From: Chitinolyticbacter albus
Lineage (GTDB): Bacteria > Pseudomonadota > Gammaproteobacteria > Burkholderiales > Chitinibacteraceae
Reading direction: 5' to 3'
Assembly: GCF_024437655.1 (NCBI RefSeq)
Contig: NZ_JANBVF010000009.1
Span: forward strand, 62,001-126,000
Length of the DNA stretch: 64,000 bases
Each line of letters begins with the position of its first letter. Position 1 is the stretch's first letter. The notes beneath the pieces were generated by a model. That model searched no databases and was not told the DNA's origin. It worked only from the letters and a program-made list of their open reading frames with translations. Positions 1-64,000 of the stretch are shown here, in pieces. The translations under genes were made by a program, and so were the position numbers.

Positions 1-1115
<1,115 letters not shown>

Positions 1116-1121
1116 GCGACG

Positions 1122-1745
1122 ATGCGACGCGCGCTACCTCTCCTGTTTGCCCTGCTGGCCAGCTCGGCGAACGCTGAGCCCGCATCCTTGCTGATCCCCG
1201 GCGAATACCATGGCGGCGAGGCGCCGGCTGAGCCCGGCCCGGGCTGGCTGGCGCTGGTCGAGCGTGACGGGACCTGGTCGCTGCAAGCGACCCTGATCCT
1301 GGCCGAGCCGGTGTTCGATGTGCTGCTGGATCAGACCGGGGAGACGAGTGGCGTCCGCATCGCCACGCCGGCGCAGGACGCGCTTGCCCTGCTGCGCCAC
1401 CCGGCGCTGCGCGCCGGCGAGGTAAGCCAAAGCGGCGGCGACGGCGAAGTCCTGGACCAATCCGGCGTAGCGCTGTCGCTTGGCGCGCAGCACTACCAGC
1501 TGGCACGGACCGACTCCGGGCTGCTGCTAAGGCAAGGCAACACCGCCATGCCGCTGGCGGCGCTGGAGCCCGAGGACAGCGCCACGCTGCGCTGGGCTGG
1601 CGATCTCGATCGCGACGGCAGGCTGGACCTGCTGATCGAGTTCAGCGGCGACAACCGCCTTGCCCGCTGCGCCTATCTATCCAGCCTGAGTGGACGCTCC
1701 GGTGCCCCGTCCCTGCTGGCTTGCCATGAGGCAACCGGCTGCTGA
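1122..1745 (+). CDS. exported hypothetical protein with an acidic DxDxDG-type loop
   Basis: Protein of 207 residues that I cannot assign to a named family. It opens with a clear type I signal peptide (MRRALPLLFALLASSANA, cleavage probably after ANA), so it should be periplasmic or secreted. Residues about 160-175 read GDLDRDGRLDLLIEFSGD, an acidic calcium-loop-like motif of the kind seen in FG-GAP/VCBS-type and dockerin-like repeats, present once. Cysteines sit only at the C-terminus (ARCAYLSS, LLACHEATGC) and could form a disulphide. It starts 6 bp after dapE and is probably co-transcribed with it, but the context gives no functional clue. Confidence 0.7.
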   Translation: MRRALPLLFALLASSANAEPASLLIPGEYHGGEAPAEPGPGWLALVERDGTWSLQATLILAEPVFDVLLDQTGETSGVRIATPAQDALALLRHPALRAGEVSQSGGDGEVLDQSGVALSLGAQHYQLARTDSGLLLRQGNTAMPLAALEPEDSATLRWAGDLDRDGRLDLLIEFSGDNRLARCAYLSSLSGRSGAPSLLACHEATGC

Positions 1746-1842
1746 ACACGAGTGCATCGGTCGGCGGGCACGCTGGAAAAACGCGCAAAACCGATCAAGG
1801 CCGGCGGCCTATGCTGGGTGGATTCCCCAACAGGAGCCCACC

Positions 1843-2262
1843 ATGAACCACGACAACCCCAGCATCATGTCCCACGTATCCCTCGGCACCAACCGCTTTG
1901 CCGAGGCCGCCGCGTTCTACGACGCCGTGCTCGCCACCGTCGGCGCACGGCGCGTACTCGACTTCCCCGGTGCCATTGCCTACGGCAAGGCATACCCGGA
2001 GTTCTGGGTACAGACGCCATACGACGGCCAGCGCGCTGCCGCCGGCAACGGCACCCACTTCGGTTTCTTCGCCGCGAGCCCAGCCGAGGTCGACGCCTTC
2101 TACACTGCGGCGCTCGCTCATGGTGCCAGCGGCGATGGCGCACCGGGGCCGCGCGAGGAATACGGCGCCCCGTACTACGGATGCTTCGTGCGTGATCTCG
2201 ATGGACACAAGATCGAAGCCGCCTACTGGGACAGCGAACTCGCAGCCAAGCTGGAGCTGTAA
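1843..2262 (+). CDS. VOC (glyoxalase/bleomycin-resistance fold) family protein
   Basis: Protein of 139 residues with the vicinal-oxygen-chelate fold pattern: an N-terminal SHVSLGTNRFAEAAAFYDAVL helix-strand unit and a C-terminal YYGCFVRDLDGHKIEAAYW strand ending in the usual metal-ligand region (DLDGHKIE). VOC proteins include glyoxalase I, ring-cleavage dioxygenases and antibiotic-binding proteins. Members like this one are usually annotated only as glyoxalase-like, and the substrate is unknown. The ATG at 1843 follows a CAGGAG ribosome-binding site at a good distance. The frame stays open about 150 bp upstream without a plausible start signal. A hairpin terminator follows the stop. Confidence 0.85.
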   Translation: MNHDNPSIMSHVSLGTNRFAEAAAFYDAVLATVGARRVLDFPGAIAYGKAYPEFWVQTPYDGQRAAAGNGTHFGFFAASPAEVDAFYTAALAHGASGDGAPGPREEYGAPYYGCFVRDLDGHKIEAAYWDSELAAKLEL

Positions 2263-2271
2263 TGGAATGCA

Positions 2272-2294
2272 AAAGGCCGCCCTGAGGCGGCCCT
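2272..2294. terminator. bidirectional Rho-independent terminator
   Basis: The stem AAAGGCCGCC / GGCGGCCCTTT with a four-base loop has A-rich and T-rich flanks. It lies between the converging VOC gene (stop 2262) and the GH16 gene (stop 2312) and can serve both. Confidence 0.75.
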
Positions 2295-2311
2295 TTGCGA
2301 TGCGCTGGCGC

Positions 2312-3868
2312 TTACTTCTGCCAGACGCGAACGTAGTCGACCTTCATATACAGCGGGAAGTCGGCCTTGTTCGGTTCCGCCCAACCGGTGAACAGGCCGC
2401 CCAGCGCCAGGTTCAGGTTGATGTAGAACGGTTTGCGGAGCTCTTCCATGTTTGCTGCCGTGATATCGATGGTATGAACCGGCGTCGGCCGGGTTTCGCG
2501 ATCGATGTAGTAGCGCAGCTGGTTGGCGTCCCACTCGATCGTGTACAGATGGAACTGGGTCACATCACCAACTTCAGCATTGCCCGGACGCTCGTTGTTC
2601 TGACCGTCGGCCCACGGGAAGACACCGATGCGCGAATCCCAGAATGCATTCTGGAACGAACGCGTTTCGGTGTTCTTCTGCTCCATGATGTCGATCTCGC
2701 CGCAACTGGACCAGTTGGACGCCATGGTGTCGTAGTGGGTGATCGGCGCGTTGTAGTTGGTGGTATAGGTATCGTCGCACGACGTACCCATCATCCAGAA
2801 CGCGGGCCAGGTACCAATGCGGCGCGGCAGGGCCATGCGTGCCTCGATCCGGCCGTATTGCCACGAATGCTTACCCTTGGTGGTCAACCGGGAGGAGCGC
2901 TGATACCACTGGCGGCCGGAGATATTCATCGGCGTATCGAGGTACTCGGCCTTGATCACCAGATTGCCATTCTCGCGATAGGCATTCTCGGGGCGATACC
3001 ACTCCCACTCACCGTTGCCCCAGCCCTGGAAGGCGCCCAGGCCCGGATTCAGGCCGTTGCCGACATGGTAGTTCCAGTTGTTCGAGCTAGGCTGACCGGA
3101 GCCATCGAACGTGTCTTCCCACACGACGTGCCAGCCGCCCGGGCTCGGAGTCGGGGTTGGGCCCGGAGTCGGGGTCGGGGTCGGACCCGGAGTCGGGGTC
3201 GGACCCGGAGTCGGCGTCGGACCCGGGGTTGGCACGGGGGTCGGCGACGAGTTATTCAGCGTGAACTGCGTCCAGGCAGTGTCGAAAGCGCCGCCACCAG
3301 CGCGACCCACGGTGAGGAAGTAGCGCACGGTGGCGCCGGCCGGAATACCGCTCACCGTGTAGCTGTTGTTGCTACCCGAAACGTCCATGCGCACGTTGAT
3401 CTGGCCACCACCATTGATCTGGTAGTGCAGATCGGCCCACGGCGCGTTGTTGGCGTAGAAGCGCACACTGGAAGCAGTCAGTACCTGGTGGCCATACGCG
3501 GCGGCCGGGGTCGGGGCCGGAGTGGGATTGGGCGTCGGTGCCGGGGTCGGTTGCGGCCCTGGCGTAGGTGCTGGCGTCGGCGCCGGGGTCGGTGCCGGTG
3601 TGGGACCGCTCGAGCAAGTGCCTTGGTCGAACCACAACGAAGGTGTGGCAGCGGGGTTCCAGTTGGTGCCCGCGTAGGCAGTGTGCGTCACCAGCGAACG
3701 ATAGTTGTGGCCGCTATACGAGGCCGTGCTACCCAACGCGTACGTATTGCCCTCGGCCCACGGTGCCACACATGCGGCGGCCAGGGCCGCTTCACTTGCC
3801 AGGCCCCCGGTGACCAGAGCCAACGACGCTGCCAGCACGCGCAGCGTCTTCTGCTTGCTGTGTTTCAT
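2312..3868 (-). CDS. secreted GH16 endo-beta-1,3-glucanase with CBM5/12 and a CBM56-like module
   Basis: Multidomain secreted glycoside hydrolase of 518 residues. Order: signal peptide 1-31; chitin-binding type-3 module (CBM5/12) about 32-85 (CVAPWAEGNTYALGSTASYS ... LWFDQGTC); Pro-Thr linker of PTPA repeats; a beta-sandwich about 122-205 (VRFYANNAPWADLHYQING) resembling the CBM56 glucan-binding family; a second PTPGPTPT linker; then a GH16 catalytic domain from about 245. The catalytic motif GEIDIMEQ places the nucleophile at E391, the assisting D393 and the acid/base at E396. The expected activity is hydrolysis of laminarin-type beta-1,3(1,4)-glucan, anchored to chitin- or glucan-containing walls. 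The ATG at 3868 follows AGAGGATGG. The longer frame to 3907 has no signal peptide at its start. A LacI-type operator lies 65 bp upstream. Confidence 0.92.
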   Translation of the reverse strand: MKHSKQKTLRVLAASLALVTGGLASEAALAAACVAPWAEGNTYALGSTASYSGHNYRSLVTHTAYAGTNWNPAATPSLWFDQGTCSSGPTPAPTPAPTPAPTPGPQPTPAPTPNPTPAPTPAAAYGHQVLTASSVRFYANNAPWADLHYQINGGGQINVRMDVSGSNNSYTVSGIPAGATVRYFLTVGRAGGGAFDTAWTQFTLNNSSPTPVPTPGPTPTPGPTPTPGPTPTPTPGPTPTPSPGGWHVVWEDTFDGSGQPSSNNWNYHVGNGLNPGLGAFQGWGNGEWEWYRPENAYRENGNLVIKAEYLDTPMNISGRQWYQRSSRLTTKGKHSWQYGRIEARMALPRRIGTWPAFWMMGTSCDDTYTTNYNAPITHYDTMASNWSSCGEIDIMEQKNTETRSFQNAFWDSRIGVFPWADGQNNERPGNAEVGDVTQFHLYTIEWDANQLRYYIDRETRPTPVHTIDITAANMEELRKPFYINLNLALGGLFTGWAEPNKADFPLYMKVDYVRVWQK

Positions 3869-4831
3869 GATCCATCCTCTTGATTTGATGTATTCAGTCG
3901 CATCCACATGCTTTCAACGCCATTCGGCTCAGTGAAAGCGCTTTCAATAATGCACGCCATGCCATGGCTATGACAGGGGTCCGGGTATCGGCGGTCTGTT
4001 GTTGGTGCGGCGCACAATCAAGCTAGCGTCATTTCCGCTACAAGGGTGCACAAAACTTGTGCATAGCAATATCGATGAGCGGCACTTCCTCGCCGCTATT
4101 GCCGCGACCTGTGGTGCAGGCAGTCCTCATCGCCGCGCGGTGCTGCCTGCCCCGTTCAGGATGGCTCATTGAACGCGGCGCATCGATGGCTCCCCCTCCA
4201 GTTCCATCGGCGCCCATACCGTTCAAACCGCGCTCAGCGCCTGACAGCGTGCCTGGCGATTGTCGTTCGTCGGTTATTAGCGGACGTGGCCTGCTAAAAC
4301 CGCGTTGCCAGCAACGCATTGTTCTTTTTCACGCTGACATGCGCCTTGGCGAATTTCCTTTCGCCATCCTGATTGGTTCGCCGGGATGAATGTCGAAATA
4401 CGCGCAGTGCGCCAGTGATATCGGCATGCGCCTCTTGTCGCAGCCCGCAATTTCCAAGGTAAAAACCGCTCCTTTCCGATAATTGACAATTAGGCTCTAT
4501 TTTGCAGAAATAGCCCAGCTTATTCAGCCGGAAAGCATTAAATAAAATAAATGAAATTGTGTTGTTTTACCTGAAAGCAAGCTGCTCCTCTACGCGTTTA
4601 CCACCAGTAAACTCGCCGCTTCCAGCTGGTTTCGGTAAAACCAACACCGACAAACGGTGATTCACAACTCCCTTTCAGGTCGATAGTCTTACGGCCATTG
4701 AATAAGAAAATTCTAATACTCTAATAAACATCAGGGAATAGATCGGTCGATTAATAGACTGAATCACATGCCCATGGCTTTCATTGAATCAAGCCGGGCC
4801 ATTCATAATTCTATTTAAGTTGATTATTACC
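3869..4831. other. 963-bp intergenic region between two divergent carbohydrate-active genes
   Basis: No convincing coding region. The open frames here (up to 110 codons) lack family motifs and ribosome-binding sites. Visible structure: the operator at 3933-3946; a 17-bp palindrome TGCACAA-AAC-TTGTGCA at 4047-4063; a second 17-bp palindrome GTTTAC-N5-GTAAAC at 4596-4612; and an AT-rich stretch from about 4480 to 4830 that probably holds the promoter of the lyase gene. A TTGACA box occurs at about 4488, but no good -10 follows at normal spacing. Confidence 0.6.
3911..3946 (-). promoter_or_regulatory. LacI-family-type operator upstream of the GH16 gene
   Basis: The perfect 14-bp palindrome TGAAAGCGCTTTCA at 3933-3946 matches the GAAAGCGCTTTC core typical of LacI/GalR-family carbohydrate repressors. 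A second half-site, TTGAAAGC on the minus strand, lies at 3911-3918 and overlaps a possible -35 (TTGAAA) that is followed 17 bp later by AATACA. The region sits 45-78 bp upstream of the GH16 ATG, so substrate-induced derepression is likely. No cognate repressor gene is in the window. Confidence 0.55.
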
Positions 4832-7354
4832 ATGACCACGATTCGTCCTATTTCTGCAAGTATTGTGGGTATTGTTGTTGTCTCGACTTTGACCGCTTGC
4901 GGCGGCGGTGGAGAAGGTACCAACGACAATACAAATACCGTCGACACGAACGCTAATATCTACGGTGCATCTGCCGGAAAATCTTCGGCGACCAGCTCCG
5001 CTTTCACCACCATCGAATCTACCAAGCCAGCCATCCTCAACGATTGGATGCACCAAATGGTCGAAAGTGAACGTCTGCGCGGCGTCGCCATCGCCCAACC
5101 GCGCCCCGTTATCCGCGAAACGGTGACGCAGAATCCCCCGAGCTTCGCTTGGCCGCTCCACAAGTTCACGCAACCCAATCAAGCAGTTCGCTACTCGCTC
5201 CAAATCCGTTTTCCGGATGGTTCAGTCCAAAGCTTCTGGTCCGACTACAACTGGTATCTCCCTCGCACCAAGTTCCCCGCTGGCAATTACGCTTGGCGCG
5301 TCGTGGCCCCGAAGCTCGGCGCGAAAGGCGTAGACGATATTGGGATGTGGCGGCCGTTCACGATCACAGACGACGCAAAGCCGTTGTTCGACGACGCAAA
5401 GCTTGCCGTTGTGGCAACCGATCAGAGCTGGTTCAACGCTGTAAGCAGCATGGCCCACCCGCGTATCATTTCGGATACTTATCTTCAGTCACTGCGCCCT
5501 CAGTTCCTGAACCAGCGCCTAGCTGTGTGGAACGAAATCAAGCGTAAAGTCGCGCTTCAAGCAAGCGATCCTGCCAAAGCCCCGCCGCAGGCTGATATGA
5601 GCAACGCAAACTGGGTCATTCAGCTGCCGCAAACCGTGAACACTGAACAAGACCGGATCGAAATGGCTGCGATGGTATGGCGCATGCAAAAGAATTCATC
5701 CGTGCCTGCTGAACAAGCCGCAGCTGCAACAGCACTGAATGATTTGAAAGCACGCACCTTCAACCTGGCTTCATGGAGCACGGAAGATCTCGACGGCCAA
5801 GGCAGTGGCGATGACAGCGCGGTCCGCAATCTGCTTTGGGCACTGGTACTGGGTTATGACAACCTTTACCCAGATTTGACTTCGTCGGAAAGGGACTACC
5901 TGATCAACGTCATCGCGACCCGTGCAAGCCAGCTGGAGAACCGTGTAATCGGCCCAAACCGTTCGGTTGAACACTACCCGCTGGACTCAAGCGCGGCAGT
6001 GGGTGCGTATGCTCTTTCGGCAGCTACGGCAGTTATGGCTGGAGACATGAGTGGCGGCGTTATTCACCCCCAATTTGATGCCGGCAAGTTCGCACGCTAT
6101 GTTCCGATGGCCTACTCTTTCCTACACGCATCCGGCGGCGATGATGGCGGCTTTGGCAATGGCGGCGGCTACGGTCTGTTTGACTTGAACAACATGTACC
6201 CCTACTACGATGCATTGGGCACAGTCACCGGGGTCGACCCTTATCGGTTGCAAAAATTGCGCAACAGCATGGAGTATCAGTTGTTCTCCCGCCCTGCAGG
6301 TGGCGCTTCTCAAGCCCCTTTTGGTGACGGTACGACGGTGGAAGGCCCGCAGGTTCCTTACTATGCCTACTGGTGGGCAACACGCCTGCCGGGCCAGATT
6401 TCCAACTGGATGGCCACCGTCTACCCGGTTGCGGCGACGCACTCTCGCCTCGCGCGGACCCTGCTTTCACCGCCAGTGGTACCGGTCCCCGCGAGCACGC
6501 CCGGTGTAACCGAGCTGTCCAAATTATTCAAAAACACAGGCACGGTGTATATGCATAGCAGCCTGACCGATCCACAACGTGCTTCGGTCCACTTCAAGTC
6601 GAGCCCCTTCGGGTCTTACAACCACAGCCACGCAGATCAGAACAGCTTCGTCGTGAGTGATCAGGGCAAGGCATTGCTCATCGATAGTGGCTACTATGAC
6701 TACTTCCTGTCGCCGCACTCGAAAGGCTGGTACCGTCAGACCAAGGCACACAACGCCATCACCTATAACGGCGGCCAAGGACAACGTATTACGATCAATG
6801 GCTTGTCTTCGGACTACTCGGCAGCGGGGGCAATCGTCGGCTACGCAGATACCGGGGAATTCACGATCAGCACAGGGGATGCTACGCCTGCGTACGACGC
6901 TCCGATTACTCGTGCTCGTCGCACCATTGTCTACCTACGTAAGAATCTGGTTCTGGTCCACGACGATCTGGCAGCTAGCACACCGGTACGCTGGGAATGG
7001 AACTTCCATACCCTTACCAATCCGCAGTTGACCGGTGATGCCTCAGGCACAGTCAAGGTGGTCAATGGCGCAGCAAGTGCCTGCATTAAGCAAATCGGAG
7101 GAGATCGGTTCACTACCCTGGGCGTGAATGCCAACTTCCCTGTCGATCCGGCAATGAGCTTTACGCAGCAATATCACGGGACTTGGTCGATCCCCTCACC
7201 AACGGCTCAATGGCAAAGCGTGATGTTGGTCGACATTGGTTGCAAGGAAACAACTGAACCGACCGTGGCCACCAGCGGAGACAACATCACCGTCGCAATT
7301 GGCAGCAAGCAGTTCCGTTTCACCCGCAACGCGCTGCCGGCCTATGCCAACTAA
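4832..7354 (+). CDS. heparinase II/III-family polysaccharide lyase, lipoprotein
   Basis: Lipoprotein of 840 residues. Its signal peptide ends in the lipobox LTAC (Cys followed by a Gly run), so it should be anchored to a membrane, probably the outer one. The N-terminal part (RETVTQNPPSFAWPLHKF ... YSLQIRFPDG) looks like the beta-sandwich (DUF4962-type) that precedes alpha/alpha-toroid lyases. The C-terminal beta-sandwich carries the heparinase II/III signature YNHSHADQNSFVV (Y596, H598, H600, D602) and AHNAITYNGGQGQ. Such enzymes cleave uronate-containing polymers by beta-elimination. The ATG at 4832 is chosen because it gives the lipoprotein signal; the upstream in-frame TTG at 4784 adds an unlikely extension. 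It is a paralogue of the lyase at 14676-16823. The actual substrate is unknown. Confidence 0.85.
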   Translation: MTTIRPISASIVGIVVVSTLTACGGGGEGTNDNTNTVDTNANIYGASAGKSSATSSAFTTIESTKPAILNDWMHQMVESERLRGVAIAQPRPVIRETVTQNPPSFAWPLHKFTQPNQAVRYSLQIRFPDGSVQSFWSDYNWYLPRTKFPAGNYAWRVVAPKLGAKGVDDIGMWRPFTITDDAKPLFDDAKLAVVATDQSWFNAVSSMAHPRIISDTYLQSLRPQFLNQRLAVWNEIKRKVALQASDPAKAPPQADMSNANWVIQLPQTVNTEQDRIEMAAMVWRMQKNSSVPAEQAAAATALNDLKARTFNLASWSTEDLDGQGSGDDSAVRNLLWALVLGYDNLYPDLTSSERDYLINVIATRASQLENRVIGPNRSVEHYPLDSSAAVGAYALSAATAVMAGDMSGGVIHPQFDAGKFARYVPMAYSFLHASGGDDGGFGNGGGYGLFDLNNMYPYYDALGTVTGVDPYRLQKLRNSMEYQLFSRPAGGASQAPFGDGTTVEGPQVPYYAYWWATRLPGQISNWMATVYPVAATHSRLARTLLSPPVVPVPASTPGVTELSKLFKNTGTVYMHSSLTDPQRASVHFKSSPFGSYNHSHADQNSFVVSDQGKALLIDSGYYDYFLSPHSKGWYRQTKAHNAITYNGGQGQRITINGLSSDYSAAGAIVGYADTGEFTISTGDATPAYDAPITRARRTIVYLRKNLVLVHDDLAASTPVRWEWNFHTLTNPQLTGDASGTVKVVNGAASACIKQIGGDRFTTLGVNANFPVDPAMSFTQQYHGTWSIPSPTAQWQSVMLVDIGCKETTEPTVATSGDNITVAIGSKQFRFTRNALPAYAN

Positions 7355-7355
7355 C

Positions 7356-7989
7356 TGTCAGGTTCCACCTGTTGTAGACTTGTTCCTGAACAATTCCGGT
7401 CGCTCTTTTTGCCACACTTTCAGCAATTCGACTGGTGACTGCAAGCCCAAGGCCGTTTGCGGAATGCGGTGGTTGTAGGCCTGCAGGTCACCTTGGCGTG
7501 CCCTCGCCAGCTCTGCCGCACAGGCAAAGCGCGTTTGCTTCACCAGTTCGCTGATCCGGCCGTTGAAACATTCGACCATCCCGTTCATTTGCGGCGTACG
7601 TGGCGGGATCAATCGATTCTGGATGCCCAGTGCGGCGCATTGGCGGCCAAACACATGCTGGCCATTCGGCATCTTGGCTTTGCTGGTGAAGCGGTCGGTA
7701 AACTGGCTGTCGTTATCAGTGAACAGTTTTTCGATCTTGATGGGTGAAGCTTTGGATAGCCACCGCAGGAAGTCAACGCTGCGGGCTTCGGATAGGTCGG
7801 GATAGATGCGCAGGAATATACCCAGCGCGTCGCCCGGTCGATCGCCACGAACAGGCAGCTTCGTGAGGTTTTGTCGGGCATCTGCGGCAAATACTTGATG
7901 TCAATGAGAATGTAGCCCAGCGCGTAGTCCTTTAACCCCTTGGCGGCCCCCTCGTCAGGCCCTTCTGGATTCAGGCTCGCATATACCCC
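7356..7989 (-). pseudogene. IS481-type transposase remnant, truncated and frameshifted
   Basis: Read on the minus strand from about 7989, the frame gives YILIDIKYLPQMPDKTSRS and LFVAIDRATRWVY. After a -1 shift near 7818 it continues FLRIYPDLSEARSVDFLRWL, then LFTDNDSQFT, PRTPQMNGMVECFNGRISEL and YNHRIPQTALG, the DDE integrase core of IS481-family transposases. The N-terminal helix-turn-helix half is missing and no left terminal repeat is visible, so the element is dead. Its 3' end begins with TGTCAGG at 7356, one base after the lyase stop codon, which suggests the element inserted at or deleted up to the gene end. Confidence 0.85.
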
Positions 7990-8012
7990 GCCTTGTGTAG
8001 GGGGCGGCTAAC

Positions 8013-8041
8013 AAAAAAGCCGCTCGTCGAGCGGCTTTTTT
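8013..8041. terminator. Rho-independent terminator downstream of efp
   Basis: The perfect hairpin AAAAAAGCCGCTCG / CGAGCGGCTTTTTT is 17 bp past the efp stop on the minus strand and has an uninterrupted T tract in both directions. Confidence 0.85.
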
Positions 8042-8057
8042 GTTATTACATCGAGAA

Positions 8058-8624
8058 TCAGGAAGCGCGCTTCTTGAATTCGCCGGTGCGGGTATCGATT
8101 TCGATCTGGTCGCCGATCTCGATGAAGGCCGCAACCTGGATCTGGGTTTCAGTGCCCTTGAGCTTAGCAGGCTTCATCACCTTGCCCGAGGTGTCGCCAC
8201 GCACGGCCGGCTCGGTGTATTCCACTTCGCGCACGATGGTGGTCGGCAGTTCAACCGAGATCGCCTTGCCGTCATAGAACGTCACTTCGCAATGATCTTC
8301 CATGCCATCGACGATGAAGGCCACGGCATCGCCGACATTTTCGGCTTCGACTTCGTACTGGTTGTACTCGCCATCCATGAACACATACATCGGATCAGCG
8401 AAGTAGGAGTAGGTGCACTCGCGCTTCTCGAGCACGACGACTTCGAACTTGTCATCGGCCTTGTAGACCGACTCCGACGGAGCGTCCGTCAGCAGGTTCT
8501 TCATCTTCATCTTCACGACCGCAGCATTGCGGCCGGACTTGTTGTATTCGGTTTTCTGGACCACGAGCGGCTGGCCATCGACCAGAATCACGTTGCCCGA
8601 ACGGAGTTCCTGTGCGGTTTTCAT
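8058..8624 (-). CDS. efp: translation elongation factor P, arginine-rhamnosylated type
   Basis: EF-P binds the ribosome between the P and E sites and relieves stalling at polyproline. The protein has the normal length (188 residues) and the three beta-barrel domains of the family. The loop that reaches the peptidyl-transferase centre reads [14 protein letters not shown] with Arg at position 32. This is the residue used by the EarP branch (Pseudomonas, Neisseria) rather than the Lys34 modified by EpmA. The modifying enzyme EarP is encoded immediately upstream (48-bp gap), so the pair is almost certainly one transcript. The polyproline-rich linkers of the GH16 protein in this window are an obvious potential client. 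Confidence 0.97.
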
Positions 8625-8672
8625 GCGAATTCCTGTTACAGCGGGGTTGCGATGGATAAATTCAAAAACTCG

Positions 8673-9818
8673 CTATTGTAACTTGCTCCGGGCGAAGCTG
8701 ACCAGATTGGTCACCAGGTCGCCCTGTTCGTGCAGATGGGCGGCCCAGCGCCGGGCATGGGGCCCCTGCGCGGCCAGCGTGCCGGCAAAACCGGGCCAAT
8801 CGAGCTGGCCCGCGCCGTTGAACGCCAGCCAGAAGCGACGGAGCGGAGCGGTCAGGTCCTCGGGCAGCCCTGCGCAATAGCGACCGAGAAAGGCATCGAG
8901 CTTGACGAGATGAGCGTCCTCCTCCTGGCGATAGATCTGCCAGGCCATGGGCAGCGCCGCCCATTGGGCGCGCACGAAGCTGTCCTCGCCACGTACGAGA
9001 TTGAGATCGCAACTCCACAGCAGGTGGTCGTATTCGTCCTGTCGCAGGAAGGGCAATGTGAGCACGGTCAGCGGCCCTCGTTTCACGCAGCTCCCGGTCT
9101 GGGGCAAAGGCAGTTGCAGCAGATCGCACAACTGCCGCAGCGCCCGGCCCGCCGGAACCAGGCAGCACACCTCAAGGGGGCCGTGCAGCCACGCGTCGAC
9201 GAGTGTCGCTGGAACCTCGTAGGCAAAAAGCGATATGTACACATCGGCAAGCGGTGCGCCCTGCGCCGAGCGCCATTGCGCCGCCTCAGCCGCAGCCCAC
9301 GCAGCACGCCGCCCGGCCAGGCCAGGTTCAGCCAGCAATCCGCCGGTCCCTCGCTCGAAGCCAGGAAAGAAGAAATACTTGGCCATGCCCTCTCGCGGAG
9401 AAGCGAGTCCATGGCAACCCTGCACCCAATCTTCGGCGGAAAGGTATTCGAGATTGAGCCAGACCGGCACGGGTTGCCGCTGGCGCATGCGGGCAGGCCA
9501 GCCTGCGGGCAAATCGCAGGCGAAAGCCTCGATCACCACGTCGCCCGGCTCCGCCGAGCTTGCCGCCTCCCAGTGCGCAACCTCAACCCCGGCCACCTGC
9601 TGCCGGATACGCGTCGCATCGATCTGCGGCCAGATGCGCGCCAAGGCATGTAGCTCGTCGATCCACAGCCGTACGCGCTGGCCGCGCGCCGCCAGATCGC
9701 GCGCCAGGCGCCAGCACACGCCGGCGTCGCCGTAGTTGTCGACAACGCGACAGAACAGATCCCACGTCCACACGGCATCGTGCTCGCTGTCATTAGTCAG
9801 GTAAATTTGTCCATTCAT
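8673..9818 (-). CDS. earP: EF-P arginine rhamnosyltransferase EarP
   Basis: EarP transfers L-rhamnose from dTDP-beta-L-rhamnose to Arg32 of EF-P with inversion. The 381-residue protein shows the family's N-terminal signature (WDLFCRVVDNYGDAGVCWRL), then WIDELHALARIWPQ and VIEAFACDLP, and in the C-terminal half WSCDLNLVRGEDSFVRAQWA, which carries the conserved RGEDSF nucleotide-sugar-binding motif. I place the start at the ATG at 9818. The frame continues to 9887 but the extension is low-complexity and unlike the family. It lies directly upstream of its substrate gene efp. No rmlABCD genes for dTDP-rhamnose are in this window. Confidence 0.95.
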   Translation of the reverse strand: MNGQIYLTNDSEHDAVWTWDLFCRVVDNYGDAGVCWRLARDLAARGQRVRLWIDELHALARIWPQIDATRIRQQVAGVEVAHWEAASSAEPGDVVIEAFACDLPAGWPARMRQRQPVPVWLNLEYLSAEDWVQGCHGLASPREGMAKYFFFPGFERGTGGLLAEPGLAGRRAAWAAAEAAQWRSAQGAPLADVYISLFAYEVPATLVDAWLHGPLEVCCLVPAGRALRQLCDLLQLPLPQTGSCVKRGPLTVLTLPFLRQDEYDHLLWSCDLNLVRGEDSFVRAQWAALPMAWQIYRQEEDAHLVKLDAFLGRYCAGLPEDLTAPLRRFWLAFNGAGQLDWPGFAGTLAAQGPHARRWAAHLHEQGDLVTNLVSFARSKLQ

Positions 9819-9899
9819 CAGCAAGCTCAAAGAAAGCAATTGATGGTTTTGTGCAAGACGGATATATTGCATTGCAGCATAAGTCACCGGAGGTCAGTC

Positions 9900-10196
9900 A
9901 TGCGCCTTGTACATGCCGTCTTCGCCGTAACGCTGCTAATCGCCGGCCACGCTCACGCTGAGCTGCTCGGCTATACCAGTCCCGCGGCCTTGACTGGCAC
10001 AAATTCCACTTTTTTGCAACGCAGCAATCAAACCGATCCGAGCAGCTCGGGCTGGAGCGTGCGGCTACCGGTGAGCCTGACCCCTGCCACCGGTTTCGAG
10101 CAGCAGGTTGCTGATGATGCCAGCGATTCCGCACGGCTGCTGCTGCTGGTCGTGGGCGCCCTTGCCGTAGCGTACGGCCGTTGGCGCAGGCGCTGA
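9900..10196 (+). CDS. small exported protein with C-terminal membrane anchor and Arg tail
   Basis: Protein of 98 residues with no family I recognise. It has a signal peptide (MRLVHAVFAVTLLIAGHAHA), a Ser/Thr/Asn-rich middle and a C-terminal hydrophobic helix (ARLLLLVVGALAVAYG) ending in RWRRR. This tripartite tail (spacer, hydrophobic helix, basic cluster) has the layout of an exosortase sorting signal but lacks the Pro-Glu-Pro motif. The ATG at 9900 is preceded by a strong GGAGG. It is divergent from earP and precedes the PEP-CTERM gene by about 480 bp. It may be an ordinary bitopic membrane protein. Confidence 0.6.
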   Translation: MRLVHAVFAVTLLIAGHAHAELLGYTSPAALTGTNSTFLQRSNQTDPSSSGWSVRLPVSLTPATGFEQQVADDASDSARLLLLVVGALAVAYGRWRRR

Positions 10197-10674
10197 AGCA
10201 TTGCCAGCTGCTTGCAGTGACTTAAGCCGCGTAGCCAGACCAGTACCGTCCGAGATCGCGACGTGACTGTGGTCACGTGATCCAGCACGCCGCATTGCGT
10301 GATCGCAGTATGGGTCGACAAGGCCTGCCGCTAGCGACCGCTGTTCCGGGCCTGCCGGCCACATAGACCGCGCAAAAAGACAGGAGACGCCTATTGCCAC
10401 GACCCCCTTCATTAGAAAAATGTGTGCTGTGATTTCAGCAGGTTGCGGGCCAAAAACTGGTTATTTCATACCAGTGCAACTAGCCCGTGTGGAAATCTGT
10501 GCGCCACTTCTCGTTTAGTTGCACTAACTATCCTCCCAATTACCGCCGTCCATCTGTCTTACAGCAATCAATTCACATATTTCCAATACGTAAAATAATA
10601 TATGTTAGCTGGCCCATCCGGTCATCAGAACGGGAAACCAGCGCTCAATGCAATTCAATCGAAAGGAGTTCACA
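10197..10674. other. 478-bp intergenic region upstream of the PEP-CTERM gene
   Basis: I see no supported gene. The main landmark is the palindrome ACGTGAC-TGTG-GTCACGT at 10261-10278, which contains GTGA-N6-TCAC, the core spacing of CRP/FNR-family sites. The stretch from 10490 to 10640 is AT-richer than its surroundings and probably carries the promoter of the gene at 10675. No clear -10/-35 pair stands out. Confidence 0.5.
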
Positions 10675-11199
10675 ATGCAACTTAGCAAGATGAAATCGCT
10701 TATTGCCGGTCTTTCGCTGCTCGCAGCCGGCGCCCAGGCTCAGGTCATCGACTGGGACATCCATGACGCCACGGAATTCGAAACCGTGCGTCATAACCAG
10801 CTGGAAACGGGTCTGATCTTCCAGGACTACTTTACGTTCACCCTGCCCAGCACATCGCACCTGTGGAGCAATACCGTCGCCAGCAATCTGGGCAGCGTGT
10901 TGCGTATTTCCGCCGGCAAGCTCGATCTGTACTCAGGCAGCTTCTTCGACGTGACGCCGGATGCCCTGGTGGGCACCCATCTGTACGATGGTACCACTGG
11001 CGACGCCACCCACACCTTCTCCAACCTCGCTGCTGGCAATTACTACTACAAGGTAACCGGTCTGCTGACCGGTGTCCTCGGTGGCCAGTACACGATCACC
11101 TCGGCCGTGTCTCCGGTTCCGGAACCCGAGACCTATGCCCTGATGGGCCTGGGTCTCGTTGGCCTGATCGCTGCGCGCCGCCGCAAGCACAAGGGCTAA
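10675..11199 (+). CDS. FxDxF-type PEP-CTERM sorting-domain protein
   Basis: Exported protein of 174 residues: signal peptide to about AQA, then the FQDYFTFTLP stretch that fits the FxDxF motif of a PEP-CTERM subfamily, a beta-rich body, and a textbook PEP-CTERM tail of PVPEPETYALMGLGLVGLIA followed by ARRRKHKG. The tail is recognised and cut by exosortase at the inner membrane, and such proteins are associated with exopolysaccharide production. The ATG at 10675 follows AAAGGAG; the in-frame ATG at 10648 lacks a site. The likely sortase, XrtB, is encoded in the EPS locus whose last gene ends 350 bp downstream on the other strand. Confidence 0.93.
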   Translation: MQLSKMKSLIAGLSLLAAGAQAQVIDWDIHDATEFETVRHNQLETGLIFQDYFTFTLPSTSHLWSNTVASNLGSVLRISAGKLDLYSGSFFDVTPDALVGTHLYDGTTGDATHTFSNLAAGNYYYKVTGLLTGVLGGQYTITSAVSPVPEPETYALMGLGLVGLIAARRRKHKG

Positions 11200-11233
11200 T
11201 CAGGCTTACGCAATACACACTCCCTTGTAGTAG

Positions 11234-11263
11234 AAAGCCCCGGGGCAACCCGGGGCTTTTTTT
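11234..11263 (+). terminator. Rho-independent terminator of the PEP-CTERM gene
   Basis: The stem AAAGCCCCGGG / CCCGGGGCTTT with a GCAA-type loop and a run of seven T lies 35 bp after the stop at 11199. The remaining 220 bp to the next hairpin hold nothing I can identify. Confidence 0.85.
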
Positions 11264-11486
11264 GCGGTGTGCATTTGGGAAATTCAATTCCCCATTCACC
11301 ACAACGCCAGTCATCGCGGATATTCGGTAGACCCGAAAAACGCAATCGCGCCATTGCGGATGATTTGAAAGCCCTTTCTTTAAAAAACCAATGAGGGCAA
11401 GCCGAAAATTCAGCACCGGCTTTATCAGAATCCACTTATCAGCAATGGCTACCGAAACAACGACTCGCCACGCCAATTAAGCAATC

Positions 11487-11512
11487 GGACTGGAATCGTT
11501 CAATTCCAGCCC
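11487..11512 (-). terminator. candidate terminator of the EPS operon
   Basis: On the minus strand GGGCTGGAAT / ATTCCAGTCC forms a ten-pair stem (one G-T pair) with a six-base loop, 40 bp after the wecC stop. The downstream tract is only moderately T-rich, so termination strength is uncertain. Confidence 0.5.
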
Positions 11513-11552
11513 GACCTATCGAGCTGCTTGGCGCGATCCGGCAGATTGACGC

Positions 11553-12800
11553 TCAGCGCGACCAGAAGAAGCCGCGGGTATCGATCACCACGCGGGTCTG
11601 CAGCTTTTCCTGGCGCACGCGCTTGAACTGCTTGTGATCGACCAGCAGCAATACGATGTCGGCCGCCTCCACCGCGGCATCGGCATTGACGAACTCGACC
11701 TTGCCTTCAAGCTTGTTGGGCAGCTTGTCGATATGCGGCTCGGCCACCAGCAGGCGACCGAGGTTGCGCTCGGCCAGATCGGCAACGATGTCCATCGCCG
11801 GGCTTTCGCGCAGATCGTCGATATTGGCCTTGAACGCTAGCCCGAGGCACGCGATCACCGGGTTCTTGAAACGATCGGCGGCACGCGCCACCTGGTCGAT
11901 CACGTGGTGCGGCTTGCCGTCGTTCACTTCGCGCGCGGTGCGGATGATGCGGGCTTCCTTCGGCGCCGAATCGACGATGAACCACGGGTCGACCGCGATG
12001 CAGTGGCCGCCCACACCTGGGCCCGGTTGCAGGATGTTGACGCGCGGGTGGCGGTTGGCGAGCTGGATCAGCTCCCACACATTGATGCCCAGCTTGTCAC
12101 TGATGATGGAGAGCTCGTTGGCGAAGGCGATGTTCACGTCGCGGAACGAGTTCTCGGTGAGCTTGGCCATTTCGGCGGTGCGGCTGTCGGTCAGCAGGCA
12201 CTCGCCGCGCACGAAGATCTGGTACAAATCGGCCGCCATCTCGGCAGCGCGCGGCGTCATGCCGCCGACGATGCGATCGTTCTCCACCAGCTCGCGCAGC
12301 ACGTGGCCCGGCAGCACGCGCTCCGGGCAGTACGCCAGCTGGATGTCAGCACTCTCGCCCGCCTGCTGCGGAAAACTGAGGTCAGCGCGGTATTCGGCCA
12401 GCCATTCGGCCAGTTGCTCGGTGGCGCCCACCGGCGAGGTCGATTCCAGGATCACCAGGTTGCCCTTTTGCAGCACCGGCGCGATCGAGCGGGCGGCCGC
12501 TTCGATATACGACAGATCCGGCTTGTGGCCGTCCTTGAACGGCGTCGGCACGGCGATGATGAAGGCGTCGGCCTCCTTCGGGCTGGTGTGGGCAACGAGA
12601 TTGCCTTCCTTCACCACGTGGTGCACCAGGCCATCGAGATCCGGCTCGACGATATGGATCTGGCCACGATTGATGGTATCGACGGCATGCTGGTTCACGT
12701 CGACGCCGATCACCTTGACACCACGGCTGGCGAGCACAGTCGCGGTCGGCAGGCCGATGTAACCCAGGCCGATCATGGCAACGGTTTGATACTTGTACAT
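11553..12800 (-). CDS. wecC: UDP-N-acetyl-D-mannosamine dehydrogenase
   Basis: Oxidises UDP-ManNAc at C6 to UDP-N-acetylmannosaminuronate with two NAD+. The 415-residue protein carries the N-terminal Rossmann motif MIGLGYIGLP, the central ESTSPVGATE and YCPERVLPG segments, the catalytic-Cys motif GPGVGGHCIAVDPWF and the C-terminal LGLAFKANIDDLRESP typical of the UDP-sugar dehydrogenase family, with WecC-like overall sequence. It is the last gene of the EPS block, 3 bp after wecB. The pair should supply ManNAcA to the polymer, giving it an acidic residue that fits with the uronate-type lyases nearby. Confidence 0.93.
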   Translation of the reverse strand: MYKYQTVAMIGLGYIGLPTATVLASRGVKVIGVDVNQHAVDTINRGQIHIVEPDLDGLVHHVVKEGNLVAHTSPKEADAFIIAVPTPFKDGHKPDLSYIEAAARSIAPVLQKGNLVILESTSPVGATEQLAEWLAEYRADLSFPQQAGESADIQLAYCPERVLPGHVLRELVENDRIVGGMTPRAAEMAADLYQIFVRGECLLTDSRTAEMAKLTENSFRDVNIAFANELSIISDKLGINVWELIQLANRHPRVNILQPGPGVGGHCIAVDPWFIVDSAPKEARIIRTAREVNDGKPHHVIDQVARAADRFKNPVIACLGLAFKANIDDLRESPAMDIVADLAERNLGRLLVAEPHIDKLPNKLEGKVEFVNADAAVEAADIVLLLVDHKQFKRVRQEKLQTRVVIDTRGFFWSR

Positions 12801-12803
12801 GTT

Positions 12804-13925
12804 CTAGATGCTCCAGTTGGCAAGGATGTCGTTGATGCGGCGCGCGGCCAGGCCGTCGCCGTAAGGGTTATGGGCCTGACTCATCGCGGCGTAGGCCGCT
12901 GCGTCGTCGAGCAGGCGCGCCGCTTCTGTCGCGATCAGCGCACGATCGGTGCCGACCAGCTTCACCGTACCGGCAGCAACCGCCTCTGGGCGTTCGGTGG
13001 TATCGCGCATCACCAGCACCGGCTTGCCCAGCGACGGCGCTTCTTCCTGGATGCCGCCGCTGTCGGTGAGGATCAGCGCAGCACGCGTCATCAGGTAAAC
13101 GAAGGGCAGGTAATCGAGCGGATCGATCAGGTGCACGTTGCTGCGCCCCGCCAGGATGCGCCGCACCGGCTCCTGCACATTGGGGTTCAGGTGCACCGGG
13201 TAGACGATTTCCACGTCTGGCCGATCGGCGAGTTCGCCCAGCGCCGCGCAGATGTTTTCGAAACCGCCGCCGAAATTCTCGCGGCGATGGCCAGTGACCA
13301 GGATCAGCCGCTTGCCTTCGTTCAGAAAGGCAAAGCGCGTCGCCATCTTGTCGGCCAGCAGCGCATCCTGCTTCAGCCGTGCCTCAACCTTGAGCAAGGC
13401 ATCGATCACCGTGTTGCCAGTGACATGGACGTTGGCAGGGTCGACGTTCTCGCGCAGCAGGTTGTCGCGCGCCGTCTCGGTCGGGGCGAAGTGCAGCGCG
13501 CTGATGGAACCGGCGATTCTGCGGTTCATCTCTTCGGGCCACGGCGAGTAGATATTGCCCGTGCGCAGGCCGGCTTCAACATGGCCAACGGCGATGCGCT
13601 GGTAGAAGGCGGCAAGGCTCGTCGCCATGGTCGTCGTCGTGTCGCCGTGCACCAGCACGATGTCCGGCCGCCATTGGCCGAACACATCGCGCAGGCCGGC
13701 CAGCACGCGGCTAGTCACATCGGTGAGATCCTGGCCGGGCTGCATCAGGTCCAGATCGAAATCGGGTTGGATCGCAAAGAGCTCCAACACCTGATCGAGC
13801 ATCTGGCGATGCTGGGCGGTGACGCAGACGCGGGTCTCGAAGCGTGCGTCCGACTTGAGGCTTTCCACCACCGGGGCCATCTTGATGGCCTCGGGGCGCG
13901 TGCCGAATACCACGAGTACTTTCAT
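12804..13925 (-). CDS. wecB: UDP-N-acetylglucosamine 2-epimerase (non-hydrolysing)
   Basis: Interconverts UDP-GlcNAc and UDP-ManNAc. The protein has the family length (373 residues) and signatures: [18 protein letters not shown] at the N-terminus, [20 protein letters not shown], the GHRRENFG motif and the nucleotide-binding [21 protein letters not shown]. The ATG overlaps the stop of the preceding transferase gene by 4 bp (ATGA), so translation is probably coupled. With wecC directly downstream it provides the UDP-ManNAcA branch for the exopolysaccharide. Confidence 0.95.
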
Positions 13926-14698
13926 GTCGTCTTACCTGTGAAGCGGGCCAGCATCGCGCGGGCCAGCAGTACGAAGAAATACATGTCCTCGACGAAGTAG
14001 CGCCGGAACATGCGGCGCGGCTCCTGCAGGAAGCGGTAGAACCATTCAAAACCGGTCTTTTGCATCCAGACCGGCGCGCGCGTGGTCTTGCCGACCATCA
14101 CGTCGAAAGTGCCACCGACGCCCATGGCGAAGGGCACCTTCATCTGCACCTGGTAACGCCCGAGGAACTGTTCCTTCTTGGGCGAGCTGATGGCGACGAA
14201 CAAAAGGTCCGTCTTGCTGGCGGTGATTGCATCGACCACGCCCTGCTCTTCATCCGCCTTCCAGTAACCGTTGCGGTAGCCGGCCACCTGTAGCGCCGGG
14301 TAGGCGGTGGTGAACTTGTCGACCACGCCCTTGACCACGTCTTCCTTGGCGCCGAGGAAATACACGCGCCAGCCGCGCTCGGCCGAGGCCCGCATCAGGT
14401 TCTCGAACAGATCGACGCCGGCGACGCGCTCCTTGAGCGGCGTGCCAAGCAGCTTGGACGCCCACACCACCGGCATGCCGTCGGCGTTGATCAGCGCGCA
14501 GTTGTTGATGATCTGTTTCAGTTCCGGATCGGCATGCGCCTTCACCACCTTGTCGGCGTTGATCACGACGTGCTGGTTGGGCAGGCCGCTGGCGATCAGC
14601 TCGCCGATGCGATCCAGCGTTTCGGCCATCGACAGGTTGTCGACCTCGCAGCCCAGCACAGTCAGACGCTGGAATTTATTGACTGACACGGACATCAC
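13922..14698 (-). CDS. WecG/TagA/CpsF-family glycosyltransferase
   Basis: Family 26 glycosyltransferase, the group that includes WecG (ManNAcA transferase) and TagA (ManNAc transferase), acting on undecaprenyl-linked acceptors at the cytoplasmic face. Visible signatures are NADKVVKA, the [16 protein letters not shown] and [13 protein letters not shown] blocks, [11 protein letters not shown], and [20 protein letters not shown] followed by [20 protein letters not shown]. Given wecB and wecC right after it, ManNAc or ManNAcA is the likely donor sugar (inference). Several starts are possible between 14734 and 14698; I take the ATG at 14698, where GGAG lies at a normal distance. The gene overlaps the end of the lyase gene. 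Confidence 0.88.
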
Positions 14699-16823
14699 CA
14701 TTTGCTCCAATTTCGACATTTCTTCCATGAACACTTAACATGATGTCTTCTCTACGCTTGTAGGATAAACCCACTGGCCATTTAGTCTTATTGCAGGACA
14801 AATCAATTAAAAATGCCATTACCTGTTCTTTTGTAGGAGTGCGCGATTTCCAAGCCGTATGCCACGGCTGTAGGGCCCCTACCGGCATTCCCTTGTAGTA
14901 GCTTGTATTAATACCGGTTTGATAGGCCAGATCATTTCCTTCAAGTTCGTAAACACAAAGCTGATCGTTAGCCCACGCGCGATTGCCCAGTTGTACTAAT
15001 TTCTTCGTTGGATGTAGATTCCACTCCCATGCCAAAGGTGTGTCTGCGAGGAGCTTATCGACTACCAAGAGTAATGAGGGCTTGAGATAAACCACCGTTC
15101 TCGTAGCAGCTTTGACTGGAGCTGCAAAACCTTGCGACAAATCTAGCGTAACAAAGCCATAGTCCTTACCCACTCCACGTTGAACAACTGCATCACTCGC
15201 CACCTTGGGCGAAGACTGTCCTTTACCACCGCCATAAGTCGGTAAACTGTGTGAAACAGACTGTTGATAATAATTTTTCCATTGCGCAGAACCGTACCAA
15301 TCATAACGGCCAGAATTGACCAGCAATGCTTTGTTGCCATTATGAACAACGAACGCACCAAGATCCGCGTGAGCATGACCTTGAAGCTTGCCATAACGGG
15401 TCCTAACGTAAACAGCCATGCTGTCCAGTGAATTTGCATCCTCATACCATCCCAACATACCGGACTGCGGAAAATAAGCTGAATTAGCAGGAGTCCAACC
15501 TGCACCCTCTACTTTAAACTGCGAATGGGCTAGGTAATCTAGGACCGGCACCTCGTCGTTACCGATTAATTGGCGATACCATTTTGATGCGGGCACATCG
15601 ACAAAGTCCGCAAGTAGTGCACCATAATGCTTTCCTACCGGGCTTTCATGCCCATCACCAAAGAGTGAAGTGGGGGCATTGGGTCTTATCATGTATGAAA
15701 AATAACGAGGCGCTGCCCGAAACCAAACATGATTAAAAGGATTATACTTTGTAGTCTGCTCAATCACACGTAGCGCATAAACACTGTTGACAATAGTCCA
15801 CTGCTCATAAGCGCCGCCACTCTCATAGCCGCCATCGGCATTCCAGTAAGGGTTCCCCGCATATACCGCCCGCCTTAGGTTTGCAGCCACATACTGTTTC
15901 GCCCATGCCGAACGATTGTAAATAATCAAAGCAGCCGCTATTGCATTCACATAGGAATTATATTCTGTCGCGGTTTCGAGTGGCCGACCCTCCCATTTGT
16001 CGGCATTAATCGCCGAGTTTCGAGCGACTTTCTCGATACAAGTTGCCCACTCTGCCGCATTGCTTTGGCTATAACCAACGAAATCATACGCGTAAGCGAG
16101 TGCCCACAGAAACGTCCGAGCAGAACGCCCATCCGTCAAAGATGTGGAGATTGATGAGCAATTGGAAAGAACAGCATCTATTTGATCTGACAATTCAGAC
16201 TTGTATTGGCTGTTATTAGTAAAATACCAAAGGTTAGAAGCATACGTTGCTCGATCCGACCATTTTTTTATAGCTTCAATATGCTCCAACATTGCAGGAG
16301 CCGATTGTGCCGTAGCTGTAGACACGCCTGCCGTGCTTGCTGAAACCCGTTCATATGCTCGAGAAAGCTCCCAAATCTTTTTCTTTCTTGCAGCACTGTC
16401 TGTACCATCTCTTGCTAAGATACTCATAGCAAAGCCGTCCATGATATAGGGGCGCTGAAGACCGGTATGGAGCACATCCTTTTGCGAGAAGGCCTCAACT
16501 TTTGGACTATCTGCTTTAATCTGGAAACACCGCTGTATGGCTGCCCCACCGTTTTTGGGTCGAGCCGAGGCACAATACTGGCCAGGTTTTAATGGCGCAT
16601 TGGGAATCCAATAGGAGGAGTTCAATTCAAGTTCACTCACGACGCTACCATTTTCGACCAACCGGAAAAGAACAGGGCTATCACTGACCCATTGAAAAAT
16701 GGGGGGGTTCTGCACTTCCTCCCCGCTCGTCAGCGAGAAAGAAAACGGAGGGGCAGAACTTGCTGTAGCACTGATAAAGCACGTGGCCAACAGCAACCAC
16801 TTTTTACGCCACGTGGTTTTCAT
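14676..16823 (-). CDS. secreted heparinase II/III-family polysaccharide lyase of the EPS locus
   Basis: Exported protein of 715 residues with signal peptide MKTTWRKKWLLLATCFISA. It has an N-terminal beta-sandwich (EEVQNPPIFQWVSDSP, the same pattern as the lipoprotein lyase at 4832), an alpha-helical toroid, and the C-terminal heparinase II/III signature YGKLQGHAHADLGAFVV plus SHSLPTYGGGKGQ. In EPS loci such lyases trim or turn over the polymer in the periplasm. The substrate may be the ManNAcA-containing product of this locus (inference). The ATG at 16823 has GAGG upstream and overlaps the preceding glycosyltransferase gene by 20 bp. Base composition is more AT-rich than in the housekeeping genes. 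Confidence 0.86.
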   Translation of the reverse strand: MKTTWRKKWLLLATCFISATASSAPPFSFSLTSGEEVQNPPIFQWVSDSPVLFRLVENGSVVSELELNSSYWIPNAPLKPGQYCASARPKNGGAAIQRCFQIKADSPKVEAFSQKDVLHTGLQRPYIMDGFAMSILARDGTDSAARKKKIWELSRAYERVSASTAGVSTATAQSAPAMLEHIEAIKKWSDRATYASNLWYFTNNSQYKSELSDQIDAVLSNCSSISTSLTDGRSARTFLWALAYAYDFVGYSQSNAAEWATCIEKVARNSAINADKWEGRPLETATEYNSYVNAIAAALIIYNRSAWAKQYVAANLRRAVYAGNPYWNADGGYESGGAYEQWTIVNSVYALRVIEQTTKYNPFNHVWFRAAPRYFSYMIRPNAPTSLFGDGHESPVGKHYGALLADFVDVPASKWYRQLIGNDEVPVLDYLAHSQFKVEGAGWTPANSAYFPQSGMLGWYEDANSLDSMAVYVRTRYGKLQGHAHADLGAFVVHNGNKALLVNSGRYDWYGSAQWKNYYQQSVSHSLPTYGGGKGQSSPKVASDAVVQRGVGKDYGFVTLDLSQGFAAPVKAATRTVVYLKPSLLLVVDKLLADTPLAWEWNLHPTKKLVQLGNRAWANDQLCVYELEGNDLAYQTGINTSYYKGMPVGALQPWHTAWKSRTPTKEQVMAFLIDLSCNKTKWPVGLSYKRREDIMLSVHGRNVEIGANGDVRVSQ

Positions 16824-17865
16824 AAATGGCCTCAAGCTGTGCTTCCATATGATCAAAAGAAAATTCCGATTGGGCACGCATATAGCCCGCCTCAGCCAAT
16901 CGAAAAGCTTGTTCGGCGTGATCCATTGCCCAAGTTAACGCACTCGCCAGCTCATCTGTAGCTCGCGCAGGGACGAGCAGGCCCGCTTCGCCATCGGACA
17001 AAACCCAGCGGATGCTGCCTACGTCAGAAGCAATTACCAGTTTGGCCCGTGCCATCGCCTCAAGGATAACAAATGGCAACGCCTCTTTATGCGAAGGTAA
17101 AACCAGCATATCGCAGCGAGCAAGTGCGCTTTCCTTTTCTTGCCCTGCAAGCCAACCCAGCAAATGAACAGAGGATTCGATACCAAGCCGACTTATAAGC
17201 TCACGAGCCCAATCCTCATCACCCACTCCGCCCAACTCCAAGACGAAATCGGGGTGTGATTTCAGGACACATTGTGCGGCGATCAATAGCTCCTCCAAAC
17301 CCTTGGGTTTGGAAATACGGCCTAGATACAGGCAGCGCTTGAACGAAGAGCTAGCTGTCGGACTCGGGGGAATCACGACTGCATTTGGGACTGAAATGCA
17401 TCGTGCACGAGGAGCGATCGAACCTACCCACTCAACCCAATCAGGACTCAGCGCCAATACAGCATCTGCTTTTTCAAAGGCCCGCACCAGCTCTCTACCA
17501 GTAAGACGGCGTTGATGCCTGGTGTAGAACTCTTTGAAAGTACCACCATGTAAATGAAGTACATATGGAACGGAAAAGGCCTGAAGAAGACGGATCATGC
17601 CCCATTTACGCCACCAACTTATGCCCGTGGCCACGTGAAAATGAACGACCAGCGTTTTTTCACAAATAACTAAATAAAGCACGTACGCGTATGCTTTTGC
17701 TGCTTGGATCAATTTTTTTAGCTTTCCCGCGTCAACGTGGCTAGCGAAATAATCCACTTCAAGGCGTTCGAATAGACCGGCCATTTGAGCACTTTTCGCC
17801 CAAGTCGCCATACCTCCTTGCGCATCAGGAGAAGGGCCTATCATCAGCACGCGCCGCGCCTTCAT
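16804..17865 (-). CDS. GT4-family glycosyltransferase
   Basis: GT-B fold transferase of 353 residues. It has the N-terminal acceptor domain start VLMIGPSPDAQGGMATWAKS and the C-terminal GT4 signatures LYLGRISKPKGLEELL and the ExxxxxxxE motif EALPFVILEAMARAKLVIAS, followed by LLVPARATDELASAL. It transfers a sugar from a nucleotide donor to the growing lipid-linked repeat unit; the sugar is not predictable. It starts with an ATGA overlap on the CapK-like gene. Confidence 0.93.
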   Translation of the reverse strand: MKARRVLMIGPSPDAQGGMATWAKSAQMAGLFERLEVDYFASHVDAGKLKKLIQAAKAYAYVLYLVICEKTLVVHFHVATGISWWRKWGMIRLLQAFSVPYVLHLHGGTFKEFYTRHQRRLTGRELVRAFEKADAVLALSPDWVEWVGSIAPRARCISVPNAVVIPPSPTASSSFKRCLYLGRISKPKGLEELLIAAQCVLKSHPDFVLELGGVGDEDWARELISRLGIESSVHLLGWLAGQEKESALARCDMLVLPSHKEALPFVILEAMARAKLVIASDVGSIRWVLSDGEAGLLVPARATDELASALTWAMDHAEQAFRLAEAGYMRAQSEFSFDHMEAQLEAIYENHVA

Positions 17866-19112
17866 TCTACTGCTTCCATTTTTATGACGTATCGTCTTTT
17901 TCCATTCGCTTGAACGACAAAAGGCGCTTCGACAATGCTGTAGTGCTCAAACGACATGTCACGTTTTAGTCTATCAAGTAAACGGGTCGCCTCAAATGGC
18001 TGGCCTTGATTGTCAAACAATATTTTTATTCGACACTCATCAAAGTGGACCTGGAAGCCTTTAACTCCGCTTCCAATGAACAAATTGGAGAAATAAGCCC
18101 CGGGAAATTTTTTTCCCGCAAGATCGATTACAAGATCATTTGCCCGGCCTGAGAACTCAGTGATGCGTGGCCACGCTCTCCCGCATTTACAGGGCTCATG
18201 ACTCAAGGTAGCAAGATCCCCAGTGTCGTATCGGATGAAGAAACTGGCGACATTGGCAAAATCGGTTCCACGCAGATGCCCATCCGCATCTATCTCAGCA
18301 AAACAACGATCCCAAACAATGTGCAACCCTTCGCCAGCCTCACATTCAAAGGCAGAAATTCCCGCATCATTGCAGCCGTACTGATTAAAAACTCGAACGC
18401 CAAAAGCATTTTGTATATCACGCTTCGCAATCATTGAAAGATTTTCAGACGTGGACATTACGGCAATCAATGAATGATCGTTGACCGCCTTGGGGTTTTG
18501 CAGAACATACTGTGCCATGGTGTGCAACGCAGTCGAATAACCGTAAAGCACCTTGATCTTCTTGCGCACCAGCTTTTCGCAATGGTCTTTGATGGCGTCA
18601 TCATTCATACCCATTGCAGACAGCGGATAAACGTTCATCAACCGATAAAACAGTTTATGCTTCCACGTATTGGAAAAAAGCGCCGCCCCAGCAAGAAATG
18701 CCACGGGCTGACCTAAGCGGTATCCGGCTGCGCTCCACGCAAGATAGATGCAAGCCCAAAGATACGATTGGGCCAATTCTGAAGATTCAAACTGGAAGGG
18801 TGCACCGGTCGAGCCGCTTGTTTTCTTCAGAAAGCGCCGCCCACGGTAGTTTTTGTTGATAAATCCTTGCGGATCAGATCGCACGGTATCCTTGTCCATC
18901 TTCGGCCAAGATACAAGGTCGGTGGAATCCATCCCCTGAAACACAGCAGCATTTGCAGCAGCCAACTTCAGCAAAGCGATTTTCCTGAAGTTGTTCTCGG
19001 AAGCAACTTCAGCTTGGGACTTGAACTGGGAAACCGACAGTTCACGATATAGACGAAAGGACCGTGTTCCCCTCAATAAGTCTATCAATCTAAATCGCAG
19101 ATAATTAATCAT
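17862..19112 (-). CDS. CapK-like adenylate-forming enzyme (phenylacetate-CoA ligase family)
   Basis: Protein of 416 residues in the AMP-forming superfamily. It shows the phosphate-binding loop KKTSGSTGAPFQF, YGYSTALHTMAQYV, NQYGCNDAGISAFEC and the AMP-binding YDTGDLATL, then GRANDLVIDLAGKKFPG. CapK-type members are common in capsule and EPS loci; they are thought to activate a carboxylic acid for transfer to the polymer, but the reaction is not established. The start at ATG 19112 overlaps the acyltransferase stop; a GTG at 19133 is possible. Its position next to a hexapeptide acyltransferase suggests an activate-then-transfer pair. Confidence 0.82.
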   Translation of the reverse strand: MINYLRFRLIDLLRGTRSFRLYRELSVSQFKSQAEVASENNFRKIALLKLAAANAAVFQGMDSTDLVSWPKMDKDTVRSDPQGFINKNYRGRRFLKKTSGSTGAPFQFESSELAQSYLWACIYLAWSAAGYRLGQPVAFLAGAALFSNTWKHKLFYRLMNVYPLSAMGMNDDAIKDHCEKLVRKKIKVLYGYSTALHTMAQYVLQNPKAVNDHSLIAVMSTSENLSMIAKRDIQNAFGVRVFNQYGCNDAGISAFECEAGEGLHIVWDRCFAEIDADGHLRGTDFANVASFFIRYDTGDLATLSHEPCKCGRAWPRITEFSGRANDLVIDLAGKKFPGAYFSNLFIGSGVKGFQVHFDECRIKILFDNQGQPFEATRLLDRLKRDMSFEHYSIVEAPFVVQANGKRRYVIKMEAVE

Positions 19113-19542
19113 GCGGGATGGCCTTCGAAGCACCTGGCATCAGGATGCGAGCGGGCACGCCAACAGCTAGAGCCCCCGCAGGCACATCGGATAATACGAC
19201 TGCATTTGCACCGATTTTAGCGCCCTTACCGATTGTAACTGGTCCGAGAATTTTCGCACCAGCTCCAATCAACACATCGTCTGAAATGACTGGCACCTCT
19301 TTAAACTCAGACCGCCCGCCAATTGTAACGTTTGGCGCAATAACCACGCGATTTCCGATCTTGGCTCGTCGATGAACGACAATACCCAATCCTTGGTAAC
19401 CAAAGATCACACCTTTCCCCACTTCGACCGAGGGGGGAAGCACCACTGAAAACAAAACCCTATTCACATGACGAATTAAAGCCGGCAAAAACGGAATATG
19501 CCAACGATAAAGCCAATGAGAAACTCTAAATAAAAAAAGCAT
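19105..19542 (-). CDS. hexapeptide-repeat acyltransferase (serine acetyltransferase-like)
   Basis: Short protein of 145 residues with left-handed beta-helix hexads: VEVGKGVIFGYQGLGIVVH, AKIGNRVVIAPNVTIGGRSE, VLIGAGAKILGPVTIGKGA and IGANAVVLSDVPAGALAVG. The architecture matches the CysE/LbH acyltransferase group found in EPS loci, which O- or N-acetylate sugars. The GT2 gene ends 4 bp upstream and the CapK-like gene overlaps it by 8 bp, so all three are one translational unit. Confidence 0.86.
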   Translation of the reverse strand: MLFLFRVSHWLYRWHIPFLPALIRHVNRVLFSVVLPPSVEVGKGVIFGYQGLGIVVHRRAKIGNRVVIAPNVTIGGRSEFKEVPVISDDVLIGAGAKILGPVTIGKGAKIGANAVVLSDVPAGALAVGVPARILMPGASKAIPHD

Positions 19543-19546
19543 CGTA

Positions 19547-20533
19547 TCAGCCCTGTTGAATCACCTTGCTCGGAATCGCCAGCCTGGGGTCGTCCACATG
19601 CTTGAACAGGCCGACCAGCAAACCCAAAGTTCGATAGTGCCAGTGCATGAAGGAAAAGGCGGCGTCACCCAAATCTCTTTTCTTAAACAGAAGCATCAAG
19701 AAAAGACCGAACCATATCGCACCGGTGTACAGCAATACTCTCGCATCGATAAGAGCAAAGAGCGATAACAAAAACAACCCGATTACAAGCAGCGGCTCAC
19801 GGTTAATCCGAATCGCATCGCGAAGATAACCGCCTCGCATCGCACCCTTTAGCAACATCGCCGAAGCGTGGGCATATCCGTTACGCCAATGGCGCATCAA
19901 CAACCCACCTGTCGATTCATCGTGGCCAGTATGAGATACACCAGGCCGCGCCAAGCGCCACAGGCGCCAGCCAGTCTTGCGCAAGCGCATACCCAATTCT
20001 GCTTCCTCATACGCCGGCAAGAACCGATGGGAAAAATAACCGACACCGTCGACCGCAGCTTTTCGGTACAACCCCCCTCCGTTTAGCCATGGCACCTCAC
20101 CAGGGCGCGCAGAAGGCCTTGTTTTCACACGATGTCTGTCAAACATGTTGTTCACTCGCGAGTCCGAGAGAACTCCTCCCACACCTGCTAGGCCTTGGTC
20201 CTGTTCCAGCGTTTGAACTGCTTCACGTAAAAACCCGGGCTGCATCACCATATCCCCGTCCAGCATGTAGATCAGCTGTCCCTGAGCATGCTGATAAGCC
20301 AACTGGGCAGCAGCTCCAGCGCTGCGATCCTGCTTCCGCTCAAATTGAACGATCTTGATTGGATATCGCCTCGCTATCTCGACCGTACTATCGGTGGATA
20401 GGCTATCTGCAAGAATTATTTCACAATTCAGGCCAGAGGATTCACGCATCACGGAATCCAAGCACTCACCAATGCAATCTTCTTCATTAAGCGCTTTGAT
20501 CAGTATCGAGATATAAGGAGAAGCAACCATCAC
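19547..20533 (-). CDS. GT2-family glycosyltransferase with C-terminal membrane segments
   Basis: Protein of 328 residues. The GT-A domain opens with SILIKALNEEDCIGECLDSV, has the DXD-type metal motif YMLDGDMVM and the acceptor-side EEAELGMRLRKTGWRLW (EDxELxxRL-like). Two C-terminal hydrophobic helices (LLVIGLFLLSLFALI, LYTGAIWFGLFLMLLF) tether it to the inner membrane. It adds one sugar of the repeat unit; the donor is unknown. The start overlaps the pyruvyl transferase stop by 4 bp. Confidence 0.92.
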   Translation of the reverse strand: MMVASPYISILIKALNEEDCIGECLDSVMRESSGLNCEIILADSLSTDSTVEIARRYPIKIVQFERKQDRSAGAAAQLAYQHAQGQLIYMLDGDMVMQPGFLREAVQTLEQDQGLAGVGGVLSDSRVNNMFDRHRVKTRPSARPGEVPWLNGGGLYRKAAVDGVGYFSHRFLPAYEEAELGMRLRKTGWRLWRLARPGVSHTGHDESTGGLLMRHWRNGYAHASAMLLKGAMRGGYLRDAIRINREPLLVIGLFLLSLFALIDARVLLYTGAIWFGLFLMLLFKKRDLGDAAFSFMHWHYRTLGLLVGLFKHVDDPRLAIPSKVIQQG

Positions 20534-21753
20534 AACAATCTCATGAAATGCTGAATGCCTTCGCGTGCCTTCTCGCGCATTTTGGGCACTTGCTGATCGA
20601 GCGCCGCTCGAATCTGGGACTCTTCGGACTCAAGCAATGCCAATGCGCCCTTCAAGCTTGATTCACCAACGTCAGGGGTTTCCAAAACATAGCGGCAATG
20701 GCCAAAAAGGTCATTGTTGATCCCCTTTGCCTTGATACTATAAGCGATCGAGATTGTGGGTACAGAGCTGGAAAATGCAGCAATGGTCGCGTGAGTCCTC
20801 GCGCCGATAAAAAAACGACACAGCGAGATAACGTATTTTAGTTGGGATGCATTAAGACCAGATGGCGGCATGCTGACAGAATCTGGGGGGGAAAACTCAG
20901 CCAAGATCTCCCGCATATAGATTTCGTCGTTATTGAAAACCCTGCCGTCAAGCGGAACCACATGCGGAACAAGCAGTACGTGATAACCCTGTCCCATTGC
21001 GTGCTGAACGAACCGAACGACTTCGTTCCTGAGTACAACCGGGTCCTCGCCGCGCGCACGGTACTTTTGGATAAGGGGGCTGACATTCAACCCGACGACT
21101 GGCTTGTCGGTTTTTGGCCAAAAGGAAGATACATCAAACGGCTCCGGCTTAAGCGCGAATGCTGAATCCGCCACTTGAATCAGATTGCTATGCAATCCCT
21201 TACCACGAAGATAATCATAGCTATTTGTTTCACGCACAGAAACAAGAGACAAACGCTGAAGATGTTCGACCACTTGCTGCACCACGCGTGGTTCTTTATC
21301 AAAAGGACCGACCGAAGCGGCCCAAAGCGCACACGGCTTTTCGGATCTCAAGGCGAACTCGGCCACATTCACGAAGTGGAATAGTGATACCAAGCCATAG
21401 TCCAAGGAGTAGTTATCCCCGCCGATCGACACTAACGCATCCGCGGATGCAATATCTCTTGCATAGGGATGGCCGAGGTTAGGCTGGGGCCAACGCCAGG
21501 ACTTCAAAAAGTCAAAGCGATTGGCCAGCCGCCCACGCCATTTTAAATTTTTATGGACTGGAATCGCATTAACAAACCGAATACCGTCGCGGCTCGCCGA
21601 ACGCCATTGATTCTTATCACGCTCAATATCGTGCGACGGTACGAGAATCTCTGCATCAGGGCGTGCCTCTCGGAGTAGCATGGCATTGGAGCGCACCAAA
21701 GCCTCACACCCACGATTACCAAAATTATCCTGGCCAGTCAAATATATTTTCAC
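20530..21753 (-). CDS. polysaccharide pyruvyl transferase family protein
   Basis: Protein of 407 residues of the PF04230 type (CsaB/WcaK-like), which places a pyruvate ketal on polymer sugars from phosphoenolpyruvate. Signatures visible: the N-terminal TGQDNFGNRGCEALVRS, the ASADALVSIGGDNYSLDYG block, CALWAASVGPFDKEP, LVSVRETNSYDYLRGKGL and, near the C-terminus, CRFFIGARTHATIAAFSSSVPT with the conserved GxRxHA. A pyruvylated sugar would add negative charge to the EPS. It lies between the flippase gene (4-bp gap) and the GT2 gene (4-bp overlap). Confidence 0.9.
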   Translation of the reverse strand: MKIYLTGQDNFGNRGCEALVRSNAMLLREARPDAEILVPSHDIERDKNQWRSASRDGIRFVNAIPVHKNLKWRGRLANRFDFLKSWRWPQPNLGHPYARDIASADALVSIGGDNYSLDYGLVSLFHFVNVAEFALRSEKPCALWAASVGPFDKEPRVVQQVVEHLQRLSLVSVRETNSYDYLRGKGLHSNLIQVADSAFALKPEPFDVSSFWPKTDKPVVGLNVSPLIQKYRARGEDPVVLRNEVVRFVQHAMGQGYHVLLVPHVVPLDGRVFNNDEIYMREILAEFSPPDSVSMPPSGLNASQLKYVISLCRFFIGARTHATIAAFSSSVPTISIAYSIKAKGINNDLFGHCRYVLETPDVGESSLKGALALLESEESQIRAALDQQVPKMREKAREGIQHFMRLL

Positions 21754-21757
21754 GATT

Positions 21758-23290
21758 TTACCAAATAAAAAATTTAGATAGTTTTTTAGGCAAAGAAGAT
21801 CGGATCCATTCCCTTTCCTGCGCAGAAAACGGTTTGAAGAAACTTGTTATGATGAGACAAGCAATTGCGGCAATAGATCCAGCCATTAATAACCCAAAAA
21901 TCGAATGATTAGCTAGGACAATGGGGTAGGCTAGTCCTATACCGGTGATGCAACCAGTTACCATTAAAAGAAGCCGCTTGATATCAACGTACAAGTGAAA
22001 TCCGGCACGGCGAAGCAGTACGATACAGACCGTTGACCAAAAAAATTCACTCAAAACAGCACCGATAGCAAAGCCGATCACACCCCATTGCGCTGCCAAG
22101 CCTAGGCCGATAACAAGCCCCAAGCTGGCACTTGCCGTCGACGCGATACTTACTTTTGGCGACCCCATCGATAAATTGATCAAGCCCAGCACTTGATGCA
22201 CACATTGCATAGATAACGTCAGCAAGCAAACCAGAAACAAGATCCCCACTCCATGGAATTTTCCATGGCTTAACATATTCAATAACGGCTCACCGACATA
22301 AAACACGAATGCCACCACTGGGAAGAGCGTGAAATAATTCATTTTGAGTACGAAATTGAACATTTCGCTTAATACTTTCGGATCCTTGCGCTGCTCATAT
22401 CTCGCCACGAACACAGGACGAACGACACCAAGCAACAAAAATCCTGGCAAATAGTTTTTCACCATATCCGCAATGGATTGTGCGAAACCAAAGTAAGCCG
22501 CTTGAATTACTCCCAGAAATTTCGCCACCAACAGCTTCAAGATGTTGTTGCCATAAATTTGGCCCAACACCTGATTAAAGTAAAATTGAAAGCACACTCT
22601 CAATACGCGCCACAAATCAAGCCCGCCATGCCTCTCTTCTTTTTTTGAAGCAGGAAATCGTTTTACACCACGGATCAAAACAATGCTGCCATAGCAGCAA
22701 CCGGTAAGTGTTGCAAGTAGATCTACTTGAAACACGAGCGCCAGGCTTGCTTGATCGACCATCAACACCAATGCCAAATAGGCCGCCATTCTTGCCAGTG
22801 AACGAATTAGAAAGACGATCTGCGATGCGCCTTGCCACATCAATGCTGGAAAAACCTCGACAAAATAGCGCATCTGGATTTCAAACACCAAAAGCACCGC
22901 TAGCAGACTGGCATATTTTTGCAGCTCTCTTGCGCCGAAATACTCCGCGACCCAGGAGAAAACAGCATAAACGGCAACGGCATATATCAAGGAAAAAGCC
23001 ATTCTCAACGCCGAGGAGAAAATCAGAGCTTTCCGAAGAAAACGATATTGCCCCGCAACCGCCAGTTCGGTTACATATTTCTGAGCGAAAGTCGACAAAC
23101 CGAAGCCGCTCAGCAGATACGATATTTCAACAATTGCGAAGTAGGCTACATAAATGCCATATTCTGCAGGCGCCACAAGCTTGACGAGTAACGATAAGGC
23201 CAAGAACGTCGAAAGCGCGGAGACTCCTTTTCCAAGGACGAACGATTTGACGCCGCGCTTTGCACTAGCGGCACCGAACATATTACTCAT
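21758..23290 (-). CDS. Wzx-type polysaccharide flippase
   Basis: Integral membrane protein of 510 residues with about 12-14 hydrophobic segments, of the MATE/MOP flippase superfamily. The N-terminus GKGVSALSTFLALSLLVKLVAPAEYGIYVA is the usual Wzx/RfbX beginning. It should move undecaprenyl-linked repeat units across the inner membrane for polymerisation. I choose ATG 23290, which overlaps the stop of the upstream polymerase-like gene; the frame continues to 23317 without a better site. Confidence 0.9.
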   Translation of the reverse strand: MSNMFGAASAKRGVKSFVLGKGVSALSTFLALSLLVKLVAPAEYGIYVAYFAIVEISYLLSGFGLSTFAQKYVTELAVAGQYRFLRKALIFSSALRMAFSLIYAVAVYAVFSWVAEYFGARELQKYASLLAVLLVFEIQMRYFVEVFPALMWQGASQIVFLIRSLARMAAYLALVLMVDQASLALVFQVDLLATLTGCCYGSIVLIRGVKRFPASKKEERHGGLDLWRVLRVCFQFYFNQVLGQIYGNNILKLLVAKFLGVIQAAYFGFAQSIADMVKNYLPGFLLLGVVRPVFVARYEQRKDPKVLSEMFNFVLKMNYFTLFPVVAFVFYVGEPLLNMLSHGKFHGVGILFLVCLLTLSMQCVHQVLGLINLSMGSPKVSIASTASASLGLVIGLGLAAQWGVIGFAIGAVLSEFFWSTVCIVLLRRAGFHLYVDIKRLLLMVTGCITGIGLAYPIVLANHSIFGLLMAGSIAAIACLIITSFFKPFSAQEREWIRSSLPKKLSKFFIW

Positions 23291-24800
23291 TTCTGTTCCG
23301 ATAGAATTTATAAGCAACCAAAACGTAGCTTGCGAGGAGTACGTAAAAAACCTGTGAAACCGGCAACTCAGTCATATCCCGATTGTATATTGTCATTGGT
23401 ACTGCAAAAAATAGCGCCGCGGACGAGGCACGCAGCCATGCTTTATCCCGACCTAGGGTTTGTGGCCAATTTGCCACCCTTTTTGCGAGCAGGGCCGTGG
23501 CAAGAAAAAAAGCGAATATGAGTAGGGCGCCAACAACCCCGACCTCCCATAACAGGACTGCAACTGAATTTCGCCCCGGGCGGTACAACGGGTAATATCG
23601 CGCCGCGATCTGCCCAACCATGGTTTTTCCGGTTTTTACTGCCCCAACACCGAATCCAAAAAATGTTCTGCCCACGTCGATCTTGCTCGCCTCCTGCCAC
23701 CAAAAAACGAGCGCAGCAACTCGGCCAATTTCCCCAGTTTCGTAATTTATAATTTTAGGATCAACCGTAAGCTCTACTGTGCGCTCAATATAAGACCCTA
23801 GATCACGCTGACTACTATTCTCCCCAAACTGCTTGAAGTATGCATAGGCCCCTGCCCACAATACAGCGATCAACAACAACGTTGCGCCCATGAATAAAAT
23901 CGGTCTTTTGAACAACACATCCCAGTAAAGATAAATACCCATAAATGGCAGAAGAATGAAGGCCACTTTGACTTCAGCAAAGCCAATTGCCGCGAGCGTG
24001 GAAATGGCGATGAAGACCACACTCCGAAAAGAGATAACTTTTTTCTGGAAGAGCTCAATCACCCCGAAAAAACCAAACAGCATAAAATATGCCATCATGC
24101 CGCTAGCACCACCTCCGTTTGGGTCGCCTCCGAACATGCCAACGACGGAGTCCCATTTAATGCCAGTGGTGCGCTTTGGCACAACAAATAGAACTTGGTA
24201 TGCCACAAAGGGTAGCTGGGCAAGCATGAATACCGGTATACAGCGAAGCAATCGGTCAAAAACTGCCATGTCCATTTGCGTGAGCAATAGGAAAAAGAAC
24301 AGGGAGTAGTACCAAAGATAGTCTTTAGATCCAAGAAATAGTTGCCAGCCGCTTTGCCAGGAATAAAGGGAAGAAAACAAACCCCACCCAAGGAATAACA
24401 AAATCAATAGGGAGGCAAAAGGCAATCTGTTATTTTGGTAGTTGGCAGGGCTTACCAATTCAATGAAAACACGAAGATACAACACGAGGCAAACAACCGC
24501 CGGCAACCATATTGCCTGGTCTATTCGCAAAAAATAGAGCGCTTGCCCCAACACCACAAATGCAAGAATGGTTACTAAATATACGAGCAACCGAGCAGGA
24601 AATACGAGCACAGCACAAACAGCAAGCATTCCGAAAAAAATCGCCGCTGCCTTAACTCCCCCAACAGCAATACCAAGCCCAATAAAAAACGCGAAAGCAG
24701 ATACCGCAACGATGAGCAACAAGCGCTTTATCAGCGCCCACCATGCCGGGACGTTACCAGCATTTAGCAATCGTTCGACGATGGTGGTCGATATTTCCAA
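23283..24800 (-). CDS. O-antigen polymerase/ligase-like membrane protein
   Basis: Polytopic protein of 505 residues with about 12 transmembrane segments and a large loop in its C-terminal half (FGENSSQRDLGSYIERTVEL ... RTFFGFGVGAVKTGKTMVG ... LYRPGRNSVAVLLWEVGVVG). That layout, and the late NSxxxxLxEVGxxG-type stretch, is that of Wzy polymerases and WaaL-like ligases. Between xrtB/epsI and wzx it is best read as the Wzy polymerase of the locus. Its start is a TTG at 24800, immediately after the epsI stop and behind a G-rich site; no good ATG exists nearby. Confidence 0.8.
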   Translation of the reverse strand: MEISTTIVERLLNAGNVPAWWALIKRLLLIVAVSAFAFFIGLGIAVGGVKAAAIFFGMLAVCAVLVFPARLLVYLVTILAFVVLGQALYFLRIDQAIWLPAVVCLVLYLRVFIELVSPANYQNNRLPFASLLILLFLGWGLFSSLYSWQSGWQLFLGSKDYLWYYSLFFFLLLTQMDMAVFDRLLRCIPVFMLAQLPFVAYQVLFVVPKRTTGIKWDSVVGMFGGDPNGGGASGMMAYFMLFGFFGVIELFQKKVISFRSVVFIAISTLAAIGFAEVKVAFILLPFMGIYLYWDVLFKRPILFMGATLLLIAVLWAGAYAYFKQFGENSSQRDLGSYIERTVELTVDPKIINYETGEIGRVAALVFWWQEASKIDVGRTFFGFGVGAVKTGKTMVGQIAARYYPLYRPGRNSVAVLLWEVGVVGALLIFAFFLATALLAKRVANWPQTLGRDKAWLRASSAALFFAVPMTIYNRDMTELPVSQVFYVLLASYVLVAYKFYRNRNE

Positions 24801-25475
24801 TCAGACACCCCCAGCCAAAAGAGAGGTTGATTTCGGACCGATGTAATCGAACAGCTGCTCTACAAACTGCGCTTGAATATCATACTCGGCATTCGATTCA
24901 TTGCCGATCGTTGACACCCGAAAAATCAACCCATCAGGAATAATCCCCCGAAGGCCGTACTTAATTTGCTCATATTTTGAATCTCTACCACCAAGCGTAT
25001 TTTTCTCCCCTAACAAGGTCCAATAGGTAACTGGTTCAATTCTTTCATTTATTTGTGCAACAAGACGGGTTACGCGAATATTTTTAGGCCCAATTGCTAA
25101 AACCCCTTCCTTCCGTGAAGAGATAGTAAATCCTTGGGCTGGGTAGCACGCTTCAGGGCGGTGCATACCCATTCCATCGCGCTGATCTTCCCCGTATGCA
25201 ACAGAAAGCATAACGCGCTGCCCTTGAGCATTCACATACGTACGACTCACTAGTTGGTTATAAATCCTATCCAATCCAGCTTGTGCTTCCGGCGATATCT
25301 CTATAACCGACTGGCCAGGAAGTTCACGCCAAGTACCAAATTCACTTGGAATGATATTCTGAATATTGACGGCCCGCGATTGAGAAAGCATCGTTGCCGG
25401 CTTCATTGCAATAGCCGCAAGAGCGGATGCCAACATCACTGCAGCAATCAAATAATTAAGCAAAGGCTTGTTCAT
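24801..25475 (-). CDS. epsI: EpsI family protein (exosortase-associated)
   Basis: Protein of 224 residues with one N-terminal membrane helix and a periplasmic domain containing WRELPGQSVIEISPEAQ, LVSRTYVNAQGQRVMLSVAYG and the typical GMGMHRPEACYPAQGF motif of EpsI (methanolan biosynthesis EpsI domain). This domain occurs fused to or next to exosortases; its precise function is unknown. The gene overlaps xrtB by 20 bp. Confidence 0.93.
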   Translation of the reverse strand: MNKPLLNYLIAAVMLASALAAIAMKPATMLSQSRAVNIQNIIPSEFGTWRELPGQSVIEISPEAQAGLDRIYNQLVSRTYVNAQGQRVMLSVAYGEDQRDGMGMHRPEACYPAQGFTISSRKEGVLAIGPKNIRVTRLVAQINERIEPVTYWTLLGEKNTLGGRDSKYEQIKYGLRGIIPDGLIFRVSTIGNESNAEYDIQAQFVEQLFDYIGPKSTSLLAGGV

Positions 25476-26349
25476 TTTGTCCCATTGATTTCTTTAAAAA
25501 AAGGCCCAAAAATTTGTCCAATGCAAAAATTGCAACGAGTGCCACGGCAAACAAAAGAATCCCCGCGAAATCGTGTGCAAAGCCCTGACCTGCTTCAGCA
25601 CCAAAGTGATAAGTGAGCAAAATCAACGCCATAACTCGTATGACATTGGCGGCAAAAGCAATTGGCAGTGCCGCAAACACCAGAATAGCATTTCGAAGCT
25701 TTCCACCATCACCCACCAAATAGGCGTACAAGCACCCGACGGTGAGAAGGCTGAACATTGAATTGAGCCCCGAGCAAGCATCTGCAACCAATAGTTGATA
25801 TTGCCCTACACTTAGCACAACACCGGTTCTTGCGATAGGATATCCAGCGTTGTACAAAATCATCTCAGCGACCGCTGATACTTGATTTTTTAACGCACCC
25901 GTTAGCAGATCTACAACCGCACTGGGTAACGGGATCAGAAAAACGATGAAAAACAAGGGGAACCAATAGAATCGAACCGCGCGCCAGCCTCTATCAATGA
26001 GGATCAGTGAAATTAGTATGGAAATGAATGCGCCAACTTCCAGCATCACAATATCTTGAGATCGACCAAGTACATAAGCAGCTAGAGTAGGAATCAACAA
26101 CAAAAAAGCCAGGCCGTAGTGTGGTTTCTTGTCAATAGCTTCGTAAGCACTCCACTTCTGCCAAAACATCCAAGCCAATAATGCAAGTAATGCAAAGCTA
26201 TGGGCATGCTCCGTTTCTTGCCAAAGCCCTGTTGAGAGCGAATATATTGTTGGCAATAGAAGTGAAAACAGTCCAACTAGCAGAGGTAGCCGCTCTCGTA
26301 ACATATGCCCCATCTCCCACCCAGTATGCTGCATATCAACGACCTTCAT
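25456..26349 (-). CDS. xrtB: exosortase B (EpsH)
   Basis: Membrane cysteine protease of 297 residues with about eight transmembrane helices that processes PEP-CTERM proteins. The catalytic residues are visible: C192 in VADACSGLNS, R238 in ALPIAFAANVIRV, and H259 in GQGFAHDFAGI. Its place among epsD-epsI genes matches the exosortase-B loci known from Methylobacillus-type betaproteobacteria. Starts at 26349, 26334 or 26313 are all possible; the first overlaps epsG by 14 bp. The clear substrate in this window is the PEP-CTERM protein at 10675-11199. Confidence 0.94.
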   Translation of the reverse strand: MKVVDMQHTGWEMGHMLRERLPLLVGLFSLLLPTIYSLSTGLWQETEHAHSFALLALLAWMFWQKWSAYEAIDKKPHYGLAFLLLIPTLAAYVLGRSQDIVMLEVGAFISILISLILIDRGWRAVRFYWFPLFFIVFLIPLPSAVVDLLTGALKNQVSAVAEMILYNAGYPIARTGVVLSVGQYQLLVADACSGLNSMFSLLTVGCLYAYLVGDGGKLRNAILVFAALPIAFAANVIRVMALILLTYHFGAEAGQGFAHDFAGILLFAVALVAIFALDKFLGLFLKKSMGQNEQAFA

Positions 26350-27202
26350 TCAAGACACATCCAATGACTAAACTTCTTGCTGCTGCCAGCTGTGTTTTGA
26401 CGTTCTGTAAAGCCTTTATACTACTCTTGCCTTGTTTTGCCACGAGTAGAACACCCGGCACATGAACAGCAAGTAATTGCGCGTCTGCAATATCTGCCAG
26501 TGGATGAACATCATATAAGACGATATCGTATTTCGAGCCCAAATCAGCCACCAAGGTAGAAACACCTTGCTTAGAGAGCAACTCTTGAGGGTTGGGTGCA
26601 GGGCTTCCAGCAGCAAGCAAATACAAATTGCGCAGCTCACCAATCTGGTGAATGACCGATGATGTGGCTCTTCCAGCCAGGATATCGCTCAAGCCCAAGC
26701 GGTTTTCTATACCAAAAAGGGTGTGCTGTGTCGGCTGACGTAGATTTGCATCAACAATCAAGGTGCGCTTTCCTAACTGGGAAAACAATACCGCAAGATT
26801 GGCTAATAAAAGTGATGCTCCACAGTCACGATCATGGGCAACCAACATGAGTGAAGTGTTTCCTAGTGAAGTCCATTTCAATATCAACTGGCTTCGTAAG
26901 CTACGGAGGGATTCGACTTGTACGCTAAACGGATTGTGCGCTGCAAGCAGCTCTTCACTGATATTTGCTGAACCAAGCTGCAAGTAAGGGTATGAAAATT
27001 GTGACGATACCGCATGCAACAAATCCTGCTCTGAAATAAAACCAAGCTTAACCAGTGCTTCGCCGAATCGAACGGACTCTTTTTTTTGAAACACCAGCGC
27101 CTGCTCAGCCTGCATGGGGTTGATTTTTCCCTGGCTCAACAATACGCTTCCTAATTTACGTGTATTGTCCTCATCTACTTCTTTAAGATCCAAAATATTC
27201 AT
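26336..27202 (-). CDS. epsG: EpsG, BY-kinase-like protein with a degenerate P-loop
   Basis: Protein of 288 residues that corresponds to the 'chain-length determinant tyrosine kinase EpsG' of exosortase-B loci. Residues 15-75 (KLGSVLLSQGKINPMQAEQA ... FGEALVKLGFISEQDLLHAV) resemble the T2SS-E/MshEN N-terminal domain. From about 92 a MinD/BY-kinase fold follows (FSVQVESLRSLRSQL). The Walker A position reads HDRDCGASLLLANL, where the invariant Lys is replaced by Ala129. Walker A' (LIVDANLRQP, D151) is kept, the Walker B region is DIVLYDVHPLAD, and there is no C-terminal Tyr cluster. It is probably a regulatory or structural partner of EpsF rather than an active kinase (inference). Confidence 0.85.
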   Translation of the reverse strand: MNILDLKEVDEDNTRKLGSVLLSQGKINPMQAEQALVFQKKESVRFGEALVKLGFISEQDLLHAVSSQFSYPYLQLGSANISEELLAAHNPFSVQVESLRSLRSQLILKWTSLGNTSLMLVAHDRDCGASLLLANLAVLFSQLGKRTLIVDANLRQPTQHTLFGIENRLGLSDILAGRATSSVIHQIGELRNLYLLAAGSPAPNPQELLSKQGVSTLVADLGSKYDIVLYDVHPLADIADAQLLAVHVPGVLLVAKQGKSSIKALQNVKTQLAAARSLVIGCVLNEGR

Positions 27203-27214
27203 AGCTCTAGCCTC

Positions 27215-28582
27215 TTAAGCCTTAACCAACTCGGATGCCACCCTCGCAGGGCGCTGAGCAGAAATAGCCGCCAAGACAGGCAAATCCAATATCTGCTCCA
27301 AGTCGGCAGCGGAACGGACTTTCCGATCAAGTAGCTCCTTGACCAGAGCGACAACGACACCTAGTACTGCACCGACAAAAATGGCAAGTATTAGATTGAG
27401 CAGTGTATTGGGGCTGGAATGTGTCGCCGGCTCAATCGCACTCTTCAGCACCAAAACATTGGTCTGACTAGACTGGCTTTCGAGCGCAGTTTGAGAAAGA
27501 CGTTGCAATGCTGCGTCGTATGTCCTCTGTGCGCTCTCAACTTCACCTTGAAGTACTCCAAGACGTGCGCGTTGTGTTTTAAGCTGCAAGACTCTTTGCT
27601 TCTGCGCCTCTAGTTCACTCCCCAGGCTGGATTGTCGGCTGTTCGCGTTACGCGCTGCGGTATTTAGTCCTCCCGCATATTGTGCGAGCAAGGAAGTTAA
27701 CTCCTTTTTGCTTGCCTCCAGTTGCGCGCTTGCCTGCAAATATCGCGGATGATTAGGTCCATCCTTTTCTGAAATTTGACGCAAGGCCACTTCCAGTTGC
27801 ACGACTTGCGCACGCTGCTGCTGAACAGCCGGATTATTGAGTACATCCGGTGCACCTTCCCCCCCCAGGGTCCGCGACCTTGCATCTACGGTCGCTCCTT
27901 GCATAGCCGCGAGCTGAGCACTCAGTTCATTGAGCCGCTGTGTTTCTATGTCTAGCCGCTCATCATTTGCCACGATACCTTGAGATTGCTGATATTCCGA
28001 AAGCACCTGTTGAGCATCTTCAAGTTTCTTCTTCAAACCTTTCAGCTGCACCTCAAAGAACTTATAGTTCTGTGCGGCAGCGCTCATTTTCATATCCGCG
28101 ATATTTTGGATATAAGCCTTCGTAAAACTGTTAGTGATTTCGGCCGCAAAAGCTGGGCTACCCGCATCATATTGCAGCGTTATGACGTTACTATCTCGAC
28201 TTGGTTGCACCGACAATTTTTTGAGTAACGAAGCGGCTACCCAATTTCGGAGATCCCCCTTGCCATCTGTCGATTGACGCCATTGTTCCTGAATCTCTGC
28301 AGACTCGGCCAGTCCGTTCATCTCAACTACTTTAAGTGCGGTGCTGTAGCTTTGAATAATGTCAACCTGGGTAGTCATAAAACTCGGCGCAAGGTAACCT
28401 TGCACCGGCATACCACTTACTGGATCAGTGGCTTTTACATCCAAAGCAATTTCAGCATCGGCCGTATATTGCTTCGGCAAAATAAGAGTCACTGCCAATG
28501 CACTGACTACTACACATACGAATACCAGGATAGCCCAATACCGTCTGGCCCAGACAATCGACAAGAATTGAGAAAGCTCCAT
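27215..28582 (-). CDS. epsF: EpsF, Wzz-type polysaccharide chain-length determinant
   Basis: Polysaccharide co-polymerase of 455 residues: an N-terminal Wzz domain (MELSQFLSIVWARRYWAILV) with a first membrane helix, a long periplasmic coiled-coil region (residues about 150-380, e.g. EVQLKGLKKKLEDAQQVLSE) and a second helix near 385-405 (LLNLILAIFVGAVLGVVVAL), then a short cytoplasmic tail containing KVRSAADLEQILDLPVLAAI. It sets the chain length and works with EpsG and the Wza-like EpsE. A GAGGTG site precedes the ATG; the gap to epsG is 12 bp. Confidence 0.93.
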   Translation of the reverse strand: MELSQFLSIVWARRYWAILVFVCVVVSALAVTLILPKQYTADAEIALDVKATDPVSGMPVQGYLAPSFMTTQVDIIQSYSTALKVVEMNGLAESAEIQEQWRQSTDGKGDLRNWVAASLLKKLSVQPSRDSNVITLQYDAGSPAFAAEITNSFTKAYIQNIADMKMSAAAQNYKFFEVQLKGLKKKLEDAQQVLSEYQQSQGIVANDERLDIETQRLNELSAQLAAMQGATVDARSRTLGGEGAPDVLNNPAVQQQRAQVVQLEVALRQISEKDGPNHPRYLQASAQLEASKKELTSLLAQYAGGLNTAARNANSRQSSLGSELEAQKQRVLQLKTQRARLGVLQGEVESAQRTYDAALQRLSQTALESQSSQTNVLVLKSAIEPATHSSPNTLLNLILAIFVGAVLGVVVALVKELLDRKVRSAADLEQILDLPVLAAISAQRPARVASELVKA

Positions 28583-28595
28583 TTTCTATATCACC

Positions 28596-29393
28596 TCAAA
28601 ATAAGCTTTCTTCGATATAAATCGTATCATTGACATGAACGGCATCAGTCAGGCTCAAAGCGACTTTCTCCTGTCCCTCGGCGGTCCCTGCACGAAATAC
28701 GTTGATATTCTTATGGCTGGCACGGGGATTGAATCCGCCAGCTACAGAAATGGCCTGCATGACGGTCATGCCTCGCTCAAGACGATAGTTTCCGGGGCGA
28801 TTCACTTCCCCATATACATAAAATTGCTGCGCGCGAGGCACATAGAGCACATCCCCGTTTGCCACAGGAATACCCAACTGAAGCTCCCCTCCTTCTGCAG
28901 CAAGCTCAGACAAGCGAAACTCCTTGCGTTTTCTTTGAGATACGAGAATTACCGTATCGCCGCCATTTACGCTAATTCCACCAGCCTGAGCAATTGCTGC
29001 TACAAGATCAGTCGGACTATCCAACATGTATCGCCCAGGACGATTCACTTCACCAACAACTGCTATACGTTGACTTTTATACTGCAAAATAAATACGTTA
29101 ACGTTAGGCTTCAGGATAAAGCCGCCTTTTTGCAGCTTATCCGATATCTGCTTCGCTGCCGAATCGAACGTTTTACCTTGAAGATTGACCGAACCGATTA
29201 ATGGGAATGACAAATCACCTTCCGAAGTTAATTGTGCTTCCGTATCAAGATCGGGATGATCGTATACGGTTACTCTTACGACATCGCCAGGACCAAGCAG
29301 ATATTTATTCTCATTCAAATCATAATTCTGCGTTTCGGCCATCGATACCAAAGGCATCAGCAACAGCGCTACCATCCAAAGAATTTTCATCAT
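28596..29393 (-). CDS. epsE: EpsE, Wza-type polysaccharide export protein
   Basis: Exported protein of 265 residues: signal peptide (MMKILWMVALLLMPLVSMA), then the Poly_export domain LGPGDVVRVTVYDHPDLDTE ... GDLSFPLIGSVNLQG and two SLBB repeats, IAVVGEVNRPGRYMLDSPTD and FYVYGEVNRPGNYRLERGMT. It forms the periplasmic/outer-membrane conduit for the polymer. The signal peptide shows no lipobox Cys, unlike classical Wza, so lipidation is not expected. ATGATG gives two starts one codon apart. Confidence 0.94.
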   Translation of the reverse strand: MMKILWMVALLLMPLVSMAETQNYDLNENKYLLGPGDVVRVTVYDHPDLDTEAQLTSEGDLSFPLIGSVNLQGKTFDSAAKQISDKLQKGGFILKPNVNVFILQYKSQRIAVVGEVNRPGRYMLDSPTDLVAAIAQAGGISVNGGDTVILVSQRKRKEFRLSELAAEGGELQLGIPVANGDVLYVPRAQQFYVYGEVNRPGNYRLERGMTVMQAISVAGGFNPRASHKNINVFRAGTAEGQEKVALSLTDAVHVNDTIYIEESLF

Positions 29394-29426
29394 TGGGCTT
29401 TACCTTGCATCAGTAAATATTGATTT

Positions 29427-30308
29427 TTACAATTTCTTTGCATGCGACTGCTCAGGTGCTTTCTGCTCAACCTTTTTAGTCGATGCAAAATCCTGTAGAT
29501 ATTCGACTTTAGCGGCGGCTCTCAGGTTGGCCATACCTTGCTTTGCCTTGTTTTGCCGCTCCATATTCACGAGGTAGGTTTGAATAAATGGCTTTGCTTC
29601 TTCGGCATTCATTGGAGCAGGCGTTGTTCCATCATTCAACAACAGCAATGTGCCTCCGTTCTCTGGAATAGCAATCACGTCTCCTTGATGTGAGGTTGCG
29701 ATTTTATCGAGCATGGGTAGCGGCAACTGTTCTGCCGTGCGCCGAATATCCGCAGATTTAAATTCCATGCCAGCGTTAGTGAGCACGTTGGCGACCTCAT
29801 CAGCGGAATGAGCATTGTCCAAGCCCTCCGCCACACCCGATGGAATTGCAGGACCACGTACGCTAAATGCCTTGAATTGATAGATCTTCCGTTCAGAAAA
29901 AAGAGCAGGATTGCTCTGGTAGAACGCGGCTATTTCTTGTTCGCTCGGCGTGGCTTTTTTTACCAGGTAACGTTCCGCTGCGGCTTGTGCTAACACTTGT
30001 CGCTTCGATTGCTCAATCGCCTGCAGTACGGTGGGATCTCGATCCAGCTTCAGGTCGACTGCCTTTTGAACCAACAATTCTTGATCCACCAATTGCTCCA
30101 GGGCAGAACGCTTCAACGCTTGCTCATCTGCGCCTTCTGGCTTGCCGCGTTGAGATAAAACATGGTTGAGCTGCAATCCGGTGATTTCGGTGTCGTTGAC
30201 CTTAGCGAGGACTTGGCTTGGCGAGCTGGGTCGATCGCCGCCGCAAGCAGTGAGTAGTGCAAGGAGGATCAGAGCGGCGAAGCCGTTTGCGGAGTGATGC
30301 TGGGGCAT
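29427..30308 (-). CDS. epsD: EpsD, lipoprotein PpiC/SurA-type peptidyl-prolyl isomerase-like protein
   Basis: Lipoprotein of 293 residues with lipobox LTAC. It has a SurA-N-like helical part (VNDTEITGLQLNHVLSQRGK ... LEQLVDQELLVQKAVDLKLD) and a parvulin-like stretch (SGVAEGLDNAHSADEVANVL). EpsD proteins are constant members of exosortase-B EPS loci and probably act as periplasmic chaperones for the export machinery. The start at ATG 30308 gives the lipoprotein signal; the frame extends to 30491, but that part is the shadow of epsB. The gap to epsB is 31 bp. Confidence 0.9.
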   Translation of the reverse strand: MPQHHSANGFAALILLALLTACGGDRPSSPSQVLAKVNDTEITGLQLNHVLSQRGKPEGADEQALKRSALEQLVDQELLVQKAVDLKLDRDPTVLQAIEQSKRQVLAQAAAERYLVKKATPSEQEIAAFYQSNPALFSERKIYQFKAFSVRGPAIPSGVAEGLDNAHSADEVANVLTNAGMEFKSADIRRTAEQLPLPMLDKIATSHQGDVIAIPENGGTLLLLNDGTTPAPMNAEEAKPFIQTYLVNMERQNKAKQGMANLRAAAKVEYLQDFASTKKVEQKAPEQSHAKKL

Positions 30309-30339
30309 GGCGTAGTGTCCGTAGAATAAAGGCATGGGC

Positions 30340-31821
30340 TTAATAGGCGTGCTTGTCGCGCAACATCGATGTTGCTGTCTGCAGCACGATCTTGAGATCG
30401 AGCCAGAACGACCAGTTGCGCAGGTAGTCCAGATCGAATTCGATACGGCGTTGCATCTTGTCGATGGTGTCGGTCTCGCCGCGGCAACCATTGACCTGGG
30501 CCCAGCCAGTGATGCCCGGCTTGACCTTGTGCCGGATCATGTAGCCGGGGATGAGCTTGCGGTACATCTCGTTGTGGGCGTTGGCGTGCGGGCGCGGGCC
30601 GACGATGCTCATCTTGCCTTCGAGCACGTTGATGAACTGCGGCAGCTCGTCGAGCGAGGTCTTGCGGATGAAGCCACCGATGGGCGAGAGGCGCTGGTCA
30701 TTCTTGGTCGCCTGGGTGACCTTGTCGCCGTCTTCCATCACTGTCATCGAGCGGAACTTGTAGACGAGGATGCTCTCGCCGTCAGCGCCGTAACGACGCT
30801 GCTTGAACAGGATGGGACCAGGCGAGGTGAACTTCACCGCCAGTGCAACGCCCAGCATGATGGGCCAGATCAGCGTGAGGATGCCAAGCGCCAGCACGAT
30901 ATCGGACAGGCGTTTGACGATGCCGGCCATGCCCACGAAGGGGCTTTCGCACACCGCCACCACCGGAATGCCCGCCACATGGTCAAAGCGCGCCTGGATC
31001 AGGTCGCACACGAAGAAATCGGGCAGGAAGTAGATCGATACCGTGCTGTCCTTCAGGTCTTCCAACAGCGCGAGCACTCGGGGTTGCGAGGTCATCGGCA
31101 GCGATAGATAGATCTGCTGCACATTGTGTTCTCGTGCATAGGCAGCCAGCTGGTCAAGGCGCCCCAGCAGCGATTGCTGGTCCACCCCATCCAGCCGGTC
31201 AAGGCTGCGATCGTCGAAGTAACCGAGAAATTCCAGCTTGAGCTCGGGCGTGCCGAGTATCTTGCGCGCCAGCGCCTGCCCAGCCTGGTTGGCCCCGACG
31301 ACGACGGCCCGGCGCTTCGCGACGAGATCGCCCCGCCGATTGAGCAGCAGGACGCGAAACAGCAGGTGGACGGCGAGCAGCGTCAACGGCGCCACCACCA
31401 CCCAGGCCAGCATGAACGGAGGATACAGATAAGCATTGAAACCGGAAAATCGACCCAACAGCCACAGCGCGCCTACCACGCATAGCCAGCCCACGACGAA
31501 GCGCCCTACACCCATCAGCGGCCGGCTGATGCCCGGCACGAACAAGAAGGAGCCGTCGAGCAACAGCGACGTGAGCAGGAAAGCCAGCGCCGCCCACAGC
31601 AACAGATAGCCGTTCCAGCTCACCTCGAACGGGATGGCCAGAAAGTAGAACACGGCCACTACGACGACCGGGTCGAGGAAGGTCTTGCAGAAGCTGACGA
31701 TGGGCGCGGCGTTGGCCAGCTGGCCGAAACGCTGATTCCCGCCCGCCAGCTGCGCCACGCCCGGCTGCAGCGGTACCGGCAAGCTGCCAGCCGGCAAGAT
31801 CAAGTCGGCATTTGCATTCAT
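30340..31821 (-). CDS. epsB: EpsB/WcaJ-type undecaprenyl-phosphate sugar phosphotransferase
   Basis: Initiating transferase of 493 residues that loads the first sugar-1-phosphate (usually glucose) on undecaprenyl phosphate. Four N-terminal membrane helices, a CoA-binding-like domain (KRRAVVVGANQAGQALARKI), a fifth hydrophobic segment (LALGILTLIWPIMLGVALAV) and the C-terminal catalytic domain with FKQRRYGADGESILVYKFRSM, RKTSLDELPQFINVLEGKMS, the conserved GPRPHA and KPGITGWAQVNG are all visible. An AAAGGTGA site precedes the ATG. Confidence 0.95.
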   Translation of the reverse strand: MNANADLILPAGSLPVPLQPGVAQLAGGNQRFGQLANAAPIVSFCKTFLDPVVVVAVFYFLAIPFEVSWNGYLLLWAALAFLLTSLLLDGSFLFVPGISRPLMGVGRFVVGWLCVVGALWLLGRFSGFNAYLYPPFMLAWVVVAPLTLLAVHLLFRVLLLNRRGDLVAKRRAVVVGANQAGQALARKILGTPELKLEFLGYFDDRSLDRLDGVDQQSLLGRLDQLAAYAREHNVQQIYLSLPMTSQPRVLALLEDLKDSTVSIYFLPDFFVCDLIQARFDHVAGIPVVAVCESPFVGMAGIVKRLSDIVLALGILTLIWPIMLGVALAVKFTSPGPILFKQRRYGADGESILVYKFRSMTVMEDGDKVTQATKNDQRLSPIGGFIRKTSLDELPQFINVLEGKMSIVGPRPHANAHNEMYRKLIPGYMIRHKVKPGITGWAQVNGCRGETDTIDKMQRRIEFDLDYLRNWSFWLDLKIVLQTATSMLRDKHAY

Positions 31822-31917
31822 ATCAGTTCACCTTTGCGGAACCCGGTCTTTGTGGGAACCGGGAAGACCGGGGCGCTGTGGAACCCGGGGTAAGGTTCCA
31901 TCGCCCCACGCGTTCAT

Positions 31918-33090
31918 TCAAAACCGTCCGATCAGGCTCGCGCCGTACATCGTGCTGTCGTAATCCTGGGTCGACAGCTCCGCTTCGCGGCTTTGCCATT
32001 GCACGTAGGCCCGGGCTGTTACGGCACGGTGAAACTGGTAATCCACCACGCTACGGAAAAACAGGGTTTCATCGTCAAATCCGCCTAAACCGCTACGCGC
32101 GGCACTGCGCTTGTCGTAGCGACCCGCCAGTAGCACGGTCACCTTGCTGGTCGCATCGAACGTTGCATTGAGCTGGTAGCGATCAATCACCCGACGCACC
32201 AGGTTCTGCCCCGGATCGTCGAAACTGCGCGACAGCGCCAAGTCGAAATCCAATCGCTCGCTGAGCTGCCAGCTTGCATTCACCGCGCCCACGAAATTGT
32301 TGCTGGCATTGCCACCTTCAAAGCGCTGCCAATTCACCCAGCCGAAGCTGCCACCCAACTCGGTCAAGCCCGTCACCGGCCAGCGCCAGATCAGATCCGC
32401 GCCATGCTGGCGATAGCCTCGCCGCGTCGCCATCTGCCCAAGCAGGCCTCGCCGGTACTCCAGCTCGGCGTAGTTCGCCTGTACGCCGAATTCGCTGCCC
32501 TTGCCCGTGCGGACCGTCGTTCCCAACGTCCAGCGCGTCTCGTCGTAATCCAGATCGGTGCGCAGATCGTGCCGCTCCCCGGTCACGGTCACGCCGCCGC
32601 TCACCACCCAGTTGCTGACGAGGCGCCAGTCGGCGCGCGCTTCGCCGGTGCGGTTGCGATACATGTCGACTACGCCGCGCGCGACATCCTCGAACGAGGA
32701 CAGCGTCTCCAGATCGCTGTAGCGCAACATGCCGGACCAATCGTTGCCCAGCTGCCAATTCCAGCCCGCCTCACCGCTCCAGCCGGTGTAATTCAGATCG
32801 TCGTAATGCAGGTACATCGGGGCCCAGACCTCGGCGTCGACATACAGCGTCTGCCTGGAAACCGGCAATCGGCCATGTAACGACATGCGCGGCTCGATCA
32901 CCGTATCGCTGCGCTGGTCATCGCCCAGCCGGCCGACCGGGTCCACCCCGTCGCTCAGCCGAAACAGGTTGTCGTCGTGCCGAACACCCAGCTGCGCCTC
33001 GAGCACCAGCGGGTCGGTCGGGTCGTACGCGGCCCACACCGGGAGCACCAGCATCCCCAGCAAGACTGCGTCCCGGCACGGTTTCAGCAT
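31918..33090 (-). CDS. epsL: EpsL, exosortase-B-associated outer-membrane beta-barrel protein
   Basis: Exported protein of 390 residues: signal peptide (MLKPCRDAVLLGMLVLPVWA) followed by many amphipathic strands with aromatic girdle residues, ending in the outer-membrane C-terminal motif YGASLIGRF. The opening DPLVLEAQLGVRHDDNLFRL is typical of the EpsL family found only in exosortase-B EPS loci, presumably as part of the outer-membrane export pore or its anchor. It is the first gene of the 21.5-kb block, so its promoter region is that of the whole locus. Confidence 0.88.
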   Translation of the reverse strand: MLKPCRDAVLLGMLVLPVWAAYDPTDPLVLEAQLGVRHDDNLFRLSDGVDPVGRLGDDQRSDTVIEPRMSLHGRLPVSRQTLYVDAEVWAPMYLHYDDLNYTGWSGEAGWNWQLGNDWSGMLRYSDLETLSSFEDVARGVVDMYRNRTGEARADWRLVSNWVVSGGVTVTGERHDLRTDLDYDETRWTLGTTVRTGKGSEFGVQANYAELEYRRGLLGQMATRRGYRQHGADLIWRWPVTGLTELGGSFGWVNWQRFEGGNASNNFVGAVNASWQLSERLDFDLALSRSFDDPGQNLVRRVIDRYQLNATFDATSKVTVLLAGRYDKRSAARSGLGGFDDETLFFRSVVDYQFHRAVTARAYVQWQSREAELSTQDYDSTMYGASLIGRF

Positions 33091-33661
33091 GCAAAAAGAC
33101 TCACTAAATTACATCCTTAGAAATATTAGTTGAATTGTTTCAAATATATCTGCCAGCGTCAATTAACGACCAGAGGATTATGTCGCAGCGCAGCAAATAC
33201 AACGATGAAAGCGCATCATTTTTACTGTCTGATGACGTGTTGGCTATGTCATCCATCACCAACCGGCTGCCGCTTGACCAAAATCAAACATAAATCATTG
33301 TTTACGTGAACAAAATGAACATAACGTGAAAAAATCACGTTGCAATCCAGCCCCCACTTCTTGTTCGGCAAAATTGTTGCACTACAAAATAAAATAATTA
33401 AAATCTAATATTAAGACCATAAAAACCATCACTTACTAATAATTACATCGCTTACAAAACAAAATTATATCGGACAATCGTAGCCCTTTCACCACCGAGC
33501 GGTCGTAAGCTTCTCTTCGGGCCGGCCGCACGACGCCAATCGACCGATCGCCGGTCAGCCGGCAACACGCGGCATCGCCCGCGGCAAGGCCCAAACAGGT
33601 AGTCGAAGTGACGACGCTACATCGTCACAAGCGCGTGAATTTGTGGCATAGTCTCGCCCTC
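33091..33661. other. 571-bp AT-rich upstream region of the EPS operon
   Basis: No gene is seen. Positions 33100-33480 are strikingly AT-rich against the surrounding 60-65 % GC. Visible structure: ACGTGAA repeats at 33304 and 33324, the palindrome AACGTGA-N5-TCACGTT at 33323-33341, and a sigma-54-like site at 33341-33356. The right-hand 150 bp return to high GC and lead into the tRNA gene, with a possible -10 CATAGT at 33647. Confidence 0.6.
33323..33356 (-). promoter_or_regulatory. candidate EPS operon control region: palindrome beside a sigma-54-like site
   Basis: The perfect inverted repeat AACGTGA-AAAAA-TCACGTT (33323-33341) abuts TGGGGGCTGGATTGCA on the minus strand (33341-33356). The latter has GG-N10-GC spacing and matches TGG and TTGCA of the sigma-54 -24/-12 consensus but misses CACG in between. 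It lies about 230-260 bp upstream of epsL. The palindrome is certain; the promoter assignment is weak. Confidence 0.35.
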
Positions 33662-33984
33662 GGGCCTCTAGCTCATGTCGGTTAGAGCAGCGGACTCATT
33701 CGGAAAGAGTGACCTTCGCCAGAAATGGCGATTGAAAATCGGGTGAACTCAGGGAAACCTAAAGGCCGTTGGGCCCACGGCAATCCTGAGCCAAGCCGGG
33801 GCTACAGCTCCGGAAGGTGCAGAGACTAGCGGAGGGGTAGAGCCCCCTTAATCACCGCCTAGAGCGCCCGACATCTGACCGCGGCCACACGCCGGCGAAG
33901 ATGGTGAGATAGTCCAAGGTGGCAGGGAAACCCGCCGTAACTTGAATCCGTTGGTGCCGAGTTCGACTCTCGGGGGGCCCACCA
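33662..33984 (+). tRNA. ileX: tRNA-Ile(CAU) gene interrupted by an intron after the anticodon
   Basis: The exons are 33662-33699 and 33945-33984. Joined they fold as a complete tRNA with encoded CCA: acceptor GGGCCTC/GGGGCCC, D-arm GCTC/GAGC, anticodon stem GCGGA/TCCGT with loop CTCATAA, T-arm CCGAG-TTCGACT-CTCGG. The anticodon is CAT. Pairs C4-G69 and C5-G68, known determinants for lysidine synthetase TilS, and the overall likeness to E. coli tRNA-Ile2 favour the minor isoleucine tRNA, whose C34 becomes lysidine and which reads AUA codons, over tRNA-Met. Terminator hairpins follow. Without splicing the tRNA cannot function. Confidence 0.92.
33700..33944 (+). ncRNA. self-splicing group I intron (IC3-like) in tRNA-Ile(CAU)
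   Basis: The 245-nt insertion starts directly after the anticodon U36 and ends in the obligatory G at 33944. P1 forms from exon TCAT plus intron TC against GAGTGA with loop GGAAA, placing the conserved U-G wobble exactly at the 5' splice site. P2 is TCGCC/GGCGA; P3 CTCAGG (33748) / CCTGAG (33785) with J3/4 GAAACC; P5 GCCGT/ACGGC; P6a CCGGGGCT/AGCTCCGG. The guanosine-binding P7 is GACTA (33824) / TAGTC (33910) inside the motifs CAGAGACTAG and GAGATAGTCC. Layout and core closely resemble the Azoarcus tRNA-Ile intron. There is no homing-endonuclease frame. Confidence 0.92.
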
Positions 33985-33989
33985 AGATC

Positions 33990-34017
33990 AAAAGCCCCGG
34001 CTGCTGCCGGGGCTTTT
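33990..34017 (+). terminator. Rho-independent terminator of the tRNA gene
   Basis: The stem AAAAGCCCCGG / CCGGGGCTTTT begins 5 bp after the CCA end of the tRNA. Confidence 0.8.
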
Positions 34018-34042
34018 CGTTGTCCACCGCTCACGCGACAAC

Positions 34043-34070
34043 AAAAAACCCGGCCGAAGCCGGGTTTTTT
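34043..34070 (-). terminator. Rho-independent terminator of the rpsU-dnaG-rpoD operon
   Basis: The stem AAAAAACCCGGC / GCCGGGTTTTTT with a CGAA loop lies 13 bp past the rpoD stop on the minus strand and is symmetrical enough to work both ways. Confidence 0.85.
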
Positions 34071-34083
34071 GCATCACATCCGA

Positions 34084-36027
<1,944 letters not shown>

Positions 36028-36109
36028 GTGTCTCGGGACTCAGAAAGATTCGGAAAAACCGAGGATTATATCAGATCGGTACGACCTATTACGGCCATTT
36101 AGATTCCGA

Positions 36110-37993
36110 TCACCGATGAAATTTTTGTCGCTGCGCGTCGCGGACCAGGTCCTGGTATTCCTGCTTCTCGGCTTCGGTCAGCCCGCCATGCACGGCCCGA
36201 TATTCGAGTTGCGCCTTGCGGTCCAGTGTAGTCGGTAGCGCCAGCGACTGCCCGACCACGGTCAGCGTCTGCTCGAACTCCCGCGCCAAGTCCGCGCGAT
36301 CCATTTGAGCATTGCCGAACAGCCCGCTCGACTGCGCCGACAAGGCCAGCAATTGCTCGAATTCCACCTCGCCACGCCATAGCTCAACCAGCTGCATGCC
36401 CGAATCGAACTGCCCATAGTCGCGTGCCGCGCTCAGTACCGCACGTGCAAGCTTGGCCTTGCCCTCCGTCGGCCAGGCCAGCCATGCCGGCTCACCGGCC
36501 CGGGCAAGCGCCGGCTCGACCATCACCAGCTGCAGCAGGCGCTCGAATGGATCCTGGCGAACCTTAGCCGGCGCCAAGCGGGGCCGCTCGCGACGCCCGC
36601 CGCGCTTCCAAGGTTTGTCGCCCGGCCTCCAGTCGCCACGCTCGGCCTCACGCCACCCTTGCTCGACAGGCCGGGTTTCCTGTTGCTGCGCTTCGCCGGT
36701 TCGCCCTTCCAAGATTTGGTCGAGTTCGCTCAATTCCAAGCGGCACAATTGCCCCAGACGCTTTTTCAGCATCAACGCATAGGCGGGGGCCTTGACGCGC
36801 GAGAGCAGCGGCTTGGCCAGATGGATCAGCCGCGCGCGCCCTTCCTCGCTCTCGAGCTCCACCTGGCTCGCCAGTTCGCGCAGCAGGAACTGCGCAAGTG
36901 GCGTCGCTTCCTGCACCACCAGCTGCTCAAAACGCTCGCGGCCGAACTCCTGCACGTAGGAATCGGGGTCGTGCTCCTCGGGCAGGAACAAGAAGGTGAG
37001 TTTCTTGCCGTCGGCCAGGATATCGAGGCTGTTTTCCAGCGCGCGCCACGCGGCGCGGCGGCCCGCCTTGTCGCCGTCGAAGCAGAACACCACGTCGTCG
37101 GCGAGCTTGAGCAGCTTCTTCAGGTGCTCGGGCGTGCAGGCAGTGCCGAGGGTTGCCACCGCGTATTCGACGCCATGCTGCGCCAGCATCACCACGTCCA
37201 TATAGCCTTCGACCACCAGCACCCGGCCGATGTCGCGGATCGCCGCGCGCGCCTGCGTGAGACCGTAGAGCTCACGCCCTTTTTCGAACACCGGCGTTTC
37301 CGGCGAGTTCAGATACTTGGGCTCACCCTGCCCCATCACCCGGCCACCGAAGCCAATCACCGCACCGCGCTGGTTCATGATGGGAAACATCACCCGGTCG
37401 CGAAAACGGTCATAGCGCCGCTTGCTGTCTTCCTTGTCGACGACGAGGCCGGCCTCGGCCAGCAGCTTGTTCCAGTCGTAGTCGGGAAACACCTTCTTCA
37501 GCGCCTGCCAGTCGTCGCCCCCCGGGGCGTGACCAAGGCCGAAGCGTGCCGCTGTGCGCCCTTCCAGCCCCCGCCCCTTCAAGTAGGCGATTGCCTGCGG
37601 TGCGGTTTTGAGCTGCTGCCGATAGAAATCACTGGCAAGCTTGAGTGTGTCGAGCACGCCGGGTTCCGTCCTGGGCGCGGACGGCACACCGCCCTGCTCT
37701 TCGGGCACCTGCACACCGACGATATCGGCCAGCTTGCGGATCGCTTCCGGGTAGGCCAGCCCTTCGTACTCCATCACGAAGCCGATGGCCGAGCCGTGCA
37801 CGCCACAGCCAAAACAGTGATAAAACTGTTTGGTCGGGCTCACGGTGAACGAAGGCGATTTTTCCTTGTGAAACGGGCAGCAGGCGGCGTAGTTCTGCCC
37901 CGCTTTCTTCAGCGGCAGGTAGCGCTCTACCACGTCGACGATATCGACGCGATTGAGCAGATCCTGGATGAAGGAATCGGGGATACGTGCCAT
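36110..37993 (-). CDS. dnaG: DNA primase
   Basis: Synthesises RNA primers at the replication fork with DnaB. The 627-residue protein has the CHC2 zinc finger (CPFHKEKSPSF and FYHCFGCG), the catalytic core with the TOPRIM motif VVEGYMDVVML and FCFDGDKAGRRAAWRAL, and a C-terminal DnaB-interacting helical region. The start M-ARIPDSFIQDLL agrees with the family. Immediately upstream of the ATG lies a MITE-like element, so the Shine-Dalgarno-like GACAGG six bases before the ATG belongs to that element. Confidence 0.97.
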   Translation of the reverse strand: MARIPDSFIQDLLNRVDIVDVVERYLPLKKAGQNYAACCPFHKEKSPSFTVSPTKQFYHCFGCGVHGSAIGFVMEYEGLAYPEAIRKLADIVGVQVPEEQGGVPSAPRTEPGVLDTLKLASDFYRQQLKTAPQAIAYLKGRGLEGRTAARFGLGHAPGGDDWQALKKVFPDYDWNKLLAEAGLVVDKEDSKRRYDRFRDRVMFPIMNQRGAVIGFGGRVMGQGEPKYLNSPETPVFEKGRELYGLTQARAAIRDIGRVLVVEGYMDVVMLAQHGVEYAVATLGTACTPEHLKKLLKLADDVVFCFDGDKAGRRAAWRALENSLDILADGKKLTFLFLPEEHDPDSYVQEFGRERFEQLVVQEATPLAQFLLRELASQVELESEEGRARLIHLAKPLLSRVKAPAYALMLKKRLGQLCRLELSELDQILEGRTGEAQQQETRPVEQGWREAERGDWRPGDKPWKRGGRRERPRLAPAKVRQDPFERLLQLVMVEPALARAGEPAWLAWPTEGKAKLARAVLSAARDYGQFDSGMQLVELWRGEVEFEQLLALSAQSSGLFGNAQMDRADLAREFEQTLTVVGQSLALPTTLDRKAQLEYRAVHGGLTEAEKQEYQDLVRDAQRQKFHR

Positions 37994-37996
37994 CTA

Positions 37997-38261
37997 GGGC
38001 CTGTCATCCGTTGTTTCACGACTGCGTTCTGGGCAGTTCGGGATGCTGCGCAAGGAGTCGGACGCGCCGCGGTATAAATACCGCAAGCGGCTGGCAACGC
38101 CGCGTAGCGCCCGAAATGCCCAGAACCCGAGGGGCTGGGCCGAAAAAACACCATCCACTGCGTTGCACTCCTGCCAATAACCGGTTATTGCCTGCGTCGC
38201 ACGCCTGGTGTCTGGCGCCTTTTCGACCCAGCGCAGCCGCGAAACAATGGATGACAGACCC
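37997..38261. mobile_element. MITE-like element with 21-bp terminal inverted repeats and TA flanks
   Basis: The 265-bp non-coding element has ends GGGCCTGTCATCC... and ...GGATGACAGACCC that match over 21 bp with two mismatches and are flanked by TA on both sides (37995-37996, 38262-38263). This is the mark of IS630/Tc1-mariner-type non-autonomous elements. An inner inverted repeat (GTTCTGGGCAGTTCGGG near 38028 against CCCGAAATGCCCAGAAC near 38114) and the palindrome AATAACCGGTTATT near 38178 make it strongly foldable. It sits exactly between the GNAT stop codon and the dnaG start. No transposase is encoded. Confidence 0.8.
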
Positions 38262-38707
38262 TAAGCCACTGGCGCAGTGGCGACAAAGCCGGTCTTGATG
38301 CCGTCGCGGAAGCCGCAACGACGATAGAAATCGACGACACCCGGATCGCGCGCGCTGGTCGACAGCATCACTTTGTAGCTCCTCGCCTGCCAGGCGTGCG
38401 CCAACGCGGCATCGAGCACCGCGCGCGCGTGGCCCTGGCGCCGATGCGACGACAACGTGACCACATTCTCGATCAGCGCATAGGCGCGAGCACCGCGGGT
38501 CAGATTGGGAACGATGATCAGGGTACAGCTGGCGACCGGCACGCCATCGGCCTCGGCAAGCCACACCGAAACGCCAGGCTGCGCCAGCAGGCGCGCCCAG
38601 GTTTCGTGGGCGACATCGGGCTCAAGCGCCGGATCATCCGGGTTCAACGCCGCCATCAGATCGAGCACGGCCGGCAGGTCTGCCGCTGTGGCGAGTCGGA
38701 CCGGCAT
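38261..38707 (-). CDS. GNAT-family N-acetyltransferase
   Basis: Protein of 148 residues with the GNAT fold: N-terminal MPVRLATAADLPAVLDLMAA, beta4 VWLAEADGVPVASCTLIIV, the acetyl-CoA loop LSSHRRQGHARAVLDAAL (RxxGxA type) and the C-terminal VVDFYRRCGFRDGIKTGF. The substrate is unknown. It is inserted between yqeY and dnaG in an otherwise classical operon; its start overlaps the yqeY stop by one base (TAATG). Its TAG stop lies at the right-hand TA of the MITE, so insertion may have set or slightly changed the C-terminus. Confidence 0.87.
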   Translation of the reverse strand: MPVRLATAADLPAVLDLMAALNPDDPALEPDVAHETWARLLAQPGVSVWLAEADGVPVASCTLIIVPNLTRGARAYALIENVVTLSSHRRQGHARAVLDAALAHAWQARSYKVMLSTSARDPGVVDFYRRCGFRDGIKTGFVATAPVA

Positions 38708-39147
38708 TAGATCATCCGCGCCTTGACGAGTTTGCTGACCTCGCCCATGTCGGCGCGCCCGGCGAGCTGGGCCTTCAGGTCAGCCATGATTTTGCCCATG
38801 GCCGCCGGCGCCTTGCCGTGCGTGCCAATGACCGCATCAATGGCCGCGACCACTTCGGCCTCCGACAGGCGCTGCGGCATGAAGTCGAGCAGCACGGCCA
38901 CCTCGGCCTTTTCCTTGTCCGCGAGATCCTGGCGCTGTGCGGCCTCGTATTGCTCGATGCTGTCCTTGCGCTGCTTGAGCATCTTGTCGATCACTGCGAC
39001 GACGTCGGCATCGTTGAGCTCGATGCGCTCGTCGACTTCGCGTTGCTTGATCGCCGCCATCATCAGGCGGATCACGCCCAGCCGTTCGGTCTGGCGCTCC
39101 TTCATGGCGGTCTTCATTTCTTCCTGGATACGGGCCTTGAGGCTCAT
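38707..39147 (-). CDS. yqeY: YqeY/GatB-tail-like protein
   Basis: Protein of 146 residues of the YqeY family, related to the C-terminal tRNA-binding domain of GatB. The pattern SLKARIQEEMKTAMKERQTE, LGVIRLMMAAIKQREVDER and APAAMGKIMADLKAQLAGRA is characteristic. It commonly follows rpsU and precedes dnaG in proteobacteria; its function is unproven. I choose ATG 39147 with AGGAGTG upstream; the frame continues to 39207 over the rpsU terminator. Confidence 0.93.
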   Translation of the reverse strand: MSLKARIQEEMKTAMKERQTERLGVIRLMMAAIKQREVDERIELNDADVVAVIDKMLKQRKDSIEQYEAAQRQDLADKEKAEVAVLLDFMPQRLSEAEVVAAIDAVIGTHGKAPAAMGKIMADLKAQLAGRADMGEVSKLVKARMI

Positions 39148-39207
39148 GGACACTCCTGGGATAAGACAAGCGAGGCCGCTTAACGACGGCAATGGACACA
39201 AAGACAC

Positions 39208-39232
39208 AAAGGCCGCTCGATGGCGGCCTTTT
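39208..39232 (-). terminator. terminator/attenuator after rpsU
   Basis: AAAGGCCGC / GGCGGCCTTTT forms a hairpin 22 bp past the rpsU stop. It should reduce read-through into yqeY-dnaG-rpoD, as the internal terminator of this operon does in E. coli. Confidence 0.7.
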
Positions 39233-39253
39233 CAAACTCGAACGCGTCGAGTC

Positions 39254-39466
39254 TTAGTACAGCTTCGGCGGCAGCTGTTGGCTGCGCAGACGCTTGTAGT
39301 TGCGCTTCACGGCTGCAGCCAGCTTGCGCTTGCGTTCGGCAGTCGGCTTCTCGTAGAACTCGCGCGAACGCAGTTCGGTGAGCAGGCCAGTCTTTTCTAC
39401 CGAGCGCTTGAAGCGACGCATCGCAACTTCAAACGGCTCGTTTTCTTTAACGCGTACAGAAGGCAT
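39254..39466 (-). CDS. rpsU: 30S ribosomal protein S21
   Basis: Protein of 70 residues, full length for S21: [20 protein letters not shown], then [20 protein letters not shown] and a Lys/Arg-rich C-terminus ending in QQLPPKLY. It is the first gene of the macromolecular synthesis operon and is divergent from tsaD, the arrangement usual in beta- and gammaproteobacteria. Confidence 0.98.
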
Positions 39467-39504
39467 CGAGGCGAAATCCTGTTTGAACCAAGTGAGATTA
39501 CTTG

Positions 39505-39533
39505 AATAAAGGCGACGATTATCCTTCAGTCAA
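39505..39533 (-). promoter_or_regulatory. candidate sigma-70 promoter of the rpsU operon
   Basis: On the minus strand TTGACT (39528-39533) and TTTATT (39505-39510) are separated by 17 bp, 40-70 bp upstream of the rpsU ATG. Confidence 0.5.
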
Positions 39534-39617
39534 CAGGACATGTCAAAACCTTCTCTTTGCGTGCGGCCGGATAGCGGATTACGATGTTGCGTTTTCGCAC
39601 CTACGCAAGGCCGCCGC

Positions 39618-40631
39618 ATGCTGGTATTGGGGATCGAATCATCCTGCGATGAAACGGGTATCGCACTCTACCATACCGAGGCGGGCCTGTTGGCGCATCG
39701 CATCCATACGCAGATCGCCATGCATAGCGAGTATGGCGGCGTGGTGCCCGAACTGGCATCGCGCGACCATATCCGCCGCGCATTGCCGCTATTGGGCGCC
39801 TGCCTCGCCGAAGCGGACAAAGCGCTCGCCGACATCGACGCCATTGCCTACACGCAAGGGCCGGGCCTCGCCGGCGCGCTGCTGGTGGGCGCATCGGTCG
39901 CCAATGCGCTCGGTTTCGCGCTGCAAAAGCCGGTGGTCGGCGTTCATCATCTGGAAGGCCACCTGCTCTCGCCTCGGCTGGCCGATCCCAAGCCCGAGTT
40001 TCCTTTTGTCGCGCTGCTGGTCTCCGGCGGTCACACGCAACTGATGGCGGTGCATGGCGTGGGGCAGTACGAGCTGCTCGGCGAGACGGTCGACGACGCG
40101 GCCGGCGAAGCCTTCGACAAATCGGCCAAGCTGCTGGGCCTGGGCTACCCCGGCGGCCCGGCGCTATCGAAACTCGCCGACACCGGCAACGCCAGCCGCT
40201 TCAAGCTGCCGCGCCCCATGCTGCACTCGGGCGATCTCGACTTCAGCTTCTCGGGCCTCAAGACCGCCGTGCTCAAGCTCGTCACCGAGCAATCGCCGCT
40301 GGGCGACACCATGCGCGCCGATATCTGCGCGGCCTTTCAAGAAGCCATCGTCGAGGTGTTGCAGAAGAAATGCCTGGCGGCGCTGAAGCAGACGGGCATG
40401 ACACGACTGGTGATCGCCGGCGGCGTCGGCGCCAACCGCCAATTGCGCGCGGCGCTCGACGATGCGGCACAGCGCCATCGCTACACGGTGTTTTACCCGC
40501 CACTGGAACTTTGCACCGACAACGGCGCGATGATCGCGTACGCAGGCGCAATGCGCTTGCAGCACGCGGTATCCGGCTATGGCTATGGCGTGAAGCCGCG
40601 CTGGGATCTGGCAAGCCTTCCCGCAGCCTGA
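39618..40631 (+). CDS. tsaD: tRNA N6-threonylcarbamoyladenosine transferase
   Basis: TsaD, with TsaB and TsaE, transfers the threonylcarbamoyl group to A37 of ANN-decoding tRNAs, which include the isoleucine tRNA in this window. The 337-residue ASKHA-fold protein shows [17 protein letters not shown], the metal ligands in [38 protein letters not shown] and [12 protein letters not shown]. The ATG at 39618 is the family start; the frame is open to 39540 over the promoter region. Confidence 0.97.
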
Positions 40632-40635
40632 ACCG

Positions 40636-41619
40636 CTACCGGTTCACGTCGACGACAAAGCGCCCGCGGTGGCGCCCTTCGAGGATGTCGTGCGCTTTGG
40701 CCAGACTATCGCCCAACCCGATCTCGGTGACGATGTTCTCCAACCCGGCGATATCGAGGTCGCGGGCCAGCCGCTGCCAGGCTTCGCTGCGCCTGGCGAG
40801 TGGCGCGTAGACGCTGTCGATACCGTAAAGCGCAACGCCGCGCAGGATGAAGGGCGCCACCGTCGCCGGCAGGTCCATACCCTGCGCCAGACCGCACGCT
40901 GCGACTGCGCCGCCGTAGCGCACCTGGGCGCAGGCGTTGGCCAGCGTGTGGCTGCCGGCGGTATCGATCACCGCGGCCCAGCGCTCCTGCTGCAGCGGCT
41001 TGCCGCCATGGGCGAATTCTTCGCGCTCGAGCACTTCGCGCGCGCCCAGTATCTGCAGGTAGGCACCCGCGTCGGCCTTGCCGGTGAGGGCCGCCACCTG
41101 GTAGCCCAGCCGAGCCAGCAGCATCACCGCGATCGAGCCAACCCCGCCGGTCGCCCCCGTTACCAGCACGCTGCCGCCGTCCGGGCGGATCCCGTGTCGC
41201 TCCAGCGCCAGCACGCACAGCATGGCGGTGTAGCCGGCCGTGCCCACCGCCATGGCCTGGCGCGGGGTGAACCCTTGCGGCAGCTTCACCAGCCAGTCGC
41301 CCATGAGGCGCGCCTTCTGCGCGAGACACCCCCAGTGCACCTCGCCGACACCCCAGCCGTTGAACACGACAAGATCACCCGGCACAAAATCGGGATGGTG
41401 CGATTCCAGTACTACGCCGGCCCCGTCGACACCTGGCACCATGGGCCAGGTGCGCACCACGGGCGAGCGATCGGTGATTGCCAGCGCGTCCTTGTAGTTG
41501 AGCGTCGAGTAATGCACGCCAACGAGCACGTCGCCGTCGGGCAGCATCACGTCGTCAAGTTCGGTCAGCTGGGCGTCGAAGTTACCATCCTCGCGCCTGA
41601 GCAACACCGTTTTAAACAT
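40636..41619 (-). CDS. acuI: acrylyl-CoA reductase AcuI / YhdH-type quinone oxidoreductase
   Basis: Medium-chain dehydrogenase/reductase of 327 residues without the structural zinc lobe. It has the YhdH/AcuI pattern: LNYKDALAITDRSPVVRTWP, VPGVDGAGVV, the LGTxG-like VGTAGYTAMLCVLALERHG, the NADPH Rossmann motif VTGATGGVGSIAVMLLARLG and the C-terminal HRGRFVVDVN. AcuI reduces acryloyl-CoA to propionyl-CoA with NADPH. The gene converges with tsaD, 4 bp apart. The symbol is given by similarity. Confidence 0.85.
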   Translation of the reverse strand: MFKTVLLRREDGNFDAQLTELDDVMLPDGDVLVGVHYSTLNYKDALAITDRSPVVRTWPMVPGVDGAGVVLESHHPDFVPGDLVVFNGWGVGEVHWGCLAQKARLMGDWLVKLPQGFTPRQAMAVGTAGYTAMLCVLALERHGIRPDGGSVLVTGATGGVGSIAVMLLARLGYQVAALTGKADAGAYLQILGAREVLEREEFAHGGKPLQQERWAAVIDTAGSHTLANACAQVRYGGAVAACGLAQGMDLPATVAPFILRGVALYGIDSVYAPLARRSEAWQRLARDLDIAGLENIVTEIGLGDSLAKAHDILEGRHRGRFVVDVNR

Positions 41620-41702
41620 GAGCCCCTCCGTATCCAGCGATTGACGCCACTCTCCCTGATTATCGATAACGATAGCCCCAACATCGACGAGGCACGATTG
41701 CG

Positions 41703-42221
41703 ATGAACCTGTACTTGCGGCTGATCTGGCTGCTACTCACCGCCCGCTGGCGAGCGCGTTGCGATCTGCTGGGCCCCTGCCGGCTGGCGCTACGCGTATG
41801 GCCGAACGATCTGGACCTGTATAGCCACGTGAACAATGGCCGCTACTACACGCTGCTCGATCTCGCGCGCACCGACCTGATGCTGCGCTCGGGCCTTGCC
41901 GGCAAGATCAGCGCGGCGGGCTGGTTTCCGGTTGTGACCTTGTCGACGATGCGCTACCGCAAGGCTTTGACGCTGTTCCAGCGCTTCGAGATCGAAACGT
42001 CGGTGCTCGGCTGGGACGAGCGCTCGGTATACCTGCAGCAACGCTTCTGGCAAGACAGCGAGATCGCCGCCTCCGCCGTGATCCAGGCGCGCTTCGTGCG
42101 CAAACAGGGCGGCTCGGTCCCCAGCAGCGAGTTGATGGCGCTGGCCGGACACCACGAGGCGCCCGCCCCGCTGCCACAGTGGCTGCAGGCCTGGGCGCTC
42201 GAGGCCGCCGATCCCAAATAG
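41703..42221 (+). CDS. 4HBT-family acyl-CoA thioesterase-like protein
   Basis: Protein of 172 residues with one N-terminal hydrophobic segment (MNLYLRLIWLLLTA) and a hot-dog fold containing WPNDLDLYSHVNNGRYYTLLDLARTDL, where the D..HVNN.. stretch is the 4-hydroxybenzoyl-CoA thioesterase active-site pattern. It resembles THEM6/YbgC-type thioesterases. The substrate is unknown. It is divergent from the AcuI gene (83-bp gap). Confidence 0.82.
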   Translation: MNLYLRLIWLLLTARWRARCDLLGPCRLALRVWPNDLDLYSHVNNGRYYTLLDLARTDLMLRSGLAGKISAAGWFPVVTLSTMRYRKALTLFQRFEIETSVLGWDERSVYLQQRFWQDSEIAASAVIQARFVRKQGGSVPSSELMALAGHHEAPAPLPQWLQAWALEAADPK

Positions 42222-42409
42222 CGTTCGCGGCAGGCCAGGCGCGGGTCCACGCATGGCGACACCCCTTTGCAGCGCACCCGTCGCAACGTCCATGGCTCGC
42301 CGGCTCACCGCACGGACCGGGCGGGCGTTGAGAGGTTCGGGCAATATTCAACATGACCATGTCAAGTCCGGCGCTACGATAGGGGACAATTCCCACACGG
42401 AGCGCGGCC

Positions 42410-42706
42410 ATGACCGAGTGCCACGAAATCCAGGCGCTGAACCTGATCCAGGCCATTTCCGGCATCAAGCTCAGCACGACACAGCTGCGCCAACTCATCG
42501 CCGAATCCCGGGGGCTGGCCAATGCCGTCGCCCACTGGCATGGCGAGCGCAGCGAGGCCGGACCGATTGCACAGGCGCTGGCGCAAACATTGCTGCAGCA
42601 GCCCTGGCCCATCGGCACCCTGGTGGAAAAGCAGGGTGAATTCATCAGCCGGCTGCAGGCGGCTGCGAGCGAGCGCGGTTACGACGTCGTACCGATCGCC
42701 GACTAG
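42410..42706 (+). CDS. small hypothetical protein
   Basis: Cytoplasmic protein of 98 residues, mostly helical by composition, without a motif I recognise (LNLIQAISGIKLSTTQLRQL, then LVEKQGEFISRLQAAASERG). GGAG precedes the ATG and codon use fits the neighbours, so it is probably real. It lies between a thioesterase and trmJ with no functional clue. Confidence 0.6.
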   Translation: MTECHEIQALNLIQAISGIKLSTTQLRQLIAESRGLANAVAHWHGERSEAGPIAQALAQTLLQQPWPIGTLVEKQGEFISRLQAAASERGYDVVPIAD

Positions 42707-42786
42707 GAGCGCGCGGATGCCGGCGGTAGAATCGCCCCTTTGCCGCTCCACCGTCCCCGGCTCGCCGCCGCCGCAGGTTGATCTCC

Positions 42787-43548
42787 ATGACCCAGAATCA
42801 CGACGAAGCACTATCCCGCATCCGGGTAGTGCTCTCGCATACCTCGCACCCAGGCAACATCGGTTCGACCGCCCGCGCCATGAAAACCATGGGCCTGTCG
42901 CGGCTTTATCTCGTCAACCCCAAGGAGTTTCCGTCGCCGGTCGCGAGTTCGCTGGCGTCCAGCGCCGACGATCTGCTCGAATCGGCCATCGTCGTCGACA
43001 GCATGGAAGCGGCGCTCGCCGGCACCACGATCCAGGTCGCGATGACCGCGCGCCGACGTGAACTGGTATTGCCGCTGCAGACGCCGCGCCAGTTGGCGCC
43101 CGAGCTGATCAACGAGGCCGCGCACGGTGGCGAGGTGGCGCTGGTGTTCGGCACCGAGATGAGCGGGCTCACCATCGACGAAGTACGGCTTTGCAATCGT
43201 CTGGTCACCATTCCCACCAGCCAGACTTATTCCAGCCTCAATCTGGCGCAAGCGGTGCAGGTGCTGACCTACGAGCTGCGCAGCACTCTGGACGACGATG
43301 TGAGCTGGCTTGCCGAGAAGCCCACTTACGCTTCGCACGAGCACGTCGAGCTATTTCTGGCTCACCTGGAAACCACGCTGTCGACCATCGGCTTTCTCAA
43401 GCCCTACGCGCCCAAGCGGCTGATGCCGCGGCTGCGCCGGCTTTTCCAGCGCACGCGGCTGGAACAGGAGGAAGTGGACATCCTGCGCGGCGTACTGCGC
43501 GCCACGCTGGAATACGGTGAGCATGCGGCGCAGAAGAAGGACGACTAG
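42787..43548 (+). CDS. trmJ: tRNA (cytidine/uridine-32-2'-O)-methyltransferase TrmJ
   Basis: SPOUT-class SAM-dependent methyltransferase of 253 residues that modifies position 32 of tRNAs. Motifs: VVLSHTSHPGNIGSTARAMK, MGLSRLYLVNP, VALVFGTEMSGLTIDEVRLC (SAM-binding knot) and IPTSQTYSSLNLAQAVQVL. The ATG at 42787 is preferred to an in-frame TTG at 42778. Confidence 0.93.
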   Translation: MTQNHDEALSRIRVVLSHTSHPGNIGSTARAMKTMGLSRLYLVNPKEFPSPVASSLASSADDLLESAIVVDSMEAALAGTTIQVAMTARRRELVLPLQTPRQLAPELINEAAHGGEVALVFGTEMSGLTIDEVRLCNRLVTIPTSQTYSSLNLAQAVQVLTYELRSTLDDDVSWLAEKPTYASHEHVELFLAHLETTLSTIGFLKPYAPKRLMPRLRRLFQRTRLEQEEVDILRGVLRATLEYGEHAAQKKDD

Positions 43549-43566
43549 GCCAGATTTCGAGTCCGC

Positions 43567-43866
43567 CTAGTTCGCTTTCCAAATCCCGTTTTCGCAGAAA
43601 CTGCGGCAAAGCTTCACCGCATCGGGTCCGGCTGAGCCGTCAGGCGCCAGCGCGAAGGTCTGCGCCGGTGGCGCCTCGTCGGTTGTGCTCACGGACTCTG
43701 GCGGCAGGTCCTCCTGCAATTGCGCATAAGGATTGAAGCTGCCCGGCTCCACCACCTCTCCCAACGCAGGGCCTTCCGAGTCGGCCCACTGCGGCTGCAC
43801 CGCATCGAGTGCCAGCACCGACACCGGCAGCACCAGCAACAACAGGATGGAAAAAACACGTGGCAT
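43567..43866 (-). CDS. small exported hypothetical protein
   Basis: Protein of 99 residues with a clean signal peptide (MPRVFSILLLLVLPVSVLA) and an acidic, Pro-rich mature part ending in KLCRSFCENGIWKAN with two Cys. No family is recognised. It converges with trmJ, whose stop is 18 bp away. Confidence 0.55.
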   Translation of the reverse strand: MPRVFSILLLLVLPVSVLALDAVQPQWADSEGPALGEVVEPGSFNPYAQLQEDLPPESVSTTDEAPPAQTFALAPDGSAGPDAVKLCRSFCENGIWKAN

Positions 43867-43966
43867 TTAGCCCTCCCCGGGTTTGGCGTTCGACCGTCGC
43901 ATTGTGCACCGCAGCGCAGCATCTCGCGCTCACCCTCGTCACCCATGCGGCACCGGTGGTCGGCGC

Positions 43967-45193
43967 TCACTCCAGATAGCGTCGCCCCCCGTAGCCGGTC
44001 AGCCCCATCACAAAACGCACCGCGCCGAAGCAGATCCAGACGAGACCGCGTAGCAGCAGGCCGGCGCGCGAAACCCGTTCCTGCGAGATCCGCCGCGAGT
44101 TGCTGGCGATATGGCGCCCGATGTCGGTGCGCAGCGCTTCGGCGACTGCAGGATCACGCACGAACAGATTTGCCTCTCGCGCCAGCAACAAGCTGAATGG
44201 ATCAAGGTTGCTCGACCCGACGGTGGCCCACTCCCCGTCGATCACCGCGGCCTTGGCATGCATGAATCCGGCTTGGTACTCGTAGATTTCCATGCCGGAC
44301 TGGAGAAAGCGCCGATAGTAAGCCCGGGTGGCCCAGTGCAGCAGGAAATGATCGACCTGGCCCTGCAGCAGCAACACCACGGTCACTCCGCGCGCCGCAG
44401 CCGCGCGCAGCGCATGGCGAAAGCGGTAGCCCGGCAGAAAATAGGCATTGGCGATCACGATCTCGCGCCGAGCGTGACGGATCGCATGCAGATAGGCGTG
44501 CTCGATGTCGTGGCGATGCCGCAGGTTATCGCGGATCGCGAACGAAGCGATCGCGTCGCCGCAAGGCGCCAGCTGCAGCGGAACGCGGCTCCTGGCCACC
44601 CAGTCCCGCTGCAACTGCACCCAGGCGGTGTGGCGCCACAACCGATCCGCCGCGGCGTGCATCTGCGCCAAGAGCGGCCCTTCCACGCGAAAGGCATAGT
44701 CATAGCGTGGCGCCAGCCGTAGCGGAGCCGGCTCCTGATCGGAGAGGATATTGATGCCGCCGACAAAGGCGACGCGCCCGTCGATCACCGTGAGCTTGCG
44801 ATGCAGCCGACGCAAGCGGCTCCGGTTGAGCGACAGCGGCCGGATGTCCGGGCGAAAGAACAGCAACCAGGCCCCGGCCGCCGCCAGCCGCTCCTGCCAG
44901 GCTGGTGCGAACGCCCTCGCGCCGAAACCATCGATCTGCAGCTTGACGTGCACCCCACGCCGCGCCGCATCCTCCAGCGCGCCAACCACGCGCTCGCCGA
45001 TATCGTCGTTTTCGAACAGATAGGTTTCAAGGAAGATTTCACGGCTCGCCATTTCGATTTCAGCGAGCAGCAGAGCAAAGAAATCGGCACCGTTGTAGAG
45101 CAAGCGTACCCGGTGACCGCCGGCATACGGCACCTTGATCGGGGGAGGAAATCGCCAGTGGCGCAAGTTCTGCAGCGACCGTGGCGGGCTCAT
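43967..45193 (-). CDS. clsB: cardiolipin synthase B-type phospholipase D family protein
   Basis: Protein of 408 residues with two HKD motifs: LHRKLTVIDGRVAFVGG and MHAKAAVIDGEWATVGSSNLD. The order and the N-terminal VRLLYNGADFFALLLAEIE match ClsB (YbhO), which makes cardiolipin from phosphatidylglycerol and a second phospholipid at the inner membrane. The C-terminus has a hydrophobic segment (GLVWICFGAVRFVMGLTGYG). ATG 45193 overlaps the stop of the upstream gene (ATGA), so the two are translationally coupled, as in the ybhP-ybhO arrangement of E. coli. Confidence 0.9.
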   Translation of the reverse strand: MSPPRSLQNLRHWRFPPPIKVPYAGGHRVRLLYNGADFFALLLAEIEMASREIFLETYLFENDDIGERVVGALEDAARRGVHVKLQIDGFGARAFAPAWQERLAAAGAWLLFFRPDIRPLSLNRSRLRRLHRKLTVIDGRVAFVGGINILSDQEPAPLRLAPRYDYAFRVEGPLLAQMHAAADRLWRHTAWVQLQRDWVARSRVPLQLAPCGDAIASFAIRDNLRHRHDIEHAYLHAIRHARREIVIANAYFLPGYRFRHALRAAAARGVTVVLLLQGQVDHFLLHWATRAYYRRFLQSGMEIYEYQAGFMHAKAAVIDGEWATVGSSNLDPFSLLLAREANLFVRDPAVAEALRTDIGRHIASNSRRISQERVSRAGLLLRGLVWICFGAVRFVMGLTGYGGRRYLE

Positions 45194-45984
45194 CGGCCCT
45201 CCTCGCGGCGCAGCAGCTGCGCATACAAGGGAGCGTGGTCGGACAGCATCGTCCACGGCTTGCCCGCCAGCACATCGGCGGCCTCGATCTCCATGCCGCG
45301 CACATAAATGCGATCGAGCGTGAGCACGGGCAATCGTGCCGGAAAGCTCTTGGCGGGGTAGCCGTGTTTCTGCTCGAACGCCTCGGCCAGGCCGAGTTCG
45401 GCATGCAGGAACGGCGTGGCCTCGCGTCGCCAGTCGTTGAAATCCCCGGCCAGGATCATGGGCGACGTCATCGGTACTTCGGCATGCACGTATTCGGCCA
45501 GCAGCCGCAGTTGTTGCCGCCGGTCCGCCGCGCGCAGGTTCAGGTGGACCGACAGTGCGTGCAAGGGGCGCTGCCAGCCCGGCACCTCCAGCACCGCATG
45601 CAAGAGGCCGCGCTGCTCGTAACGGTGCAGCGTCAGATCGTGATTGTCCCAGCGCCGCACCGGAAAGCGCGATAGCAAGGCATTGCCGTGATGCCCATGC
45701 CGATGGCTGGCATTGCGGCCATACAACGCGATCAGCTCGTCGCCGGCCAGGTACTCATGCTGCGGGCCCGCAGGCCAGGTGGAAAACCGGCGCTGCTTGG
45801 CCAGATGCTCGCCCTGCACCTCCTGTAACAGCACGATATCGGGCGCCAGCGCCGAGAGCGCGTTGCGCACGTCGTGCACCACCAGCCGCCGGTTCAGCGC
45901 CGACAGGCCTTTGTGGATGTTGTAGGAGGCAACCCGCAGTGCTTCTTTCAATCGAAACGACACCTTGGCTTGTTGAGAAACCAA
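45190..45984 (-). CDS. endonuclease/exonuclease/phosphatase-family protein (YbhP-like)
   Basis: Protein of about 264 residues of the EEP fold: VASYNIHKGLSAL, DIVLLQEVQGEH (metal-binding Glu), ALSVHLNL, LAGDFNDWR and the catalytic C-terminal LSDHAPLYAQL. Its partner clsB suggests a phosphodiesterase role in phospholipid metabolism rather than DNA repair (inference). The start is uncertain: the longest frame opens with TTG at 45984, and a GTG at 45963 or TTG at 45951 would also keep the domain. No good ATG is present. Confidence 0.82.
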   Translation of the reverse strand: MVSQQAKVSFRLKEALRVASYNIHKGLSALNRRLVVHDVRNALSALAPDIVLLQEVQGEHLAKQRRFSTWPAGPQHEYLAGDELIALYGRNASHRHGHHGNALLSRFPVRRWDNHDLTLHRYEQRGLLHAVLEVPGWQRPLHALSVHLNLRAADRRQQLRLLAEYVHAEVPMTSPMILAGDFNDWRREATPFLHAELGLAEAFEQKHGYPAKSFPARLPVLTLDRIYVRGMEIEAADVLAGKPWTMLSDHAPLYAQLLRREEGR

Positions 45985-46065
45985 TATCGGACATTTCTCG
46001 GTACTTAACTTTTACGAGATCAGTGCCGGTCTAACATTTTCATAGTAATTAGCGCTGTTTGGACA

Positions 46066-46099
46066 GCAAAAAGCCGGCTCGAAACAGCCGGCTTTTTGC
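46066..46099. terminator. bidirectional Rho-independent terminator
   Basis: GCAAAAAGCCGGCT / AGCCGGCTTTTTGC forms a 14-bp stem with a 6-base loop. It lies 15 bp past the htpX stop on the minus strand. Confidence 0.85.
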
Positions 46100-46113
46100 C
46101 TTGACAGTATCCC

Positions 46114-47001
46114 TCAGCCGGCGCGTGTCTGCAGCGCGGCGATACGCTCCGGAATGCTGGGGTGACTGGCGAACAACGCCATCAAACCGTGGCCGCCGCC
46201 GGCGATGCCGGACGCTGCCATATTGGCCGGCAGCACACCTGCTTCCAGTCCGCCCAGGCGTTGCAGCGCGGCGATCATCGGCCGTGGCGTACCCAGGATG
46301 CGGGCGGCGCCCTCGTCGGCACGGTATTCGCGGTGGCGCGAGAAGTAGGCGACGACCACGCTTGCCAGGATGCCAAACACGATCTCGCAGACGATGACGG
46401 TGACAAAGAAGCCTATGCCCTGCCCGGCCTGGGCGTTGTCATCGTTGCGCTTGAGGAAGGAGTCGACAAAAAAGCCGACCACGCGCGCCAGGAAGAACAC
46501 GAAGGTATTCACCACGCCCTGGATCAGCGTCAGCGTGACCATGTCGCCATTGGCGACGTGGGCGATCTCGTGCGCCAGCACCGCTTCGACTTCGTCGCGG
46601 TTCATCGTCTGCAACAGACCGGTCGACACGGCGACCAGCGAATTGCTTTTCGACGGCCCGGTGGCAAAGGCGTTGGGTGCGCCGTCGTAGATCGCCACTT
46701 CCGGCATCGGGATATTGGCGCGTTGCGCCAGTTTGCCCACCGTTTCCACCAGCCAGGCCTCGGCCTGGTTGCGCGGCGTTTCGATCACCTGCGCGCCGGT
46801 GCTCCACTTGGCCATCATCTTGGAGATGGCAAGCGAGATAAAGGCGCCACCAAAACCGAAGATAGCCGCCATCACCAAGAGGGCGCCCAGGTTGAGACCA
46901 TTGGCGGTCAGGTAGCGGTTCACGCCCAAGAGGCTCGCCACGATGCTGAGCACCAGCATCACGGCAATATTGGTCGCGATCAGCAGAATCACGCGTTTCA
47001 T
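46114..47001 (-). CDS. htpX: membrane zinc metalloprotease HtpX
   Basis: M48B protease of the inner membrane, part of envelope-stress quality control. The 295-residue protein has two N-terminal helices ([40 protein letters not shown]), the HEIAH zinc site in [18 protein letters not shown], two further hydrophobic segments and the third ligand region [14 protein letters not shown] 47001 gives the canonical [14 protein letters not shown] start. It follows the CorC-like gene by 50 bp on the same strand. Confidence 0.96.
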
Positions 47002-47050
47002 TGGTTTCCCCCGTTGACTGGACTGCGGGCCTTGCGGGCCCATCGCGCAT

Positions 47051-48367
47051 TCAGACCGCGTCGCTGTTCGCAGGTTCACTATCGTGCACGATGCGGCTCG
47101 CCAAGACTTTGTCGATGCGCTTGCCGTCCATATCGACCACCTCCAGGCGCCAGTTCTCCCAGGTAGCGATGTCGGCTGTGTGCGGCAGGCGCCCCAACAG
47201 CAACATCATCATGCCGGAGAGGGTGTGGTAGCGACCCTTGTCCTCTTCGGGCACGGCAGCGAGCTCGAGCTTGTCCTTGAGCTCGGGGATGGGGATCAGC
47301 CCATCGAGCAGCCAGGAACCGTCCTCGCGCGCCACGGCCCAGGCGTTCTCGGTGTCATGCGGCATGAACTCGCCGGTGATCACCTCGAGCACGTCCTGCA
47401 GCGTGACAAGGCCCTGCACTTCGCCGTATTCGTCGACGACGAAGATCATCTCGACGCCGGAGGCGCGAATCTGCTCCAACAGCTCCATGCCGGTCAGCGT
47501 CTCGGGCACGAATACCGCCGGACGCAAGGGCGTCTGCATCAGGTCGACCGCCTTGCCCGCCAGCGTCTGCTGCAACAGATCCTTGGCGCTGACGATGCCC
47601 AGCACATTGGCCAGGCCACCCCGGCAGACCGGGAAGCGGGTGTAATCGGCCTCGGCCACCTTGGCGACGTTGACCTGCGCCTCGTCGTCGAGATCGAGAT
47701 AAACGATGTCGGCGCGCGGAATCATCAGCGAGGCGATCTGGCGATCGTCGAGGCGGAACACGTTGCGTAAGAGCGCGTGTTCGTTTTCCTCGATCACGCC
47801 GGCTTCGGAGCCCTCCTCCAGCATGGCGTGGATTTCATCCTCGGTGACGCTGGGGCCCACCTTGCCCTTGATGCCCAGCACGCGCATCACGGCCCGGGTC
47901 GATACCGACAGCAGCAGCACGAAGGGGCGGGTGATGAAGGCCAGGCCCTCCATCGGCCGCGACACCAGTCGGGCGATGGCCTCCGGATTCATCTGGCCGA
48001 TGCGCTTGGGTACGAGTTCACCCAGCACGATGGCGAAATAGGTAACGACGGCCACCACGATAAACAGCGCCAGCGGATCGCTGACATGCTGCGGCACGCC
48101 ATAGGTTTGCAGCCAGTCGGCAAAGGGCTCAGCCAGTGCGGCTTCGCCCATGATGCCGGACAGCACACCGATCGAGGTGATGCCGATCTGGATGGTGGAA
48201 AGAAAACGGGTGGGATCGTCGCCCAGCTTGATCGCAGCGGCGGCGGACACGTCGCCGTTCTCGGCGAGCTTGGCCAGACGTGCGCGCCGCGCGGTAACGA
48301 GCGCGATCTCGGACATGGCGAACACGCCATTGAGCAGGATCAGGCCGAACAGGATCAGGATTTCCAC
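47051..48367 (-). CDS. CNNM/HlyC-CorC family transporter-like protein with CBS pair
   Basis: Protein of 438 residues: a DUF21/CNNM membrane domain with about four helices (residues 1-190, e.g. [20 protein letters not shown]), two CBS domains ([16 protein letters not shown] and [20 protein letters not shown]) and a C-terminal CorC/HlyC transporter-associated domain. Such proteins are implicated in Mg2+/Co2+ homeostasis. The start is GTG 48367, seven bases after GGAGG; no ATG fits. A GC-rich leader of about 240 bp with a GGGG/CCCC hairpin precedes it. Confidence 0.88.
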
Positions 48368-48618
48368 GACGCACCTCCGCACGATTCAGCAGCACACAAG
48401 GGCCGGCGGGTGGAGGGGTCGGTGCCGGCTGACAGGAAGGCAGCGGCCAAAGGGGATGCGGGCAACAGCCCGCGGCGCGCGGTGACGCGCCAAGATCGAG
48501 GTCGACTCATACGCGGGGACTGGACAGGCCCCGTTACTCCTTTGCTACATGGCAAACAGCGCTGAATCTACCGCATTTTCTCCAGCATGTCTGCCGCGCC
48601 TCCATGTCAAAAGCATAT

Positions 48619-49974
48619 TCAGCAGGCAGGCGCGCCGACGGTGAGCGCCAGCCCGCCCAGCGCCGTTTCCTTGTACTGGTGCTGCATGTCGAGCCCGGTA
48701 CGCAACATGGTGGCGATCACCTGATCAAGGCTGACCTTGTGTTCGCCATCCTCCAACAGCGCCAGCTGCGCCACCTTGATCGCCTTCTCGGCGGCGATGC
48801 CATTGCGCTCGATACAGGGTATCTGCACCAGGCCGCCGACCGGGTCGCACGTCAGCCCCAGGTGATGCTCCATCGCGATCTCGGCGGCGTTCTCGATCTG
48901 CGCCAGCGTGCCGCCCAGTACGGCGCAATAGGCGCCGGCCGCCATAGAACAGGCGACGCCCACTTCGCCCTGGCAGCCGACTTCAGCGCCCGAGATCGAC
49001 GCATTCATCTTGTACAGCATGCCGATCGCTGCCGCGGTGAGCAGGAAATCGATCATGCCCTGCTCGCTGGCGCACGCATCGAAGTTGCGCCAGTACTGCA
49101 GCACCGCCGGCACGATGCCGGCAGCCCCATTGGTCGGGGCCGTCACCACGCGGCCGCCGGCGGCGTTCTCCTCGTTCACCGCCATCGCGTAGAGCATGGG
49201 CCACAGCATGATGTCGTGCCGGCCAGCGAGCTGCAGCGCAACCAGCTTGCGAAAGATGCCTGGCGCGCGTCGGCGCACCGCATAGCCACCGGGCAACACG
49301 CCCTCGTGCCGGCAACCGGCCTCGATGCAATCGTGCATGGCGTGGGCGATGTCGATCAGCCCCTTGCGCACCGCAACCGGATGCTGCAGCGCGCATTCGT
49401 TGGCCCAGGCCACCTCGGCAATGGTCTTGCCCGCGGCACGGCAATGGCCCAGCAGTTCGGCCGCGCTGCGAAACGGGTATGGCACCGCCGCCGCTTCGGG
49501 CAAGGGTTGGCCAAACTCCGCTTCGCTCACGACAAAGCCGCCACCTATCGAGTAGTAGCGCTCGGCGGCCAGCTGCGCGCCGGCGGCGTCCCACGCGCGA
49601 AAGCGCAAACCATTGGCGTGCAGTTTGAGAAATTCGTGCCGGTGCAGCTGCAGGTCGCGCGCGCAATCGAACCCGATCGGGTGATCGCCGTGCAGCAGCA
49701 GCGTGGCCCCCGCCTGCAAGGCCTCGCCGCGCGATACCACCGCCTGCGGATTGCAGCTTGCTGGCTGGCAGCCCTCCAACCCATTCAATATGGCGTTCAC
49801 GATGCCGTGGCCGTGGCCGGTGAGCGCCAGCGAACCGTAGAGGTCGACCGCAACCCGTGCCACCGGCAGGCGCCGCACGCTGTCGGCAAAGCGTGCCGCT
49901 GCCAGCATCGGGCCCACTGTATGGGAGCTGGATGGGCCGATACCGACCTTGAAGATGTCAAATACGCTGAGCAT
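48619..49974 (-). CDS. sdaA: L-serine ammonia-lyase (L-serine deaminase)
   Basis: Converts L-serine to pyruvate and ammonia using a [4Fe-4S] cluster. The single-chain protein (451 residues) carries [19 protein letters not shown] at the N-terminus, the cluster Cys region [20 protein letters not shown] and [20 protein letters not shown]. This is the SdaA/TdcG architecture, with the alpha and beta domains fused. It is divergent from the phosphate transporter gene. Confidence 0.95.
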
Positions 49975-50262
49975 CGCGCGATTCCTCCGAAGCGCGCGGG
50001 ATGCCGCCTGGCAGAGCGCCTGCGCGGTGGCCCCACGTGTTCGATGATGATGTGAGCTTGGCAGCGCCGGCGCCTGTTCCGCATCAGGGAAAACCTGCGC
50101 TCATCATATAGCGGCACCTTCTGGAAACGGCTTGTACCAACGCCCGTTTGCGCTGGCGCAAATGAGCGGCAGAACCGCCCAACCACCAGAGCATGCCGCA
50201 GAGCGGCAGGTGGCGCTTTCTGCCATAATCCGCCCGGTCATCAAAAAGACACAAAACACTAC

Positions 50263-51735
50263 ATGTTTGATCTCTTCTCCGGGCTCGATGCCTGGGTCGC
50301 CATCAGCCTAGTGCTGGCGCTCGCCTTCGTGCTCACCTACGAATTCATCAACGGTTTTCACGACACGGCCAACGCCGTCGCAACCGTGATCTACACCAAG
50401 GCGATGCCACCGCATCTGGCGGTGATGTTTTCCGGCCTCTTCAACTTCCTCGGGGTATTGCTGGGCGGCGTCGGCGTCGCCTATGCCATCGTCCATCTGT
50501 TGCCGGTGGAACTCTTGATGAACGTGAACACCGGCCATGGCCTGGCCATGGTGTTCTCGCTCCTGTCCGCCGCCATCATCTGGAACCTCGGCACCTGGTA
50601 CTTCGGCATTCCGGCATCGAGCTCGCACACGTTGATCGGCTCCATCCTGGGCGTGGGTCTTGCCAATGCGCTGATCACGGGCATTCCGCTGGGTGAGGGC
50701 ATCAACTGGAAGAAGGCGATCGATATTGGCCTGTCGCTGGTGATCTCGCCCACGGCGGGTTTTGTGCTTGCCGCGCTGCTGCTGCTCGCGCTCAAGCGGT
50801 TGCTGCCGCTGTCCAAGATGCACAAGACACCGGAGACGCGCCGCGAGATCGACGGCAAGAAACATCCACCGTTCTGGAACCGGCTGGTTCTCGTGCTCTC
50901 GGCCATGGGCGTGAGCTTCGTACACGGTTCCAACGATGGGCAAAAGGGCATCGGCCTGATCATGCTGGTGCTGATCGGTATCGTGCCCGCCAAGTTCGTG
51001 CTCGATCTCGATAGCACCACCTACCAGATCGAACGCACCCGCGACGCCACCATACATATGCGTCAGTTCTACCAGAACAACGCCACGACGCTCGCCGACT
51101 ACCTGGCACTGGGCAAGGCGAACAACGTGGATCTGCCGAAGAAATTCAGCTGCGATCCCAAGACTACCGAGCAGACCATCGCCGCGCTGCTCTTGGCGCT
51201 CGATGGCATCAAGGATTACCGCGACGTCGCGCCCGATGCCCGCTCGCAGGTCCGTCGCTATCTGTTGTGCCTCGATGACACCGCCAAGAAGGTGGGCAAG
51301 CTGCCGCAGATGAGCAGCCGCGACAAGAAGGATCTGGACAACCTGCGCAAGGATCTGACCGCCACCACCGAATACGCACCATTCTGGGTGATCCTGGCCG
51401 TGGCGTTGGCGCTGGGTGTCGGCACCATGATCGGTTGGAAGCGGGTGGTGCTCACCGTCGGCGAGAAGATTGGCAAGCAGGGCATGACCTACGCCCAGGG
51501 CATGAGCGCGCAGATCGTCGCCGCCGCGGCCATCGGCGTCGCCAATATCTTCAGCCTGCCGGTGTCGACGACGCATGTGCTGTCGTCCGGGGTCGCCGGC
51601 ACTATGGTCGCCAACCGCAGTGGCCTGCAAGGCGGCACCGTGCGCAACATTCTGCTCGCGTGGGTATTCACGCTCCCGGTATCGATGGGGCTCTCGGCCC
51701 TGTTGTTCTGGCTGGCGACGAAACTATTGGCCTGA
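50263..51735 (+). CDS. pit: Pit-family inorganic phosphate transporter
   Basis: Inner-membrane phosphate (metal-phosphate) symporter of 490 residues. The two PiT half-repeats are visible, with TYEFINGFHDTANAVATVIY in the first and GVSFVHGSNDGQKGIGLIML in the second. Between the two membrane halves lies a hydrophilic cytoplasmic insert (residues about 255-370). About ten hydrophobic helices are present. A terminator follows. A palindrome TTTGCGC-TG-GCGCAAA lies 101 bp upstream, between this gene and sdaA. Confidence 0.92.
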   Translation: MFDLFSGLDAWVAISLVLALAFVLTYEFINGFHDTANAVATVIYTKAMPPHLAVMFSGLFNFLGVLLGGVGVAYAIVHLLPVELLMNVNTGHGLAMVFSLLSAAIIWNLGTWYFGIPASSSHTLIGSILGVGLANALITGIPLGEGINWKKAIDIGLSLVISPTAGFVLAALLLLALKRLLPLSKMHKTPETRREIDGKKHPPFWNRLVLVLSAMGVSFVHGSNDGQKGIGLIMLVLIGIVPAKFVLDLDSTTYQIERTRDATIHMRQFYQNNATTLADYLALGKANNVDLPKKFSCDPKTTEQTIAALLLALDGIKDYRDVAPDARSQVRRYLLCLDDTAKKVGKLPQMSSRDKKDLDNLRKDLTATTEYAPFWVILAVALALGVGTMIGWKRVVLTVGEKIGKQGMTYAQGMSAQIVAAAAIGVANIFSLPVSTTHVLSSGVAGTMVANRSGLQGGTVRNILLAWVFTLPVSMGLSALLFWLATKLLA

Positions 51736-51752
51736 TGGTGCAGCAGCAGACG

Positions 51753-51779
51753 AAAAGCCACCCTTGCGGTGGCTTTTTT
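51753..51779 (+). terminator. Rho-independent terminator of pit
   Basis: AAAAGCCACC / GGTGGCTTTTTT with a CTTGC loop lies 18 bp after the pit stop. Confidence 0.8.
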
Positions 51780-51826
51780 GTTGTCCGCAGCACGGCGCAC
51801 TTGCATCCCGCCTAAAAATTCATTAA

Positions 51827-51844
51827 TTTCTGTCTTAACAGAAA
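51827..51844 (+). promoter_or_regulatory. operator-like palindrome before the GbsR-type regulator gene
   Basis: The perfect inverted repeat TTTCTGT-CTTA-ACAGAAA ends two bases before the GGAGG of the regulator gene. It is well placed for autoregulation at the promoter or leader. Confidence 0.45.
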
Positions 51845-51855
51845 CGGAGGAAATC

Positions 51856-52383
51856 ATGCAGCTCACACCGGTCAAGCAAAAGTTCGTTCTGCACTGGGGC
51901 GAGATGGGTACACGCTGGGGCGTGAACCGTACGGTGTCGCAAATCCATGCGCTGCTGTTCCTCGCCGATGCGCCACTGAATGCCGAGGAAATCGCCGAGA
52001 CGCTGGTGGTCGCCCGCTCCAACGTCAGCAACAGCCTCAAGGAGCTGCAAGGTTGGGGCCTCGTGAAGATTGTCCACGTGCTGGGTGACCGGCGCGATCA
52101 CTTCGAGACCAGCAAGGATGTGTGGCAGCTGTTCCGCACCATCGTCGACGAGCGCAAGCGGCGCGAGTTCGACCCCACGCTCACCATCCTGCGCGAATGC
52201 GTGATGGAGCAAGGCGAAGTCGACGACGCCGCCGCGCTGCAACGCATGCAGGACGTGCTCGACTTCATGGAAACGCTGACCGCGTGGCTGAAGGAAATGG
52301 AGAACCTGCCGCCGACGACCTTGATGAAGATCCTCAAGCTCGGCGCCAAGGTGCAAAAACTGCTGGGGCGCGGCGATGACTGA
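51856..52383 (+). CDS. GbsR/MarR-type transcriptional regulator
   Basis: Winged-helix regulator of 175 residues. The N-terminal KFVLHWGEMGTRWGVNRTVSQIHALLFL followed by LNAEEIAETLVVARSNVSNS (recognition helix) and the DRRDHFETSKDVWQLFRTI wing are the GbsR subfamily pattern; GbsR of Bacillus senses choline. A strong GGAGG precedes ATG 51856. The gene heads a tight operon: the next start overlaps its end by 8 bp, so it most likely controls the following membrane genes. Confidence 0.86.
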   Translation: MQLTPVKQKFVLHWGEMGTRWGVNRTVSQIHALLFLADAPLNAEEIAETLVVARSNVSNSLKELQGWGLVKIVHVLGDRRDHFETSKDVWQLFRTIVDERKRREFDPTLTILRECVMEQGEVDDAAALQRMQDVLDFMETLTAWLKEMENLPPTTLMKILKLGAKVQKLLGRGDD

Positions 52384-53404
52384 ACCATCCGGCGCGACCT
52401 GGCAGGCGCGGCTCAAGCCGCCCTACGATTGGGCCACAGTGCAATCGCTGATCATGGTTGCGCTCGCGGGCGTGGGCTACGGCCTGCTGACGCGCGCGCT
52501 GTTTGTACTCGGCGACGCGTTGGGGGGGGGCGACATGTTCGAGCTGATGTCGAGCGCCTTCCTGCTGCTGACGCCAACAGCCATCGGTGCCATCACCGTG
52601 TATGCCTCGGCCGATGCCGAGAAGCGCAGCTGGTGGTACTACGGCTGCATGCCCTGGGCCGTGGTGACGCTGTTCGCCTTCTCCAGCGGCCTGATGCTGA
52701 TCGAAGGCCTGATCTGCATCGTGATGGCGCTGCCGCTGTTCTGCCTCGGCGGCTCCGTCGGCGGCCTGCTGATGGGAGCCTTCCTGCGCTGGCGCGGTCG
52801 CCAAGCCGGCGTGCTGCACAGCTTCATCGCGCTGCCGCTGCTGGTTGGCGCACTGCCCGGTGGTAGCGATCCGAATGCCTATGGCACGGCCACGGTCAGC
52901 ATTGACATCGCCGCGCCACCGGCCGTGGTCTGGCAACAGCTTTACAACGTGGGCCAGATCGCACCGGAAGAAGTGCCGGACGCCTTCATCTACCGCATCG
53001 GCGTACCCAAGCCGCGCTCGGGCCAGACTGTGACCACACCCGAAGGGCGGGTCAGGCAGGTGCGCTGGCACAAGGGCGTGCATTTCGAGGAAGTCGTCAC
53101 CGATTGGCAGCCCGAGCGCACGATAGGCTGGACCTACCGCTTCGCCAAGGACTCCATCCCGCCCGGCGCACTCGATGAACACGTGACCCTAGGCGGCCGC
53201 TATTTCGGCCTTGAAGCCACGCACTACACGCTGACGCCGATCGCTGGCGGCACCCGGCTGACACTGCAGATCGGCTATCGCGTCAGTACCGATTTCAACT
53301 GGTACAGCCACTGGCTCGGGCAGCTGGCGCTGCGCGACTTTGCCGGGGCCGTGCTGGTGCTGTATCGCAATCGCAGTGAGGCGGCACAGTACGCAATGCA
53401 TTGA
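52376..53404 (+). CDS. membrane protein with C-terminal SRPBCC (START-like) domain
   Basis: Protein of 342 residues. The N-terminal half has about four hydrophobic helices (VQSLIMVALAGVGYGLLTRA, FLLLTPTAIGAITVYA, WAVVTLFAFSSGLMLIEGLI, LICIVMALPLFCLGGSVGGLL). The C-terminal half (about 175-335) has the SRPBCC signature with VSIDIAAPPAVVWQQLYNVG, GWTYRFAKDS and THYTLTPIAGGTRLTLQIGY, a hydrophobic-ligand-binding fold. Ligand and role are unknown. It overlaps the regulator gene by 8 bp and is followed, after 65 bp, by the DCC-like genes. Confidence 0.8.
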   Translation: MTEPSGATWQARLKPPYDWATVQSLIMVALAGVGYGLLTRALFVLGDALGGGDMFELMSSAFLLLTPTAIGAITVYASADAEKRSWWYYGCMPWAVVTLFAFSSGLMLIEGLICIVMALPLFCLGGSVGGLLMGAFLRWRGRQAGVLHSFIALPLLVGALPGGSDPNAYGTATVSIDIAAPPAVVWQQLYNVGQIAPEEVPDAFIYRIGVPKPRSGQTVTTPEGRVRQVRWHKGVHFEEVVTDWQPERTIGWTYRFAKDSIPPGALDEHVTLGGRYFGLEATHYTLTPIAGGTRLTLQIGYRVSTDFNWYSHWLGQLALRDFAGAVLVLYRNRSEAAQYAMH

Positions 53405-53469
53405 ATCATCACAATCGGCGCCTCTACCGCAGCGTCCCCGGGCCATCTACTACCTACCAGGAGCACACC

Positions 53470-53796
53470 ATGACCACCATCTACTTCGATAGCCGTTATC
53501 TGCTCTGCCGCCTGGAAGTCGGGCTGTTGCGCCGGCTGGCTGCCTCGCGTGCCGTGGCCTGGCAGGACTTGAATGCAGCGGGCTTTGATGCGGCCGCGCT
53601 CGGCCTTGCCGACAAGGCAATGCGTAGCGCGCTACACCTGCGCAACGACAGCGGCTGGGTGATCGGGGCCGATGCGGTCCGGGCCATGTATCGCGCCTGC
53701 GGGCTCACCACCCTCGCCCGCCTCACCGAACTCGGGCCGGTGCGCCGGCCCGCCGACGCGGCCTATCGCCTGTTTGCCCGCTGCCACGCCCGCTAG
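53470..53796 (+). CDS. DCC-family-like protein lacking the first catalytic cysteine
   Basis: Protein of 108 residues that aligns by eye to DCC/DUF393 thiol-disulphide oxidoreductase-like proteins: IYFDSRYLLCRLEVGLLRRL in place of the usual YDGxCPFCxxxV opening, and the later AMRSALHLRNDSGWVIGADA, VRAMYRACGL. The first Cys of the CxxC-type motif is Tyr here, and Asp-Gly is Asp-Ser. AGGAG precedes ATG 53470. It is immediately upstream of an intact DCC gene (10-bp gap), so it looks like a diverged tandem copy. Confidence 0.65.
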   Translation: MTTIYFDSRYLLCRLEVGLLRRLAASRAVAWQDLNAAGFDAAALGLADKAMRSALHLRNDSGWVIGADAVRAMYRACGLTTLARLTELGPVRRPADAAYRLFARCHAR

Positions 53797-53806
53797 GAGA
53801 GCTGCC

Positions 53807-54205
53807 ATGCTGATCGCCTACTACGACGGCAGCTGCCCGTTCTGCAGCCAGAGCATGTACGCGCTGCGGCGCCGTGCCCCAGACGCGCTGCAGCTGGTCG
53901 ACGCCGCCGACCCGGCGTTCGATGCGGCCCAAAGTGGCCATACCCGCGCGGAGCTGATGCACAGTCTGCATGTGCAGGATGCAGCGGGTACGGAATATGT
54001 CGGCGTGGCAGCCGTATGCGCGGTGTTCAAGGCAGCTAGGCTCGGCTGGCTGGTCTGGCCGCTGCGCCTGCGCGCGCTGCAGCCGCTCTGGTTTCGCGCC
54101 TATGCCTTGCTCGCCCGCCAGCGCTACCGGCTCAGCCAGGCCGCCGGCCTCGATTGCCCGAACGGCACCTGCACGCTCGACCCCTGGCGTTGGGGCAGCG
54201 AATGA
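53807..54205 (+). CDS. DCC-family thiol-disulphide oxidoreductase-like protein (DUF393)
   Basis: Protein of 132 residues with the intact motif AYYDGSCPFCSQSMYALRRR that names the family (D-x-x-C-x-x-C), followed by LQLVDAAD, RAELMHSLHVQDAAGTEYVG and a C-terminal hydrophobic stretch with LDCPNGTCTLD, an additional Cys pair. The proposed role is redox chemistry near the membrane; none is proven. The following SDR-DoxX gene starts inside its stop (ATGA). Confidence 0.88.
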   Translation: MLIAYYDGSCPFCSQSMYALRRRAPDALQLVDAADPAFDAAQSGHTRAELMHSLHVQDAAGTEYVGVAAVCAVFKAARLGWLVWPLRLRALQPLWFRAYALLARQRYRLSQAAGLDCPNGTCTLDPWRWGSE

Positions 54206-55446
54206 TGAGCAGTTTCCGCATCCTGCTGCTCGGGGCAGACGGCTTCATCGGCCGCCACCTCGCCGCCGAACTTGAGGCGCGGGGCCATACCGTGGTGGGC
54301 GGCGTGCGCCAGCCCCGCAACGCCTCCGACATCGCCGTCGATTTTTCCGTCGACCACGACGTTGCGACCTGGCTGGCGCGCGTGCGCGGCTTCGACGTGG
54401 TGATCAACGCGGTCGGCGTTTTCCGCAGCGGGCCGCGCGCCGGATTCGACGCCATCCACGAGACGGCGCCACGCGCCTTGTACGCGGCCTGCCACGAGGC
54501 CGGCGTGCGCCGAGTGTTGCTGATCTCCGTGCTAGGTGCGGCAACCGACGGCGCCACCGCCTACTGGCGCAGCAAGGCAGCCGGCGAAGCCGTGCTGCGC
54601 GCGGCCGGCGTGCCATGGACCATTGTGCAGCCGGGCCTCGTCTATGGCGCGGACGGGGCCAGCAGCCGGCTGTTCGCCCGGCTGGGCAGTCTGCCACTGC
54701 AATTGCTGCCAGCCAGTGGCGACGTCCAGCCCATCCATGTCGATGACCTCGCCACCGGTTGCGCCCGGCTGATCGACGCAGCCGATGCCGCTGGAAAGAC
54801 CTTCATCGCGACCGGCCCGCAAAAACAGTCCTTCGCCCTGTACCTGCGCCGGCTTGGTGACCGCGACCGGGTTTGCTCGCTGCAGCTGCCCGCCAGGCTG
54901 GGCTCCATGCTGGCGATACTGCTGGAACGTCTGCCCGGCAGCCTGATCAGCCGCGACAGCCTGACCATGCTGGCACAAGGCAGCCATGGCGATGGCAATG
55001 CCTTTGCCGCCTACGTCGGGCGCCCGTTGTGCGCGCCACCCGGCGAAATCGACCCGGCCGGACGACTGGCGCTGCAATGCTGGCAAGTCGCCTGGCTGTT
55101 GCGCGGGGGGTTGGCCTTCGTCTGGCTGGCGACAGCCTGGGTCTCGCTGTTCGTCTATCCGGTGGCTGGCAGCCACCAGTTGCTGGCCGGCTGCGGCATC
55201 CCAGCTGCGTTGTTCGAACCCCTGCGCGTCGGCTCGGCGCTGCTCGACGCGGGCTTCGGGGTGCTGACGTTGCTGCGCCCCGGCCGGCGTCTGTGGCAGC
55301 TGCAGCTGGCGCTGATCGCCGGCTACAGCACCATCGTGGCGTTCTGCCTGCCCGAATACCTGGCGCACCCGTTTGGCCCGCTGACCAAGAATGCCGGGCT
55401 GATCGCCGCGCTGGCCGCGCTCATCGTCCTGGAGGAAAAACCATGA
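54202..55446 (+). CDS. NAD(P)-binding SDR/epimerase fused to a DoxX-like membrane domain
   Basis: Fusion protein of 414 residues. Residues 1-280 form an atypical short-chain dehydrogenase (NmrA/complex I 30-kDa-like) with LLLGADGFIGRHLAAELEAR, VINAVGVFRSG and VQPGLVYGADGASSRL. Residues about 300-414 have four hydrophobic helices (AWLLRGGLAFVWLATAWVSL, GVLTLLRPGRRLWQLQLALI) like DoxX/DoxD quinone-interacting proteins. The combination suggests NAD(P)H-linked redox with the quinone pool (inference). It is coupled at both ends: ATGA overlap with the DCC gene and 4-bp overlap with the DUF2269-like gene. Confidence 0.83.
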   Translation: MMSSFRILLLGADGFIGRHLAAELEARGHTVVGGVRQPRNASDIAVDFSVDHDVATWLARVRGFDVVINAVGVFRSGPRAGFDAIHETAPRALYAACHEAGVRRVLLISVLGAATDGATAYWRSKAAGEAVLRAAGVPWTIVQPGLVYGADGASSRLFARLGSLPLQLLPASGDVQPIHVDDLATGCARLIDAADAAGKTFIATGPQKQSFALYLRRLGDRDRVCSLQLPARLGSMLAILLERLPGSLISRDSLTMLAQGSHGDGNAFAAYVGRPLCAPPGEIDPAGRLALQCWQVAWLLRGGLAFVWLATAWVSLFVYPVAGSHQLLAGCGIPAALFEPLRVGSALLDAGFGVLTLLRPGRRLWQLQLALIAGYSTIVAFCLPEYLAHPFGPLTKNAGLIAALAALIVLEEKP

Positions 55447-55910
55447 TCGACTACTTCGCCATCAAGACGCTGCACATCCTGTCGGCCACGCTGATGTTCG
55501 GCACCGGCTTCGGCACGGCGTTCTACATGTTCTTCGCCAACCGCAGCGGCAATGTCGCGGCCATCGCGGTGGTCACGCGCTGGGTGGCGCGCGCCGACTG
55601 GTGGTTCACCACGCCGGCAGTGATCATCCAACCACTGTCCGGCTGGTGGCTGATGCGCCAGCTCGGCTGGGAGCTGGGCTGGAACTGGGTCGGGCTGACG
55701 CTGCTGCTCTATGCGATCGCTGGCGCCTGCTGGCTGCCGGTGGTGTGGCTGCAGCTGAAGATGCGCGACATGGCGCAATCCGCGCACGCCGAGGGGCACG
55801 AACTACCAGCGCGTTACTGGACTTACGAGCGCTGGTGGACCGTGCTCGGATTCCCGGCCTTTGGCGGCCTCTTGGTGGTGTACTGGCTGATGGTGGCCAA
55901 GCCGTTCTAG
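55443..55910 (+). CDS. DUF2269-like integral membrane protein
   Basis: Protein of 155 residues with four hydrophobic helices: ALKTLHILSATLMFGTGFGT-like N-terminus (FAIKTLHILSATLMFGTGFG), VIIQPLSGWWLMRQLG, WVGLTLLLYAIAGACWLPVV and VLGFPAFGGLLVVYWLMV. His, Trp and Arg residues near the helix ends would allow haem or quinone contact, as guessed for DUF2269. It is the last gene of the GbsR operon. Confidence 0.85.
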   Translation: MIDYFAIKTLHILSATLMFGTGFGTAFYMFFANRSGNVAAIAVVTRWVARADWWFTTPAVIIQPLSGWWLMRQLGWELGWNWVGLTLLLYAIAGACWLPVVWLQLKMRDMAQSAHAEGHELPARYWTYERWWTVLGFPAFGGLLVVYWLMVAKPF

Positions 55911-55948
55911 CGCCAGTGGCGGCGGCGCCAGCGGGTGCCGGTGCGGCT

Positions 55949-56884
<936 letters not shown>

Positions 56885-57025
56885 GGGCTTCCCGGGAACC
56901 GAACGCTGTTTCGCGAAACAGGGGCCAGTCTAAGCCCAAGCGCAGAGCACGCGCAAAAATGGGGCGGGTGAGGCAGAGCCACCGCACCAGAACAAGCCGG
57001 CAATGGGCCGGCATGGAGAGAGCCC

Positions 57026-57907
57026 ATGAGGCGCATCGCCCAATTGAGCTGTGCCGCACTGTTGCTGGCCAGCGCCCTGCCCGCCGTGGCAGCTGCCGGT
57101 TTTCGCGTGTCGGTTGCCCCGATCTGGCAATCGGGCGCCCAGCTCGAACACGAAGACCAAGCCAACAACTTGCTGCTCAATGCCGGCTACCTGCAAGCGC
57201 AGGATGAGGGTTGGTCGTTGGGCCTTGCCGCCAGCTATCAGTACAGCGATTGGCAATTCAATGACGCCTCGGCCTGGCGTGGCGCGGCTCCCTGGGGCAC
57301 GGTGCACCGGGCCAGCGTCGGGGTCAATCTCGGGCTGCGGATCGAAAACGGCTGGCAATTCAACCTGACCCCGTCGATCAACTACGCCGGTGAGCGCGAT
57401 GCTGACAACAGCGAGGCGCTGGGATTGGGCCTGAGCGGCAGCGCCAGCAAGGCCATCACGCCTGCGCTGACGCTGGGGCTTGGCATCGGTGTGTTCGATG
57501 CGCTCGAAGAAACCCGCGCTTTCCCCTATCTGGTGGTGAACTGGGACATCGACCAGCACTGGCGGCTCGCCAACCCCCTCAGTGCCGGGCCAGCAGGGCC
57601 GGCGGGGCTGGAACTCAGTTACCGGCGCGATCGCTGGGATGTCGGAGCCGGCGGAGCGTATCGCTCGTTCCGCTTTCGCTTGTCCGGCGACAACGCAGGC
57701 GCGCCGGGTGGCATCGGCGAAGAACAGCTGATTCCCGTGTATCTACGCTTCGGCTACGCACCCACCCGCGATTCCAAGCTCGACGTCTACCTCGGCGCCG
57801 GCTTCAACAGCCAGCTCAGCACCGAGGATGCGGACGGCAACCTGCTCACGCGCGATGATCTCGATACCGTTCCGCTGTTCGCCATCCAGTTCGGCGGGCA
57901 GTTCTAG
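57026..57907 (+). CDS. outer-membrane beta-barrel protein
   Basis: Exported protein of 293 residues: signal peptide (MRRIAQLSCAALLLASALPA) and about ten to twelve amphipathic strands (LGLAASYQYSDWQFN, ASVGVNLGLRIENGWQFNLT), ending with FAIQFGGQF, the C-terminal aromatic needed for BAM insertion. It is similar in layout to DUF6268/MipA-like barrels. The transported or bound compound is unknown. Confidence 0.75.
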   Translation: MRRIAQLSCAALLLASALPAVAAAGFRVSVAPIWQSGAQLEHEDQANNLLLNAGYLQAQDEGWSLGLAASYQYSDWQFNDASAWRGAAPWGTVHRASVGVNLGLRIENGWQFNLTPSINYAGERDADNSEALGLGLSGSASKAITPALTLGLGIGVFDALEETRAFPYLVVNWDIDQHWRLANPLSAGPAGPAGLELSYRRDRWDVGAGGAYRSFRFRLSGDNAGAPGGIGEEQLIPVYLRFGYAPTRDSKLDVYLGAGFNSQLSTEDADGNLLTRDDLDTVPLFAIQFGGQF

Positions 57908-58018
57908 ACCCTCTTGGTCGCAACCCGCGCTGCGGCGGCCAGGGCGGGATGCCAGCGAGCCGGAACGCAGCTAGAATCCAGCCGTCCAAACAAGAACACC
58001 ATCCGCCAGGGAGCGGTA

Positions 58019-58930
<912 letters not shown>

Positions 58931-58932
58931 CC

Positions 58933-59904
58933 ATGCAGCCGCCGGCACGCTTGCAGCGCTATTGGCAAGGCTGGCTGGCCCGGCGCCACCCGCCTGCCAC
59001 GGGCGAGGTCCGGCTGCGGCACAATCGCATCTACGTGCTCCCCAGCGGATTCGGCCTGGGCTTTGCGCTGGTCGTCGTCATGCTGCTGATCGGTGCCATC
59101 AATTACCAGCTGAGCCTGGGCTATCTGTTCGCCTTTGCCTTGATCGGTCTGGGTCATGCGGCGTTGACCGAGGCGTTTCGCAACCTGCTCGGGATCACCC
59201 TCTCGGTCAGCCATACCGAGCCGGTATTCGCCGGTGAACTCGCCGCATTCACCATCCGGCTGACCAACGACAAGCGCCGCATCCGGCGCGGCCTGACGCT
59301 GCGGGCCGGCACCGGCAGCGCGACAGCGCTCGATTGCCTGGATGGCAACAGCGAACGCACCTTGCATCTGCCCTGCAGCACGGCCCGGCGTGGCTGGCTG
59401 GTGTTGCCACGCATCACCCTGACCACCTTTTATCCCAGCGGCTGGTGTCGGGCCTGGAGCTACGCCCACCTGGCGGCGCGTTGCCTGGTCTACCCGGCCC
59501 CCGAGGCCGATGCCCCGCCCTATCCCGGCGCGGCCAGCGGCATGGGCCATAGCGCGATCCGCCAGAGTGGCGAGGACGAATTCGCTGGCCTGCGCAGTTA
59601 TCGCCCCGGCGACACACCGGCGCGCATTGCCTGGAAGCACGCCGCGCGCAGCGACGAACTCGCGGTCAAGGCTTTCGATTCGCCGCAAGGAAGACAGACG
59701 CTGATCGAATGGGACGCCGCGGCGCCGCTCGATACCGAGGCGCGCCTGTCCCGCCTGTGCAGCTGGGTCTTGCGCGCGGACGCGGCGGGCGATCGCTATA
59801 CGCTCTCGCTACCCGGTTTCAACAGCGGTCCGGGCAGCGGGCCGGCGCACCGGGCGCATTGCTTGGCGGCGCTGGCGCTCTATGGGCGGGAGTCGCAGCC
59901 GTGA
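58933..59904 (+). CDS. DUF58-family protein
   Basis: Protein of 323 residues with two N-terminal membrane helices (PSGFGLGFALVVVMLLIGAI, SLGYLFAFALIGLGHAALT), a beta-rich periplasmic-like section and the DUF58 signature GEDEFAGLRSYRPGDTPARIAWKHAAR. It is the presumed client of the MoxR ATPase two bases upstream. The stop overlaps the next start (TGATG). Confidence 0.93.
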   Translation: MQPPARLQRYWQGWLARRHPPATGEVRLRHNRIYVLPSGFGLGFALVVVMLLIGAINYQLSLGYLFAFALIGLGHAALTEAFRNLLGITLSVSHTEPVFAGELAAFTIRLTNDKRRIRRGLTLRAGTGSATALDCLDGNSERTLHLPCSTARRGWLVLPRITLTTFYPSGWCRAWSYAHLAARCLVYPAPEADAPPYPGAASGMGHSAIRQSGEDEFAGLRSYRPGDTPARIAWKHAARSDELAVKAFDSPQGRQTLIEWDAAAPLDTEARLSRLCSWVLRADAAGDRYTLSLPGFNSGPGSGPAHRAHCLAALALYGRESQP

Positions 59905-61829
59905 TGCCATCGCTGCAACGGAACAAACTGCTGGTCCTGATCGTGGTACTGGGGCTGGCCATGGCCCCCCACTTCTGGGTCATGCCGTCCTGGCTGGCCG
60001 GCCTGATGGCACTGCCGCTGGTCTGGCGCGGTGTATTGGCGTGGAGCGGCCGCCGCATGCCGGGCCGCGCATTGCGCGTGTTGCTGGCGCTGCTGGTGAT
60101 CATGCTGGTGTTCTGGCAGTTCCGTACCCTGGTCGGGCGCGACGGCGGGGTGGCGCTCTTGATCGCGCTGGTGTCGCTCAAACTGCTGGAAACCACCCGT
60201 GCGCGCGACGTGCGCATCCTGGTGCTGCTGGGCTACTTTGTCACCGGCTCGCTGTTCCTGGTCTCGCAGGAATTCTGGATGCTGGCCTATGCCGCCGGTG
60301 TCGCGCTGCTGCTCACCGGCCAGTTGTTTGCCTGGCAGCGGCACGATACGCCGCTCGAGCCGGAAGAATACCGCCGCGCGGCTCGCTTGCTGCTCGAAGG
60401 CTTGCCGGTCGCCCTCTTGCTGTTCGTGCTGTTCCCACGGCTCTCCACGCCGCTGTGGAGCATGCCGCAGGACAAACCCGGCGCCAGCACCGGCATATCG
60501 GACACCATGACGCCCGGCAGCTTCAGCGAGCTCACGCTGGACGACAGCGTCGCCTTCCGGGTCGACTTCATCGGCCGCAATCCGTCGCGCAGCGAACTCT
60601 ACTGGCGCGGGCCGGTGTTCGAACGCTACGACGGCAAGACCTGGTTCCAGCGGGAGTTCGCCCCCGGCCCGGTGCCCACGGTGGTCGCGGAAGCCGCGCC
60701 ACTGCGTTACACCATGACGCAGGAGCCGCAGCAGCGCAGCTGGCTGTTCGCGCTCGACTTGCCGACCGTGTTACCCGCGGACGCGCGCCTCAGCAACCGG
60801 CTGCAGGCCATGGCGCGTCGGCCCATCGTCAACCGCGCGCGATTTGAGCTCGCCAGCAGCACGCAGTGGCGCGTCAGCGATGATCCCTCAGCACCGGGGG
60901 CATTGCAGCTGCCCTCCCAGGGCAACCCACGTGCACGCGCACTGGCGGCGAGCTGGAAAGCGCTGCCGCCCAAGGTTCGCGTCGCCCGCGCGCTGGAATG
61001 GCTGCGCAGCAATGGCTTCGTTTACTCGCTAGCGCCGCCCTTGCTCGACAGCCTCGACCCGGTCGATCAGTTGCTGTTTAGTACCCGCGAAGGCTTTTGT
61101 GAGCACTACGCTAGCGCGTTCGCCTTCCTGATGCGCGCCTCTGGCACGCCGGCCCGCGTGATCGGCGGCTATCTGGGCGGCGAGTACAACCCGAGCGGCA
61201 ACTACTGGATCGTGCGCCAGGCCGACGCCCACGCCTGGGTCGAGGTCTGGCTCGATGGCAAGGGCTGGCAGCGGGTCGACCCGACTTCGGTGGTCGCGCC
61301 GATGCGCATCAGTGGCGGACTGGCGCGCAGCGTGCGCGATGCCGACCGCCTGCCCCTGCTGCTACGCGAGAACGCCGCCTGGCTCGCGCGCTGGCGCCAA
61401 CAGTGGGATGGCGTGGTCCATGTCTGGAACCGTTGGGTGGTCGGCTACGATACCCAGCGGCAAATGCAGCTCTTGAATCGTCTGGGCATCGACTACCTGG
61501 GCTCGAAGTCCTACCTCTACTGGGTGGCCGGGGCCTTTGGCTTCGTGCTGCTCGTCTACGCGCTCTCGGTACAGCGCGCCAGTCGTGTGCGCCCGGCCGA
61601 CGCAGCCAGCCGGCACTGGGCACGCTTTGTTCGGCGGCTCGCCCGCCTGGGACTTTCCCCGGCGCTCGGCGAAGCCCCCTCCCGCTTTGCTGAGCGCGCC
61701 AAAACCGCGCTGCCGCAGCACGCGGAGCAGATCGACACCATCGCCCGTGCCTATATCGAGGCCCGCTACCGCGAATCGCCCGCAGCGCTGACGCAACTGA
61801 TCGCTGCCGTACAGCGCTTTCGCACCTAA
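59904..61829 (+). CDS. DUF3488/transglutaminase-like membrane protein
   Basis: Protein of 641 residues: six to seven N-terminal helices (DUF3488/TgpA-N) to about residue 175, a periplasmic transglutaminase core with the Cys-His-Asp triad in [34 protein letters not shown] and WQRVDPT, then one more helix ([20 protein letters not shown]) and a DUF4129-like tail. TgpA of Pseudomonas is the best-known relative and is needed for growth there. ATG 59904 overlaps the DUF58 stop by one base. Confidence 0.94.
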
Positions 61830-61839
61830 TCGGAGTCGT

Positions 61840-62871
61840 ATGTCGTCCTACTTCAATGCCCCGGAGCCCGTGCAAGCCGAACCGAAGCCGCGCATCGGCG
61901 TGCTGCTGGTCAACCTCGGCACGCCGCAGGCGCCGACCGCAGCCGCGATCCGCCCCTACCTCGGCCAATTCCTGTCGGACCCGCGCGTGGTCGAGATCCC
62001 GCCACTGCTCTGGCAGCCCTTGCTACGCGGCGTGATTCTCAACACCCGCCCGAAGAAATCCGCCGAGAAGTACGCGACGATCTGGACCAAGGAGGGCTCG
62101 CCGCTGCTGCACTGGACCGCAAAACAGGCCCGGCTGGTCAAGGGCTGGCTCGGCGAGCGCCACCGCGGGCAGCTGCGGGTGGAATATGCGATGCGCTACG
62201 GCCAGCCGGCGATTGCCGAGGTGCTCGACGCGATGCAGGACTGCGGCCGTATCCTCGTGGTACCGCTCTACCCGCAATATGCCGCGAGCACGACGGCCTC
62301 GGTCTGCGACGCCGTGTTCGCCCGCCTGCAGCACTATCGCGATCAACCGGCGGTGCGCACGATACGCAGTTTCCACGACGATCCCGGCTATATCGCGGCG
62401 CTGGCGCAGAAAATACGCCGACATTGGATGATCGAGGGCCGCGGTGAACATCTCTTAATGAGTTTTCATGGCGTGCCACGCTTCTCGTTCGAGCGCGGTG
62501 ACCCCTACTACCTGCAGTGCCAGCGCAGCGCCACCCTGCTCGCCGCCGAGCTCGGCCTTGCCACTGGCGCCTACACGCTGAGCTTCCAGTCCCGTTTCGG
62601 TCCCACCGAATGGCTCAAGCCCTACACCAGTGACGTGATCGCGGCCTTGTCCCGACAAGGCGTGAAGACACTGGACGTGGTCTGCCCAGGCTTCGTCGCC
62701 GATTGCCTGGAAACGCTGGAAGAAATCGCCATCGAAGGCAAGCGCGATTTCCTCGCCGCCGGCGGAACACGATTTAGCTATATCGCGGCACTCAACGATG
62801 ACGCAGGCTGGATTGCCGCCTTGGGTGCCACGATAGAGCGCGAGCTCGGTGGTTGGCTGACGATCGGCTAA
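61840..62871 (+). CDS. hemH: ferrochelatase
   Basis: Inserts Fe2+ into protoporphyrin IX, the last step of protohaem synthesis. The 343-residue protein has [51 protein letters not shown], the catalytic His in [20 protein letters not shown] and [19 protein letters not shown], then [20 protein letters not shown] with conserved Glu residues. It is probably independent of the transglutaminase gene 10 bp upstream in function though likely co-transcribed. Confidence 0.97.
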
Positions 62872-63023
62872 CGGCTGAAAGCCAGCGGCAACACCGCGCC
62901 AATGCTTGATCTCTTTGGCATGGACGGCTGTCTATCCCAATCGCTGACAAAAATACTTGGGTCTGACAGAAATTGCAGTTAAACTCACCGGTAAGCTAAG
63001 ACTTACAACCGGAGGTTTAACCC

Positions 63024-63722
63024 ATGAGCACCCGGCTCTTTCTGGCCGAGGATGACCTCATCCTCGCCGACGCCCTGAAAACCAGCCTGTCGCAGGCCGA
63101 TTTCCAGGTCGATTGCGTCAATGACGGCGCGCTGGCACTGCAAATCCTGCTGCACAACGACTACGACGTCGTGGTTCTGGACGTGGGCCTGCCGAACATG
63201 GACGGCTTGACCGTGCTCAAGCACGTGCGTCAGCACAAGCCCTCCATGCCCATCTTGATCCTGACTGCACTCGATGGTCTGGACGAGCGCGTTGCCGGCC
63301 TCGATGCTGGTGCCGATGACTATCTTGCCAAGCCGTTCGAGTTTGCCGAACTGGAAGCCCGGCTGCGCGCGCTGCTGCGTCGCAGCCAGATCCTGCCGCA
63401 ATCGGTGCAGCAACTGGGCAACCTGCGCCTCGATCGCGCCGGCCAACGCGCCTGGTGCAACGACATTCCACTCGATCTGTCCGCCCGCGAGCTGACCGTG
63501 CTCGAGATCCTGATGTCCAATATCGATCGTGTGGTGACCAAGGAGCAAATCGTTTCCGAACTCGGTTCCGAAAATGCCGAAGTGGGTCTGAATGCAATCG
63601 AAGTGTACGTTCACCGCCTGCGCAAGAAGCTGGAACCTTGCGGCGTGGTGATCCGGACCATCCGCGGCCTGGGTTACCTCCTCGAGAAGCAGCAGCCCAA
63701 CGCGCAGGATGTCGCGGGGTAA
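63024..63722 (+). CDS. OmpR-family response regulator (QseB/PmrA-like)
   Basis: Protein of 232 residues: receiver domain with the acidic pair ED(10)D(11), phosphoacceptor D53 in DYDVVVLDVGLPNMDG, and LAKPFEFAEL with the conserved Lys; then a winged-helix output domain (LSARELTVLEILMSNIDRVV, AIEVYVHRLRKKLEPCGVVI, IRGLGYLL). Similar to QseB/PmrA/TctD regulators. GGAGG precedes the ATG. The sensor kinase gene overlaps its end by 14 bp. Confidence 0.94.
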   Translation: MSTRLFLAEDDLILADALKTSLSQADFQVDCVNDGALALQILLHNDYDVVVLDVGLPNMDGLTVLKHVRQHKPSMPILILTALDGLDERVAGLDAGADDYLAKPFEFAELEARLRALLRRSQILPQSVQQLGNLRLDRAGQRAWCNDIPLDLSARELTVLEILMSNIDRVVTKEQIVSELGSENAEVGLNAIEVYVHRLRKKLEPCGVVIRTIRGLGYLLEKQQPNAQDVAG

Positions 63723-64000
63723 GTTCTCTCTTCGCCAGCAGCTCTTAACCTGGCTGCTGATCCCGCAAGTCATCCTCTGGGTGACCGGCGCCGTTCTCAG
63801 CTACGGCGTCGCCACCCACTACGCGGATCGCGTCGCCAATGAAAGTCTGGCGCAGACCGGGCGGGCGATCGCCCGCCAGATCCGCGATGCGGGTGGGCAC
63901 CTGGAGTTGTCCTCCCCGGTCGTCGAAACCCTGGGCGCGGAACGCATCAGCGAAATCAAGCTGTTCTATGCCGTTTCCACCGTGCCCGGGGAACTGATCG
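63709..64000 (+). CDS. sensor histidine kinase, 3' part outside window
   Basis: Only the first 97 codons are present: MSRGKFSLRQQLLTWLLIPQ, a first membrane helix (VILWVTGAVLSYGVATHYA) and the beginning of a periplasmic domain (DRVANESLAQTGRAIARQIR), the pattern of the two-component sensor-kinase N-terminal domain of QseC/TctE-like kinases. It overlaps the response-regulator gene in a different frame, so the pair is co-translated. Kinase motifs lie beyond the edge. Confidence 0.88.
   Translation, partial: MSRGKFSLRQQLLTWLLIPQVILWVTGAVLSYGVATHYADRVANESLAQTGRAIARQIRDAGGHLELSSPVVETLGAERISEIKLFYAVSTVPGELI

Follow-up and report, generated by a model that had tools for sequence, protein, structure and literature searches.

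A P7.1-bearing, probably group IA-like intron after the anticodon of tRNA-Ile(CAU) in Chitinolyticbacter albus, and introns of the same class in phages

Introduction

Group I introns are a known kind of insertion in bacterial tRNA genes. Among them is the IC3 intron of the Azoarcus pre-tRNA-Ile(CAU), which we take to be similar to the introns of Polynucleobacter, Gulbenkiania, and Propionivibrio. Both IA and IC3 are listed among the bacterial group I subgroups in a 2014 review (PMC3984707), according to which phage introns had until then been seen only in protein-coding genes; tRNA-Ile(CAU) genes themselves are known in phages (PMC1524935). Introns in the tRNA-Ile2 genes of Acidovorax and Burkholderia have been noted in the tRNAscan-SE 2.0 paper (PMC8450103), where the passage on these introns gives no subgroup, structure, or phage kinship. 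Neither introns in phage tRNA genes nor a split between a P7.1-bearing and an Azoarcus lineage turned up in a search of the openly licensed literature. Here, we describe a split tRNA-Ile(CAU) gene in a 64,000-nucleotide stretch of the Chitinolyticbacter albus genome (hereafter, the window) and compare its intron with those of other bacteria and of phages.

Results

Location and identity of the split tRNA gene

A default tRNA scan of the whole window found no tRNA; ARAGORN in intron mode reported one tRNA with a 245-nt insert at positions 33662–33984. The Gln(UUG) identity that ARAGORN assigned to it was false, and the program displaced the junction. The splice sites were placed at 33699/33700 and 33944/33945 by exon folding and by the rule that a U precedes the 5′ splice site and a G ends the intron (...GGACTCAT/TCGGAA...AACTTG/AATCC, with slashes at the splice sites). 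When joined, the exons fold into a 78-nt tRNA with a CAU anticodon and an encoded CCA, and the insertion point lies directly after the anticodon, between positions 36 and 37. The initial annotation, which had described a group I intron right after the anticodon of a tRNA-Ile(CAU) gene and a cloverleaf that forms upon removal of the 245-nt insert, was exact to the base, as judged with the intron mode of ARAGORN and the Rfam model RF00028. Because the acceptor stem and body match those of the other betaproteobacterial Ile(CAU) genes compared, we read the product as a putative tRNA-Ile2 of the lysidine type; the elongator Met and initiator Met tRNAs were found separately in the same genome. The terminator-like hairpin downstream is absent from the list produced by the terminator scan, which demands a longer T run. 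Standard tRNA annotation overlooks or mislabels split genes of this kind.

Table 1. Features of the split tRNA-Ile(CAU) gene and its surroundings (window coordinates)
Feature	Position	Strand	Description	Basis
5′ exon of tRNA-Ile(CAU)	33662..33699	+	last bases are the anticodon CAU (positions 34–36)	ARAGORN, junction, exon fold
Group I intron	33700..33944	+	245 nt, ORF-less, last base G	RF00028; exon folding and U...G rule
3′ exon of tRNA-Ile(CAU)	33945..33984	+	encoded CCA	ARAGORN, exon fold
Terminator-like hairpin	33993..34017	+	with a short T run, right after CCA (AGCCCCGGCTGCTGCCGGGGCTTTT)	read by eye
rpoD	34084..36027	-	neighbour kept in several relatives, intron present or absent	
P1	33696..33712	+	exon UCAU (33696-33699) with GUGA (33709-33712), U-G at 5′ splice site	alignment of 13
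P2	33716..33731	+	33716-33721/33726-33731, GAAA loop, 6/6 pairs covary	alignment of 13
P3	33739..33871	+	33739-33745 with 33865-33871, 7 pairs, both-sided changes in 3	alignment of 13
P4	33748-33753/33785-33790	+		alignment of 13
P5	33758-33759/33779-33780	+		alignment of 13
P6	33791-33792/33816-33817	+		alignment of 13
P6a	33796-33802/33807-33813	+		alignment of 13
P7	33824..33914	+	GACTA (33824-33828) with TAGTC (33910-33914), guanosine-binding helix, invariant	alignment of 13
P7.1-like hairpin	33829..33863	+	35-nt insertion between P7 5′ strand and P3′	alignment; T4 td comparison
P7.1-like outer stem	33829-33832/33855-33858	+	GCGG/CCGC	
P7.1-like inner stem	33833-33837/33844-33848	+	AGGGG/CCCCU	
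P8 base	33872-33875/33900-33903	+		alignment of 13

Intron structure and covariation

The group I assignment of the initial annotation held against the covariance model RF00028, which matched positions 33688–33937 with 58.5 bits (E = 2.8e-12), exceeding the curated Rfam cut-off of 50 bits. The elements named in that annotation (the P1 U-G wobble, P2, P3, P5, P6a, the GACTA/TAGTC pairing of P7, and the terminal G) are all present; it did not include the P7.1-like hairpin, which lies after the 5′ strand of P7 and before P3′. In an alignment of 13 sequences, comprising the query, the second genome of the genus (G016), other bacteria, and phages, the P1 U-G at the 5′ splice site (13 of 13) and the P7 helix were invariant, and the P3–P8 and P4–P6 core showed covariation. 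P1, P2, P3, P4, P5, P6a, P8, P9, and the outer P7.1-like stem all emerged from an unsupervised consensus fold of these sequences, and 39 of its 64 pairs had changed on both sides. For the structure named on the query, 95.1% of cells were paired, compared with 80.3% in shuffles, none of which (0 of 500) reached the observed value; when this structure was slid by one to three columns, only 30–46% of cells were paired. It contained 107 double-change cells, compared with 35 in the control, and 26 of its pairs had changed on both sides. Pairing in the P7.1-like hairpin was lower (79% in the outer and 72% in the inner stem) because this region varies between the intron types and is offset by one base in the alignment. 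The fold energy of the lone precursor was slightly better than that of shuffles (z = −2.05 and −2.73), and as this margin is modest, the case for the structure rests on covariation rather than on energy. A search by eye revealed no clear P10.

Copy number and decoding of AUA

The 84-contig draft genome that contains the window (completeness 99.99) yielded 58 tRNA matches, in which the only other CAU tRNAs were the elongator and initiator Met tRNAs, and when the joined exons were used as the query, the sole high-identity matches were the two exons of the split gene itself, with no second Ile(CAU) copy found in the draft. The tRNA-Leu(UAG) gene was not found in this draft, probably because of an assembly gap, so the draft alone leaves room for a hidden Ile(CAU) copy. 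The one-contig G016 genome, in which tRNA-Leu(UAG) is intact (C1:3081206-3081236), supports the single-copy claim better for that reason: its sole Ile(CAU) gene is also split, and no intact copy was found there. Both genomes contain tilS. In the 45 long ORFs of the window, AUA accounted for 80 of the 17,566 codons and was spread over 32 of the ORFs. With no second Ile(CAU) gene found in either genome, AUA decoding should depend on the splicing of this intron, and the genome search thus bears out the initial annotation, which had made this dependence conditional on the lack of another copy.

The host genome contains a second group I intron, of 225 nt and not mentioned in the initial annotation, which splits its tRNA-Leu(UAA) gene (G000:C2:172708-172955, L002), the only UAA copy found there, and the tree described below places it in an IC3-like clade. 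The tRNA-Leu(UAA) gene of G016 is likewise split, by a 229-nt group I intron (L175). UUA decoding would then be dependent on splicing too.

Occupancy of the tRNA-Ile(CAU) gene within the family

The split gene adjoins rpoD, and the similarity of this rpoD, together with the order-level search, suggests that the DNA comes from a Neisseriales-like betaproteobacterium. The two genomes of the genus (G000, which contains the window, and G016) have the present intron in the same position, and most of the differences between their copies lie in P5a, P8, and P9. In 34 of 43 genomes of the same family, the joined tRNA had a full-length, uninterrupted match (79–95% identity), and in the two uninterrupted loci whose flanks were read (G003 and G014), rpoD lay in the fetched stretch. 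In another member of the family (G013), this site of the locus is taken by an Azoarcus-type intron, and six others (G011, G012, and G039–G042) have a third kind of intron, of 251–273 nt, which precedes the anticodon and separates U33 from C34 (L170–L174 and L326). The G042 intron was missed by Rfam; it appeared as a gap in the joined-exon search and was then read in the flank. Three kinds of intron at the tRNA-Ile(CAU) gene of one family indicate that this gene has been entered repeatedly.

A P7.1-bearing lineage separate from the Azoarcus type

A scan of named bacterial and archaeal genomes with a 16-base core pattern identified at least 119 stretches, and most of these, among the matches listed, lay in split tRNA genes; the rarity of bacterial tRNA group I introns, as stated in the initial annotation, needs qualification to this extent. 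Two layouts were observed among the matches listed: P3′ either follows P7 directly or is separated from it by a hairpin of approximately 30–40 nt. When the hairpin was cut out of the alignment before tree building, the P7.1-bearing introns still formed one group (98/94), and the larger split between the layouts received 100/98. The bacterial Ile(CAU) introns with P7.1 grouped together (94/95, or 99/97 without long branches), and the Azoarcus type fell in the other half of the tree. Forcing all Ile introns at 36/37 into one clade cost 57 log-likelihood units (p = 0.068, all rows), and a clade shared with the Ile introns of the Azoarcus type was rejected (p = 0.004, 55 units) after the removal of nine long-branch or oddly placed rows, which were picked after inspection of the tree, so that the two p values are to be read together.

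Although the intron shares the insertion in tRNA-Ile(CAU) between 36 and 37 with the Azoarcus type, its P3′ does not follow the 5′ strand of P7 directly, and it does not group with that type (p = 0.004; all rows, p = 0.068). It is not an Azoarcus-type IC3 intron. The initial annotation had held that the arms differ from those of Azoarcus, which is correct but understates the extent of the difference, because the hairpin and the trees define a separate P7.1-bearing lineage. The hairpin is placed as in the T4 td intron, which is recorded as group 1A. In the tree that sampled terL and crAss-like introns of phages, these fall into one weakly supported group with the present intron (80/84). From the position of the hairpin and the similarity to phage introns, we infer that the intron is a member of a group IA-like lineage with P7.1, which occurs in tRNA genes of several phyla and in phages. 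Deeply separate intron lineages have thus settled at this one tRNA site on at least two occasions.

The present intron type (type B) was found in both genomes of the genus, in an Azonexus genome, and in G411 and G202. In a BLAST search of 399 genomes of the order, G000, G411, and G202 matched strongly and G209 only weakly; the G209 intron represents type C, the type found in Comamonadaceae, Variovorax, and Rhizobacter. A class-wide search of 369 genomes, with a pattern that would miss many variants, retrieved only the window's own genome. The tRNA-Ile(CAU) of L152 (about 1110–1340) is degenerate, and its type B intron has lost the 3′ part. An Elusimicrobia sequence (L153) resembled type B in its hairpin, but its branch was long and its placement uncertain. 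Among the matches listed, several bacterial phyla also had introns of the P7.1 type in genes for tRNA-Asn, -Phe, -Thr, and -His. Those in tRNA-Phe(GAA) were mostly from Patescibacteria-type records (L088, L102, L119, L129, and L143), and the tRNA-Asn(GUU) genes of two Pacearchaeota records (L053 and L062) contained group I introns.

Introns of the same class in phage tRNA-Ile(CAU) genes

Phage introns outside tRNA genes were among the nearest DNA matches to this intron. A BLAST search of the intron against phages also matched Klebsiella jumbo phages (74% identity over 121 nt), and in Klebsiella phage Muenster (MT708547, L185 about 1453–1767), the unannotated match lay within a tRNA cluster. 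Direct reading of this region revealed a tRNA-Ile(CAU) gene in which the same site is occupied by an intron of 231 nt, to which RF00028 gave 104 bits; ARAGORN did not detect this tRNA, either split or joined, and we take it to be tRNA-Ile(CAU) from our own reading and its likeness to E. coli tRNA-Ile2. The split gene recurred in three more phage records with 99.7–100% identity over its full length, and in a fourth with 91% identity over 81%. Introns of the same class also occupied the same site of tRNA-Ile(CAU) in the viral contigs L208, L220, L310, and L314, making five phage or viral loci with the same site and hairpin class (RF00028, 59–104 bits). The viral label of these contigs comes from IMG/VR and is backed by PHROG matches for L208, L220, and L310; two large proteins of L314 had no PHROG match. 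Related introns occurred on three further viral contigs (L198, L211, and L269), in tRNA-Asn, tRNA-Lys, and tRNA-Thr. In one search, four of six viral matches were intron-less tRNA genes that matched via the 3′ exon. The intron had no BLAST match in plasmids, and a viral pattern search for the exact type B hairpin gave no match.

TilS-like proteins were encoded near the split gene in L220 and L314 (TIGR02432, 112 and 118 bits; cut-off 93.6). Both are approximately 215 amino acids in length and consist of the N-terminal domain only (L220, 2521–3165, minus strand; L314, 10273–10923, minus strand). A permuted tmRNA match was detected in L208 (10966–11310; 62 bits, cut-off 47), whereas the betaproteobacterial tmRNA match was below the cut-off; there is a hint that the host of L208 may be betaproteobacterial. 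In the tree that included phage introns, bacterial type B (96/96) joined a mixed phage group at 80/84, and the kinship of the two is suggestive only.

Discussion

Overall, we consider it very likely that the C. albus tRNA-Ile(CAU) gene contains a P7.1-bearing, IA-like group I intron that is spliced to give a normal tRNA and whose likeliest means of spread is exchange between phages and bacteria. As judged from its sequence, the intron is very probably a splicing-competent ribozyme. On the basis of the known group I mechanism, splicing would proceed in two steps. The exons of the transcript would fold as a tRNA, with the anticodon stem drawing the splice sites together; a guanosine bound in P7 would attack after U36 within P1, and the freed 3′-OH of the exon would then attack just beyond the terminal G. 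The product would be a normal tRNA, which TilS could modify with lysidine. A dead, unspliced pseudogene, with an intact tRNA-Ile(CAU) elsewhere doing the work, is highly improbable. The genome is a draft in which a tRNA-Leu(UAG) known from the same genus was not found, which gives this alternative some room; however, the one-contig G016 genome has no intact copy either, the exons build a complete tRNA including its CCA, the core helices are kept by compensatory changes, and AUA codons occur in most of the long ORFs of the window. Divergence of the arms of an ordinary Azoarcus-type IC3 intron, inherited vertically in betaproteobacteria, is also improbable, if less so. The shared tRNA and insertion site, the rpoD gene that adjoins several such introns too, and the all-row test, which fell short of formal rejection, speak for common descent. 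However, all seven Azoarcus-type sequences lack the 35-nt hairpin that separates P7 from P3′, P3 and P8 differ in sequence, the two types form separate and strongly supported groups, a single clade was rejected once the long branches were removed, and within the family, one member has the Azoarcus type at this locus whereas others are uninterrupted.

How the P7.1-bearing lineage spread is less certain. Exchange of tRNA-Ile genes between phages and bacteria appears to be the likeliest route, and we favour it slightly. The chances are about even that phages with a split tRNA-Ile(CAU), some of them with a lysidine synthetase, carry an IA-like ribozyme into bacterial tRNA-Ile(CAU) genes, at a site shared with the unrelated Azoarcus type. 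A bacterial origin of the lineage, with phages taking split tRNA genes from their hosts as sinks rather than vectors, would affect only the transfer part of this reading; it is a somewhat doubtful but serious alternative, given the introns of this type in tRNA-Asn, -Phe, -Thr, and -His of several bacterial phyla. Against it, the phage Ile introns are diverse and group, weakly, with protein-coding introns such as those of terL, which fits a long phage history. The split tRNA-Ile(CAU) genes of phages would provide a route of spread unseen by the 2014 review (PMC3984707). Two deeply separate ribozymes at one bond of one essential tRNA amount to convergent site choice and make the constraints on insertion testable. 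The host, in which both AUA and UUA decoding would need ribozymes, offers a natural system for the cost of splicing speed to the cell.

Compared with the known systems, the intron described here and the Azoarcus type have in common the tRNA, the 36/37 site, the group I core, their shortness, and, in several cases, the neighbouring rpoD, but the Azoarcus-type introns (202–223 nt) lack the P7.1 hairpin, differ in P3 and P8, and form a separate clade. The tRNA-Leu(UAA) introns, one of which is present in the same genome, are also group I introns in an anticodon loop, but occupy a different tRNA and site (34/35) and belong to the IC3-like clade. The introns that PMC8450103 mentions in the tRNA-Ile2 genes of Acidovorax and Burkholderia are probably our type C; these introns, which appear to be the nearest bacterial relatives of type B, also bear a P7.1 and occupy the same site, but their P7.1 is a different one and their P6a is larger. 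The group IA introns of phages (T4 td and those of Staphylococcus, Vibrio, cyano-, and crAss-like phages) likewise have P7.1/P7.2 as an additional domain separating P7 from P3′; however, they split protein-coding genes, several with endonuclease genes inside or nearby, whereas the present intron is short, lacks an ORF, and lies in a tRNA gene. The kind of intron is known, and what is new is its P7.1 lineage, the finding that one site has been occupied twice, and the link to phages.
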